Below are positions 1 to 39,908 of a stretch of 39,908 bases of DNA, piece by piece. Where the stretch lies: positions 1 through 39,908 of the forward strand of contig CACXDM010000019.1 of NCBI GenBank assembly GCA_902766435.1. Direction: 5' to 3'. Within the stretch, counting starts at the first letter, position 1. Every line of letters begins with the position of its first letter. The position numbers and the translations under genes are program-made. This DNA is from an uncultured Erysipelotrichaceae bacterium. GTDB lineage: Bacteria > Bacillota_I > Bacilli_A > Erysipelotrichales > Erysipelotrichaceae. The notes below the pieces were generated by a model. That model saw nothing but the letters and a program-made list of their open reading frames with translations, searched no databases and was not told where the DNA came from.

Positions 1-7
1 ATTCCGA

Positions 8-13
8 TATAAT
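8..13 (+). promoter_or_regulatory. -10 element upstream of secreted protein gene
   Basis: A perfect TATAAT lies about 66 bases upstream of the ATG at 80. The matching -35 would fall before the window start, so only half of the promoter can be seen. Confidence 0.5.
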
Positions 14-79
14 AGAGCATGCAATTATCTTAATACAGTTTTTCATAAAATCCACTGATGTAATCCGGGAGGAATCCGT

Positions 80-1162
80 ATGAAAAAACAAGTATATCTC
101 CTGACGGCTCTTGTATGCTGCGGTGCAGTCATTACACCTGTTCACGCTTCCCTGACAGGCTGGGAGGGACATGACGAAGAAACGGAAAAGATCGTTGAAG
201 AACACCGGTATGATTTTGACTGTTATAACGCTGCCGAATATCTTGAAGAGCACGGCGGCTACACGGAATATGTCCGCTCACTCGGCGGGGTCTTTGCGGA
301 ATATGCTGACTTTGAAGGAACAGTAAACTCACAGGAGCAGTTCCATGATATCGCCGAGTATGTCTGGGGACTTTATGATATCTGGGGTGTGGATTATTCC
401 AACGGTCTGGAGAAAGCCGATTATGAATCATGGAGTGAATTCCAGTACAAGGCGTTTGATGATCAGAAAGGTGCCTTCTACCCGGACATCAAAAGCATGA
501 CAGGCAGAAGATGGGTCAATTACTCGGATCCGGAAATTGCCGGCAATGATGCTCTGACAATCGATGCGATGCTCAGCGATCCCGAAAACAATTTCGCCGT
601 TGTCAACTGCTCGCAGGGAGTAGCCCAGCTGCTGAAAAAAGCCGGACTGATCGATGACAGCTGGTCAGATCCCGGTTACTACCCTTCCCGCTACAAAAAC
701 GAATACGGATGGAACTATACGCTGATCAAGGATGCGGCAGATCTGATGCCAGGTGACATTCTGATTTATGTCAACTCCGCCGGAGCCTCCTTCAAAGACA
801 GGGATACTGTCACGGAAATCGGCAACTACTACAGCGGCATTCAGCACACCAATATCGTGATTGACCGCAATGAGGAAACCGGTAGACTGACATTTTACGA
901 TTCCGGAAAAGGATACACCTATTACGGGGAGTGCCGCTATACCAGAGCCATCGGGGAATGGCCGTATGAATTTGCGGCAGACTGGCTTGGTCTCCGTTTT
1001 GACAACATACACAACGCCCTGATTCCCCTGTATGAAAGATACGATCTGAAATCCTCAAAGGGTGTAAGAGAACTCGGCAGTGATATTCTGAAACAGGAAA
1101 CAGCTGCGTTCAGCAGCCTTCTGGATGCTTGCAGTCAGTTCCTTTCCCATAAAGAGCAATAA
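80..1162 (+). CDS. Secreted NlpC/P60- or CHAP-like putative cysteine hydrolase
   Basis: This 360-residue protein starts with a typical signal peptide: a short basic head, then a hydrophobic stretch ending near VHA at residues 21-23. A GGGAGG ribosome site sits 7 bases before the ATG. The middle of the protein is rich in Trp, Tyr and acidic residues. The second half has the layout of an NlpC/P60 or CHAP amidase fold: a Cys at 177 at the head of a helix (NCSQGVAQLLKKAGL), a GDILIY strand at 225-230, and a His at 256 in HTNIVID. In those families Cys and His form the catalytic pair that cuts peptidoglycan peptides. The family is inferred from this motif order only, and a non-enzymatic surface role is possible. 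It is transcribed alone and converges with the Pr6Pr gene. Confidence 0.6.
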   Translation: MKKQVYLLTALVCCGAVITPVHASLTGWEGHDEETEKIVEEHRYDFDCYNAAEYLEEHGGYTEYVRSLGGVFAEYADFEGTVNSQEQFHDIAEYVWGLYDIWGVDYSNGLEKADYESWSEFQYKAFDDQKGAFYPDIKSMTGRRWVNYSDPEIAGNDALTIDAMLSDPENNFAVVNCSQGVAQLLKKAGLIDDSWSDPGYYPSRYKNEYGWNYTLIKDAADLMPGDILIYVNSAGASFKDRDTVTEIGNYYSGIQHTNIVIDRNEETGRLTFYDSGKGYTYYGECRYTRAIGEWPYEFAADWLGLRFDNIHNALIPLYERYDLKSSKGVRELGSDILKQETAAFSSLLDACSQFLSHKEQ

Positions 1163-1169
1163 CAAACTG

Positions 1170-1197
1170 AAGGCGTACCGCAAAGATACGCCTTTTG
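1170..1197. terminator. Bidirectional rho-independent terminator
   Basis: AAGGCGTA (1170-1177) pairs with TACGCCTT (1187-1194) around a 9-base loop and is followed by a short T run. It lies exactly between two convergent genes and can serve both. Confidence 0.8.
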
Positions 1198-1875
1198 TTA
1201 TGTTTTCCTCTCTTTTTCCGCAGCCAATTCCGCCGGAAACAGATACAGCCATCCGATCAGCAGAAGCAGAACAAGGATCGCAAGGATCCACCAGACACAC
1301 CCCATAAACGGCAGTTCATCCGTAAAACCGAACGCGCCGGCAGGACTGCCCCAGTTGAGGAAAAAGTAAGGATAATGAATACCCTCCAGGAATTCCCATC
1401 CCGCCAGATACCCGATACCGGCATAAACGGCATAGGCAACCGGCGGAAGCGTCACAAGAGGAATGTTTTTGCGGCTGACATGTTCTGCCGCTCTAATCAC
1501 AAAGAAATCCGTTACAGCTGCTGCGGGAACGATCACATGCGTCAGGATGTTCTGCAGATTCCATGCGTGATTTACGAGTGTCGGCGCAAGAACAAAACAG
1601 AATACAAGTCCGGTAAGGGTAATCGAAACGGTACCGACGTATGTTACGGTATACAGCGCTTCACTGATCTCTCTGTTCTTACAAAGGTGAAACAAACCGA
1701 CGGCAGAAATCAGAGCGATGGCAATATTCGACTGAATCGTGAAAAACATAAATACCCTGCTTCCTCCCATGAAGGAATCCTTCCCGGACACATAGCTCAG
1801 CCATACGCCGCTCAAAGCGCAGATAATGACGATCATCTTCAGAAGACAGGATATGTTTTTTCTTCTCAGCTTCAT
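1198..1875 (-). CDS. Pr6Pr family membrane protein
   Basis: This is a polytopic membrane protein of 225 residues with about six hydrophobic segments. Landmarks are FFTIQSN near residue 45, NILTHVIVP near 110 followed by a D-F pair, and YPYFFLN near 170; this spacing is typical of the Pr6Pr (FAR-17a/AIG1-like) family, whose bacterial members have no settled role. The ATG at 1875 overlaps the stop of the upstream DUF429 gene as TGATG, which indicates translational coupling. A GTG one codon earlier (1878) is possible but less likely. It is the last gene of a CinA-DUF429-Pr6Pr run and ends at a shared terminator. Confidence 0.7.
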   Translation of the reverse strand: MKLRRKNISCLLKMIVIICALSGVWLSYVSGKDSFMGGSRVFMFFTIQSNIAIALISAVGLFHLCKNREISEALYTVTYVGTVSITLTGLVFCFVLAPTLVNHAWNLQNILTHVIVPAAAVTDFFVIRAAEHVSRKNIPLVTLPPVAYAVYAGIGYLAGWEFLEGIHYPYFFLNWGSPAGAFGFTDELPFMGCVWWILAILVLLLLIGWLYLFPAELAAEKERKT

Positions 1876-2651
1876 CACACTTTTTTCCCTTCCCTGCGCT
1901 TAACAGGCACGGTCAGCTTCATATACAGTCCCCTTTCATCTTTCTGCGGCTTAACGGGGATCACTTCACTCCTGCCTGCGCTGTGAAACATCGCTGCCAC
2001 GGCAAGACAGACCGCATCAACCGCATCATCCGGACTGCATTTCAGTTCTGATGCCTTCATTCTGATATCATTCAGTGAATCTGCCGGCAGATACGCTTCA
2101 AGAATACTGATCCTTTCCCGCAGTCCCTCTTCTTCTTTTTTCCGGCTCATGACAACCGCTCCGTTCAGTCTGGCAAAACAGAGTTCGGGATGACTTTCCA
2201 GCAGTCTGTTCTTATACTGCGGACATTCCTCCAGCAGTTCATCAAGTTCTCTGATTTTCGGGATAATATTCAGTGTCTGAGCAGAAAGGCTTTTTCCCAG
2301 AATACGGATATTCTCCTGCCGCATTGTTTCATGATCAGGGGCATATACCGCCTGACGGCACGGCGCGCTAAAAACCGTGGAAGCGCGGTAACCGAGTTCT
2401 TTTCTTGCCATGTCATCCGGCCGCATTTCCTGCCTTCTGCTTCTCAGACCGATGACCATATCGATCAGAAACGCATCAAAATCAGGATACGTATTCAGCA
2501 CTTCGCGGATGGTCTTACACCGTTTCAGAGATAACTGTCCGTTCTGCAGTATGGCGGCAGTCCATCCGCCGCGGCAGCCGTCAGCACCGATATACAGACC
2601 TTTTTGAATATTGCCCGCCGTTGTCTTATTCTGCCGTATCTTCCCTGTCAT
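1875..2651 (-). CDS. DUF429 family protein (RNase H-like fold)
   Basis: The protein has 258 residues from the ATG at 2651. It shows the DUF429 signatures: GADGCRGGW near residues 22-30 with the family Asp, ESHPEL at about 152-157, and DDAVDAVCLAV at about 208-218. DUF429 proteins are predicted to have an RNase H-like fold, but no reaction is established. Longer starts are open to 2696, but GGAGATGA about 12 bases upstream supports 2651. The start lies inside the end of the CinA-like gene (26-base overlap) and the stop overlaps the Pr6Pr start, so the three genes form one operon. Confidence 0.75.
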   Translation of the reverse strand: MTGKIRQNKTTAGNIQKGLYIGADGCRGGWTAAILQNGQLSLKRCKTIREVLNTYPDFDAFLIDMVIGLRSRRQEMRPDDMARKELGYRASTVFSAPCRQAVYAPDHETMRQENIRILGKSLSAQTLNIIPKIRELDELLEECPQYKNRLLESHPELCFARLNGAVVMSRKKEEEGLRERISILEAYLPADSLNDIRMKASELKCSPDDAVDAVCLAVAAMFHSAGRSEVIPVKPQKDERGLYMKLTVPVKRREGKKV

Positions 2652-3429
2652 AACGTATATATTCATCTCCCAGAATCGAACGGATTTCTCTGACAACCGG
2701 CGCGATCATTTCCAGGGCTTCGCTGCGGTCTGCGGCAGAGGCCGTTACCCGGATCAGACATCCGTCATCCTTTGCGTATGTCGCAACAGTGGGATTCTCG
2801 GAATCCAGAAGATCTCCCAAAGCGTCTGCCACGGGAGCTTCACCGACTTTCAGAACCGGAGCGTGTTCGAAATCCAGCATTTTGATATTCCATGATACAA
2901 GAACACGGTCACTTAATGATGAAAGATAATCAGCCACATATTCCTCAAACATCGGCTCCATTTCTTTCGGCGGACCGGGCAGCAGAATACAGATCCTGTT
3001 ATTGTTTTCCATGATGATGCCGGGCGCTGTGCCGTGATGATTATAGAGAATCCTTGAATTCTCCGGAACCAGTGCCTGTTTCTTCAGACTCTGCAGCAAA
3101 GATTCTTTCTGTACCCTTTTCAGTGACTTTTCCATCATGGAAAGCGCCGTTTCATCATAGACGAGCTTCTTTCCGAAATATGCCGCAAGCATCTCCTTGG
3201 TGATGTCATCTTTTGTCGGCCCGAGTCCCCCTGTCATGATGACCATCGTTCCTCTTGTATAGGCTGTTTTTACCGCCTGCATGATCCTTTCAGGATTATC
3301 ACCGACGACTGTCTGAAAATGCACTTCGATCCCTGCCTCCGCAAGTTTTACCGAAAGATAGCGGGCATTTGTATTCAGTATATTGCCCAGCAGAATCTCC
3401 GTACCCACACTGATTATTTCCGCAATCAT
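2626..3429 (-). CDS. CinA-like molybdopterin-binding domain protein, without the C-terminal deamidase domain
   Basis: The 267-residue protein matches the N-terminal half of CinA (competence/damage-inducible protein A). It has VGTEILLGNILNTN at about 8-21, TGGLGPTKDD at 66-75 and LLPGPPKEM at 149-157, all hallmarks of the MoCF-biosynthesis fold that in CinA carries pyrophosphatase activity on ADP-ribose or NAD-derived compounds. Full CinA runs to about 400 residues with a C-terminal PncC-type nicotinamide-nucleotide deamidase. This protein stops at DEYIRYDREDTAE, just where that domain would begin. Nothing in the following frames, which are occupied by DUF429, resembles the missing domain, so this is a short form and not an obvious frameshift. 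The ribosome site AAGGAGA is good. It is the first gene of its operon. Confidence 0.85.
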   Translation of the reverse strand: MIAEIISVGTEILLGNILNTNARYLSVKLAEAGIEVHFQTVVGDNPERIMQAVKTAYTRGTMVIMTGGLGPTKDDITKEMLAAYFGKKLVYDETALSMMEKSLKRVQKESLLQSLKKQALVPENSRILYNHHGTAPGIIMENNNRICILLPGPPKEMEPMFEEYVADYLSSLSDRVLVSWNIKMLDFEHAPVLKVGEAPVADALGDLLDSENPTVATYAKDDGCLIRVTASAADRSEALEMIAPVVREIRSILGDEYIRYDREDTAE

Positions 3430-3503
3430 GATTTATTGTCTCCTTCTGCTTTTATTATTGCCGATTTCCTGCTGCTTCTCCAGCAGACCGCTCCCGATTA
3501 TCA

Positions 3504-3531
3504 TTGACGATGATTATTCAGAGCGTATAAT
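3504..3531 (+). promoter_or_regulatory. Sigma-A-type promoter of queT
   Basis: A -35 TTGACG (3504-3509), a 16-base spacer and a perfect -10 TATAAT (3526-3531) give a start near 3538. This leaves a leader of about 70 bases that contains the preQ1 aptamer. Confidence 0.8.
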
Positions 3532-3557
3532 AGTTAATCGTGGTCTGAGAGGACTTC

Positions 3558-3597
3558 CGTCGGTAGCAGCTACCCGACGTATACCCAAAATAAGGAG
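3558..3597 (+). promoter_or_regulatory. preQ1-I riboswitch
   Basis: Stem CGTCGG (3558-3563) and CCGACG (3574-3579) enclose the loop TAGCAGCTAC, followed by an A-rich tail that ends in the ribosome site AAGGAG (3592-3597). The layout closely follows the Thermoanaerobacter tengcongensis preQ1-I aptamer, which has a five-base stem, a UCGCAGUAAC loop and a tail with AAAACAAGG. Because the ribosome site is part of the tail that folds into the pseudoknot, ligand binding should block translation. The gene behind it is queT, the expected target. Confidence 0.85.
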
Positions 3598-3606
3598 AAA
3601 AAATAT

Positions 3607-4119
3607 ATGGAAATGAAACGTTTTTCCCGGATTGCCATGATTGCGGCAATCTACACGGCAATTTGTTTTGTGCCTGCTTTGTCCATGATCGCCTTCGGTT
3701 CGGTACAGGTCAGAATCGCTGAAGCGCTGACAATGCTTCCGCTGATCTACAAGCCTTCAATCATCGGCGTCACACTCGGATGCTTCATCACGAATCTGCT
3801 TGGCGCAGTTACGGGTGTCAATCCCACGGGCATGCTTGACTCCGTTCTCGGGACATCCGCGACACTGATGGCAGCGTACTTCACATGGAAATTCCGTGAC
3901 AGAAAGATCAAGGGTATTCCTGTTCTGTCAATGCTGATGCCGGTCGTATTCAATTTCGTGATCGTCGGAGCCGAACTCGCTTATCTCTTCATGCCGGACA
4001 ACTTCTTTGCCGGTCTGCTGATCAACGGCGCTTCGGTTGCTCTAGGCGAAATCATTGACGTGATCTTCGGCTATGCTCTGGTCATGCAGCTGGATAAGAC
4101 AAACATATTCAAGGAATAA
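3607..4119 (+). CDS. queT: QueT family queuosine-precursor transporter
   Basis: The 170-residue membrane protein has about five transmembrane segments and the QueT (COG4708) pattern: an N-terminal IAAIYTAICF helix, VQVRIAEALTMLP at about 38-50, a helix with LGCFITNLLGA and a conserved NPTGMLDSVLGT. QueT proteins are thought to import preQ1 or a related queuosine precursor for tRNA modification. The preQ1-I riboswitch directly upstream gives independent support. The start is fixed by AAGGAG nine bases upstream, within the aptamer tail. The gene is monocistronic and ends at a strong terminator. No queuosine biosynthesis genes are nearby, which fits a salvage lifestyle. Confidence 0.93.
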   Translation: MEMKRFSRIAMIAAIYTAICFVPALSMIAFGSVQVRIAEALTMLPLIYKPSIIGVTLGCFITNLLGAVTGVNPTGMLDSVLGTSATLMAAYFTWKFRDRKIKGIPVLSMLMPVVFNFVIVGAELAYLFMPDNFFAGLLINGASVALGEIIDVIFGYALVMQLDKTNIFKE

Positions 4120-4130
4120 ATGAATCAATG

Positions 4131-4163
4131 AAATGATCCGATAGTTATCCGGGTCATTTTTTT
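4131..4163 (+). terminator. Rho-independent terminator after queT
   Basis: AAATGATCC (4131-4139) pairs with GGGTCATTT (4151-4159, one G-U), with a GATA/TATC extension inside, followed by a run of seven T. Confidence 0.85.
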
Positions 4164-4198
4164 ATATCATGAAGATAAGCATAAAAGCAGGAGGTTAT

Positions 4199-5584
4199 AT
4201 GATCGTTAAGGCAGTGATGGTCCCCCATCCGCCGATTGCCCTTCATGAAGTCGGCCGGGGAGAAGAATCTAAAATACAGAATACACTCGATGCATTTCAT
4301 AAAGCAGCCAAAGAGATTGCCGAAACAAAACCGGAAACAGTGATTGTTCTTTCACCCCATGCGGTGATGTACCGGGACTGGTTTCAGATTTCTTCCGGAA
4401 ATAACGCTTACGGAAACATGTCGCGCTTCGGCGCCCGCAGTGTTTCATTTCAGAAGGAATACGATACGGAACTTACTTCTCTTCTGGATCAGATGTTGGA
4501 GAAAGACGGTATACCGGGCGGAACAGACTATGACCGCATGCCCGGGCTGGACCACGGAACGATGGTTCCTCTCTATTTTCTGGATCAGGAATATACGGAT
4601 TACCGTCTTATCAGAATCGGTCTCAGCGGAATGCCTTTGACCATGCATTACCGGCTCGGAATGAAAATTGCCGAAGCAGCGCAGGAGCTGAACAGAAAGA
4701 TTGCCGTAATCGGCAGCGGTGATCTTTCCCACTGTCAGAAAGAGGACGGTCCCTACGGATTTGATCCGGCCGGTCCGGAATATGACGAAAGAATCATGAA
4801 GACCATGGGAAGCGCAGACTTCGGTGAACTGTTTGCCTATCCGCCTTCTTTTCTGGAAAAAGCGCAGGAATGCGGTCACCGTTCCTTTGTCATCATGGCC
4901 GGTATTCTTGACGGTCTTTCCGTTACACCTCATGTTTATTCTCACGAAGCCACGTTCGGCGTCGGATACGGGATCGTCACATATGATATCGGCGCTCCTG
5001 ATGAAAACAGACATTTCCTTTCCGTCTATGAGAAAGAGGAAAAGGATCGGATCCGCAAAGAAGCGGAAAACAGTGACATATATGCTTCTCTTGCCCGCAA
5101 AGCAGTATTGTACGCAGTCAGACATCACCGTGTTCTCCCTCTTCCCGGAAACCTTCCTTCTGTCCTGAAGGAAAAGAAAGCCGGTGTGTTTGTCTCCCTG
5201 CATATTCAGGGAGAACTGCGGGGATGCATCGGTACGATATCACCGGTCACTGCATGTGTCGGTGAGGAAATCTGCCGGAATGCCCTTTCCGCCGCTTTAA
5301 AAGATCCGCGTTTTCCGCCTGTAAGTGAAAGTGAACTGGAATGGCTTGAAATCAGCACCGATGTACTCGGTGAACCGGAAGTGATTCCGGATTCATCCAT
5401 GCTGGATGTTAAACGTTATGGTGTAATCTGCCGCTGCAATGAGAGAACCGGACTGCTTCTGCCTGATCTTGAGGGAGTCGATACGGTTGAGGAACAGATC
5501 AGCATCACCTGCCGCAAAGGCGGAATCGATCCTGATGATGAAGATCTGATACTCGAACGCTTTGAGGTGGTGCGTCATGTCTGA
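4199..5584 (+). CDS. AmmeMemoRadiSam system protein A (LigB-like dioxygenase domain fused to AMMECR1)
   Basis: This is a two-domain protein of 461 residues. The N-terminal part, about 1-275, resembles LigB/class III extradiol dioxygenases, with potential metal-site histidines in PHPP (9-12), SPH (52-54), LDHG (118-121) and GDLSH (174-178). The C-terminal part, about 295-461, is an AMMECR1 domain with the diagnostic LRGCIG (340-345). The start at 4199 follows GCAGGAGGT; an ATG ten codons earlier has no ribosome site. The stop overlaps the start of the radical SAM gene by 8 bases. Genes for AMMECR1, Memo-like and radical SAM proteins recur together across bacteria and archaea, and I know of no established reaction for the set. 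Confidence 0.9.
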   Translation: MIVKAVMVPHPPIALHEVGRGEESKIQNTLDAFHKAAKEIAETKPETVIVLSPHAVMYRDWFQISSGNNAYGNMSRFGARSVSFQKEYDTELTSLLDQMLEKDGIPGGTDYDRMPGLDHGTMVPLYFLDQEYTDYRLIRIGLSGMPLTMHYRLGMKIAEAAQELNRKIAVIGSGDLSHCQKEDGPYGFDPAGPEYDERIMKTMGSADFGELFAYPPSFLEKAQECGHRSFVIMAGILDGLSVTPHVYSHEATFGVGYGIVTYDIGAPDENRHFLSVYEKEEKDRIRKEAENSDIYASLARKAVLYAVRHHRVLPLPGNLPSVLKEKKAGVFVSLHIQGELRGCIGTISPVTACVGEEICRNALSAALKDPRFPPVSESELEWLEISTDVLGEPEVIPDSSMLDVKRYGVICRCNERTGLLLPDLEGVDTVEEQISITCRKGGIDPDDEDLILERFEVVRHV

Positions 5585-6395
5585 GATCATCTGTGATGTA
5601 TGTCCCCACCACTGTCATATCCCGGAAGGAAAAACAGGACTCTGCCGGGCGAGAATGAACCGTAACGGGACTAACTTCCCGGCAAACTTCGGAAGAATCA
5701 CATCGATTGCCGTAGATCCGATCGAGAAGAAACCGCTTTACGGTTTTTATCCCGGATCTTCAATTCTTTCCGTTGGAAGCTATGGATGCAATCTCGGCTG
5801 CCCGTTCTGTCAGAATCATTCCATTTCGATGGCAGATGAACATACCGTAAGATACGCCGAAATCAGTCCTCACGAACTCGCATCCATCTCTCTTGAACAT
5901 ACGGAAAGCATCGGCATTGCCTTCACCTACAATGAACCGATGATCTCCTATGAATACATTATTGAGACCGCCCGCCTGCTGGAAGGTTCCGGTCAGAAGA
6001 TCGTTCTTGTGACCAACGGATGTGTCAGTCCTCACATTACGGAGAAGCTGCTTCCTTATACAGACGCGATGAACATCGACCTGAAGGGAGACCGGGAATT
6101 CTACCGGGAACTGAAGGGTGATTATGATACTGTCAGGGAAACGATCAGAACCGTATACAACAGATGTCATCTGGAAGTAACGATCCTGCTGATCCCCGGA
6201 AAAAACGACAGTGAAGAATTCGTCCGCAGGGAAGCTTCGTGGCTGGCTTCACTGGATCCGGAAATCATCCTCCATCTGACACGGTACTTTCCCCGCTACC
6301 ATTACTCCCTGCCGCCCACAGACCCGGAGAAAATGAAGATACTGAAGCAGACCGCAAAGGAATATCTGCGGCATGTATATCTTGGCAACGTATAA
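5577..6395 (+). CDS. AmmeMemoRadiSam system radical SAM enzyme
   Basis: The protein has 272 residues from the ATG at 5577, which overlaps the preceding stop and follows GAGGTGG. The radical SAM cluster motif CNLGCPFC gives Cys 71, 75 and 78. An extra cysteine set at the N-terminus (CDVCPHHC, Cys 6, 9 and 13, plus Cys 23) is typical of this PflA-related subfamily. The later segments AFTYNEPMISYEY and VTNGCV match SAM-binding regions of activase-like enzymes. It should form a 4Fe-4S cluster and cleave SAM to a 5'-deoxyadenosyl radical. The substrate is unknown; the fused LigB-AMMECR1 protein is the obvious partner. The gene ends at a bidirectional terminator. Confidence 0.92.
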   Translation: MSEIICDVCPHHCHIPEGKTGLCRARMNRNGTNFPANFGRITSIAVDPIEKKPLYGFYPGSSILSVGSYGCNLGCPFCQNHSISMADEHTVRYAEISPHELASISLEHTESIGIAFTYNEPMISYEYIIETARLLEGSGQKIVLVTNGCVSPHITEKLLPYTDAMNIDLKGDREFYRELKGDYDTVRETIRTVYNRCHLEVTILLIPGKNDSEEFVRREASWLASLDPEIILHLTRYFPRYHYSLPPTDPEKMKILKQTAKEYLRHVYLGNV

Positions 6396-6436
6396 AAAAG
6401 ACAGAGATACCGCTGAATTCAGTATCTCCGTCTTTT
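6394..6436. terminator. Bidirectional terminator
   Basis: AAAGACAGAGATAC (to 6410) pairs with GTATCTCCGTCTTT (from 6422) with one mismatch, flanked by A and T runs. It separates the convergent radical SAM and lipoprotein genes. Confidence 0.85.
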
Positions 6437-7576
6437 TCAGTTTCCGCCGATTTCCACTTTACAGCCGGTTTCACACTCCTCCTGTTCAGCTTCCGCCTCA
6501 CCGGAGATGATTTCCGTCCCGATCTTGTCATGGAACCAGGAAGACAGGTTGTCAACATTCTCATAATAGGGAATATCCTCATCCGAATCCGGAGAAAGCA
6601 CTCCCTTGATTTCCCCGTTCTCAAAGATGACAACTGCCGGCGTATACTTCACCTGATCCTTAAGAACAGTATCGGAAAGATCCGCATCCTGCATACTGAA
6701 GGAACAGATATCGATCAGACCTGCTTCCGCATACTCACTGATTACGGGCTGGAATTTCGCGCACGATCCGCATCCCGGCAGTGTAAAGAGTACTGCGAAT
6801 GTATCCCCGGAAGAGATCTTCTCTTTCAGTGTCTCTTTGTCAATCTGCGTCAATACGGAAGAAGACGATTCTTCCGGCTCCTTATCGCCTGAAGACTGTT
6901 CTTCCCCTATGCGGTGAAGGACGGAAAAATCAATGAAGTGATACGGAACACGGTAGAAATCATAATAGGTACTGCCGTTTTCTTCGTGTTTGATCTGAAG
7001 GTTATGCTCCCCTTCATAAAACCAGTAACCGCCGGCATTATAGATCCTGTTTTCATCCCAGCCGAGCTCTGTAAGCATCGCCTTTGTCATTCCGGCATAA
7101 CCGCCTCCGCCGCACATCAGAATGATGTTTTTATCCTTCGGAAACAGATATTCGAGAATCGCCTGAGATTCTTCATAATTGGCGCTATAGCCCTCTTCCG
7201 TATGGGTGAAGAGCGTATCACCGGAATAACCGGACCCGACCTCTGCGGGAAGACCCTCAACATTGCAGAGATAAGGATACGGAACTACTTCAAATCCTTC
7301 CACCAGTCCGGAAAGATAGGAATCACCGCCGATCGCTTCATAGTCCGCTTCATCCTTCAGCATACGCATATCACGGTATACGGTATCCTCTCTTCCGAGA
7401 TACTGATCGATTGTGCTCTCGTTGATGTTCTTGTCAATGCCGAACTGTTCACCGCGGATTCCCGATTCCTTTTCAGGCGCAGGAAGCGGTCCGGCTGCTG
7501 CAGAAGATGCCGGCTGAGCGGAACAGCCCGCAAATATTGTCAATGCGGCAAGTACCGCCGTTACTCTCTTTTTCAT
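6437..7576 (-). CDS. Lipoprotein with rhodanese-like and thioredoxin-like domains
   Basis: The protein has 379 residues. The signal peptide ends in a lipobox (TIFAGC, Cys 18), so it should sit on the outer face of the membrane. Residues about 45-220 resemble a rhodanese domain: LILMCGGGGYAG-like sequence places a Cys at 155 at the start of the active-site loop, followed by MLTELGW and IYNAGGYW. Residues about 245-355 resemble thioredoxin, with CGSC at 269-272 in FTLPGCGSC and a later cis-Pro segment KYTPAVVIFE. The C-terminus has two more cysteines. The arrangement suggests extracellular sulfur or disulfide chemistry, but no substrate is evident. Two adjacent ATGs are present; the second (7576) lies 7 bases from GAGG and is preferred over 7579. 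Confidence 0.8.
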   Translation of the reverse strand: MKKRVTAVLAALTIFAGCSAQPASSAAAGPLPAPEKESGIRGEQFGIDKNINESTIDQYLGREDTVYRDMRMLKDEADYEAIGGDSYLSGLVEGFEVVPYPYLCNVEGLPAEVGSGYSGDTLFTHTEEGYSANYEESQAILEYLFPKDKNIILMCGGGGYAGMTKAMLTELGWDENRIYNAGGYWFYEGEHNLQIKHEENGSTYYDFYRVPYHFIDFSVLHRIGEEQSSGDKEPEESSSSVLTQIDKETLKEKISSGDTFAVLFTLPGCGSCAKFQPVISEYAEAGLIDICSFSMQDADLSDTVLKDQVKYTPAVVIFENGEIKGVLSPDSDEDIPYYENVDNLSSWFHDKIGTEIISGEAEAEQEECETGCKVEIGGN

Positions 7577-7611
7577 CATGAAACCTCACATCCTTCCGGA
7601 TACAAAGCAAT

Positions 7612-7617
7612 ATTATA
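7612..7617 (-). promoter_or_regulatory. -10 element of the lipoprotein gene
   Basis: A perfect TATAAT on the minus strand lies about 36 bases before the ATG. No convincing -35 is visible. Confidence 0.5.
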
Positions 7618-7641
7618 CCTGTAATCTTCATCAGAAAAAGA

Positions 7642-7667
7642 AAAAATACGGATCTCTCCGTATTTTT
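7642..7667 (-). terminator. Terminator of the ABC transporter operon
   Basis: AAAAATACGGA pairs perfectly with TCCGTATTTTT around a four-base loop, just downstream of the permease gene. Confidence 0.85.
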
Positions 7668-7679
7668 CATACCTTTTCA

Positions 7680-8969
7680 TTATCTCGGCTTGGAAAGATC
7701 CGTCAGGACCGCCCTTCTGTATGTGAAGATATTTACCACCATACACAGAAGAATGGGAATCAGAAGTTCGGCAATCAGAAGCACCATCATCTGCGGGCTG
7801 AGCCCTCCGTCCTTCATGATCGCTGTCATCATGACACCGATATAGATCAGCGTAATTCCCGCCACCATGCCGTAGAGCTTAATCACTTCGGTGTTGATGA
7901 CCTTCTTCAGATCCTTCTCCTCAAAACCGATCTGATAGAGTACCTCGAAGTACTTTCTTCTGCCGGTCTGTTCCGTTGAGGACTTGAACATGATCATCAT
8001 CGCCAGCAGGAAGTTCATCAGCACATACGAGAAGGAAAAGAGCATGGAGTCAAAGATCTGATCCTGTCTTTCGGCAATGATGGAAATCTGTACTACCGCG
8101 CATCCGATAAACAGAATGATGCTGCCTTTATTGATCATCAGATCCTTCCGCAGAAACCCGTTTCCGGCAAGGATTAACGGCTTGTTTACATTCGTCTTAT
8201 CCATGGACTTTGTAATCCGGGGAATGATGATGTAGTTCATGATACCCCAGACACCGATCAGTCCCATCAGCGAAACCGTCATCTTGGATACATTGGGATT
8301 GAACATCGCAAACAGCGGAATCAGAAACAGCGCAAGATAAAAGATCTGTTTGAAGACAGGCGGGATCGAACTGAGAAGTCCGCCGAATGTACCGCCTTCC
8401 TTTGTACTGTAGCTTCCGTCATTGGTCATCATTGAGAATGCCGCATTCGTATAGGTGAAGCTGAGATTTACCGCCATGGACCAGATCACGATCATTCCGA
8501 GCAGAATATAGACCAGAGTATTTGCCTCGGAATGGACACCGATCACAAGCGATGACGATGTAAAAGACGCAATCATGCTGTTCAGAACCGGCATCAGGAT
8601 ATATCCCGTCAGGATTCCCAGCGGAATCGAACAGATCATGATGATCAGAATCTGAACAAACAGATATGCAGTAACCTTGGTGAATGTCGCGCCGCAGATC
8701 ATTCTGACGGCGATATCCTTACCCTTTGAACGGACATAGAAGTTATTTGCGAAACTGATACACATCAGGCAGATCACCACAACGACAACAACGATGAATG
8801 TTGCGACAAGGTCTTCACCGGAAGTAATCAGCTTCATTCCCTTCGGATCACTCATCATGATATTGAAGAAGAGAAAGATAAACATCGATGTCAGGAAATA
8901 CGTAATCCAGTAAAAGAATGTCCTGGACTTATCGCTTCTCAGCGACCGTACTGCATCACGGAATGTCAT
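7680..8969 (-). CDS. ABC transporter permease, FtsX-like, compact BceB-like layout
   Basis: The 429-residue integral membrane protein has about ten hydrophobic segments, near residues 15-36, 57-76, 100-126, 150-170, 205-222, 228-246, 278-297, 308-330, 363-385 and 390-412. The first four with the intervening cytoplasmic part (FYVRSKGKDIAVRMICGAT) have the FtsX pattern also seen in BceB-type peptide-antibiotic permeases. BceB proteins carry a large extracellular domain between helices 7 and 8; here that loop is only about ten residues, which explains the short length. The ATG overlaps the ATPase stop as ATGA. No BceRS kinase/regulator pair is adjacent; a MerR gene lies upstream instead. The substrate is unknown. 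Confidence 0.85.
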   Translation of the reverse strand: MTFRDAVRSLRSDKSRTFFYWITYFLTSMFIFLFFNIMMSDPKGMKLITSGEDLVATFIVVVVVVICLMCISFANNFYVRSKGKDIAVRMICGATFTKVTAYLFVQILIIMICSIPLGILTGYILMPVLNSMIASFTSSSLVIGVHSEANTLVYILLGMIVIWSMAVNLSFTYTNAAFSMMTNDGSYSTKEGGTFGGLLSSIPPVFKQIFYLALFLIPLFAMFNPNVSKMTVSLMGLIGVWGIMNYIIIPRITKSMDKTNVNKPLILAGNGFLRKDLMINKGSIILFIGCAVVQISIIAERQDQIFDSMLFSFSYVLMNFLLAMMIMFKSSTEQTGRRKYFEVLYQIGFEEKDLKKVINTEVIKLYGMVAGITLIYIGVMMTAIMKDGGLSPQMMVLLIAELLIPILLCMVVNIFTYRRAVLTDLSKPR

Positions 8970-9736
8970 TTCTGCAATACCTCTCTGGATTCCTCCGCAT
9001 TAAGATCAACGATTTTCTGGAAATACTCTTCCTGCGTCATATCTCCCTTTTCCAGTTCCCGTTCGATATATCCGTCTTTGATAAAGACTAGACGTTTTGT
9101 ATAGGAGGTAATCAGCGGATCATGGGTAACCATGATAATCGTTACACCTCTTTCATCATTCAGCTGCTGAAGAATATGCATCAGTTCCGTGGAATTGGCA
9201 CTGTCCAGATTACCGGTCGGCTCATCGGCCACAATGATCTCAGGGTCATTAATCAGCGCGCGGCAGATCGCGGCACGCTGTCTCTGACCGCCGGAACACT
9301 CATTGGGAAATTTGTCCAAAAGAGACATGATCTTCATTTTCTCTGCCAGCGCTTTTACCCGCGGCTCAATATCCTTTTTCGGCACATCCGCAAGACTCAG
9401 AGGAAGCGCGATATTCTCAAACAGCGTATGGGTATTCAGAAGATTGAAATCCTGAAAGATGAAACCGAGATTCTTGAAACGGAAGCGGCCGATCTCATTG
9501 GAACTCATCGTACGGATCTCTTTGCCCTTGATCTTCACATGGCCTTCCGTGTATTGGTCAATCGTTGAAATATTATTGATAAATGTCGATTTTCCTGCTC
9601 CGCTCGGTCCCATGATACCGATGAATTCACCCTTTCTGACCTGAATATTGATATCATGGAGCGCTTCAAAAGCATTCGGCGTACGGTAATTATAGATTTT
9701 CTTCATGTGTTCAGCTTCAAGAATTACTTCATCCAT
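8966..9736 (-). CDS. ABC transporter ATP-binding protein (MacB/BceA-like)
   Basis: This is a complete ABC ATPase of 256 residues: Walker A GPSGAGKST (43-51), Q-loop Gln 95 in FIFQDF, signature CSGGQRQ (147-153), Walker B IIVADEP from about 167 with the GNLD loop, and switch His 205 in VTHD. The sequence type is that of MacB/LolD/BceA transporters, which pair with FtsX-type permeases. The start is set by AGGAGG eight bases before the ATG at 9736; longer starts have no ribosome site. It is the first gene of a two-gene operon with its own promoter, 85 bases after the MerR gene. Confidence 0.93.
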   Translation of the reverse strand: MDEVILEAEHMKKIYNYRTPNAFEALHDINIQVRKGEFIGIMGPSGAGKSTFINNISTIDQYTEGHVKIKGKEIRTMSSNEIGRFRFKNLGFIFQDFNLLNTHTLFENIALPLSLADVPKKDIEPRVKALAEKMKIMSLLDKFPNECSGGQRQRAAICRALINDPEIIVADEPTGNLDSANSTELMHILQQLNDERGVTIIMVTHDPLITSYTKRLVFIKDGYIERELEKGDMTQEEYFQKIVDLNAEESREVLQK

Positions 9737-9760
9737 TTTCGTTTCCTCCTTAAATCCGAA

Positions 9761-9805
9761 TGGTTGTTCTGAATTCATTATACAGAATCAGAGATTGTAT
9801 GACAT
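9761..9805 (-). promoter_or_regulatory. Promoter of the ABC operon with a MerR-type half site
   Basis: On the minus strand there is ATGTCA (9800-9805), a 17-base spacer and a perfect TATAAT (9777-9782). Just downstream, plus-strand TGGTTGTTC (9761-9769) is identical to the first nine bases of the dyad in the MerR-regulated promoter at 10647-10661. The half site may be a second contact for the same regulator; that is inference. Confidence 0.6.
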
Positions 9806-9821
9806 TAAGTTATTGTTGTCG

Positions 9822-10622
9822 TTATCTGCCGTCTTCCTTCACGGGAAGATACGCTTCAAAGTATCTGTGGGGTTTTCCGTTTTCCTCCGTCTTGACCACC
9901 TGCCGCATGAAGAACATCCCGGCCGGTTCAAGACCGTGTTCAGAAGCGTAGGCAGTCAGCGGTTCGGCTACCGAAATACTGAAGTTCCAGGCATCTCCCG
10001 TATCAATGACGGAGGCAACGGCATGGCTGCCCGGAAGATGTCTTGCCTTAACGGGATTGTATTTGAACAGATCTCTCATCCATGTTCTGACCCCGAATCC
10101 CCATTCGTATTCATCATTCCGGATATCCGGGAATACCGCCATCATGAAACTGTACTGAAGACGGTTCATGATATATCTGTTTGACTCTATGCTTTCCTGA
10201 TCGAGCTGAAGTTCATTTCCCTTCTTTTCCGGAATGAAAACAATACTTTCAACAAATGACTCATGTACCTTTCCGAGCTCTTTCGGAATACTTCTGAGAA
10301 TCCGGAGATAATCTTCCGTATGTTCCTTCAGCCAGAAATATTCCTCAGCCTTTCTCTCGAATTCCGCCCGTTTTCTCTCCATCCGAAGCACATACTGTTC
10401 CAGACTGTCAGTGTCCATCATCGCCTTGATTTCACTGATGGAAAACTCATTGGCCTGATATCTTCTGCATTCCGCGATCCGGTACATCTGATAATCATCA
10501 TAATAACGATAGCGGTTAACAGGATCGATCTCAGGTGAGATGATTCCTTCTTTTTCATAAAACCGCAGTGTTTCTCTGGTGATATTCAGGATGCGGCAGA
10601 TATCCCTTTGTGTATATTTCAT
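9822..10622 (-). CDS. MerR family regulator with large C-terminal effector region
   Basis: The protein has 266 residues from the ATG at 10622, which GGAG precedes by a few bases. The N-terminal winged helix-turn-helix is clear (YTQRDICRILNITRETLRFYE, then the NRYRYY wing), followed by EFSISEIKAMM and a coiled coil at about 75-110. Residues 120-266 look like a GyrI-like/multidrug-binding domain with many aromatic residues. MerR regulators with such domains usually sense small hydrophobic ligands. It faces an orphan PTS IIB gene across a promoter with MerR geometry and lies just upstream of an ABC operon, so both are likely targets. No metal-binding cysteine motif is apparent. Confidence 0.88.
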   Translation of the reverse strand: MKYTQRDICRILNITRETLRFYEKEGIISPEIDPVNRYRYYDDYQMYRIAECRRYQANEFSISEIKAMMDTDSLEQYVLRMERKRAEFERKAEEYFWLKEHTEDYLRILRSIPKELGKVHESFVESIVFIPEKKGNELQLDQESIESNRYIMNRLQYSFMMAVFPDIRNDEYEWGFGVRTWMRDLFKYNPVKARHLPGSHAVASVIDTGDAWNFSISVAEPLTAYASEHGLEPAGMFFMRQVVKTEENGKPHRYFEAYLPVKEDGR

Positions 10623-10640
10623 GAAAACTCCGTTTTTTTC

Positions 10641-10671
10641 TTGACCTGGTTGTTCCAACCACCTTTAGAAT
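10641..10671 (+). promoter_or_regulatory. MerR-type promoter and operator of the orphan IIB gene
   Basis: TTGACC (10641-10646) and TAGAAT (10666-10671) are separated by 19 bases, the over-long spacing that MerR activators correct by twisting DNA. The spacer contains the perfect dyad TGGTTG-TTC-CAACCA (10647-10661). The MerR gene starts 18 bases away on the other strand. Confidence 0.82.
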
Positions 10672-10694
10672 ACAGTCATCGGAGGAAAAAAAGA

Positions 10695-11111
10695 ATGCTG
10701 AAAATCATGATCACCTGCGGCGGCGGCTTCTCATCCAGCGCGCTTGTAACACACCTCAACAAAGAAACACAGGAAAAAGGACTCAGTGACAAAGCAGAAT
10801 TTGTCTTTAAGCCCTTTGACTTCGGCGGGATCGGAGATCTCGTGGGAAGTGTTGATATTGTCATGTTATGTCCTCATCTTGCCTATCAGTCAAAACAGCT
10901 GGCGGCACAGTATCCCGACAAACCGTTCTATGTCATCCCCACCCGTCTTTACGGACTGATGGCAGCCGAAGAATTCATCGAAGACGCGGAAGACGCAATC
11001 GAAGGCTGGAAGGAAACCGGAATGAACCCCTTCCACTTTGAAGGAGAAGAAACCGCAATCCGTGTCATGCGTACCGTTTCCCACAGGAAATGGCTCAAAT
11101 CACAGGGTTAA
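10695..11111 (+). CDS. Orphan PTS IIB subunit, lactose/cellobiose type
   Basis: The protein has 138 residues from the ATG at 10695, which follows CGGAGGAAAA. The P-loop MITCGGGFSSSALV carries Cys 8, the expected phosphorylation site of the lactose/cellobiose IIB fold. DIVMLCPHLAYQ and the IPTRLYGLMAAEEF segment match the rest of the domain. Typical family members have about 100-105 residues; this one has an extra tail of about 30 residues. No IIA or IIC gene is adjacent, and the gene is transcribed alone from a MerR-type promoter. It may serve a PTS encoded elsewhere or act as a phosphorylation-dependent signal protein; the sequence does not decide. Confidence 0.85.
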   Translation: MLKIMITCGGGFSSSALVTHLNKETQEKGLSDKAEFVFKPFDFGGIGDLVGSVDIVMLCPHLAYQSKQLAAQYPDKPFYVIPTRLYGLMAAEEFIEDAEDAIEGWKETGMNPFHFEGEETAIRVMRTVSHRKWLKSQG

Positions 11112-11118
11112 CTGAATA

Positions 11119-11144
11119 TGGTCTGCTGCGGCAGATCTTTTTTT
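11119..11144 (+). terminator. Terminator after orphan IIB
   Basis: TCTGC (11122-11126) and GCAGA (11131-11135) form a short stem with a four-base loop, followed by TCTTTTTTT. Confidence 0.75.
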
Positions 11145-11154
11145 ATACCCGAAC

Positions 11155-11183
11155 CGAAAAACAGCCCTCCGAAGAGAGCTGTC
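11155..11183 (-). terminator. Terminator of the flavin oxidoreductase gene
   Basis: On the minus strand an ACAGC..CTC / GAG..GCTGT stem with a tetraloop is followed by TTTTT. It lies back to back with the IIB terminator. Confidence 0.75.
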
Positions 11184-11198
11184 AGTGATGAAAAGATA

Positions 11199-13145
11199 TC
11201 AGTTAATTTCAAATACGAATGCTTTGTCGTGAGCGCTGTGCAGAGCATCATAGATCTGCCCTGCTTTTGCGGCATCACCGACCAGAATCAGATTATCGCC
11301 GTAAGCTTCCTTCAGCGCCTCATAACCTTCTCTTTCCGGTCTGACGCCTGCTGCCAGAATCACCGTATCCGCAGCGATCTCTGCTTCTTCGCCGGAAGCA
11401 GTATCCTTGACCGTAATACATCCGTCCGCAATCTTCGTTACCATCTTTCCTTTGGCAACCGTACCGCCGGTCTTCATGATCTCCTGCACAAGATGCATCG
11501 TTACACTCGGATACAGATTTCCTCCGACCTTATTCAGCATCTCCACAACCGTGACCTTATGGTCCTTTGCCAGATATTCAGCTGTTTCAAGACCGGTGAC
11601 ACCACCGCCCAGTACGACGATGTTTTCACCTTTGACTTCAGCTTTGCCGGCAAGAACATCCTCTGCCGTCACAGCCTTTTCAATTCCTTCAACCGGCGGA
11701 ACGGAAGGCTTTCCGCCTGCAGCGAAGAATACCGCTTCCGCACCGTCTGCCTTAACTGTACCGGCATCAGCTTTTGTATTCAGCTTTACTTCAACACCGT
11801 ATTTTTCAAGTTCTGCCTTCTGCGTTTCAATAAACTCGGAAAGCATTCCTTTAAACGGCGGCACCGCTGCGAGATTTACCGTACCGCCAAGCTTGTCATC
11901 AGCTTCGTACAGTGTGACTTTATAGCCCTTCTTTGCCAATGTAACAGCTGCCTGCATGCCAGCCGGACCGCCGCCGATCACAGCTGTCTTTCTTCCGTTA
12001 CCGTCACATGTCAGTTTCTGATCGCCCCATTCGAATTCACGGCCGAGAACGGGATTCAGCGTACAGCCAAGAGGCAGTCCGTCATTCAGTATACGGAAGC
12101 ACTCCATGCATCCGAGACACTTTCTGATCAGTGTGTCTTCGCCTTTCTTTGCCTTGAGACCCCATTCCGGATCAGCAAGGAAGCCTCTTGCGATACCGAC
12201 GAAATCACAGTTGCCCTCTTCCAGCATCTCTTCGGCAAATGAGGGATGTTTGATGTTGTCCACCGCGATTACCGGAATATTGACGGCTTTGCGGATATTT
12301 CCGCCGAGCTGTCTCTTCCAGCCTTCAGCGTAGAATGAAGGCTCAATAATCGTCGAACCGGAATCATACATGCCGCAGCTGACATTCAGACACTGAATTC
12401 CGAGAGCTTCAAGATATTTCGCAATCTCAATGCCTTCTTCCTCGTCAATTCCTCCCGGCAGATAGTCACTGCCGTTCATCCTGACGGAGATCGGGAATTT
12501 CGGTCCGCAGTATGCCTGAATCCCCTTGACGATTTCTGTGACGAAACGCATTCTTCCTTCGAAGCTTCCGCCGTATTTGTCAGTACGCTTATTGGTATAC
12601 GGAGAAAGGAACTGGGAAACCAGATACCCGTGAGCAGCGTGGATTTCAACACCGTCCACACCTGCTTTCTGTGCAATCACGGCGCCTGTCACAAATTTCT
12701 TTACCATTCCCTCTACTTCTTCCGTTGTCAGGGCTCTTGGCTGTTCACCGATTACTCTGCAGGTAACATCGGATGCCGAGACAGGCTGTTTTCCGCCGAT
12801 CAGTCTGGAAGGCGTCTGGTTGCCGGGATGGTGCAGCTGGATAAACAGTTTCGTGTCATACGCATGAACTGCTTCAGCAAGACGGCTCAGCTGAGGAACA
12901 ACATGTGTGTTTGTCACACTGAGCTGATTCGGAGTACCGACACCTGTTTCGTCATCGATTCTGGTAATTTCGGTAATGATGAGTCCCGCTCCGCCGCGGG
13001 CACGCTCGGCATAGTAACGGATCATTCTCTGGCCGGCTTCGCCGCTTACTTCTGCGAGAGAACAACCCATTGCCGTCATGACGATCCTGTTTTTCAGCTC
13101 AAGACCGCCGATCTTTCCGGGCGCAAATAATTTTGTGTAAGTCAT
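11199..13145 (-). CDS. NAD(P)H-dependent FAD/FMN oxidoreductase, Old Yellow Enzyme / 2,4-dienoyl-CoA reductase family
   Basis: The 648-residue protein has the family's three parts. Residues 1-335 are an OYE-type TIM barrel with HAAHGYL (169-175) and the SPYTNKRTDKYGGS stretch. An iron-sulfur binding set follows at Cys 343, 346, 349 and 361. From about 385 come the FAD/NAD(P) dinucleotide folds, with IGGGPAGMQAA near 390-400 and LGGGVTGLETAEYL near 515-528. Relatives reduce activated double bonds of enoyl-CoA compounds, bile-acid intermediates (BaiCD/BaiH) or plant enones, so the substrate cannot be read from sequence. The start has CAGGAGGACAAA before it. The gene is single, with its own terminator, downstream of a PTS operon and a small membrane protein gene. 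Confidence 0.92.
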   Translation of the reverse strand: MTYTKLFAPGKIGGLELKNRIVMTAMGCSLAEVSGEAGQRMIRYYAERARGGAGLIITEITRIDDETGVGTPNQLSVTNTHVVPQLSRLAEAVHAYDTKLFIQLHHPGNQTPSRLIGGKQPVSASDVTCRVIGEQPRALTTEEVEGMVKKFVTGAVIAQKAGVDGVEIHAAHGYLVSQFLSPYTNKRTDKYGGSFEGRMRFVTEIVKGIQAYCGPKFPISVRMNGSDYLPGGIDEEEGIEIAKYLEALGIQCLNVSCGMYDSGSTIIEPSFYAEGWKRQLGGNIRKAVNIPVIAVDNIKHPSFAEEMLEEGNCDFVGIARGFLADPEWGLKAKKGEDTLIRKCLGCMECFRILNDGLPLGCTLNPVLGREFEWGDQKLTCDGNGRKTAVIGGGPAGMQAAVTLAKKGYKVTLYEADDKLGGTVNLAAVPPFKGMLSEFIETQKAELEKYGVEVKLNTKADAGTVKADGAEAVFFAAGGKPSVPPVEGIEKAVTAEDVLAGKAEVKGENIVVLGGGVTGLETAEYLAKDHKVTVVEMLNKVGGNLYPSVTMHLVQEIMKTGGTVAKGKMVTKIADGCITVKDTASGEEAEIAADTVILAAGVRPEREGYEALKEAYGDNLILVGDAAKAGQIYDALHSAHDKAFVFEIN

Positions 13146-13187
13146 TTTGTCCTCCTGATTATATGTAAAAAGACTCTTCCTGCCTTC

Positions 13188-13193
13188 ATTATA
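13188..13193 (-). promoter_or_regulatory. Possible -10 of the flavin oxidoreductase gene
   Basis: A perfect TATAAT on the minus strand lies 43 bases before the ATG with only a weak -35 candidate. A second TATAAT at 13158-13163 is too close to the start codon to be useful. Confidence 0.35.
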
Positions 13194-13252
13194 GAGAAAA
13201 ATGAATGCTGCTTATATATTGATGCTCAAAAAAACCGCATTTCTGAAGGCTT

Positions 13253-13534
13253 TCATTCCTCCTCTGCGGCTTTGAGTATCTTTTCAACATTGCGTGTGCC
13301 GTTTTTGATTCCCAGATTGATTACGGCAGCCCCGGTAAATCCGAGTATCATCAGAATGATCCCGCCGGTCTTCAGAAACAGATTTCCCGAACTCCCGAAA
13401 AACCCGGCATAGGAAACGGCGGAACCGGATGCAAAAAGACAGAGAGCCGAAGTCCGCCATACAGCGAGTCTTTTCAATGCGGCAGACTGCATTTCCGCTT
13501 CTTTAAGAAGAGCATTTCTTTTATTCACGTCCAT
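13253..13534 (-). CDS. Small membrane protein, unknown
   Basis: The 93-residue protein has a charged N-terminal helix (about 1-24), two hydrophobic segments (about 26-46 and 53-73) and a charged C-terminal tail. GGAGGTAATT directly before the ATG supports translation. I do not recognise a family. It follows the PTS operon on the same strand after a hairpin without a good T run, so it may be expressed by read-through. Confidence 0.6.
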   Translation of the reverse strand: MDVNKRNALLKEAEMQSAALKRLAVWRTSALCLFASGSAVSYAGFFGSSGNLFLKTGGIILMILGFTGAAVINLGIKNGTRNVEKILKAAEEE

Positions 13535-13557
13535 AATTACCTCCGTGAATGCAAAGA

Positions 13558-13581
13558 CTGCAGTAGTATGGATTACTGCAG
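13558..13581 (-). terminator. Hairpin after the PTS operon, possible weak terminator
   Basis: CTGCAGTA (13558-13565) and TACTGCAG (13574-13581) form a perfect 8-base stem with an 8-base loop downstream of the IID gene. Only TCTTT follows on the minus strand, so it may be an mRNA-stabilising or attenuating hairpin and not a full stop. Confidence 0.5.
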
Positions 13582-13649
13582 CCTCTGCATCAGAGAAACG
13601 AAATAGATTTAGAAAGGAGAGTATTGATCAGTTTCCGTTTCGATTTTCA

Positions 13650-14492
13650 TTAATATGTAAGGTTCGGGTTAAAGAAGCCGACAAGTACACCGATAAAGGC
13701 AATAACAACAAGCAGCAGCATAACCTTCAGCGGAGACATCTTCTTCTTAGCCATCAGCCACCAGCACAGAATGACGAAGCATGCGGTCAGCAGACCGGGG
13801 AATACACTGTCCAGTTTTTCCTGAAGAACCATGTATGCTTCACCGGATTCATTTACGAGCTGAAAGCTTGTCTTTACGCTTACCCATGTAGCGGATACGG
13901 CACCGATGACAATTCCGCCGAGTGTTGTGACAGATTCACGGATCGCTTCACCGATATCACCGATCAGGAATTCAACGGCTTTTGTACCGAGCTCATAGCC
14001 CTTGAAGTACAGCAGTCTCATTCCGAAATATGCGAACAGGTTCCAGGCAATGATATAGAAGATCGCACCGATCGGGGATCCTCCTGCCGACATACCCATG
14101 GCAATACCGAGAAGGATAGGAATAACGGTACCGACAACAAGAGAATCACCGATACCTGCGATCGGTCCCATCAGACCGGCACGCAGACCGTTGATTGTTT
14201 CATCATCAACATCTTCCTGACCGTTGGCTCTGGCTTCTTCAAGACCGGCTGTGATACCGATGACAACTGCACCGAGCTGAGGCTCCGTATTGAAGAAAGC
14301 GGTATAAGTATTCATTGCGGAGGCTTTCTTGTCTTCGTCTCCTTCATAGAGTTCTTCAACGAGCGGCAGCATGGAGCAGAGGTAGCCGAATGTCTGCATG
14401 TGTTCCTGTGAGAAACAGGTCAGATTTCCGTAATACCAGTTATGGAAGCTTTTCGTCAAAGCCTTTTTGGAAAGTTTCTTAGCTTCTGTCAT
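13650..14492 (-). CDS. PTS mannose/fructose/sorbose family IID subunit
   Basis: The protein has 280 residues from the ATG at 14492, one base after the IIC stop and preceded by GAGGAGGAG. It shows the IID pattern: an N-terminal amphipathic region (SFHNWYYGNLTCFSQEHMQTFGY), the conserved GLMGPIAGIGDSL in the middle and hydrophobic C-terminal segments. IID joins IIC to form the membrane channel of mannose-class PTS permeases. It is the last of four PTS genes in the order IIA, IIB, IIC, IID. Confidence 0.95.
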   Translation of the reverse strand: MTEAKKLSKKALTKSFHNWYYGNLTCFSQEHMQTFGYLCSMLPLVEELYEGDEDKKASAMNTYTAFFNTEPQLGAVVIGITAGLEEARANGQEDVDDETINGLRAGLMGPIAGIGDSLVVGTVIPILLGIAMGMSAGGSPIGAIFYIIAWNLFAYFGMRLLYFKGYELGTKAVEFLIGDIGEAIRESVTTLGGIVIGAVSATWVSVKTSFQLVNESGEAYMVLQEKLDSVFPGLLTACFVILCWWLMAKKKMSPLKVMLLLVVIAFIGVLVGFFNPNLTY

Positions 14493-14493
14493 G

Positions 14494-15339
14494 TCAGATC
14501 TCCTCCTCGTCATCGTCGAAGTCTGCCCCGCCTGCGGCAGCCGGTTTTCTCAGTTCAAGCATTTTCAGCTTGTAGATCAGAATTGCAAACATACCTGCCA
14601 CAACGGTAGCGGATACGAGATTGATTCCCAGAGAAGCAGCGAGTGTGAAACCGAACAGATAAGGGATAAAGTCCGTCACTTTCCTGACGATCTGCTTCAG
14701 AAGGATCGCAATACCTACACAGGGAAGCAGTGATCCGACGGTGAACAGTGTCTTCATTGCGATACCGTCCATCGGCAGAGCTACCTTGATTGCGTCAACA
14801 ACACTTGCCCCGAGTTTGCACATAATGACTGTGGGAATCAGTGAGAAGCAGATGTGAGAGATCCAGGGCAGAACCATATCAACGAGATACAGCTTCCTGT
14901 AGTCTCTCTTTTCAACTGCTGTCCAGCCGATGTGCTGCCAGAGCAGGTTCATCGTTGCTGTTCCGTAGAACAGAACTGTTCCGATTGTACCGACCATGGT
15001 GCCGAAGGATGTGGCCAATGCTGCTCCGTCAGCGGAACTTGCTTCAAGACCATAGCTCTTCAGGGCAACCATTGCCAGAGGGATACCGATATAGGATACG
15101 GCACGGACATCTGCCGAAACAGTTCCGCCCGGAGTAACCAGTGCAATATAGACAACCTGCATTGCCGTACCGACCATGATACCGGTGGCGACATCACCGA
15201 GGATAATACCGCAGATCAGTCCGCCGACAAGCGGTCTGCCCAGCGTGTAGTTTCCGATGGAAGTGCCGCCCATACCGGGCATACTGGAAAGAGATGCGAA
15301 TATGCCAAGCAGAATTGCCTGAAACCAACTAATAACCAT
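14494..15339 (-). CDS. PTS mannose/fructose/sorbose family IIC subunit
   Basis: The 281-residue polytopic protein has the mannose-class IIC signatures near the N-terminus (GRPLVGGLICGIILGDVATG at about 34-53, then MQVVYIALVTPGG). The C-terminal tail is acidic (DFDDDEEEI). The ribosome site AAGGAGAT is good. It is the sugar-translocating channel together with IID. The substrate (mannose, fructose, sorbose, hexosamine or an Amadori compound) cannot be assigned. Confidence 0.95.
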   Translation of the reverse strand: MVISWFQAILLGIFASLSSMPGMGGTSIGNYTLGRPLVGGLICGIILGDVATGIMVGTAMQVVYIALVTPGGTVSADVRAVSYIGIPLAMVALKSYGLEASSADGAALATSFGTMVGTIGTVLFYGTATMNLLWQHIGWTAVEKRDYRKLYLVDMVLPWISHICFSLIPTVIMCKLGASVVDAIKVALPMDGIAMKTLFTVGSLLPCVGIAILLKQIVRKVTDFIPYLFGFTLAASLGINLVSATVVAGMFAILIYKLKMLELRKPAAAGGADFDDDEEEI

Positions 15340-15362
15340 TTTCTATCTCCTTATTATTCAAA

Positions 15363-15863
15363 TCAGTCTGTGAATCCGAAACGGCCGCGGAACTTTCTCC
15401 AGTTGCCGATTGCCTCTTCTTTCAGAAGAGCGAATTCAACTTCGTAACCGGCTTTCATGATTCTTTCGAGTGCTTCCGCTTCTTCCTGTGTGATTGACTG
15501 GTTGTTTCCCAACTTTACCGCACCCGGACGGTCATTGCACGGACCGATAATGACTGTCTTGACATCACTCGGAACAAAGCCCTGGTCTACCAGAAGCGTT
15601 GCCATGTCAATGGGATTCTTCGTGATCAGAAAGTATCTGTCCTTACTGGCAAGAACCTTCGGACTCTTTTCCTTGAATTCATCAATAGACCATACAAACG
15701 TTTTCTTTCCGCTTGCGCTCTTGTAAGCGGACTTGAGAACCGGATTCTTCGCTGCCGCATTATTGACAGCGATCAGTCCGTCACACGGATACTCAAGAGA
15801 CCATCTTGTACATGTCTGTCCGTGAATCATACGGTCATCAACTCTAACAAATGATACTGACAT
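15363..15863 (-). CDS. PTS mannose/fructose/sorbose family IIB subunit
   Basis: The 166-residue protein has VRVDDRMIHGQ at the N-terminus, with His 14 as the phosphorylation site expected for mannose-class IIB. The rest matches the family, including the C-terminal half with KTVIIGPCNDRPGAVKLG. AAGGAG precedes the ATG. IIA and IIB are separate polypeptides here, unlike the fused IIAB of E. coli ManX. Confidence 0.95.
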   Translation of the reverse strand: MSVSFVRVDDRMIHGQTCTRWSLEYPCDGLIAVNNAAAKNPVLKSAYKSASGKKTFVWSIDEFKEKSPKVLASKDRYFLITKNPIDMATLLVDQGFVPSDVKTVIIGPCNDRPGAVKLGNNQSITQEEAEALERIMKAGYEVEFALLKEEAIGNWRKFRGRFGFTD

Positions 15864-15874
15864 CTTTTTTCTCC

Positions 15875-16312
15875 TTAGATAAAATCTTCTGAATCTTCTT
15901 CAGCTGCGATTGTGAATTCCTGAATCATTTCCCTGGCTTCGGAAACTGCGCTTGTCCGGACAAACTCACCGAAATCTTCTGCGAAGTCTTTTGACAGAAC
16001 CGTATTCAGTACAAGCGGAAGATTCATACCTCCGACCATGACCGTCTTTCCGATCAATCCGGCTTCCGCAAGAACATTTGCGGCAGTGGTCAGCGGTGAA
16101 CCTCCGACGATATCGGCAAACATCGCAATCTCATCTTCTTTGCCGATTCCTTTGATCAGTTCTCTGACATTCTCCGCGAATTCATCGGCACCCATACCAT
16201 TTTTCAGGCTGGTGGAAAGAATGTCTTCTCTGTCGGAACCGGCGAGCATTTCGATTGCCTTATGCAGTCCCGGTGCGAATTCACCATGACTGACGAGCAG
16301 TACGTATCTCAT
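15875..16312 (-). CDS. PTS mannose/fructose family IIA subunit
   Basis: The protein has 145 residues from the ATG at 16312, which follows GGGAGG; an upstream in-frame TTG is not needed. YVLLVSHGEFA places the phosphorylated His at residue 9, and ADIVGGSP and GGMNLP are the later family motifs. It takes phosphate from HPr and passes it to IIB. It is the first gene of the PTS operon, with a promoter and a candidate response-regulator site upstream. Confidence 0.95.
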   Translation of the reverse strand: MRYVLLVSHGEFAPGLHKAIEMLAGSDREDILSTSLKNGMGADEFAENVRELIKGIGKEDEIAMFADIVGGSPLTTAANVLAEAGLIGKTVMVGGMNLPLVLNTVLSKDFAEDFGEFVRTSAVSEAREMIQEFTIAAEEDSEDFI

Positions 16313-16336
16313 ACTCAACCTCCCTTCACTGATTAA

Positions 16337-16365
16337 ATTCTAGAAAACCGTACTTCCGATTTCAG
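16337..16365 (-). promoter_or_regulatory. Promoter of the PTS operon
   Basis: On the minus strand there is CTGAAA (16360-16365), a 17-base spacer and TAGAAT (16337-16342). The weak -35 fits a promoter that needs an activator. A sigma-54 type -24/-12 element, common for levansucrase-type PTS operons, is not seen. Confidence 0.6.
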
Positions 16366-16388
16366 GTGAAGAATGTCATCTTGATGCC

Positions 16389-16401
16389 TGACAATTGTCA
16401 T
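16389..16401. promoter_or_regulatory. Candidate operator TGACAATTGTCAT upstream of the PTS operon
   Basis: A 12-base perfect palindrome, TGACAATTGTCA, plus one T is centred about 65 bases upstream of the inferred start site, a usual activator position. The same 13-mer with one change lies upstream of the sensor operon at 20805-20817. Confidence 0.65.
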
Positions 16402-16431
16402 AAAAAAACCTGCCCCGCTTCCGGGTACAGG
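16402..16431 (-). terminator. Terminator of the sensor operon
   Basis: On the minus strand CCTG.ACCCG and CGGG.CAGG form a GC-rich stem with a GAAG loop and seven T. It closes the binding-protein/kinase/regulator operon. Confidence 0.88.
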
Positions 16432-16450
16432 CTGATCTGATAAGCTCATA

Positions 16451-17755
16451 TTATTTTTTATTCAGGAATTCCGTGATTTCCCGCTCTGCCGAATACATCA
16501 GTCCGCCGATTGAAACAGATGAATTCTGACTCTCATTTACAGCCGCTTCCGCCATATTCATTGCCTGATCATATTTGGAGAAGCGCGGGCTGACTGCCGC
16601 AGTACTCATAATCTCACTGATCAGCTCATTGCCGAACGCCCCGCCGCCGGGAATATCATGACGCAGAAGCAGTTCGTTGTCCTTGTTTCCCGTTACGGAT
16701 TTCAAAGGTGAGATACCGTGGGAATAGCGGTAGATGTTCTGCTGAATATCGGGATCACTGCAGAGCAGCACGGCAAAGTCCAGAGCCAGGTCCGTATGCC
16801 GGCTCCGGGAACTCAGACCGACGAGCATCGTATGGAGTTCGGAGATGTTGTCACCTTTCGGTCCTGCCGGCATAGTGACCGCGTCCCATTCAAAATGTGT
16901 ATACCGCTTCACACGCCACGGGTACGGCTGATATGCCCTGTATTCCGAATAGAGGAATGGTCTGAATGCGACATAGCCAAGGTCAAAATCCTTGGAAGTG
17001 ACAGTATAGCCTTCATTCAGTGCTTTCAGTTTCTGAACGAACTGTACCGCCTGCTGCACTTTATCATCCGACAGGAAACATTTCTTACCGTCGTCGGAGA
17101 ACAGTGAAGCTCCGTTGGAATACAGAGCGCTTGTCCAGGTATAGTTATAGACACCGTACCTGTGATTCTCCGGATCCGTCACCTTCTGGCAGATCCGGTA
17201 GAAATCATCCCATGTCCAGTCACTGCCGGGGAATTCAATTCCGTTTTCCGCCAGAAGAGTTTTATTGACAAACATGATGGAAGGCACACTCTCATGCGGC
17301 AGCGCATACTGAACCCCGTTGTATCTCCCCGCCAGAAGACAGGGTGAATAAAAGTCTTCACGATGGAATTCCTTTTTTTCAAACAGCATGTCATCCAGTT
17401 TGGCCAGAGCTCCCGAAGATGCCAGAAGCGTAAAATCCTCCGGCAGCACAAAATAGAGATCCGGTTCCTTTCCGAGCAGGATCTGTTCGGCAAGCCATTC
17501 ACTGTAATCATCTGCTCCGATTCCGCTCACATAATTTACTTTGACATTCGGATGCTGTTCTTCAAACTCAGAAATCGCGGTATCAAGAATCTGATAACAG
17601 TCTCCATTCGGCGTATCCCAATAACTTCCGGAATAGACTCCGATTGTCAGTGTCACTTGATTGTAAAGGCCGGAAATCCGCCATGCCCCTACCACCATGA
17701 CAATCAGAACCGTCACAACAACAAGCAGAGATATCTTGTTTTCATTTCTGCTCAT
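16451..17755 (-). CDS. Membrane-anchored extracellular solute-binding protein, family 1
   Basis: The 434-residue protein has an uncleaved N-terminal hydrophobic anchor at about 9-26 (no lipobox, no clear signal peptidase site) and an extracellular sugar-binding fold of the family-1 (MalE-like) type: TLTIGVYSGSYWD, FEEQHPNVKVNYVSG, PDLYFVLPED, and later WTWDDFYRICQKVTD. No ABC permease or ATPase gene is adjacent, so a transport role is unlikely. The ATG overlaps the response-regulator stop as ATGA, placing it in the sensor operon. It probably presents a carbohydrate signal to the kinase, or feeds ligand to the neighbouring PTS; the former is preferred from the operon context. Confidence 0.85.
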   Translation of the reverse strand: MSRNENKISLLVVVTVLIVMVVGAWRISGLYNQVTLTIGVYSGSYWDTPNGDCYQILDTAISEFEEQHPNVKVNYVSGIGADDYSEWLAEQILLGKEPDLYFVLPEDFTLLASSGALAKLDDMLFEKKEFHREDFYSPCLLAGRYNGVQYALPHESVPSIMFVNKTLLAENGIEFPGSDWTWDDFYRICQKVTDPENHRYGVYNYTWTSALYSNGASLFSDDGKKCFLSDDKVQQAVQFVQKLKALNEGYTVTSKDFDLGYVAFRPFLYSEYRAYQPYPWRVKRYTHFEWDAVTMPAGPKGDNISELHTMLVGLSSRSRHTDLALDFAVLLCSDPDIQQNIYRYSHGISPLKSVTGNKDNELLLRHDIPGGGAFGNELISEIMSTAAVSPRFSKYDQAMNMAEAAVNESQNSSVSIGGLMYSAEREITEFLNKK

Positions 17756-18414
17756 CTTTTGTGGTTCATTCCTTTCTGCACAGCCCATATTGCCAGCTGT
17801 GTTCTGTCACGGAGGTTCAGCTTCATCAGAATACTGCTGATATAATTCCTGACAGTCCCTTCGGATAAAAACAGTGTCCCTGAAATCTCCTTGTTGGAAA
17901 GACCTCTCGCAATGGCCATGATGATCTTCCTTTCGTTTTCATTCAGATCCTTTGCGACACGTTCATCCACGTAGATTCCGTTTGAACTGTTCGCCATGGC
18001 CGAAAACTGACTGATGACTTTGCTGGCAATTTCCGGATTGATCATTGCTCCGCCGCCATAGGCAATCTGTACAGCATCTGTCAGTTCAGACAGACTGCAT
18101 CCTTTCAGCAGATAACCGCTCGCCCCGTATTTCAGAGCTCCGTATACATATTCGTCATCATCAAAAGTCGTCAGGACAATCACCTTGATCTCCGGATACT
18201 TGTTCTTGATCACTCTTGTACCTTCCACGCCGTCTTTGCCCGGCATGCGGATGTCCATCAGAATTACATCCGGTTTATTTTCCGCAATACTCTGCAGAGC
18301 ATCATCCACGCAGCATACCGAACCGGTCACATCAATATCCCCGGATGACTGCAGAATAATACCCAGGCTTTCACGAAACAGTTCCTGGTCATCAACAATC
18401 AGCACTTTGATCAT
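17752..18414 (-). CDS. NarL/LuxR family response regulator
   Basis: The protein has 220 residues. The receiver domain shows VDDQE at 8-12, phospho-acceptor Asp 54 in ILMDIRMPG, the Thr/Lys switch region (VLTTFDD, then GYLLKG). The C-terminal LuxR-type helix-turn-helix runs about 155-215 (LNENERKIIMAIARGLSNKEI, then EGTVRNYISSILMKL). It starts inside the end of the kinase gene (23-base overlap) with GGAGGAG before the ATG. NarL-type regulators bind inverted repeats as dimers; the TGACAAWTGTCAT sites upstream of its own operon and of the PTS operon are good candidates. Confidence 0.95.
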   Translation of the reverse strand: MIKVLIVDDQELFRESLGIILQSSGDIDVTGSVCCVDDALQSIAENKPDVILMDIRMPGKDGVEGTRVIKNKYPEIKVIVLTTFDDDEYVYGALKYGASGYLLKGCSLSELTDAVQIAYGGGAMINPEIASKVISQFSAMANSSNGIYVDERVAKDLNENERKIIMAIARGLSNKEISGTLFLSEGTVRNYISSILMKLNLRDRTQLAIWAVQKGMNHKR

Positions 18415-19744
18415 GTTTCTGCTCCTCCTCTTTTTTTCTTACGGGCAGACTCGCAATCACATAAAACCCGTTTTCTCCGTCACCCGGATCATCCCTGCGG
18501 TTGCCGTATGTCAGAGAGCCGCTGAGAAGATCCAGTCTTTCCTGCATATGTCTGAGACCGAACCCTTCCGTAACACTGCTGCATCCCTTTCCATTGTCAC
18601 GTATATCGATCACCAGAACATCGTCATGTTTGCTCATCCGGATCCGGATGTAATCCGCGTGTCCATGGCGGACAGCATTCGTCATGCATTCCTGTATGAT
18701 CCGGTACAGTGTATCTTCTTCGTCTTCCGCAAAATCAAGGCTTCCCGCCTCCTGTTCGTAACGGATAAAAGCGGAAGTCGTTGCCTGAAACTTGATGATC
18801 ATTTCCTCAAGTGCCTGATCCAGGTTATGTTTTTCCAGTGCGTCCGGACGGAGCGCCTTAATTGACTGTCTGACATCAGCCAGTCCATCTCTGGCGGACT
18901 GCGTGACTGTTTCCATCTTTTTTCTTGCCTCACCCGGATTTATGTCAAACAAGGCAAGCGAAGCCTGAGAGCCCATAATGATTCCGGTAAGCGTATGTCC
19001 GAGCGTATCATGGATTTCTCTGGCAAACCGGTTCCTCTCCCGGATTTCGGTCATCCGCTCCATTTCGGCATTGATTTTCTTCAGCTGCAGATTGGCGTCA
19101 CTCAGCTGATTGTTCAGGCTCTGGATCCGTTCATTCTCCTCTTTCTGTCCGGCAAACAGCTGCACCATATAAAAGACAAAAAGAAGCGTGTTGGCGGAAA
19201 CCAGAGTACTTTCTATACCTGACAGAAACATTCTGATCCCCGGTTTATAGTATTCCAGATAAACCGATAACGGAGTTCTTGATGACGCTACCGGAAGCAC
19301 TTCATAACGCCCCACTGCGAAGATCAGCGTCAGCAGTCCGATCAGAAGAAACCGTACCCTGTTGTTTCTGACATCATTCACAAGATCCGTCAGAACCAGA
19401 AGCGCGATTCCGCTGTAATAGAAATTCAGCGATTCAATCAGCAGAACACAGATAATAATCTCAACAGCGCAGACAGACCAGACCGGAAACCTGTTTCCGG
19501 CAGATGATCTTCCTTTACGGAAACTGATCTGCCAGAGAACAAAAAACAGCATCACCGCCATCAGCGGCATCCTCATCGGTTTCATCGGAATTCTGTCTGC
19601 TTCGGAAATAAACTGATAAGCAGAAAACGAATGACAGATACGGTATGTGGTTGCCGGAACAATCATGCAGTAATACAGAATGATTACTGCATTCAGAACA
19701 TACATCAATATTGAAGTATCCTTCAGAAGCTTTTCATTCCGCAT
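18392..19744 (-). CDS. Sensor histidine kinase, HisKA_3 type
   Basis: The protein has 450 residues from the ATG at 19744 (TGATG overlap with the preceding stop). The N-terminal 200 residues hold about five or six membrane segments with little extracellular sequence, followed by a coiled coil (about 200-235). The dimerisation box REIHDTLGHTL has the phosphorylated His at 245. The ATPase domain shows IIQECMTNAVRHG (about 349-361) and DNGKG (about 383-387). With almost no sensor domain of its own, the kinase probably reads the state of the tethered binding proteins encoded on each side. The partner regulator is downstream. Confidence 0.93.
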   Translation of the reverse strand: MRNEKLLKDTSILMYVLNAVIILYYCMIVPATTYRICHSFSAYQFISEADRIPMKPMRMPLMAVMLFFVLWQISFRKGRSSAGNRFPVWSVCAVEIIICVLLIESLNFYYSGIALLVLTDLVNDVRNNRVRFLLIGLLTLIFAVGRYEVLPVASSRTPLSVYLEYYKPGIRMFLSGIESTLVSANTLLFVFYMVQLFAGQKEENERIQSLNNQLSDANLQLKKINAEMERMTEIRERNRFAREIHDTLGHTLTGIIMGSQASLALFDINPGEARKKMETVTQSARDGLADVRQSIKALRPDALEKHNLDQALEEMIIKFQATTSAFIRYEQEAGSLDFAEDEEDTLYRIIQECMTNAVRHGHADYIRIRMSKHDDVLVIDIRDNGKGCSSVTEGFGLRHMQERLDLLSGSLTYGNRRDDPGDGENGFYVIASLPVRKKEEEQKHDQSADC

Positions 19745-20721
19745 CACTGCCACCCGAATGTCCCGTATTCGCTGACATTCTTTTCCGTAATCAGTTTTAC
19801 CTTGATAATGATTTCCTTTTCCACTTCCAGCCCCTTCAGCGAGCGGTAGGCAGCAGACACTGCCTCATCCGCCATTACATTCGGAAACTGAGCACAGCTT
19901 GCGGTCATCATCCCGTCATTAATCAGTGTTTTTGCCTCAGGCGAACCGTCGACACTGTACACAAGAAAACGGTCCGAAAGCCCTGCTCCCTCAATCGCAG
20001 CCATTGCCCCGAACGCGCTTGGATCATTCAGCGCCATTACCGTATCGGCATCGGGATATTTCCGCAGCAGTTCTTCCATAACAGGCATGGCATTCTCAAT
20101 CTGTCCGTCTGACTCACCGGATCCGACAACTTCAAATCCGTCATGGCCGGCAATCGTATCGGTAAATCCCCTGATTCTCTCCGTTCCGGAACGGGCAGTA
20201 ATATGTTCGAGAAGAATGATCTTTGCCTCATCACGCACGGAAAGAAGATGCTCTGCACAGAGCACTCCTGCCTGATAGTTATCCGAAACAACCGAGCACG
20301 TCACAGATTCAGGATTACTGACAAACGTGTCTACAACAATAATCTTCACACCAGCCGCACGGGCAGCTTCTATCCCTTCGGATGCATGATCCCATTCAAC
20401 AGGTGTCAGAAATATCACTTCCGCACCCGAATTGATCAGTTCCCTGATTTCCTCATTCTGCCTGTCCTGATTCATTGCGGCATCACGTGTCAGAAGAACG
20501 TCTCCGTTCTTTTCAATATCAGCCCGCATCTGACTGTCAACAGTCTGATAGAACGGGTTATTCATCGTCATATATGTCGCGCCGAAAATATTTCTTTCTT
20601 CCTTTCCGCCAAGGGAAATATCCTCCGGAAGAAGGAAAAGAACATAAGCCACGCCAAAGGCAGCTGCCAGTATCAGAAAAATGCTGAAATTCAGAAAATA
20701 CTTTTCTTTCCTGTCATTCAT
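19744..20721 (-). CDS. Membrane-anchored RbsB-like sugar-binding protein
   Basis: The 325-residue protein has one uncleaved N-terminal transmembrane anchor (about 9-31) and an extracellular periplasmic-binding-protein type 1 fold of the RbsB/XylF class: GATYMTMNNPFYQTV, AEVIFLTPVEWDH, KIIVVDTFV, DADTVMALNDPSAFGA, and a C-terminal sugar-binding portion with FPNVMADEAVSAA. No ribose-type ABC transporter genes follow; the next gene is the kinase, coupled by overlap. It should act as the ligand-binding arm of a three-component sugar sensor, similar in logic to tethered XylF-type sensors. GGGGG precedes the ATG. Confidence 0.88.
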   Translation of the reverse strand: MNDRKEKYFLNFSIFLILAAAFGVAYVLFLLPEDISLGGKEERNIFGATYMTMNNPFYQTVDSQMRADIEKNGDVLLTRDAAMNQDRQNEEIRELINSGAEVIFLTPVEWDHASEGIEAARAAGVKIIVVDTFVSNPESVTCSVVSDNYQAGVLCAEHLLSVRDEAKIILLEHITARSGTERIRGFTDTIAGHDGFEVVGSGESDGQIENAMPVMEELLRKYPDADTVMALNDPSAFGAMAAIEGAGLSDRFLVYSVDGSPEAKTLINDGMMTASCAQFPNVMADEAVSAAYRSLKGLEVEKEIIIKVKLITEKNVSEYGTFGWQ

Positions 20722-20746
20722 CAGCAGTCCCCCTTCCGATTACTAC

Positions 20747-20752
20747 ATTTTA
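20747..20752 (-). promoter_or_regulatory. Likely -10 of the sensor operon
   Basis: TAAAAT on the minus strand lies 26 bases before the ATG. The -35 region at 17 bases (TGTTTC) is poor, as expected if an activator is needed. Confidence 0.45.
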
Positions 20753-20798
20753 AAGGATTGTTATTGTCTGAAACAGTGTGCGTACATGGTCAAAATAA

Positions 20799-20822
20799 AA
20801 AATATGACAAATGTCATATTTT
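20799..20822. promoter_or_regulatory. Candidate operator upstream of the sensor operon; may also terminate the HD gene
   Basis: Two perfect 11-base arms (AAAATATGACA and TGTCATATTTT) flank a two-base centre. The core TGACAAATGTCAT (20805-20817) matches the PTS site at 12 of 13 bases. The centre lies about 70 bases upstream of the inferred sensor-operon start. On the minus strand the hairpin ends in a T run just after the HD gene, so it could also act as an AT-rich terminator. Confidence 0.65.
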
Positions 20823-20832
20823 GGGTAAGCGC

Positions 20833-21306
20833 TCAGTTTCGGGAATCCAGCCCGAACTCCCTGACCAATGCCTCATATCTGGTTTTTTCCTTTTCTTTTA
20901 CAGGCTTTGAGAGATCATGGAAACAGTGATGAATCACATCCGCATCCTTCAGGACCTCATCCATCGGTGAATCCGTCACATGCTTGTCATCGTGATGATA
21001 AATCATCGAACAGATGATCCCGTCCTCTTCTTCCGTCGTCTGACCTAGTTCCTTCAGAATCTCCTTTGCAAGAACTGCCCCTCTGTGGGCATGATCATCA
21101 TACGATCCGGAAAGATACGCAGCCAGATCATGCATCATCGCTGCCATGGATGCAAGTTCCCAGTTCAGCCCGCGCTTCTTCGCAATCATTGCCGCAGCCA
21201 GAGACACTCCGTAAAGATGGGCTTCTGCCGCCATTCTTTTCTCATAGTTTTCCATCTTTGTCAGCTTACTGTCAGTCAGTAAACGCAGATCTTTCAGTCT
21301 TCCCAT
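20833..21306 (-). CDS. HD domain protein, putative metal-dependent phosphohydrolase
   Basis: The 157-residue protein has an HD fold: His 30, the HD pair His 59-Asp 60 in AAMMHDLA, further histidines in IYHHDDKHV (104-109) and Asp 121. This spacing suits a small HD-superfamily phosphohydrolase acting on a nucleotide or phosphorylated metabolite. No second domain is present. GAAGGAG precedes the start. It follows the PrsW-like gene by 23 bases on the same strand, likely in one transcript. Confidence 0.8.
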   Translation of the reverse strand: MGRLKDLRLLTDSKLTKMENYEKRMAAEAHLYGVSLAAAMIAKKRGLNWELASMAAMMHDLAAYLSGSYDDHAHRGAVLAKEILKELGQTTEEEDGIICSMIYHHDDKHVTDSPMDEVLKDADVIHHCFHDLSKPVKEKEKTRYEALVREFGLDSRN

Positions 21307-21329
21307 ACATTTCTCCTTCGCCGCTTCTT

Positions 21330-22025
21330 TCAGGCGGACAACTCATTCATATTCTTCCGATTTTTCCACCGCAGCAGACATAAAACGGTAAACGCGGCTC
21401 CGGCCGCAGCTGCAGCTGTACCGATAAATGTAATATACCACATACCGTTCTCTGCGAAATGATAGCTGATGAGAAATTCATAAAGCCCCTGTATGAGGGC
21501 CGGCAGAATGAATGCCCCTGCCGTATAAACAGGATTATTTGTCCGGATGCCTTTTCCGTACAGCCATCCCGTCCATACCCCGGCAGCGAAATGCACCGGA
21601 AGCAGTTCACGGGCAATCCCAAGCAATGTGCTTCCCGTTTCAAACAGTTCCGCAATTCCTTTGCCAAGACCAAACGCAGTTCCGATCACTGCCCCGAAGA
21701 ATACGGCATCAAACCATGTCATCATCTCTTCGCTTCTGCTTCCCATACGCAGGGCAATGTATCTTGCGGTCTGTTCAGTCAGGCCTTTCATGATCCACGC
21801 GCTGAATGCAAGGGACACCAGAGATCCCGCCGGACGCCATCCCTTCAGATGACCGTTAATTCCCACAATCAGACCGATCAGTGTTGAAAGCAAAGCGCCG
21901 AATATTCCGTAAAGTGTCAGACGGATCAGCTGTTCCCGGGAGATACCGGAATCTTTGTTCAGTCTGATCAGCCAAAGCATCAGAATCATATAAAGGCAAA
22001 GACCGGCAGTCAGTTTCAATATCAT
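21330..22025 (-). CDS. PrsW-like intramembrane protease family member, motif degenerate
   Basis: The 231-residue polytopic membrane protein has about seven or eight hydrophobic segments. Its order of landmarks resembles PrsW glutamic-type intramembrane proteases and related CPBP-like proteins: a helix with KGLTEQTARY (80-89) where PrsW has EExxK, FDAVFFGAVIGTAFGLGKGIAE (about 105-126), and a helix with PVHFAAGVWTG (143-153). The paired Glu motif is reduced to Glu-Gln and the Lys is replaced, so catalytic activity is doubtful. GGAGATGA precedes the ATG. It is probably co-transcribed with the HD gene. Confidence 0.6.
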   Translation of the reverse strand: MILKLTAGLCLYMILMLWLIRLNKDSGISREQLIRLTLYGIFGALLSTLIGLIVGINGHLKGWRPAGSLVSLAFSAWIMKGLTEQTARYIALRMGSRSEEMMTWFDAVFFGAVIGTAFGLGKGIAELFETGSTLLGIARELLPVHFAAGVWTGWLYGKGIRTNNPVYTAGAFILPALIQGLYEFLISYHFAENGMWYITFIGTAAAAAGAAFTVLCLLRWKNRKNMNELSA

Positions 22026-22142
22026 AATGTCATCTCCGAATACATACCGCTCAATTGTAACATTTTTCCCGTTTTTTCAAAGCATACAGCCATATGCATG
22101 TCCCGGATCGTGTAAAATCAGGATAAAGAAGAGGATCAGAAG

Positions 22143-23102
22143 ATGAATCATAAGGAAATACATTACGGCATTCTCAGCACCGCCTCCATCGTGCCCCGGT
22201 TTGTAAAGGGAATGAGACTGACGGAGAACGGAAGAATCTGCGCGGTCGCTTCACGCAGCGAAGACAAGGCAAAAGCTCTTGCGGAAAGCCTGGATATTCC
22301 CGGATATTACGGTGATTACCGCCGGATTCTGGAAGATGACACGATTGATGCGGTTTATATACCCGCCCTCAACAGCGCGCATTATCCCATGGCAAAAGAC
22401 GCTCTTCTTGCCGGGAAGCATACGCTTGTGGAAAAGCCTTTCGTTCTTCAGGAAAGCCAAGCGCTTGAACTTGCCCGTATTGCCGAAGAAAAGGAACTGT
22501 TTCTCACCGAAACCGTTAAAACACCCCATCTTCCTGTATTCACACGGGTTAAAGAAATCATCGGCAGCGGCGCATACGGAAGAATACGCTTCATGGATTT
22601 CCGGCAGTCGTATACCGAAGGACCGTATATCTCCGGCTGGAACAAAGAAAGAAAATACGGCGGAGGAGTACTCTTCGGCAATGAAGCCTATTTCTTTACG
22701 ATGGCCGAATTCCTTGCGGGAAAAGCCGTTTCATGCACGGGCACACTTTCCTTCGGCAGATATGATGCTGAGGATCAGTGCAGTGTTGATCTTCTGCTTC
22801 CCGATGATGTCATTGCCCGTATGGCAGTCTCAACAGATGTTCTGTTTGACAACGGCCTGACCATATATCTGACAGACGGAAGAATTGTTATTCCTGATTT
22901 CTGGAAAGCCTCAAAAGCAATGTTTTTCAAAAACGGCAGGCTGATGGAAACAGTCGCTTTTCCCTGTGAATCGGAATTTGTCTATGAACTGAATCATTAT
23001 AATGAATGTATCCTGAACGGCATATCCTTCAGTCCCGTTACACCGGTGGAAAACACTGCCCGCTATATCGGATTCTGTGAACAGATACTGAAACAATACT
23101 GA
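22143..23102 (+). CDS. Gfo/Idh/MocA family oxidoreductase
   Basis: The 319-residue protein has an N-terminal Rossmann fold (HYGILSTASIVPRF in place of the usual GxGxxG, with CAVASRSEDKAKALA following) and the family EKPF motif at 97-100 (GKHTLVEKPF), whose Lys is usually catalytic. The C-terminal alpha/beta domain starts near 125. Members oxidise or reduce sugars, inositols or related compounds with NAD(P). The substrate is not evident. GAGGATCAGAAG before the ATG serves as ribosome site. It is transcribed alone, and TAAAAT at 22113-22118 may be its -10. Confidence 0.9.
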   Translation: MNHKEIHYGILSTASIVPRFVKGMRLTENGRICAVASRSEDKAKALAESLDIPGYYGDYRRILEDDTIDAVYIPALNSAHYPMAKDALLAGKHTLVEKPFVLQESQALELARIAEEKELFLTETVKTPHLPVFTRVKEIIGSGAYGRIRFMDFRQSYTEGPYISGWNKERKYGGGVLFGNEAYFFTMAEFLAGKAVSCTGTLSFGRYDAEDQCSVDLLLPDDVIARMAVSTDVLFDNGLTIYLTDGRIVIPDFWKASKAMFFKNGRLMETVAFPCESEFVYELNHYNECILNGISFSPVTPVENTARYIGFCEQILKQY

Positions 23103-23110
23103 ATTTAAAC

Positions 23111-23150
23111 AGGGACCGTTATGCTGTGATCAGCACAATGGTCCCTTTGT
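23111..23150. terminator. Bidirectional terminator
   Basis: AGGGACC (23111-23117) pairs with GGTCCCT, with an inner TGCTG/CAGCA stem and TTTGTTGTT after it. It lies between convergent genes. Confidence 0.8.
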
Positions 23151-23152
23151 TG

Positions 23153-24193
23153 TTAATAACCGTAGCTCAGAACTTCCCAGCTGCCGCCTTCACTGCGGGC
23201 AAGATACCATTCATAATCGGTATATTCATGGTCGGGCTCAAAAGCTCCGGAGTTTTCAGCAGGTGTATGGAAATCACTGAGGAACTTGATACATTCCGTA
23301 TATTCCTGATCCTCTCTGAGTTCATTCATCCATTTGATGTTTTCCTCACTGTTGCAGTCATCGGAAGTATAACGGATATTGTGCAGCTCGCATCCGGCAA
23401 AATCCGCGAACACCTTTCTGATCTGCGTGATTGCTTCATCCATATCATCCTTTGTATAGATCTCGGAAGTTCCGTAATCGATTTCCACATCAACCGAACT
23501 GGCCTCACCGAGATATTCCTCAAGAGTGATTCCCTGTTCCATGATCTCTCTTGCGGAAGCCTGACCGACATACCTGATATGCCATGGCTCATAATTGAAT
23601 CCCGTGATGTCTTCCTTCCCCTCAAGATAATGGAGAATAAAACCGTGTTCGGCGAGTCTTGCGTGGACTTTTGCCCAAAGATCAGAATACTCCAGCATTT
23701 CCTCATTCTCGTAAACTGCTTCTCCGTCAACAATCAGATACAGATCCAGAGCGAGTCCGGTATGATGTTCCGAATATCCCGGCGCTGCCACATTCAGACG
23801 CACATATTCCTCACCATAGCGTTCCGTATAGTCATCTGCGACTGCCTGCTGTTCCTCAACACTGCGGTATCCCGAATAAATATCAACATTGACATGATTC
23901 TGCGCAAGGTCATCTTTGAGCTCCGCGAAGGCATCAGCGGTTTTCTTTTCCAGGCTTATCTCATCGCCCATTGAATTCTTCAATGTCACAAATTCAGCCT
24001 GATCCGCCCAGTCAGCAGGAACTTCCTTCTGCCTGTTCACAAGAACAAGATAATCGATTTCATTTTCATCCGGATTCGGTATCTCTTCTGAAACCGGCGG
24101 AACAGACGAAGACGGAACTGTATTCTGTGTGCATCCGGTCACCGATAAAACAGCGCTCATCATAAGCATTGATATCAAGTATTTACTCTTCAT
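23153..24193 (-). CDS. VanY-like D-Ala-D-Ala carboxypeptidase lipoprotein (copy 1)
   Basis: The protein has 346 residues. The lipobox SVTGC gives a lipidated Cys 21. The M15 peptidase domain (about 85-230) has YSGYRSVEEQQ (106-116), the zinc motif SEHHTGLALD (141-150, ligands His 143 and Asp 150) and EPWH (202-205, catalytic Glu 202 and ligand His 205). It should remove the terminal D-Ala from peptidoglycan stem peptides at the outer membrane face. A C-terminal domain of about 110 residues (from TSEIYTKDDMDEA to the final SYGY) is shared with the copy at 36566-37603. The ATG lies inside the end of the surface-protein gene (11-base overlap), so the two are coupled. No vanHA ligase genes accompany it. 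Confidence 0.92.
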   Translation of the reverse strand: MKSKYLISMLMMSAVLSVTGCTQNTVPSSSVPPVSEEIPNPDENEIDYLVLVNRQKEVPADWADQAEFVTLKNSMGDEISLEKKTADAFAELKDDLAQNHVNVDIYSGYRSVEEQQAVADDYTERYGEEYVRLNVAAPGYSEHHTGLALDLYLIVDGEAVYENEEMLEYSDLWAKVHARLAEHGFILHYLEGKEDITGFNYEPWHIRYVGQASAREIMEQGITLEEYLGEASSVDVEIDYGTSEIYTKDDMDEAITQIRKVFADFAGCELHNIRYTSDDCNSEENIKWMNELREDQEYTECIKFLSDFHTPAENSGAFEPDHEYTDYEWYLARSEGGSWEVLSYGY

Positions 24194-26225
24194 TTTCCTT
24201 CACCTGTTCTTCCGGCTTTTCCTCAGATTCTTCCGGCTTTTCTGCAGTTTCTTCCGTATTTACTGCAGTATCTTCCGGCTGTTCTGATGTTTCTTCCGTT
24301 TTTACTGCAGTATTCTTCTTTCTCCGCTTCATCCAGAACCAGACTGCACCGGCTAAACAGCAGCCCATAAGAATCACCGGGAGTGAAGAATCTTCATGCG
24401 ACGCCTGTTCTTTCTGGGCAGAAACAATCACCTTTGCGGCCGGAGCTGATGTCAGTTCCGGATCAAATACCGTCTCTGCTGTAATTGTAGTGCCGTACGC
24501 CTTAACACCCCACAGGCTGACCGCTCCGTCTGCCGGTGTTTTGATCTCTGCCTGATCCTGCAGAATAATCTTCTTCGGTGAATAATCAGATGTGAATGTT
24601 TCCGGTGCGTTTCCTCTTTCTCCGGTATCCGCCGCAAGTGCAATTCCATTCTCCGCTGATGAATAAACCGCGTTTTCTCCTTCCGGCAGGGAAATGACAA
24701 TTTCACCGCCGACAATACCATATGACATATCACCGCTTACGGAAGCGACATCTGAATGCACATCAGCGTCCGTCACACTGAATGAATGCTCCGCTTCGAT
24801 ACCTGACGCTTCCCCTTGGCAGCGGATATAGATATCTGCCTTACTGCTCTGATCTGCGGTAAATAAACCCGGAACACTGATGCCGAAAGCACCGTTCGTT
24901 TCCTGCACATTCATCTTAATCTTCAGTTCAGATCCGTTTGTAAGAGAAACGGCATTGGTGTTTCCTGCCCCGCTGATTCCCCCGAAATTCATCGTAAACG
25001 GTTCTGTTGTATGTGTTGTTTCAATCTGTATGCTCATGTTTGAATGATTCAGATTCACACTGCCCTCTCCGGCCAGAATAATTCCGCCGAAGCCGGCAAG
25101 ATATGAACCATAAGGCAGGAAGAGAAACGGGTTTGCAATTCCTTTCAGATCGACAGTCGCATCATCCGCATATAAAGAGCCGCCGATGAACAGCAGATTT
25201 TTGGAAGTCGGACCATTTGCGACATGAGGCGCCATGGACATGACATAGAGATTGGATCCTGCGGCTGCCCGGAGATCGCCTTCTGTATGAACTGCCGTGC
25301 CGTTGACATCCAGAAGGGCAGAAGCTCCTTCATCGATATAGAGATTCCGGCAGTGGATACCATCGCAGAAGATTGTGCCGTTTGTGATTGTTTCCATCTT
25401 CCCGGCAATTTCGAGATTCGTGTCGGTGTAAATCTGATTACTGCCGCCGTTGATTTCCAGCTTTCCGTCTCCGTCGATCACAATCGTCGGGGCGTTTCCA
25501 TCTTCACTGCTGATGCCGAAGAACGCATTGACCGTAATTCCGCCGTTGTTGTAATCCGGGTTAAAATAGGTATTTGTGATTGAACAGTCCCCTTTGACGT
25601 GAAAATAGTATTCCGGCTGATACTGTCCCCGGTTTCTCAGCATCAGGCCAAGCGCCGGAGATGTCGTACGGTCGGAAACCAGAACGCTGTTGTCCAGATT
25701 GAGATTAGTGAATGTAATATTCACACCGTCTTCACTGAATTCAACTGTACCGCTGCCGTAGCCGGTTTCCGATACATTCAGGGTTTCACCCGGTTCAATC
25801 GCGTAATCACACACATACAGTACGGGCTTATCCTCATCTTTATTGGTCATTGAGAGACGCGCCGGTTCCGTCACGGCCGCATTGCCGTCTTTATCTGTAA
25901 TTGTGCACTGAAAAAACAGATCCGGATTATCCTGTAAGGTGGACGGAATCATAAGTGTATCGGTTGAAGCAGACTTCCCGTCAAGATAAAACGTGCTGGA
26001 CCCGTCACTCATTGTCCATTTCCATGACGCAACTCTTTCGGGATCCGCCACTTCAGCGTGAAAACTTGCCCCTGCCGGATAAACGACTTCCACATCTTCC
26101 GGCTGAACGGTAATCACCGGTCCTTCTTCTTCCGCGTATACCGCAGCAGGCGCAGCCATAATTATCGTTCCTGCCGCAGTCAGTAAACCTGTCATCAGAC
26201 AGACCATTTTTTTTCTTATTTCCAT
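24183..26225 (-). CDS. Large surface protein: Ig-like domain, beta-rich body, membrane anchor, acidic tail
   Basis: The protein has 680 residues with a signal peptide ending near AVYA (about 28-31). Residues 35-125 look like a bacterial Ig-like domain (VITVQPEDVEVVYPAGASF, WKWTMSDG, FFQCTITD). The long middle, about 130-600, is rich in short beta strands and Gly/Asn turns (NGGITVNAFFGISSEDG and similar), suggesting a beta-helix-like adhesin or carbohydrate-related domain. A membrane segment at about 612-631 is followed by KRRKK and a roughly 45-residue acidic tail facing the cytoplasm. No LPxTG motif is present. AGGTATTTCA precedes the ATG. It overlaps the VanY gene downstream. The specific function is unknown. 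Confidence 0.75.
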   Translation of the reverse strand: MEIRKKMVCLMTGLLTAAGTIIMAAPAAVYAEEEGPVITVQPEDVEVVYPAGASFHAEVADPERVASWKWTMSDGSSTFYLDGKSASTDTLMIPSTLQDNPDLFFQCTITDKDGNAAVTEPARLSMTNKDEDKPVLYVCDYAIEPGETLNVSETGYGSGTVEFSEDGVNITFTNLNLDNSVLVSDRTTSPALGLMLRNRGQYQPEYYFHVKGDCSITNTYFNPDYNNGGITVNAFFGISSEDGNAPTIVIDGDGKLEINGGSNQIYTDTNLEIAGKMETITNGTIFCDGIHCRNLYIDEGASALLDVNGTAVHTEGDLRAAAGSNLYVMSMAPHVANGPTSKNLLFIGGSLYADDATVDLKGIANPFLFLPYGSYLAGFGGIILAGEGSVNLNHSNMSIQIETTHTTEPFTMNFGGISGAGNTNAVSLTNGSELKIKMNVQETNGAFGISVPGLFTADQSSKADIYIRCQGEASGIEAEHSFSVTDADVHSDVASVSGDMSYGIVGGEIVISLPEGENAVYSSAENGIALAADTGERGNAPETFTSDYSPKKIILQDQAEIKTPADGAVSLWGVKAYGTTITAETVFDPELTSAPAAKVIVSAQKEQASHEDSSLPVILMGCCLAGAVWFWMKRRKKNTAVKTEETSEQPEDTAVNTEETAEKPEESEEKPEEQVKENEE
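24228..24311 (-). repeat. Two tandem 42-base repeats in the tail of the surface protein
   Basis: The units encode TAVKTEETSEQPED and TAVNTEETAEKPEE (about residues 639-666), followed by a partial SEEKPEE. The repeated Thr-Glu-Glu and Lys/Gln-Pro-Glu pattern gives a flexible acidic intracellular tail that could vary in length between strains. Confidence 0.75.
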
Positions 26226-26292
26226 TGAAATACCTCATCTCTTCATCAGTAAACTGCTTTGTTGTTTTATCCTCTCATCCGTGCCATTTGTC

Positions 26293-26317
26293 ACAGGAGA
26301 ACAATCTGTTGTCCTGT
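26293..26317. promoter_or_regulatory. 25-base dyad upstream of the surface-protein gene
   Basis: ACAGGA (26293-26298) and TCCTGT (26312-26317) with inner AACA/TGTT make an inverted repeat with one mismatched pair and a three-base centre. It lies 70-90 bases before the ATG, and its edge touches TGACAAATGGCAC on the minus strand (26281-26293), an 11/13 match to the sensor-system site. An operator role is a guess. Confidence 0.4.
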
Positions 26318-26361
26318 ATCCTATTTTACCAATGAATTCCCCGTTTCATATCCATGAATCC

Positions 26362-26400
26362 GAAAAAAGCGGAAACTTGAAAAACTGTACTTTCCGCTTC
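26362..26400 (-). terminator. Terminator after the flavodoxin unit
   Basis: AAGCGGAAA and TTTCCGCTT form a perfect 9-base stem with a 15-base loop; T residues follow on the minus strand. Confidence 0.8.
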
Positions 26401-26427
26401 CGCTGTGATTCATAAGATGATTTGTTT

Positions 26428-26697
26428 TTACAGCTGCCTGCCCAGACGGTATGCCTGTTCGGGATATCCGCTCCGGGAAGTCATTGAAGGACTGCCGCAG
26501 CCGTATCCGAGCACCATCCCCATATCCTCAAAGTTGATATATCTGACCAGTGTTCTGTAATGCGCCTCAAGAGCTTCAAATGTCCAGTCATCCGCATTCC
26601 ACGCCACCGTCAGTAAAGCGGACTTCAGATGTCTGCTGTTCAGACTGCTGTTATAGGCGCAGAAACGGTCAATGACCGTTTTCAGCTGAGCGCTCAT
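26428..26697 (-). pseudogene. Truncated NADPH-dependent FMN reductase (C-terminal part only)
   Basis: The 89-residue frame begins with MSAQLKTVIDRF, a segment that in flavin reductases of the flavodoxin-2 type lies in the middle of the protein after the YFGMSAQ turn. The C-terminal half follows in order. The N-terminal half with the FMN phosphate loop and the CxxC-type region is absent. Upstream there are only six bases before the end of the intact flavodoxin gene, so the 5' half was probably deleted. The fragment could still be translated by coupling but cannot bind FMN in the normal way. Confidence 0.7.
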
Positions 26698-26703
26698 CGC
26701 AGA

Positions 26704-27198
26704 TCAGCTTTCCTTTTTCAGCTCATCAATCCACCTGTCAATTTCGGAAAGCCCGGTAACCAGACGGTCTCCCCCGTCGGAATCAAACCGGATTTCTTTC
26801 GGAAAACGGATCTCTGCGCCTTCAGCCAGTTCACACATATCCTGAATGACCGTTCCGGGCCAGCCGGCGTTTGTCATAAACGGCACCACGGTCTTTCCGG
26901 AAAAATCATTCTCAGTCAAAAATGTTCTGACTGCCGGAGCCATCGTATACCACCATGTCGGTGTTCCGATGATGATCCTGTCATACTCTCTGACCTCAAA
27001 AGGAAGAGGCTTCAGAGCAGGACAGTATCCTGTCTCCACTTCCCTTTTTCCCTGATCGGATGCCTGTCTGTAGACAGCGGGATAGGGTGTGAGGGTATCT
27101 ATTGCCGTAATGTCCGCATTCAGTTCTTTCTGAATCATTTCGGCAATCCGCTTTGTATTTCCGTTATGCCATGAATAGTAAACAATCAGTGTTTTCAT
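26704..27198 (-). CDS. Flavodoxin family protein
   Basis: The 164-residue protein has the FMN phosphate loop at the N-terminus (YYSWHNGNTKRIAEMI, residues 7-22) in the place of the usual T/SxTGNT loop. TPTWWYTMAPAVRTFL at about 79-94 and FMTNAGWPG at about 108-116 match the flavin-ring loops. It should be an electron carrier or quinone/nitro reductase partner. AGGAGAAAGAT precedes the ATG. A promoter with a good -10 and -35 lies just upstream. It is followed by the truncated reductase fragment. Confidence 0.9.
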   Translation of the reverse strand: MKTLIVYYSWHNGNTKRIAEMIQKELNADITAIDTLTPYPAVYRQASDQGKREVETGYCPALKPLPFEVREYDRIIIGTPTWWYTMAPAVRTFLTENDFSGKTVVPFMTNAGWPGTVIQDMCELAEGAEIRFPKEIRFDSDGGDRLVTGLSEIDRWIDELKKES

Positions 27199-27218
27199 AT
27201 CTTTCTCCTGTCATGAAT

Positions 27219-27248
27219 AATATAGGTCCCTGTTTCTGTTTTGAACAA
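27219..27248 (-). promoter_or_regulatory. Promoter of the flavodoxin gene
   Basis: On the minus strand there is TTGTTC (27243-27248), an 18-base spacer and TATATT (27219-27224), about 20 bases before the ATG. Confidence 0.6.
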
Positions 27249-27301
27249 TACCATTCTCTTCTGCCGGCTATGCATCTGCCACATAGTATTTCTGTTATTT
27301 T

Positions 27302-27332
27302 GAAAAGCGCCTGTCCTGGATGGGCAGACGCT
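27302..27332 (-). terminator. Terminator of the mannitol-dehydrogenase-family gene
   Basis: AGCGTCTGCCC and the complementary GGACAGGCGCT pair with one mismatch and one G-U, then TTTTC on the minus strand. Confidence 0.7.
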
Positions 27333-27347
27333 GAATAACATGTATGA

Positions 27348-28958
27348 TCAGCCGAGGTATTTCCGCAGAGTGTTCCGTACCGCCCCTTTTCCGGCAATTT
27401 CCTCTTTGAACATTGTTTCGATCAGTTCTCCGATACCCGCTTCATAGAGATCAGAACCGAAGATATTCACATTGGAAAGAATCGGTCTCAGCTGGTCTGT
27501 GACGGTTTCCGGTCTGCCGATTTCAATACTGCCGAATCTCTCCTGCAGTTCATCATTCATCGGATCCGGTGACAGTTCAAACGGATTACCCTCATCATCA
27601 ACCGCAAGAACATAACGCAGCCAGCCGGCAATTGCCAGCGGAATGCCGAGAAGTTTACCTGCATTTCCGTCTCTTGCAATATATTCCTTGATTGTTTCCC
27701 CGAAACGGATTCCCACCATCTGTGAGGTATCAACCGCGATTCTCTGCGGTGTATCGGGAATATATTCATTCGGGAAGCGGACATTGATACATTCATCAAT
27801 AAATGCCTGAGGAGAAAGAATACCCGGGTCCTTTACCACTGCCATTCCTTCCACAGGTCCGACAAGATTGACGAGTTTCAGCATTTCCGGATCTCTCATC
27901 ACATCCGAGAATCTCGTATAGCCAAGTACACACCCATAAGGCGCCAGGGCTGTATGCAGAGGGTTGAGGCAGACAGTTACCTTCATCCGCTCTGAAGCGT
28001 TCACAGTATCCCTGTCCGTCATATAGACTCCCGCTTTTTCCAGCGGCGGTCTGCCATTCGGGAAATTGTCTTCGATCACGAGATACTGCGGTCCTTCGGC
28101 ATTGACGAATGGCGCAATATACGTCCGTTTACCGGTAATGACAATATCCATATCCTCAACACCGAGATCTTCAAGCATCTTCTGCGTGCTCTCACTCGGG
28201 CGAGGAGTAATCTTGTCAATCATTGACCACGGGAATGCGACAGTGTTCTCATCTTTGACATAGGCAATGAATTCCTGCGGCACAAAGCCTCTTTCCGCCC
28301 ATGCTTCAGAAATCTCAATAACGGCATTTCTCAGTTTTTCACCGTTATGGGAAACGTTGTCCATGGATACCAGAGCCAGAGGAAGCTTTCCCGCATGGTA
28401 ACGGTCAAGAAGCAGTGAGGCAACAAGAGAGACAGCGCTGTTTACAGCTTCCGGTTCGTTTTCAATATCTTCTTTCACAAAACCGAACCACTCTCCGTCC
28501 GCACTGCGCAGAGCATATCCTTTTTCGGTGATCGTAAAAGATACCATCTGCAGGGAATCATTCGTGAATATTTCCTTCAGACGGCTGCGGGCTGCCGCAT
28601 CGTTCTTTCCTGCCGCAATTGCTTCCGTCAGTGAACCGATGACCTTTTTATCACTGCTGCCGTCACCGTAAAGCGTCACTGCCAAAGCCAGGTTGTCATA
28701 AGGTTTATAGATTCTGTCGACAACTTCAAAGTCAAAAGTTTCAACACAGACAATACCCGTATCGATTTCCCCCTGGTTTAACAGAGAGTCAGCGATCCCG
28801 CCGATAAAGATACGGAAGATATTGCCGATGCCGAAATGTACCCATGTCGGAGAAGAAGCGGTTTTTTCTTTCACCGTCTCAACGTCATATCCGGGAAGTG
28901 AAATACCTGCATGTTCAAAAGCGGCTGTGTTTCTGATGCCTTCAGCTGTGAGTTTCAT
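27348..28958 (-). CDS. Mannitol dehydrogenase family protein (fructuronate reductase/UxuB-like)
   Basis: The protein has 536 residues from the ATG at 28958, preceded by GGACAGGA. The open frame runs upstream to 29177, but that stretch belongs to a decayed gene. The N-terminal Rossmann segment WVHFGIGNIFRIFIGG and the C-terminal helical domain match polyol-specific long-chain dehydrogenases; the K-V-T-V-C-L-N-P-L-H run carries the expected catalytic Lys, Asn and His. The family includes mannitol 2-dehydrogenase, fructuronate reductase and tagaturonate reductase. The length is somewhat above the usual 480-500 and close to the clostridial form. The substrate is unresolved and no hexuronate operon is nearby. 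Confidence 0.88.
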   Translation of the reverse strand: MKLTAEGIRNTAAFEHAGISLPGYDVETVKEKTASSPTWVHFGIGNIFRIFIGGIADSLLNQGEIDTGIVCVETFDFEVVDRIYKPYDNLALAVTLYGDGSSDKKVIGSLTEAIAAGKNDAAARSRLKEIFTNDSLQMVSFTITEKGYALRSADGEWFGFVKEDIENEPEAVNSAVSLVASLLLDRYHAGKLPLALVSMDNVSHNGEKLRNAVIEISEAWAERGFVPQEFIAYVKDENTVAFPWSMIDKITPRPSESTQKMLEDLGVEDMDIVITGKRTYIAPFVNAEGPQYLVIEDNFPNGRPPLEKAGVYMTDRDTVNASERMKVTVCLNPLHTALAPYGCVLGYTRFSDVMRDPEMLKLVNLVGPVEGMAVVKDPGILSPQAFIDECINVRFPNEYIPDTPQRIAVDTSQMVGIRFGETIKEYIARDGNAGKLLGIPLAIAGWLRYVLAVDDEGNPFELSPDPMNDELQERFGSIEIGRPETVTDQLRPILSNVNIFGSDLYEAGIGELIETMFKEEIAGKGAVRNTLRKYLG

Positions 28959-29009
28959 ATTCCTGTCCTTTCTGTTTCTGGTTTTTACGTTCTGATTACG
29001 ATAATCATA

Positions 29010-29427
29010 ACATTCGAAATGAAACATGTCTTTGGGATCGTCATCATGCCACACATACTTCCAGCCGTATCTGGATCCTTTTCTGAATCCGAAAGGGACA
29101 ATCTCTTCTTCATCAATGGCAGGAAGAAACGCATCCCTGCCAGTTTCCGCATCGGTGCAGGATTCAGAAACTTCCACATTTCCTCCGATACTGTCCGGTA
29201 TGCCTCTTCTTCCGGCATCCCGTGTTTCTGCAGAACCTCATACAATGCAATGGACTGAGAATCTGCGACATATGACTGTAGTTTCCCTGATCACAGTATT
29301 CCTTTTCTTCTGTAATCAGTTCTCCCATCCGGTCATATATCTCCTGCTGAATGCTCTGATCCAAAGTCGGAAAATACTTCTGATAACGGCTTCCTGCCAC
29401 CATTTTTTCGGGTATATACTGCTTCAT
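29010..29427 (-). pseudogene. Decayed ATC-hydrolase-like gene (two frameshifts, 3' truncation)
   Basis: Three consecutive minus-strand frames together read as one protein. Frame one starts at the ATG at 29427 behind an intact GGAGGAGATCA and runs to HMSQIL. Near 29255 the frame shifts to SIALYEVLQKHGMPEEEAY and on to FFLPLMKK. Near 29104 it shifts again to EIVPFGFRKGSRYGWKYVWHDDDPKD and FHFEC. The combined sequence resembles L-2-amino-thiazoline-4-carboxylate hydrolase family proteins, which normally continue for many more residues after the FHFEC segment. Here it runs into the leader of the mannitol-dehydrogenase gene. The family assignment is from memory of the pattern and is moderately sure; the frame breaks are read directly. 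Confidence 0.65.
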
Positions 29428-29457
29428 TGATCTCCTCCGGAGCGCTCACTGCTTTCT

Positions 29458-29473
29458 GTTAGCAAACACTAAC
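29458..29473. promoter_or_regulatory. GTTAG-N6-CTAAC dyad upstream of the decayed gene
   Basis: A 16-base inverted repeat with perfect five-base arms lies 31 bases before the start of the decayed ATC-hydrolase-like gene. TTAG..CTAA dyads are common MarR/TetR-type operators, but no such regulator gene is in the window. The rest of 28959-29564 holds only the pseudogene and a terminator. Confidence 0.4.
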
Positions 29474-29501
29474 TACGGTGGCTGATGTTCCCGGAATATG
29501 C

Positions 29502-29528
29502 AAAAATGACAGGACAGCCCTGCCATTT
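29502..29528 (-). terminator. Terminator of the alpha/beta hydrolase gene
   Basis: On the minus strand AAATGGCAGG and CCTGTCATTT pair (one G-U) around five bases and end in TTTTT. Confidence 0.75.
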
Positions 29529-29564
29529 GGTTAAGATATCTGATTTACTGCCGGAAACAAATCA

Positions 29565-30557
29565 TTACATGTTTGCTTCGAAGAAACTTTGAATTTTGTC
29601 AAAAGGAATGATATCAGTTCTGTCGTAGAGATCCGTATGAACAGCTCCGGGGATGATCATCAGTTCTTTGTTGGATGCATATTTACTGTCTTCCGTCATT
29701 GCTTTGTAAGCATCTCTTGAGAAGTAGCAGGAATGCGCCTTATCACCATGAATCAGAAGAACTGCGCCTCTGATCTCCTTCGAATACTTAAGAATCGGCT
29801 GATTCATAAAGGATTCACATCCGATCACATTCCATCCGCCGTTGGAATTCAGTGATCTTGCATGATAGCCGCGTTCTGTCTTGTAGTAGTCATAGTAGTC
29901 CTTTACAAAGAACGGCGCGTCTTCCGGAAGCGGATCAATTACTCCGCCGCGAGGTTTATATTCACCTGCTTTGAGATCTTCAAGTCTCTGCGCGCACATC
30001 GCAGCCTTTTTCGCATACCTTGCCTCTTCAGAGTCTTCGCTGTCAAAATATCCGTTCGCATTTACTCTTGTCATGTCATACATTGTCGCCGCAACTGTTG
30101 CTTTAACTCTGGTATCGAGAACAGCCGTATTCAGTGCCATTCCGCCCCAGCCGCAGATACCGATAATCCCGATTCTCTCCGGATCAACCTTATCGTTCAG
30201 TGACAGATAATCAACCGCAGCCATAAAGTCTTCCGTGTTGATATCGGGTGATGCCATATAACGGACATTTCCGCCGCTCTCCCCGGTAAAGGACGGGTCA
30301 AATGCCAGAGTAACAAATCCTCTTTCAGCCATGATTTGAGCATACAGTCCGCTGCACTGTTCCTTTACCGCGCCAAAAGGTCCGCATACGGCAATTGCCG
30401 GAAGCTTTCCATCCGCATTTTTCGGCATATACAGATCTGCCGCAAGTGTGATTCCGTACCGGTTTACGAATGTCACTTTACAGTGATCGACTTTATCACT
30501 CTTCTTAAATGTCTTGTCCCATTCGGCTGTCAGTTTCAGTTCTTCTTTTCTGATCAT
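29565..30557 (-). CDS. Alpha/beta hydrolase
   Basis: The protein has 330 residues from the ATG at 30557, with GGAGGAAACTTACC before it. The fold is clear: TLAADLYMPKNADGKLPAI early on, the oxyanion region CGPFGAVKEQ, FDPSFTGESGG, the nucleophile elbow IGICGWGG with Cys 135 in place of the usual Ser, and the C-terminal IPGAVHTDLYD with His 307. Cys nucleophiles occur in dienelactone-hydrolase-like members. The subfamily resembles YcjY-type hydrolases or peptidase-like esterases. The substrate is unknown. The gene is monocistronic, with a palindrome upstream and its own terminator. Confidence 0.88.
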   Translation of the reverse strand: MIRKEELKLTAEWDKTFKKSDKVDHCKVTFVNRYGITLAADLYMPKNADGKLPAIAVCGPFGAVKEQCSGLYAQIMAERGFVTLAFDPSFTGESGGNVRYMASPDINTEDFMAAVDYLSLNDKVDPERIGIIGICGWGGMALNTAVLDTRVKATVAATMYDMTRVNANGYFDSEDSEEARYAKKAAMCAQRLEDLKAGEYKPRGGVIDPLPEDAPFFVKDYYDYYKTERGYHARSLNSNGGWNVIGCESFMNQPILKYSKEIRGAVLLIHGDKAHSCYFSRDAYKAMTEDSKYASNKELMIIPGAVHTDLYDRTDIIPFDKIQSFFEANM

Positions 30558-30628
30558 GGTAAGTTTCCTCCATCCCATTTACGGTTGTATTTTAATATCT
30601 GAAAGAAGAACGCACTAATGGTTATAAC

Positions 30629-30644
30629 GAATATCATGATATTC
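30629..30644. promoter_or_regulatory. Perfect 16-base palindrome upstream of the hydrolase gene
   Basis: GAATATCATGATATTC is a perfect inverted repeat about 70-90 bases before the hydrolase ATG. A TAAAAT about 30 bases before the ATG may be the -10. An operator role is plausible but unproven. Confidence 0.4.
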
Positions 30645-30666
30645 TCTGCCGGAATATCTTCAGGCA

Positions 30667-30692
30667 AGAAAAAGCCGATGAGATTCACCGGC
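30667..30692 (-). terminator. Terminator of the DegV gene
   Basis: On the minus strand GCCGGTG and CATCGGC (one G-U) form a stem with a five-base loop, followed by TTTTTC. Confidence 0.75.
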
Positions 30693-30706
30693 AGATTCTC
30701 TCTCTT

Positions 30707-31570
30707 TTATCTTTCCTTACCGAGGAAAAACAGACCAAGCATACCCGGTCCGACATGGGCACCGGAAAACGGTTCATGCGGACAGACTGTAATATCCGCA
30801 TCCGGCGTTACGGCAAGAATCAGACCGCGAAGCGTTTCCGCGTCCTGCAGACAGTCACCGTGTGATATGTAAACCTTCGGTGCTTCAAGATCCATTCTCT
30901 TTTCTGCATATTTTTCCGCAAGTCTTTTTATTGCTTTCTTTCTTCCGTGGCATGTCGCGCAGGAAACAATATGTCCTGTATGATCTCCGTAAAGAATCGG
31001 CTTGATATTCAGCGTTGTTCCGATCAGCGCAGCTGCTCCGCTTACTCTGCCTGTCCGTTTCAGGAAATTCAGATCATCAACGGTAAAGTACTGACAGCAG
31101 TGCTCAACAAGATCATCAAGTATTTTCGCTGCTTCTTTGACCGGTGTTCCCTGTCTGCTCAGCTCATCTGCCTTAACCGCCAACATGCCGTTTCCGAAAC
31201 CGCACCCATGTGAATCCACAATATGAACAAATCTTTCCGGATATTCCTCCATCAGCTGCTTTGCCGCATTGACTGCCGCATTATATGTTCCGCTGATTCC
31301 CGAACTCATCGCGATATAGATGACATCCGTTCCCTCTTTCATCAGCGGTTCAAAATATGTAATGAACAATCCTGTATTCAGCAGACTTGTTTTCACACTG
31401 ACGCCTTTCCGCAGTCCTTCATAGTAAGCGTGTGTATCAAAGCGTTCAATATCTCCTGTGTATTCAGAGGGCACTCCATCCACGGTATATTCACTGGGCA
31501 GAAGCCTGATCTCACCGAGGAGACTTCCGGGAAGATTAGCGGTCCCGTCCGCGAAAACAGCAAAAGTCAT
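30707..31570 (-). CDS. DegV family fatty-acid-binding protein
   Basis: The protein has 287 residues from the ATG at 31570, which follows TTGGAGGTATCT. DegV/FakB landmarks are present: an N-terminal DGTANLP in the place of DSxxDLP, VKTSLLNTGLF at about 58-68 (the T-S pair that contacts the carboxylate), MSSGISGTYNAA and LKRTGRVSGAAALIGTTLNIKPIL near the middle. DegV proteins bind fatty acids, and FakB members present them to the kinase FakA. No fakA is nearby. Confidence 0.92.
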   Translation of the reverse strand: MTFAVFADGTANLPGSLLGEIRLLPSEYTVDGVPSEYTGDIERFDTHAYYEGLRKGVSVKTSLLNTGLFITYFEPLMKEGTDVIYIAMSSGISGTYNAAVNAAKQLMEEYPERFVHIVDSHGCGFGNGMLAVKADELSRQGTPVKEAAKILDDLVEHCCQYFTVDDLNFLKRTGRVSGAAALIGTTLNIKPILYGDHTGHIVSCATCHGRKKAIKRLAEKYAEKRMDLEAPKVYISHGDCLQDAETLRGLILAVTPDADITVCPHEPFSGAHVGPGMLGLFFLGKER

Positions 31571-31636
31571 AGATACCTCCAAAAGACTTACGGCAGAATG
31601 ATTCCGTACAATGCATAAATTCAGTTTGACAAAACT

Positions 31637-31642
31637 ATTATA
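31637..31642 (-). promoter_or_regulatory. -10 element of the DegV gene
   Basis: A perfect TATAAT on the minus strand lies about 67 bases before the ATG. No strong -35 is present. Confidence 0.5.
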
Positions 31643-31684
31643 GTCTCATTGTCCTTTTCATGCATGACGCAATGATTTTAAGCA

Positions 31685-31730
31685 GAACAAAAAAGATTTC
31701 CTTATCCTTCCCTGAATGCAGAAATCTTTT
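31685..31730 (-). terminator. Terminator of the XRE-membrane regulator gene
   Basis: AAAAGATTTC and GAAATCTTTT form a perfect 10-base stem around a 20-base loop, and T residues follow on the minus strand. Confidence 0.8.
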
Positions 31731-31736
31731 ATACGT

Positions 31737-32423
31737 TTATCGGTTACACTGCTTGATGAGCTCCACTGTTTCCTTCTCTGTACCCGGATTTTTCTGAACT
31801 GCGGTAAAGAACAGGGTTTTGTGAACCACTTCTTCCGGATATTCCGAACTCCAGGATTTTTCGAGCGAGAAACGCGGAACCTGATGAAACTGCGTTACGG
31901 AAATATAATCAAATGCAGAGAATAAACCGGTGAGAATCATCATGACAGACAAAACCGCCAGGATACGCGGCGCTTTTTTGACGGCCGCAGGTATCATACA
32001 CCAGCATCCGGCGCAGAAAACCGTGCTTCCCAAAACTGCATAAATGCTTCCCCAGCTGCTTTCCGCCGGAAAAACCGCGAAGGCAGAAACAATGATAAAT
32101 ATACCGAATCCGGATAACAGATATCCTGCTGTTCTCTGCTTTCCGTTCTTAACCTCATTCTGACCGTATTCGGCCATTTTCATAACAGTATTCTGTGTAT
32201 TCATTTGTTCAGCTGTTCTTTCACCGTCAATGATCTCAGAAATACTTACACCGTAGAATTCAGCCAGTTCAGCCAGCATTCCGATATCCGGCATATTGGT
32301 TCCCGTCTCCCATCTGGATACCGTCCTGTTGGATACGCCGAGTGTTTCCGCCAGTTTTTCCTGCGTCAGCTTCTTTTCCTTCCGGAGTTCTTTCAGAAAC
32401 GAACCTGTTTTAATCTGATCCAT
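31737..32423 (-). CDS. XRE family regulator with C-terminal membrane segments
   Basis: The protein has 228 residues from the ATG at 32423, preceded by AAAGGAGGCAAGTC; longer starts have no ribosome site. An HTH-XRE domain fills residues about 8-62 (LKELRKEKKLTQEKLAETLGV, then NRTVSRWETG). After a linker there are three hydrophobic segments: GYLLSGFGIFIIVSAFAVF, a Cys-rich IYAVLGSTVFCAGCWCMIP, and ILAVLSVMMILTGLFSA. Membrane-tethered XRE proteins of this kind are common in Bacillota and largely uncharacterised. No target is evident. Confidence 0.88.
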   Translation of the reverse strand: MDQIKTGSFLKELRKEKKLTQEKLAETLGVSNRTVSRWETGTNMPDIGMLAELAEFYGVSISEIIDGERTAEQMNTQNTVMKMAEYGQNEVKNGKQRTAGYLLSGFGIFIIVSAFAVFPAESSWGSIYAVLGSTVFCAGCWCMIPAAVKKAPRILAVLSVMMILTGLFSAFDYISVTQFHQVPRFSLEKSWSSEYPEEVVHKTLFFTAVQKNPGTEKETVELIKQCNR

Positions 32424-32533
32424 GACTTGCCTCCTTTCGCTGTCATCGTACCGGCATAGCACGATGATGAACACGACACAAAGCGGGAATCCGTCTTTTT
32501 CGGGCATTTGACATCATTGTCCGGCTTCGGTTC

Positions 32534-32827
32534 TTAAAGTGAATTCCCTTCGCAGGCAGTGATTCGGACATGAACCGGATCACCGTCACCTTTATTCAGC
32601 TTTTTGCGGATTGCTTTCAGAATACCTATGACAAAGCACATCGTTCCATCGGGATTTTTCACTCCCATATTGACAATACTGCCGTCATAGGGAATGCCGT
32701 CAAATTCCGCATGTACTTTCATCCTGCCCTTCCCGGTTTCCTTACGTAGATCCCATGGAAAAGCCACATACGCGCCGCCGCTGTCCGGATCAGACTGTAT
32801 GACGGCATCATATTCATATTCTTTCAT
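32534..32827 (-). CDS. DUF1905 domain protein
   Basis: The protein has 97 residues. The DUF1905 pattern is visible: an N-terminal YEYDAVIQSDPDSGGAYVAFPWDLRKETGKGRMKVHAEFDG-type stretch and the closing LNKGDGDPVHVRI. The function of the family is unknown. The start at 32827 is ten bases after the previous stop, with a rather distant AGGA. It ends the operon of the YdcF protein and the small membrane protein. Confidence 0.8.
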   Translation of the reverse strand: MKEYEYDAVIQSDPDSGGAYVAFPWDLRKETGKGRMKVHAEFDGIPYDGSIVNMGVKNPDGTMCFVIGILKAIRKKLNKGDGDPVHVRITACEGNSL

Positions 32828-32837
32828 GCAGTGCTGA

Positions 32838-33062
32838 TTATTCCTTTTCTGATACAATCCGAAACAGTTTTGCCATTAACGGAATATAGGAGGCCGCAAA
32901 GACGACAGCAGATCCGGCAAGAACAGCTTTCCTGTGTTCTTTCTTTACTGCCGTTCCGGCAGCGAGACCCATGGAAAACAGGCAGAATTTCAGAAGAGCG
33001 AAATCTTTCCAGGTACTGTTTTCCGCATATATGTTTCCAAGATTCAGCAGGTATTTCATCAT
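32838..33062 (-). CDS. Small conserved membrane protein
   Basis: The 74-residue protein starts with MKYLLNLGNIYAENSTWKDFALLKFCL and has two hydrophobic segments (about 25-37 and 48-68). Similar small proteins in Bacillota are often named permease of phosphate ABC transporter, a label with no strong basis. Two adjacent ATGs are present; the second (33059) lies 7 bases from AAGGA. It sits between the YdcF and DUF1905 genes in one operon. Confidence 0.65.
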   Translation of the reverse strand: MMKYLLNLGNIYAENSTWKDFALLKFCLFSMGLAAGTAVKKEHRKAVLAGSAVVFAASYIPLMAKLFRIVSEKE

Positions 33063-33088
33063 TGAATCCTTTCTGCGTTTTAACGCTT

Positions 33089-34561
33089 TTACATGATGTT
33101 GGACAGATAAACCGTAAAGATCATCGCCAGTGTCAGAAGAATCATTACGCCAATGATGAACAGATGGTTATATCTCTCCGAATAAACCGCCGCAATGAAT
33201 TCCCGGACAAAGGCATTAATCCAGAAATAGCTTTTTGTCTTACTGCCGATGCCTTCCGCATGGAGACCCTGCTGTTCAGCCAGAACGCCTGCCCGGAAGA
33301 CATGATAGTTTGTTGTTGAAAAGGCTGCCTTGAAATCACTTCTGCCGGCATGTTCTCTGATCAGGTCCGCCGAATTCCTCATGTTTTCTTCCGTATTGAC
33401 AGACCTGTCTTCCGTGAGAATTCGGTCTTCGGGAATTCCGCACTCAAGCAGATAGTTTCTGATTGCTTCCCCTTCGGATATGATCTCATCATCACCTTTT
33501 CCGCCGGAAGGAACAAATAACGGAGCATACCCCGAAGCCTTTTTCTGCATTTCCGCAAATTCCAGTGCTCTGTCCGCTCTTCCCTTCAGCAGAGGGGTCA
33601 GTGTTCCGTCTTTGCGGATCTGACATCCCAGAATCAGAATATAGTCTCTGTCAAATGACGGTATCCTGCGCGCAGCCTTCAGACTGAGAATGATTGTGCT
33701 GACCAGAATACATTCCAGATAGGTCACAACCACAAGCATCGTATGCGTCACCACCATCTCGATATACAGGGCCGCGCCTTGTTCATTGTGAACATCCACG
33801 AGTGTTGAGCGCTGCAGATATTCCGAAAGAAGATGCGGAAACAGAGTACCGATGCAGACCAGTATCCCGAGGATGACGCCGAGCATGTTCTGCCAGCTTT
33901 TTCCTTCCTTACGCATCAGTTCAATGTTGCTGAGAGTAACCAGGACTGAAATGATAAAAGCAATCGGAAATGCCATGGAAGAGAAAACAGATGAAAGAGA
34001 TAATGATGACCGGACTGCGCTGATCAGCGAGCTGTTTCCGGATAAATAAATGAAATGGCCCAGTAATATGGAAGCGAAATAGATGACCCAGCCCAGACTG
34101 CGGATATTTCTGTACTGATACATCGTCTGCTTCATTCCGTCACGGTACAGCTGAATCACATAGCAGAGAATCAATGCGGTATAAAGAAAAGAAAGAACGG
34201 GAATAATACCGTCTCCGGCAGAATCACCGAAATACGTATTTACGGTAATCACCCCCATGGGATGAACGTATATTGTTTCAATATGCCCGTTTCCCTGCGG
34301 ATCTGAAATATCCACACTTGCTTTGCCTTCGGATACGGAATGTAAGGTAAGACAAAGCATTCCATCCTCATCATACCGGTCAGTCACATTGATGACCTCA
34401 TGATCCTGCTCAATCATCACTTCATAATCATCGGCCTGATATGAAGGACTGCTCATTCTGAATTTCAGCGTATATTCTGACCCCTGCATAATTACGGAAC
34501 ACAGACCGATCACAATAAACAGGATGGCGGCAGTCAATATTGTTCTCTTTCTGATTCTCAT
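33089..34561 (-). CDS. YdcF/DUF218 family membrane protein
   Basis: The 490-residue protein starts with a membrane segment (8-28) and an extracellular region of about 80 residues, followed by about six membrane segments (about 120-300). The DUF218/YdcF domain comes next at about 305-450: DYILILGCQIRKDGTLTPLLKGRADRALEFA, then FVPSGGKGDDEIISEGEAIRNYL, EDRSVNTEENMRNS and TTNYHVFRAGVLA. Two more helices follow at the C-terminus. SanA/YdcF proteins affect envelope permeability, and an enzymatic role is suspected but unsettled. GGAGTAGCCG precedes the ATG. It heads a three-gene operon. Confidence 0.9.
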   Translation of the reverse strand: MRIRKRTILTAAILFIVIGLCSVIMQGSEYTLKFRMSSPSYQADDYEVMIEQDHEVINVTDRYDEDGMLCLTLHSVSEGKASVDISDPQGNGHIETIYVHPMGVITVNTYFGDSAGDGIIPVLSFLYTALILCYVIQLYRDGMKQTMYQYRNIRSLGWVIYFASILLGHFIYLSGNSSLISAVRSSLSLSSVFSSMAFPIAFIISVLVTLSNIELMRKEGKSWQNMLGVILGILVCIGTLFPHLLSEYLQRSTLVDVHNEQGAALYIEMVVTHTMLVVVTYLECILVSTIILSLKAARRIPSFDRDYILILGCQIRKDGTLTPLLKGRADRALEFAEMQKKASGYAPLFVPSGGKGDDEIISEGEAIRNYLLECGIPEDRILTEDRSVNTEENMRNSADLIREHAGRSDFKAAFSTTNYHVFRAGVLAEQQGLHAEGIGSKTKSYFWINAFVREFIAAVYSERYNHLFIIGVMILLTLAMIFTVYLSNIM

Positions 34562-34626
34562 CGGCTACTCCATGGCTTAATCAGGACGTTCTTTTTCAAA
34601 GAAGGAAATCGTCCCGAAGCACATAC

Positions 34627-34652
34627 GCAGAAATTTTATCATGGATTTCTGC
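34627..34652. other. Hairpin between the methyltransferase and YdcF genes
   Basis: GCAGAAAT and ATTTCTGC form a perfect 8-base stem with a 10-base loop. There is no T run, so a terminator role for the methyltransferase gene is weak; it may be an operator for the YdcF operon. Confidence 0.4.
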
Positions 34653-34669
34653 CGGTTTGTCTGCAGATC

Positions 34670-35470
34670 TCACAAAGATGATTCTTCTGAAACAAACTCC
34701 GCCAGCCGGTAAATCCTCCCGTATACACTCCCCGTAAACAGAAGCCGGAAGAAGAACCTTTCCGCCGGTTTCAGTTGATTCACGAGATGTTCCGGTGTAA
34801 AGGAGTGTTCCTTTACAAAACGGATGCCCGTTCCCCTGATCACTTCGTTAATATTTCCGATCCCGTTAAGCTGTGTAACGCCGACTTCATTGACCGGATT
34901 TTTATACTTCGAAGCCCGGGCGCCGAACAAGGTATAGTAATCCATGAGTATATGTACTTTCCGGTATTTTTGCCGGAGGGTCAGGAAAAGATCATGAAGC
35001 TGTCTGTTTGTCAGATACATGCTCAGCCCTTCAAGTACCACAACCGCGGAAGAATGATCCGGAAGTGCCCGTATGGTTTTGGGATCAGCGGCATCAAGCG
35101 CCTGCATATGATCATTTTCCGTTTCCGTATACCAGCGTTTCCGTACTTCGATCACCTCCGGAAGATCACAGTCATACCACGCATGACTTCCGTGGTTTAC
35201 TCTGTGACATCTGCTGTCCAGACCGCAGCCGAGATGAATGACAGCCGCTTCCTCATTTTCTTTCAGCGTTTTCTCTGTCCACTCATCAAAGACTTTTGCC
35301 CGCATTGCCATATTGTACGCAAGCCATTTGGACTTTGCCCTGCCCCGCAGAGGAAATCCTTCCGCATCCCATATCCTTTCGGCATCCGGGTCCTTCAGAA
35401 TAATACCCTGACGGCTGACCATTGCTTTTCCGTAAAGCGGTATAAACAATGTTGTGTTTACTTCGTTCAT
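34670..35470 (-). CDS. Leucine-carboxyl-methyltransferase-like (LCMT/PPM1) SAM-dependent methyltransferase
   Basis: The protein has 266 residues from the ATG at 35470, preceded by GGGAGGAAACG. The LCMT family pattern is present: an N-terminal TTLFIPLYGKAMVS, the SAM motif VIHLGCGLDSRCHRV at about 79-93, WYDCDLPEVIEVRK, and VVVLEGLSMYL at about 142-152. Bacterial relatives methylate small acids or polyketide-like substrates. No biosynthetic cluster surrounds it, so the substrate is open. Confidence 0.88.
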   Translation of the reverse strand: MNEVNTTLFIPLYGKAMVSRQGIILKDPDAERIWDAEGFPLRGRAKSKWLAYNMAMRAKVFDEWTEKTLKENEEAAVIHLGCGLDSRCHRVNHGSHAWYDCDLPEVIEVRKRWYTETENDHMQALDAADPKTIRALPDHSSAVVVLEGLSMYLTNRQLHDLFLTLRQKYRKVHILMDYYTLFGARASKYKNPVNEVGVTQLNGIGNINEVIRGTGIRFVKEHSFTPEHLVNQLKPAERFFFRLLFTGSVYGRIYRLAEFVSEESSL

Positions 35471-35586
35471 CGTTTCCTCCCGGCGCATGTATCTCCATTA
35501 AATACCGGTCTGTCGTTCAGGCAGCTCTGCGTTTCTGCTTATACAGTACAGGAAAACAATCATGCCGTACAGAGATTACAGAAATG

Positions 35587-35626
35587 AAAAAACAGCTGAT
35601 CCGTTTAACTTTTCGGGTCTGCCGTT
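35587..35626 (-). terminator. Probable terminator of the XRE-zinc-ribbon gene
   Basis: AACGGCAGACCC and GGATCAGCTGTT pair with two mismatches and one G-U on the minus strand and are followed by TTTTC. Confidence 0.5.
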
Positions 35627-35638
35627 TTCTTTCCGGTT

Positions 35639-36403
35639 TCATCTTTTCTTATACAGAATCAGTTCCGGTTTTTCTCCGTCTTTTTCATATGTGCAGATTA
35701 AAATGAAATCCATGTCCGCAAGGACACCGAAACATCTCTCACCGCCGAATTCCGGTTCCAGCTGATTTCCTAGATATGTTTTTCTGTCATCAAGAAACTT
35801 AACGCATTGTCCGCCGGGAAGTCTGTATTCAAGATTGACATATCTGCCGATCAGCGCATTCAGTTTTTTCACTTCCGGCATACCTTCAATACGCAGATCG
35901 TTGATCTCCCTGATCAGTTGTTTCTTAAATACCTCAAACTCTCCGTTGTCACTGAGTTCCTCATATCTTTTCCAGTAATCGAGCTTCGGCAGCAGATTCT
36001 GCAGATACGCCCTGGCCTGATCTTCGGAAAACTGATCATTTGTCATCTGTCTGACACATACTTCGATCAGATCATCCATATCACTGTAAGTATACGTTCC
36101 GTCCGCATAGCACCATTGGCAGTACTGTTCATTGAGCGAACCGTCCTTTTCCCGGCTGATGATTTCATCCTCCAGAGGCATTCCGCAGCACTGACAGATC
36201 AGCTTGTTCGGTGAGCCGAGAAGCGTATTAATTGAAACGCCGAACACCCCTGACAGCAGCTTCAGTGTTTCCGTATTCGGCACGGTTTCCCCGTTTTCCC
36301 AGCGGGATACCGCCTGTCTTGTAACGAAGACTTTTTCCGCCAGTTCATCCTGGGTCAGTCCGTTTTTTATTCTGAGATTATATATGACATCTTTTGTACT
36401 CAT
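35639..36403 (-). CDS. XRE family regulator with zinc-ribbon domain
   Basis: The protein has 254 residues from the ATG at 36403, preceded by GAAGGAGGCATATAC. The HTH-XRE domain is at about 5-60 (LRIKNGLTQDELAEKVFV, then RQAVSRWENG). A putative zinc ribbon follows at about 70-103 with CQCCGMPLEDE and YCQWCYADG, giving two Cys pairs. The rest (about 110-254) is soluble and includes FSEDQARAYLQNLLPKLDYW and a C-terminal beta-rich part. The layout occurs in other Bacillota regulators, with unknown signals. Confidence 0.85.
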   Translation of the reverse strand: MSTKDVIYNLRIKNGLTQDELAEKVFVTRQAVSRWENGETVPNTETLKLLSGVFGVSINTLLGSPNKLICQCCGMPLEDEIISREKDGSLNEQYCQWCYADGTYTYSDMDDLIEVCVRQMTNDQFSEDQARAYLQNLLPKLDYWKRYEELSDNGEFEVFKKQLIREINDLRIEGMPEVKKLNALIGRYVNLEYRLPGGQCVKFLDDRKTYLGNQLEPEFGGERCFGVLADMDFILICTYEKDGEKPELILYKKR

Positions 36404-36497
36404 GTATATGCCTCCTTCAGTTCTTATTTTAGACACAGAGTACAGCGGCTGCACGCAACCTGCTGTTGCCTGATGATCATTTACTCCCGGAATGAAC

Positions 36498-36538
36498 TGA
36501 AAAACTCCCCGCTGCCGTTTATACCGGCAGTAAGGAGC
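36498..36538 (-). terminator. Terminator of the second VanY gene
   Basis: CTCC..GCCG and CGGC..GGGAG form an interrupted stem around TATAAA, then TTTTTC on the minus strand. Confidence 0.75.
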
Positions 36539-36565
36539 CCAATCAATGTTCTTTTCAATCCTGAA

Positions 36566-37603
36566 TCAATATCCCCAGCTGACAATTTCCCAGCTGCCTT
36601 CCTGATCACAGCCGAGCCACCACTGGTAGTTCTTGTATTCCATATCCGATTCAAAGGCATTTTCACTCACCTTGGGAGAATGAAAATCCATCAGAAATTC
36701 AGCCACTTTTACATACTCCGCAGTTTCACTCATTGAATTGATCCACTTCAGGTTTTCTTCAGATACTGCTTCATCCCCGGCATAGCGGATACTGTGGAGT
36801 TCACAATCCTTCCATGCGGCGAACTGACATTTGATCAAAACTGCCATCTCCTTCAGTTCCTCTTCGCTGTAAACTGCCGATTTACCCAAATCCACTGTCA
36901 CATCGGTTTCATTTACTGCGCCGAGATATCCTTCAAGAGTAACGCCTGTATCCATGATTTCCTTTGCTTTTTCCTTATCCTGAATATAACGGATATGCCA
37001 CGGTTCATATGCATAGCCGGTAATCTGTTCCTTACCTTCAAGATAGCGGAGAATAAAACCATGCGCCGCCAGTTTATCATGAATCTTTGCCCAGATTTCC
37101 GGATACTGAACCAGATCTTCATTCTCAATGATATCCTTCCCGTCAACATTCAGATAGAGATCCAGCGCAAGACCGGTATGGTGTTCGGAATAACCGGGTA
37201 CCGCAACGACTTTTGCGGCATAGTCAGCCCCGTATTTTTCCGTAAACCTGTCCATGATCTCCTGCTGTGCCTCAACCGTTCTTCTTGCGGAATCCAAGTC
37301 AACATGAATGCCTTCGGCTTCGAGTTCTTCCTTTAAAGCCAGATATTCTTTGTACGCATTCACTTCCACTTCAACATCATCACCGAGTGAATTAGTGCAG
37401 TGTTCAACTTTCAGATTGGCCTCCCAGTCCTCCGGCAGCGGATTCAGCTTGTTGACGAGAACCATGTAGTTGATATCGTAACTTTCCGCCTCAGATGACT
37501 GCTGTCCGGCTGAAGAAGATACCGCAGCACCATTGCTGCAGCCGGCCATGAGACCGCCCATCATAAGCAGTGCAGCACAGACATATATCATGTTATGTTT
37601 CAT
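36566..37603 (-). CDS. VanY-like D-Ala-D-Ala carboxypeptidase lipoprotein (copy 2)
   Basis: The 345-residue paralogue of the protein at 23153-24193 has the same order of parts. The lipobox LMAGC has Cys 22. The M15 domain has SEHHTGLALD (139-148, ligands His 141 and Asp 148) and EPWH (200-203). The C-terminal domain ends in VSWGY. The arginine region reads DSARRTVEAQQ against YSGYRSVEEQQ in copy 1, so specificity may differ. TTGGAGGTGAAAA precedes the ATG. It is transcribed alone, with its own terminator. Confidence 0.92.
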   Translation of the reverse strand: MKHNMIYVCAALLMMGGLMAGCSNGAAVSSSAGQQSSEAESYDINYMVLVNKLNPLPEDWEANLKVEHCTNSLGDDVEVEVNAYKEYLALKEELEAEGIHVDLDSARRTVEAQQEIMDRFTEKYGADYAAKVVAVPGYSEHHTGLALDLYLNVDGKDIIENEDLVQYPEIWAKIHDKLAAHGFILRYLEGKEQITGYAYEPWHIRYIQDKEKAKEIMDTGVTLEGYLGAVNETDVTVDLGKSAVYSEEELKEMAVLIKCQFAAWKDCELHSIRYAGDEAVSEENLKWINSMSETAEYVKVAEFLMDFHSPKVSENAFESDMEYKNYQWWLGCDQEGSWEIVSWGY

Positions 37604-37716
37604 TTTTCACCTCCAAAAAGCATAAGTATTCCATCATACAGCCTGCCGGGAAAGAACATGCATTCATACTGTTTCCATGCATTTGCTTAATCATGTCATG
37701 ATACATGGATCAGGCT

Positions 37717-38046
37717 TCATTTCTTCACGGCGCGCTTTCTTTTTGCCGGAGCCGGCAGTTCAGCCGCAGCCGCATTCAGCAGCTCCTCAAGAAATTCCCG
37801 GTTGTCCGTTTCCTGTACCAGCAGCATTTTCCCCGCACCCTCATAAGGAAGCTCATACGGCGCATCAGGCATCAGATTACGGACCGATTTCACCGGTTTG
37901 ATCAGAAACCTGTCGTCGTATATGCCGCCGATCACTTTGCCCTGATAATACAGTATGTATTCGCCCATCATCGGACGGTATGATATGTCTTCCAGACCGG
38001 ACAGCTGATCCAGAATGTAGTCAAGATATTCTTTTTTCGATGCCAT
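37717..38046 (-). CDS. TfoX N-terminal domain protein
   Basis: The 109-residue protein has SKKEYLDYILDQLSGLEDISYRPMMGEYILYYQGKVIGGIYDDRFLIK-type sequence, with the Y-R-x-M-M-G-E-Y core of TfoX-N/Sxy domains, and a basic C-terminal tail (PAKRKRAVKK). In Gammaproteobacteria Sxy activates competence genes; in Bacillota these single-domain forms have no known role. GAGGTTTGTA precedes the ATG. It starts 30 bases after the fusion-protein gene with no terminator between, so it is probably in the same transcript. Confidence 0.88.
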   Translation of the reverse strand: MASKKEYLDYILDQLSGLEDISYRPMMGEYILYYQGKVIGGIYDDRFLIKPVKSVRNLMPDAPYELPYEGAGKMLLVQETDNREFLEELLNAAAAELPAPAKRKRAVKK

Positions 38047-38075
38047 TACAAACCTCTGCGGCGTCTTACGCGCCT

Positions 38076-39515
38076 TTATTTCTTCAGGGAATCCCGGCTG
38101 ACGGGAAATGTGAAATACGTATCCGGATACGGTTCATCGGCCAGCGTGAAATGCCACCATTCTTCCGCGATCGGCATAAAGCCGTATTTCATCATGACCT
38201 TTCTGAGATACATCCGGTTGTCATACTGCTGTTCCGTTACCTCTCCGCAGTCAGGATGACTCAGTTCTCCGAACAGATCAAATGTACAGCCCATATCCAG
38301 ATCCGTCTGTGTTTTCATATCAAAGAGTGTCAGATCAACGGTGCTGCCCCGGCTGTGACCGGAGTGTTCAGCCACATATCCCTGCGGGATAATGGATTCC
38401 TTATCCAGTCCGGGATAGAAATACTCCTTCATCCGCGTATCGTGAATATCCTCTGCCCACCGCATGAAATGCGTAACTGCCTTCTGCGGCCGGTAAGCGT
38501 CGAAGATTCTCAGTCTGTACCCATTGCTTTTCACTTCATCACTCACTTCCGCAAGTGCTTCAGCTGCCTCTTTTGTCAGAATGGCAAGAGGCTCTTCATA
38601 CCCGTCAATCCGTTCTCCGATAAAGTTGAATGAAGAATAGTAGCGGATATCCAGTAAGACATCCGGGACTGCTTCACTCAGGGAAACAAATCCTGATGAA
38701 TCATCCGACAGGTGAACATTGTCATCTGAATCGCCGTGCTCCTTTGAACTCGCATTTTGATTCAGAACATATTCGGCATTCTTCGTCATTTCCGCTTCAC
38801 CTCCATTGTCCGGATAAAGTGTTCTTGTAAATTCAATTCCCTGATGTTTCAGACACAGCTCGAGAAAACAGAGAAATATGCCTGTATCCATCCGATTATA
38901 GTATGTGACTTTGTCCGCCGGCATGATTCCTCTTTTGCCGGGTTTTCTGTACCGGCAAACCGTTAAGGTATCACCGTTTCCGATCACATGCCAGGGCTGG
39001 GTATTACATGCGCTCGGCGCAAACCGGACAATATCCGTCACACCGTTAATCTGTTCCCCTTCCCAGATTTCATCTGCAGTTTTCCGTTTGCTTTTGAACA
39101 TATTCTTACGGAACTTTGCCGGATCATCGATCTTCCGTACTGCCATCATGATAACAAATGAAAGACCTTCGTATTCCGGCTCTTCTGTTTTACCGATCCC
39201 GAACCAGAGTGTCCCGATATTCTTTGAAGCCAGCCAAAGGTCAAGCTGCTCACCGAGATAACCGATATTCTGAAGATATCCTTCCTTCTCTTCGCTGTAG
39301 AAAAGAATACAGTATTCTTCTCCCCTGGCGCACGAGGTCTCTTCTGCCGGAACAATCCGCAGCGCCGTTCTGATGGAAGGATCAAGCGGCTTAAGATGAT
39401 TCCAGAGCTGTTCAATCTGTGAGCGCTCTTCTTCACTGATGCATTCATTTCCCGTATTCCGGAAAAGATGAAAAGACTTCCGTTTAAAGATCATGTCATA
39501 CAGAAGATTATCCAT
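38076..39515 (-). CDS. Fusion of nitroreductase-like domain and VanX-like D-Ala-D-Ala dipeptidase
   Basis: This is a single open frame of 479 residues. Residues 1-255 look like a TM1586-type nitroreductase: a half-domain with NIGYLGEQLDLWLASKNIGT, then DIVRFAPSACNTQPWHV at about 161-177 (the APSAxNxQPW signature) and a second helical half. A polar linker (about 252-278: NASSKEHGDSDDNVHLSDDSS) follows. Residues 279-479 are a VanX/Ddp-type M15D dipeptidase: FDAYRPQKAV (338-347), SGHSRGSTVD (385-394, ligands His 387 and Asp 394) and EWWH (452-455, Glu 452 and His 455). There is no signal peptide, so it acts in the cytoplasm, where VanX enzymes cut D-Ala-D-Ala. GGGAGGTTTGAA precedes the ATG. Confidence 0.88.
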   Translation of the reverse strand: MDNLLYDMIFKRKSFHLFRNTGNECISEEERSQIEQLWNHLKPLDPSIRTALRIVPAEETSCARGEEYCILFYSEEKEGYLQNIGYLGEQLDLWLASKNIGTLWFGIGKTEEPEYEGLSFVIMMAVRKIDDPAKFRKNMFKSKRKTADEIWEGEQINGVTDIVRFAPSACNTQPWHVIGNGDTLTVCRYRKPGKRGIMPADKVTYYNRMDTGIFLCFLELCLKHQGIEFTRTLYPDNGGEAEMTKNAEYVLNQNASSKEHGDSDDNVHLSDDSSGFVSLSEAVPDVLLDIRYYSSFNFIGERIDGYEEPLAILTKEAAEALAEVSDEVKSNGYRLRIFDAYRPQKAVTHFMRWAEDIHDTRMKEYFYPGLDKESIIPQGYVAEHSGHSRGSTVDLTLFDMKTQTDLDMGCTFDLFGELSHPDCGEVTEQQYDNRMYLRKVMMKYGFMPIAEEWWHFTLADEPYPDTYFTFPVSRDSLKK

Positions 39516-39548
39516 TTCAAACCTCCCTGCCTGTTTTCAGGCATACGA

Positions 39549-39908
39549 TCAGAAAAACAGATGCCGTGAAAGAATCAGAATCACCAGTATTGCCAGATAC
39601 GCTGCGCTTTTCACAACCGGAAAAAGACTGATTTTCCCTTTCAGCTTAAAGGCCACAGAGGCGATTGAAAAGAGGGTGAAACCGACTGCCGTAAGGTAAT
39701 GAAGAAGGTTTCCTGCCTGTAATACAGCATATGCGGTAATACCCTGTACGATCCCGACGACGAATGTGACCCATCCCATCCTGACGGTAAACTTCTTCAG
39801 TTTTTCCGGATCCTGATACCGGCTCATGAACCGGTCAGACAGTTCCAATGGATTCAGATCCCTTCTGCCTGATGCATACATCAGTCCCGTCACGATGCTG
39901 AAAACACA
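39549..39908 (-). CDS. Membrane protein, N-terminus beyond the window
   Basis: The frame is open to the window edge, and the first in-window start-like codon is only a GTG, so the 5' end is probably missing. The visible 119 residues have part of an N-terminal helix (CVFSIVTGLMYASG), a charged loop (LNPLELSDRFMSRYQDPEKLKKF) and three hydrophobic segments, ending in HLFF. The layout resembles small DUF3784-type membrane proteins, but that is uncertain. It lies 33 bases upstream of the nitroreductase-VanX gene and may be co-transcribed. Confidence 0.6.
   Translation of the reverse strand, partial: CVFSIVTGLMYASGRRDLNPLELSDRFMSRYQDPEKLKKFTVRMGWVTFVVGIVQGITAYAVLQAGNLLHYLTAVGFTLFSIASVAFKLKGKISLFPVVKSAAYLAILVILILSRHLFF

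Follow-up and report, generated by a model that had tools for sequence, protein, structure and literature searches.

A surface-anchored pair of rhodanese-like and thioredoxin-like modules, fused or encoded side by side in gut Bacilli, as a candidate sulfane-sulfur handling unit

Rhodaneses carry sulfur as a persulfide on a loop cysteine. Among described proteins, single-domain rhodaneses and the CoADR-RHD and persulfide dioxygenase-rhodanese proteins resemble the protein presented here in their fold and in a cysteine placed at the strand-helix loop. According to an excerpt of PMC8533005, the rhodaneses RDL2, DUF442 and TST need an Arg or Thr at the end of this loop to open thiosulfate. Moreover, 3-mercaptopyruvate sulfurtransferase (MST) is likewise a rhodanese-fold enzyme with a redoxin partner: excerpts of PMC7995614 describe that its persulfide is passed to thioredoxin, where both cysteines are needed, and that one Cys is enough when glutaredoxin is the acceptor and glutathione is present. 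At the surface of a Gram-positive bacterium, the pneumococcal Etrx1 and Etrx2, which occur with CcdA and MsrAB2, are likewise lipid-anchored proteins of thioredoxin fold (excerpt of PMC3914529).

The window analysed here comprises 39,908 nucleotides from an uncultured Erysipelotrichaceae bacterium (contig CACXDM010000019.1 of assembly GCA_902766435.1), and its minus strand encodes a fused rhodanese-thioredoxin lipoprotein at 6437..7579, with 380 residues from the first ATG. The first-pass annotation counted from a second ATG at 7576, and its residue numbers are one lower for that reason; its Cys155 and CGSC 269-272 are C156 and C270-C273 in the 380-residue numbering used here. The signal peptide and the lipobox LTIFAGC, found by pattern match, occupy 7523..7579 on the minus strand, with Cys19 as the lipid-anchored residue, and the reading of the protein as a lipoprotein with a surface anchor is supported by this FAGC. 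The lipobox pattern is matched by 28 of 29 fused rows, and in the exception, L018, the start seems to have been called too late.

A terminator scan places a terminator-like hairpin at 7641..7668 (minus strand), 3' of the upstream ABC permease gene. Since this hairpin lies between the permease gene and the fused gene, the latter is probably transcribed alone, as its own transcription unit. A possible -10 box, TATAAT, was found by eye at 7612..7617 on the minus strand, 33 bases upstream of the first ATG; it is absent from the scan output, and no -35 box was found upstream of the fused gene. As judged from the genes that were read and from a scan of four flanking genes, no DsbD or CcdA gene is adjacent, which agrees with the first-pass annotation. 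ApbE and FMN_bind neighbours are absent from the same four flanking genes and do not recur across the 51 related loci described below, and the fused loci have no recurring redox neighbours within 8 kb. Elsewhere in the window, 4169-6395 contains a MEMO-AMMECR1 type protein, recognised by eye, that overlaps a radical SAM gene whose radical SAM part was Pfam-scanned; we take the two to be an AmmeMemoRadiSam-like set. Two similar lipoproteins at 23153-24193 and 36566-37603 look like D-Ala-D-Ala carboxypeptidases by eye and are apparently paralogues.

The rhodanese-like half (residues 32-226; 6902..7486, minus strand) is defined by its AlphaFold model and by structural matches to rhodaneses. Because the fold search with the full-length protein was dominated by thioredoxins, this half was folded alone (residues 29-226), with a pLDDT of 95.4 and a pTM of 0.91. 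The full-length model has a mean pLDDT of 86.8 and a pTM of 0.68, at which the relative placement of the two domains is uncertain. Among the VIA rows listed, the best match is 5ve4 (Z 10.2, 113 aligned, 3.1 A), and nearly all are of the rhodanese family, including CoADR-RHD, persulfide dioxygenase-rhodanese and MST structures. Foldseek matches are weak, with none at E <= 0.001 and the best, 6mxv, at 4e-3. The protein has the fold and the loop Cys of the rhodanese superfamily and stays below its Pfam gathering score (PF00581, 13.3 bits, E 0.12, cut-off 22.2). The Pfam and NCBIfam scan of this half gave nothing over cut-off, and none of 19 members has a Pfam match in this half at E <= 0.01. Searches of this half against the PDB with phmmer and hmmsearch returned weak rows, several of them serine carboxypeptidase, which were judged to be chance matches.

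In the model, the active-site-like loop C156-G-G-G-G-Y161 (7097..7114, minus strand) is set between a strand and a helix: C156 is the last residue of the strand (123-128 of the domain model), and the helix begins four residues on. By this prediction, C156 occupies the rhodanese active-site position, and a profile alignment, weak at E 0.069, sets it on the CGGG of 6mxv. The first-pass annotation had proposed a rhodanese loop around this cysteine; a placement of the Cys outside such a loop was looked for in the model and did not appear. All 52 aligned rows keep C156, and a 48-row alignment shows no variation at C156, G157, G160 and Y161. For the loop-end Tyr we rely on these 48 rows, because the other row set was selected by loop pattern. 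The loop ends in this Tyr161, without the Arg, Thr or Ser of thiosulfate sulfurtransferase (TST), and the protein is not filed as a TST because Tyr161 is present in all 48 rows.

The thioredoxin-like half (residues 242-354; 6518..6856, minus strand) matches PF00085 at 26.7 bits against a cut-off of 23.5, and its structural match 3vfi (Z 13.4, 100 aligned, 1.7 A) gives it the thioredoxin fold, so that both folds proposed on first reading are supported by structure prediction. It aligns with the split partner genes described below at an hhalign E of 3.3e-18. Its CxxC is the redox motif CGSC (6761..6772, minus strand), whose C270 and C273 are each kept in 29 of 29 rows of the main fused clade. 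Pro314 of KYTP (6638..6640, minus strand), with its P invariant across 22 split partners, is presumably the expected cis-proline opposite the CxxC, the cis state being taken from family knowledge. The two extra C-terminal cysteines reported earlier, C369 and C373 (CX3C; 6461..6475, minus strand), lie in a poorly modelled tail and are conserved in 28 of 29 and 29 of 29 rows, respectively; L012 has CX4C instead.

A contig search with patterns from both halves gave 51 loci. The protein is fused as in the window in 28 of them, from records named Solobacterium or Erysipelotrichaceae and mostly from ruminant guts, and the N-terminal half is a separate gene in the other 23. In 22 of these 23 the next gene encodes an anchored thioredoxin-like protein; the contig of L044 ends inside the partner, which is partial and contributes no motif data. 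Taken alone, the 51-locus set is biased to linked copies because the search patterns came from both halves. A class-wide survey of 395 genomes, whose search profile covered only the rhodanese half (strong copy, E < 1e-80), is free of this bias, and each of its 20 strong copies, in 18 genomes, is linked to a thioredoxin. Three of them are fused, namely G000, G095 and G219:C2; in the last there is a Big_2 spacer, and the thioredoxin-like end is divergent (hhalign E 2.9e-9). The order is reversed in G195, with the thioredoxin upstream, and the 16 other copies have it downstream. A phylum survey of 392 genomes found no match to the rhodanese half outside the class.

When both sets are pooled, 66 distinct copies are obtained (30 fused and 36 split), and in all 66 the two halves are either fused or next to each other; one copy is truncated by the end of its contig. 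The duplicates L017 and L088-L091 are excluded from the counts. The rhodanese rows L006, L029, L098 and L100 fell outside the loop-pattern filter and had their partners read from the loci directly, as were the partners outside the motif pattern (L028/L091, L044, L048, L093, L101 and L102). The two genes overlap in 25 of 34 measured downstream pairs. The idea that the two domains work together thereby gains support beyond that of the first-pass annotation. Three split pairs (L030, L047 and L048) stand on contigs binned as Saccharibacteria and fall inside the Bacilli tree, by mis-binning or transfer.

In the tree, the main fused clade (29 rows) is a single branch with support 95/95. Two split rows whose partners have CxxC stand next to it, and the fusion of L080 is placed elsewhere. 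As these two fusions lie apart, the tree indicates that the gene fusion arose at least twice. The L080 contig carries in one run (1815-5197) a NifS-like cysteine desulfurase, a ferredoxin-thioredoxin-like protein and the rhodanese-Big_2-thioredoxin-like fusion. The first Cys, the nucleophile, is present in all 35 split partners with sequence; 6 of these have CxxC, 5 have CX5C, and 24 have no nearby second Cys. A second, CPHC-like thioredoxin domain comes after the first in 12 of 22 split partners, and that of the L049 partner matches the outer domain of an NPCAMW membrane protein (hhalign E 3.5e-21), which is described below.

For CcdA-like genes elsewhere in the genome, which the first-pass annotation suggested looking for, the outcome is mixed: DsbD_TM (CcdA) was not found in the source genome (88% complete), and 21 of the 23 other genomes of this genus have it, the one checked being a CcdA-redoxin fusion. 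CcdA was also not found in G022 (97% complete). Of the 13 genomes that hold the main fused form, 10 have DsbD_TM, versus 0 of 16 other holders over cut-off (one sub-threshold), a difference that is confounded by lineage. Within the genus there is no association, because all 12 genomes without the fused protein also have CcdA. CcdA was rejected as an obligatory partner, being over cut-off in none of the 16 split-lineage genomes and yet present in the genus non-holders. Sulf_transp (PF04143), the YeeE/TsuA type of thiosulfate uptake, has no match in the source genome and is over cut-off in 1 of 40 genomes, outside the genus.

Upstream of the split pair, a one-TM regulator of the HTH_3 (XRE) type is found in 8 of 23 loci, on the same strand and 28-91 bases off. 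All eight regulators have four cysteines in the outer domain, and seven have a fifth; in the three scanned, this domain had no Pfam match. From its sequence, this regulator is a possible sensor of outside thiols. These cysteine-rich regulators are the upstream genes of L027, L037, L038, L039, L041, L042, L049 and L050, and others occur in L126 and L127. A role specific to the pair was rejected, since two of the four full-length relatives found in 18 genomes lie elsewhere, whereas one stands next to the pair and one is in the same gene run.

One locus, L128, holds in a single run the regulator, a mini-thioredoxin (CMSC), the NPCAMW membrane protein, the rhodanese, a single-cysteine thioredoxin and a CPHC thioredoxin; its mini-thioredoxin and NPCAMW set is presumed to form a transmembrane thiol relay. 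The NPCAMW protein has about 400 aa, an outer CPHC-like domain and a DGFNPCAMW membrane part without a Pfam match. It resembles CcdA by eye, and hhalign to the CcdA-redoxin protein matched the thioredoxin part only. In 6 further loci (L132-L137) it follows a mini-thioredoxin, and a NifS-like ORF precedes in 5 of the 6; a Pfam check covered two of these NifS ORFs and two of the mini-thioredoxins at the NPCAMW loci. The protein (E < 1e-100) is present in 7 of 18 pair-holding genomes versus 46 of 377 others (Fisher p 0.005), an association that is confounded by family f12, in which 7 of the 10 genomes with the pair carry it, as do at least 19 without the pair. As a dedicated partner it was rejected, and since it is common in f12 with or without the pair, it is likely a general envelope relay. 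The mini-thioredoxin/NPCAMW cassette was not found in the source's genus.

The fused or adjacent halves suggest a two-step unit for sulfur or thiol handling on the cell surface. With confidence about evenly divided, the pair is interpreted as a surface sulfane-sulfur (persulfide or polysulfide) reductase or transferase composed of two obligately linked modules. The rhodanese half would take a sulfur atom from an outside donor onto Cys156. This donor is more likely a persulfide or polysulfide than thiosulfate, which the loop-end Tyr, without Arg or Thr, makes less likely. The thioredoxin half, in the same chain or as the product of the neighbouring gene in relatives, would then attack the C156 persulfide via C270. 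In the two-cysteine forms, C273 would allow the release of sulfide and resolution within the protein, and the CX3C tail may be a further shuttle. The resulting disulfide would be re-reduced by a membrane thiol relay of the CcdA/DsbD type or by outside thiols. In the single-cysteine forms, on the other hand, an outside small thiol would finish the reaction. The presence of both two-cysteine and one-cysteine states in the family matches the MST acceptors and thus favours a sulfane-sulfur reductase or transferase. The extracellular handling of thiols or persulfides proposed on first reading is compatible with these results, and the activity itself is putative.

Among the alternatives, general extracellular thiol/disulfide repair would have the thioredoxin half reduce oxidised surface proteins in the manner of the pneumococcal Etrx proteins and the rhodanese half serve as a client-binding or sulfenate-handling module with no sulfurtransferase activity. 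Pneumococcus has anchored lipoproteins of the thioredoxin kind that occur with CcdA and MsrAB (excerpt of PMC3914529), and a DsbD_TM protein, in one checked case the CcdA-redoxin fusion, occurs in most genomes of the genus. However, C156 and the loop around it do not vary across the 48 aligned rows, the pair is also found where DsbD_TM is absent (0 of 16 genomes over cut-off outside the fused lineage), and many partners have no nearby second Cys, which leaves general repair rather unlikely. A part in flavin-based extracellular electron transfer is improbable even though, by eye, weaker relatives of the rhodanese half have neighbours of ApbE-like, FMN-binding or rnf-like type in 6 of the 7 loci read (a Pfam check covered genes of L072 and L083), and G018 has two of these relatives, with 32 and 43% identity to the window protein; no such neighbour gene occurs among the four flanking genes scanned or the recurring neighbours of the 51 loci, and those relatives form separate branches in which the loop ends in Arg (MCQxGGR), is of another kind or has lost its Cys.

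The loop also bears on an oxyanion reductase or phosphatase of the Cdc25/Acr2 type built on the rhodanese fold. Arg after C-X5 binds oxyanions, and CGGGGYA is without it; the shared fold class, the occurrence of some such enzymes among the VIA rows listed and the pairing of Acr2-like enzymes with a redoxin count in favour of this reading, which is the least probable of all. Sulfur export, in which sulfur from a cytosolic cysteine desulfurase would reach the rhodanese outside by way of the mini-thioredoxin and the NPCAMW protein, draws on the 5 of 7 loci in which an aminotransferase class V or NifS-like ORF lies beside these two genes and on the NifS gene that adjoins the second fusion, L080. 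It is very improbable, as the cassette is joined to the pair at one locus only (L128), occurs in many genomes without the pair and was not found in the genus. A similarly slight chance is given to a full outward relay of sulfane sulfur across the membrane, running from a cytosolic cysteine desulfurase, mini-thioredoxin and NPCAMW-type membrane protein to outer CPHC and single-cysteine thioredoxins and an outer rhodanese that would persulfidate surface or outside targets, all under a membrane regulator whose cysteines would sense outside thiols; the window protein would be its fused, pared-down form.

That the pair has stayed together while its genes fused twice and once changed their order is a strong sign of a joint reaction outside the cells of uncultured gut Bacilli. 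If the pair reduces or moves persulfide sulfur, as in the preferred reading of a surface sulfane-sulfur reductase or transferase, it would give small-genome lineages a way to process, at their surface, reactive sulfur and sulfide of the host or the gut lumen. Its two-cysteine, one-cysteine, tail-bearing and second-domain forms would also be a natural series for testing how thioredoxins resolve persulfides.

Each domain is already known in kind. No description was found of the fixed surface pair, of its Tyr-ended loop, of the single-cysteine partners or of the membrane regulator: no such protein or pair appears among the matches listed from a literature that covers only a minority of subscription journals and preprints. 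In PMC8238504, the main text does not contain 'sulfurtransferase', and 'rhodanese' is absent among the matches listed. By sequence, the rhodanese-like lipoproteins in ApbE/FMN_bind/Rnf-like loci of related Bacilli belong to the same extended rhodanese subfamily. In contrast to the window protein, they have no thioredoxin partner in the loci read, and their loop is MCQxGGR or has lost the Cys. L072, L073, L074 and L083 each hold a pair of these lipoproteins, one of active type (MCQxGGR) and one without Cys (STAGVE-like). In these four loci, and also in L075, L076 and L077, rhodanese-like lipoproteins occur with ApbE-like and FMN-binding or CTC-motif lipoproteins; rnf-like genes are further present in L083 and L077, and L083 has NusG_II and Hpre_diP_synt_I (EetA/EetB-like).

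Similar to the Etrx/CcdA system, the window protein has a lipobox, whereas a CcdA gene was found neither adjacent nor in its own genome (88% complete). Etrx1 and Etrx2 are without a rhodanese half, which the window protein has. Compared with single-domain rhodaneses and CoADR-RHD, the rhodanese half of the window protein is longer (~195 versus ~100 residues), ends its loop in Tyr, scores below the Pfam cut-off, is secreted and is fused to a thioredoxin. Finally, MST and its redoxin are separate intracellular proteins, whereas the type found in the window is anchored at the surface and has its two modules fused or encoded by adjacent genes.

Follow-up and report, generated by a model that had tools for sequence, protein, structure and literature searches.

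What does a regulator that is predicted to resemble drug sensors control when it stands next to a lone PTS subunit gene? The usual targets of such MerR regulators are genes for export or detoxification, and a IIB subunit is normally found in the company of its transporter. In the 39,908-nt stretch of DNA analysed here (hereafter the window), which comes from an Erysipelotrichaceae bacterium of gut or rumen origin, genome site searches leave the MerR regulator with one detectable target, a small stand-alone IIB, and the arrangement is conserved in relatives. The explanation that we consider best, and to which we would give an even chance, is a BmrR-type activator dedicated to a single IIB that would act as a regulatory phospho-carrier or adaptor. 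We found no description of a MerR-controlled orphan IIB in the literature searched, in which coverage of subscription papers was limited. Comparison of sequences brings out the site, its pairing with the regulator, their conservation, the predicted folds of the two proteins, a tail on the IIB and its co-occurrence with a IIA (Table 1).

The region between the two divergent genes has the layout that the first-pass annotation had read as a MerR-activated promoter, and the sequence bears this out: TTGACC and TAGAAT are separated by exactly 19 bp and enclose a perfect 15-bp dyad with 6-bp arms and a 3-bp centre. A spacer of 19–20 bp holding an inverted repeat, the trait of promoters served by BmrR-type MerR proteins, is thus present here as well as in the corresponding sites of the genus. 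The interval first assigned to the IIB gene ended correctly, and its start, at 10641, had taken in the promoter as well. Since a hairpin and T-run directly follow the gene and the next gene is convergent, the transcript is probably monocistronic.

Table 1. Features of the MerR–IIB locus, in coordinates of the window
Feature	Coordinates	Strand	Basis
Divergent MerR-family regulator, 266 aa, predicted BmrR/GyrI-like effector domain	9822..10622	-	Pfam MerR_1, AF2, Foldseek
-35 element TTGACC of the putative IIB promoter	10641..10646	+	TTGAC invariant in 14 distinct sites
Putative operator dyad TGGTTG-TTC-CAACCA within the 19-bp spacer; conserved core TGGT-N7-ACCA	10647..10661	+	Sequence, genus site comparison
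-10 element TAGAAT	10666..10671	+	TANNNT in 13/14 distinct sites
Likely ribosome-binding site CGGAGGA of IIB	10680..10686	+	Sequence
Long-form lactose/cellobiose-type PTS IIB, 138 aa, Cys8 (codon 10716-10718) in loop CGGGFSSS	10695..11111	+	Pfam, profile, AF2
C-terminal tail of IIB, about residues 105–138	11007..11108	+	Alignments
Intrinsic-terminator-like hairpin (11120-11137) and T-run directly after IIB	11120..11146	+	

Could such a layout have arisen by chance, or belong to another regulator, with MerR and IIB as mere neighbours? The two promoter elements at this spacing are indeed common in the window, where TTGAC-N20-TANNNT alone occurs 4 times vs 1.03 expected, but the full site is a different matter. 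The window's genome holds a single copy, even when 2 mismatches are allowed, and the 70 genus genomes hold 14 copies in 13 of them (one site per genome, two in a single genome), with none for the reversed pattern used as a control. All 14 sites lie upstream of the orthologous long IIB, with 19–31 nt between the -10 element and the ATG; a further, degenerate site at L013/L135 has 97 nt in that interval. Together with the co-occurrence of MerR and the re-made pairing at a second IIB, both described below, this makes coincidence highly improbable. The dyad that the first-pass annotation had proposed to trace in other genomes is therefore conserved, in part: the conserved portion is TTGAC[C/A/T]TGGT-N7-ACCA, and the 6-bp arms are not kept as a whole. 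Their inner positions vary, with only partial symmetry in several genomes, and the covariation between positions 11/17 of the dyad is no more than suggestive (p 0.10). No wider regulon of the operator was found, the own genome holding that one site with 2 mismatches allowed; further 2-mismatch matches in other genomes fall below the consensus.

Regulator and site also travel together. Among 60 relatives, a MerR ortholog (E < 1e-100) is found in six genomes (G000, the window's own, and G011, G014, G016, G021 and G026), and the same six carry the site at a IIB; in terms of co-occurrence, this is 6/36 for each, in identical genomes (p 5e-7, uncorrected for relatedness). A seventh site match, in G022, has one mismatch and no dyad and was set aside as a chance match. 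In a further set of twelve genomes, reached via fetched loci (G439 being the same genome as G014), five additional genomes have both MerR and site, two (G438 and G434) have the site without MerR, and none has MerR without the site. In G026, MerR is paired divergently with another IIB paralog (44% identical), and TGGTGGTTACCA lies between the two; the full site is found in this genome at the 88% identical IIB ortholog, which is on a separate contig. The regulator thus follows IIBs rather than one locus, and it has been paired with IIB genes twice. The divergent MerR–IIB pair, whose conservation had likewise been put forward as a check, is accordingly kept in relatives.

The loci that have lost the regulator add a complementary line of evidence. 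At L014/L015, MerR has suffered an internal deletion that joins, in frame, the first about 30 to the last about 15 residues, and at L009/L010 no MerR adjoins the IIB, which comes straight after genes that sit 4.3 kb upstream in the window. All four loci have the consensus -35 element TTGACA, and all 12 loci with an intact MerR neighbour have TTGACC or TTGACT. This change, which rests on two independent loss events and hence on a small count, fits a promoter that would need its activator and that was strengthened once the activator was gone. Of the two genomes with a site but no detected MerR, G434 has a decayed right half of the dyad (ACCA to CCCG), and G438 has a dyad that is still intact, as would follow from a recent loss. 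Because the site is conserved, MerR co-occurs with it and the -35 element changes where MerR is lost, control of the IIB by MerR, as the first-pass annotation had supposed from the promoter, is very likely on these comparative grounds.

What kind of signal might the regulator receive? Its ATG lies at 10622 on the minus strand, and its N-terminal helix-turn-helix is recognised by Pfam (MerR_1, 2.4e-14). By sequence, this DNA-binding part alone is recognised, the Pfam search of the MerR sequence having returned no GyrI-like match. The AF2 model (pLDDT 90.6) has the long dimer helix (74–115) and a GyrI/BmrR-like effector domain, and the top 8 Foldseek matches are all full-length BmrR (E 4e-13). 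As the match to BmrR spans the whole model, the effector part is, at the level of predicted structure, of the multidrug-sensor type, and the earlier designation of the regulator as drug-type holds up. BmrR and EcmrR, which have such GyrI-like effector domains, activate promoters with 19-bp spacers via bending and untwisting (PMC7722741; PMC8113463).

The IIB retains what a PTS subunit would need and carries something more. It belongs to PF02302 by a weak but above-threshold Pfam PTS_IIB match (4.3e-7, 30.9 bits vs a cut-off of 23.6) and falls short of TIGR00853, the lactose/cellobiose transporter subunit IIB family (40 bits vs 110). Profiles match it to solved IIB chains (2l2q at 2.8e-10, 1h9c and 4mge), and its AF2 model (pLDDT 79.8) matches the chitobiose/cellobiose IIB structures 2wy2 and 1iib. 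C8, in the N-terminal loop, is invariant in 29 of 29 aligned members, and a second Cys, in a CPH motif, is mostly conserved in this alignment. A lactose/cellobiose-type IIB with a phospho-Cys, as first annotated, is therefore what fold prediction and alignment point to. The extra C-terminal tail noted at the same time turns out to be conserved as well: F115, E118 and R126 are invariant in the 29 members, across two families, and SHRKW is nearly constant within the window's clade. Confidence in the model is lowest for this tail (pLDDT about 50–69).

Such long IIBs form a subfamily of which no description was found in the literature searched. Of 60 relatives, 33 have matches, with between one and five in each of these genomes and most of them 130–145 aa in length; they extend across two families of the order, and a sample of 392 genomes from the phylum yielded none outside this order at E <= 1e-20. 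A branch of 5.2 with support 100/100 separates the long clade from the genome's short IIBs. Since the dyad, one G026 paralog aside, is confined to one 19-member subclade (14/19), MerR control is, by this comparison, a trait of one IIB branch and not of all long IIBs. In another subclade of long IIBs (L024/L025), about 65 nt upstream of the IIB at 6001, TTGAAA-N19-TAATAT/TAATGT encloses a different palindrome, CTGAATTCAG, which is possibly the mark of a second regulator of the same kind; no adjacent MerR was found there.

Does this IIB still take part in phosphotransfer, and if so, for transport or for signalling? A Lac-type IIA is present in 15/15 genus genomes with a long IIB vs 5/21 without (36 sampled; p 3e-6, uncorrected for relatedness), and because of this co-occurrence PTS phosphorylation is likely still relevant to the long IIB. 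The window itself contains no linked IIA or IIC of the lactose/cellobiose type. In the same genome, an 88% complete draft in 223 contigs on which the tally of IICs vs IIBs is based, the Lac-type PTS genes are scattered, mostly over different contigs: one IIA was detected (contig C22), along with three Lac-type-looking short IIBs (C22, C124 and C96) and three such IICs (C99, C140 and C198). The solitude of the IIB, which the first-pass annotation had taken as a hint of a signalling role, is thus a weak argument, as further IIBs and IICs of the Lac type likewise lack linkage, and the only Lac-type IIA detected is on another contig. The accompanying remark that IIA and IIC are missing is correct for the Lac type in the window, and overlooks a complete PTS IIABCD at 13650-16318, 2.5 kb from the IIB, which belongs to the unrelated mannose family. 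Shared control with this system was considered and rejected, as no operator site is present there, and no nearby IIA/IIC operon under the same regulator emerged. The mannose-family genes are part of a longer minus-strand set (13650-20721), in which IID, IIC, IIB and IIA are followed by an extracellular solute-binding protein, a LuxR-type response regulator, a histidine kinase and a sugar-binding periplasmic-type protein, apparently combining this PTS with external sensing.

The scattered genes also suit a second reading, possible if somewhat doubtful, according to which the IIB would be an ordinary transport subunit: MerR would sense a substrate-like molecule and supply an inducible IIB for an unlinked IIC, with the IIA shared. 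The dispersal of solitary IIB and IIC genes and of one Lac-type IIA over separate loci of one genome, the retained Cys8 and its loop, and the restriction of long IIBs within the genus to genomes with a Lac-type IIA are all compatible with this, and non-cognate IIA–IIB transfer inside a family is known from B. subtilis (PMC6148471). However, the long IIBs are a distinct clade with a conserved extra tail and reach five paralogs per genome; the window's genome has three in excess, its IICs being already equalled in number by the short IIBs. Neither a Lac-type IIC nor a Lac-type IIA was recognised among the neighbours read, and the operator is absent in front of every IIC, both in the own genome with 2 mismatches allowed and in the 70 genus genomes. 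As long IIBs exceed IICs, the tail is constant and no IIC is linked to the site, we regard a regulatory role as somewhat better supported than an even chance relative to transport, and it is plausible from the sequences that the IIB carries a signal rather than sugar.

Third, the protein may have left the PTS altogether and, as a reactive-cysteine or ligand-binding protein with an IIB-like fold, handle a toxic or electrophilic compound together with MerR. The resemblance of the MerR effector domain to multidrug sensors, the Old-Yellow-type flavin reductases that adjoin related MerRs in G053 and G026, the flavin reductase and ABC exporter-like pair that flank the MerR–IIB pair in the window, and the Cys of the CPH motif would all agree with such a function, which we nevertheless consider distinctly unlikely: the Cys8 loop is as in phosphorylated IIBs, the co-occurrence with IIA in the genus is strict, and the neighbours are not conserved across genomes. 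Across about 40 loci, none but MerR is generally conserved, and ABC exporter pairs, an esterase, a TetR gene and flavin reductases recur at some loci only; for this reason, a function of the IIB based on its operon was rejected.

Several of these surroundings merit description. Directly downstream of MerR lie an FtsX-type permease and an ABC ATPase (7680-9778, minus strand); related pairs adjoin long IIBs in L021, L023 and L079 without being generally conserved, and in L009, L010 and L084 a pair of half-size ABC exporter genes comes after the IIB. Convergent with the IIB is an Old-Yellow-type flavin/pyridine-nucleotide reductase (11199-13145, minus strand) that resembles mycofactocin OYE2, BaiCD and the long bilirubin reductase and scores below all their cut-offs. 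Distant MerR relatives adjoin reductases of this type in L119 (G053; 2298-2425) and L120 (G026, contig C339), and the divergent reductase promoter of L119 reads TTGACT-AGGGGCTAAGCCCCTACTT-TAAAAT, a 19-bp spacer with a perfect dyad. A putative esterase (PF00756) is encoded near MerR in two genomes and, in two more, comes immediately after the IIB (L011 29-868, L012 1515-2342, L017 1938-2774, and L027 after the IIB). Farther away in the window, two similar minus-strand genes (23153-24193 and 36566-37603) encode, according to their ORF translations, VanY-type carboxypeptidase-like lipoproteins with a shared C-terminal domain.

Returning to the dedicated activator and its regulatory IIB, we infer from the above that MerR is activated by a ligand, that Cys8 is phosphorylated and that the IIB has a role other than transport. 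The regulator would be a BmrR-type, ligand-responsive activator serving one gene, its dimer sitting on TGGT-N7-ACCA inside the overlong 19-bp spacer. Upon ligand binding, it would bend and untwist the spacer, giving sigma access to both promoter elements and allowing the monocistronic IIB to be made, and MerR's own expression would probably be limited via the same overlapping divergent site. The IIB, with its lactose/cellobiose IIB fold and phospho-Cys, would probably receive its phosphoryl group on Cys8 from the single Lac-type IIA, whose gene lies elsewhere. Its most likely function would be regulatory, as a phospho-carrier or adaptor and not as a subunit for transport, the conserved tail being its candidate partner-binding part. 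Such a one-regulator, one-target unit appears to be kept across the genus in changing surroundings, and the target is a member of a long-form IIB subfamily from gut and rumen bacteria. Should the IIB prove to be a signal carrier, the PTS would gain a new output; should it prove to be part of a transporter, a PTS subunit would have come under a drug-type sensor.

How does this unit compare with known systems? The phosphorylation state of IIB domains serves as a signal where IIBs act on PRD regulators such as MtlR, and we propose this as an analogy for the IIB described here. By extension, the tailed IIB might be a phospho-switch that, through its MerR-gated expression, couples phosphotransfer status to a chemical signal and possibly acts back on MerR, an elaboration that we consider rather unlikely; PRD regulators carry PTS domains, whereas this MerR carries none, and a MerR–IIB contact is hypothetical. 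BmrR of Bacillus subtilis shares with the present regulator the 19-bp spacer with a pseudo-palindrome, found in its bmr promoter, and the predicted fold over the full length, but the two are about 15% identical in sequence, and the BmrR target is a multidrug exporter gene instead of a PTS IIB. EcmrR, a multidrug-sensing protein of E. coli, is the best sequence-profile match of MerR among solved structures (2.2e-9, N-terminal part) and likewise combines a 19-bp spacer promoter with a GyrI-like effector domain (PMC8113463); it differs in its target gene, and the effector domains have no close sequence relationship. Finally, ChbB of E. coli (1iib, 2wy2), the B. anthracis protein 4mge and the Borrelia protein 2l2q share with our IIB the predicted fold and the N-terminal Cys loop, at about 25% identity over residues 2–101. 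These IIBs, however, are about 103–116 aa in length and have no tail, whereas the long forms constitute a separate, well-supported clade with constant tail residues.
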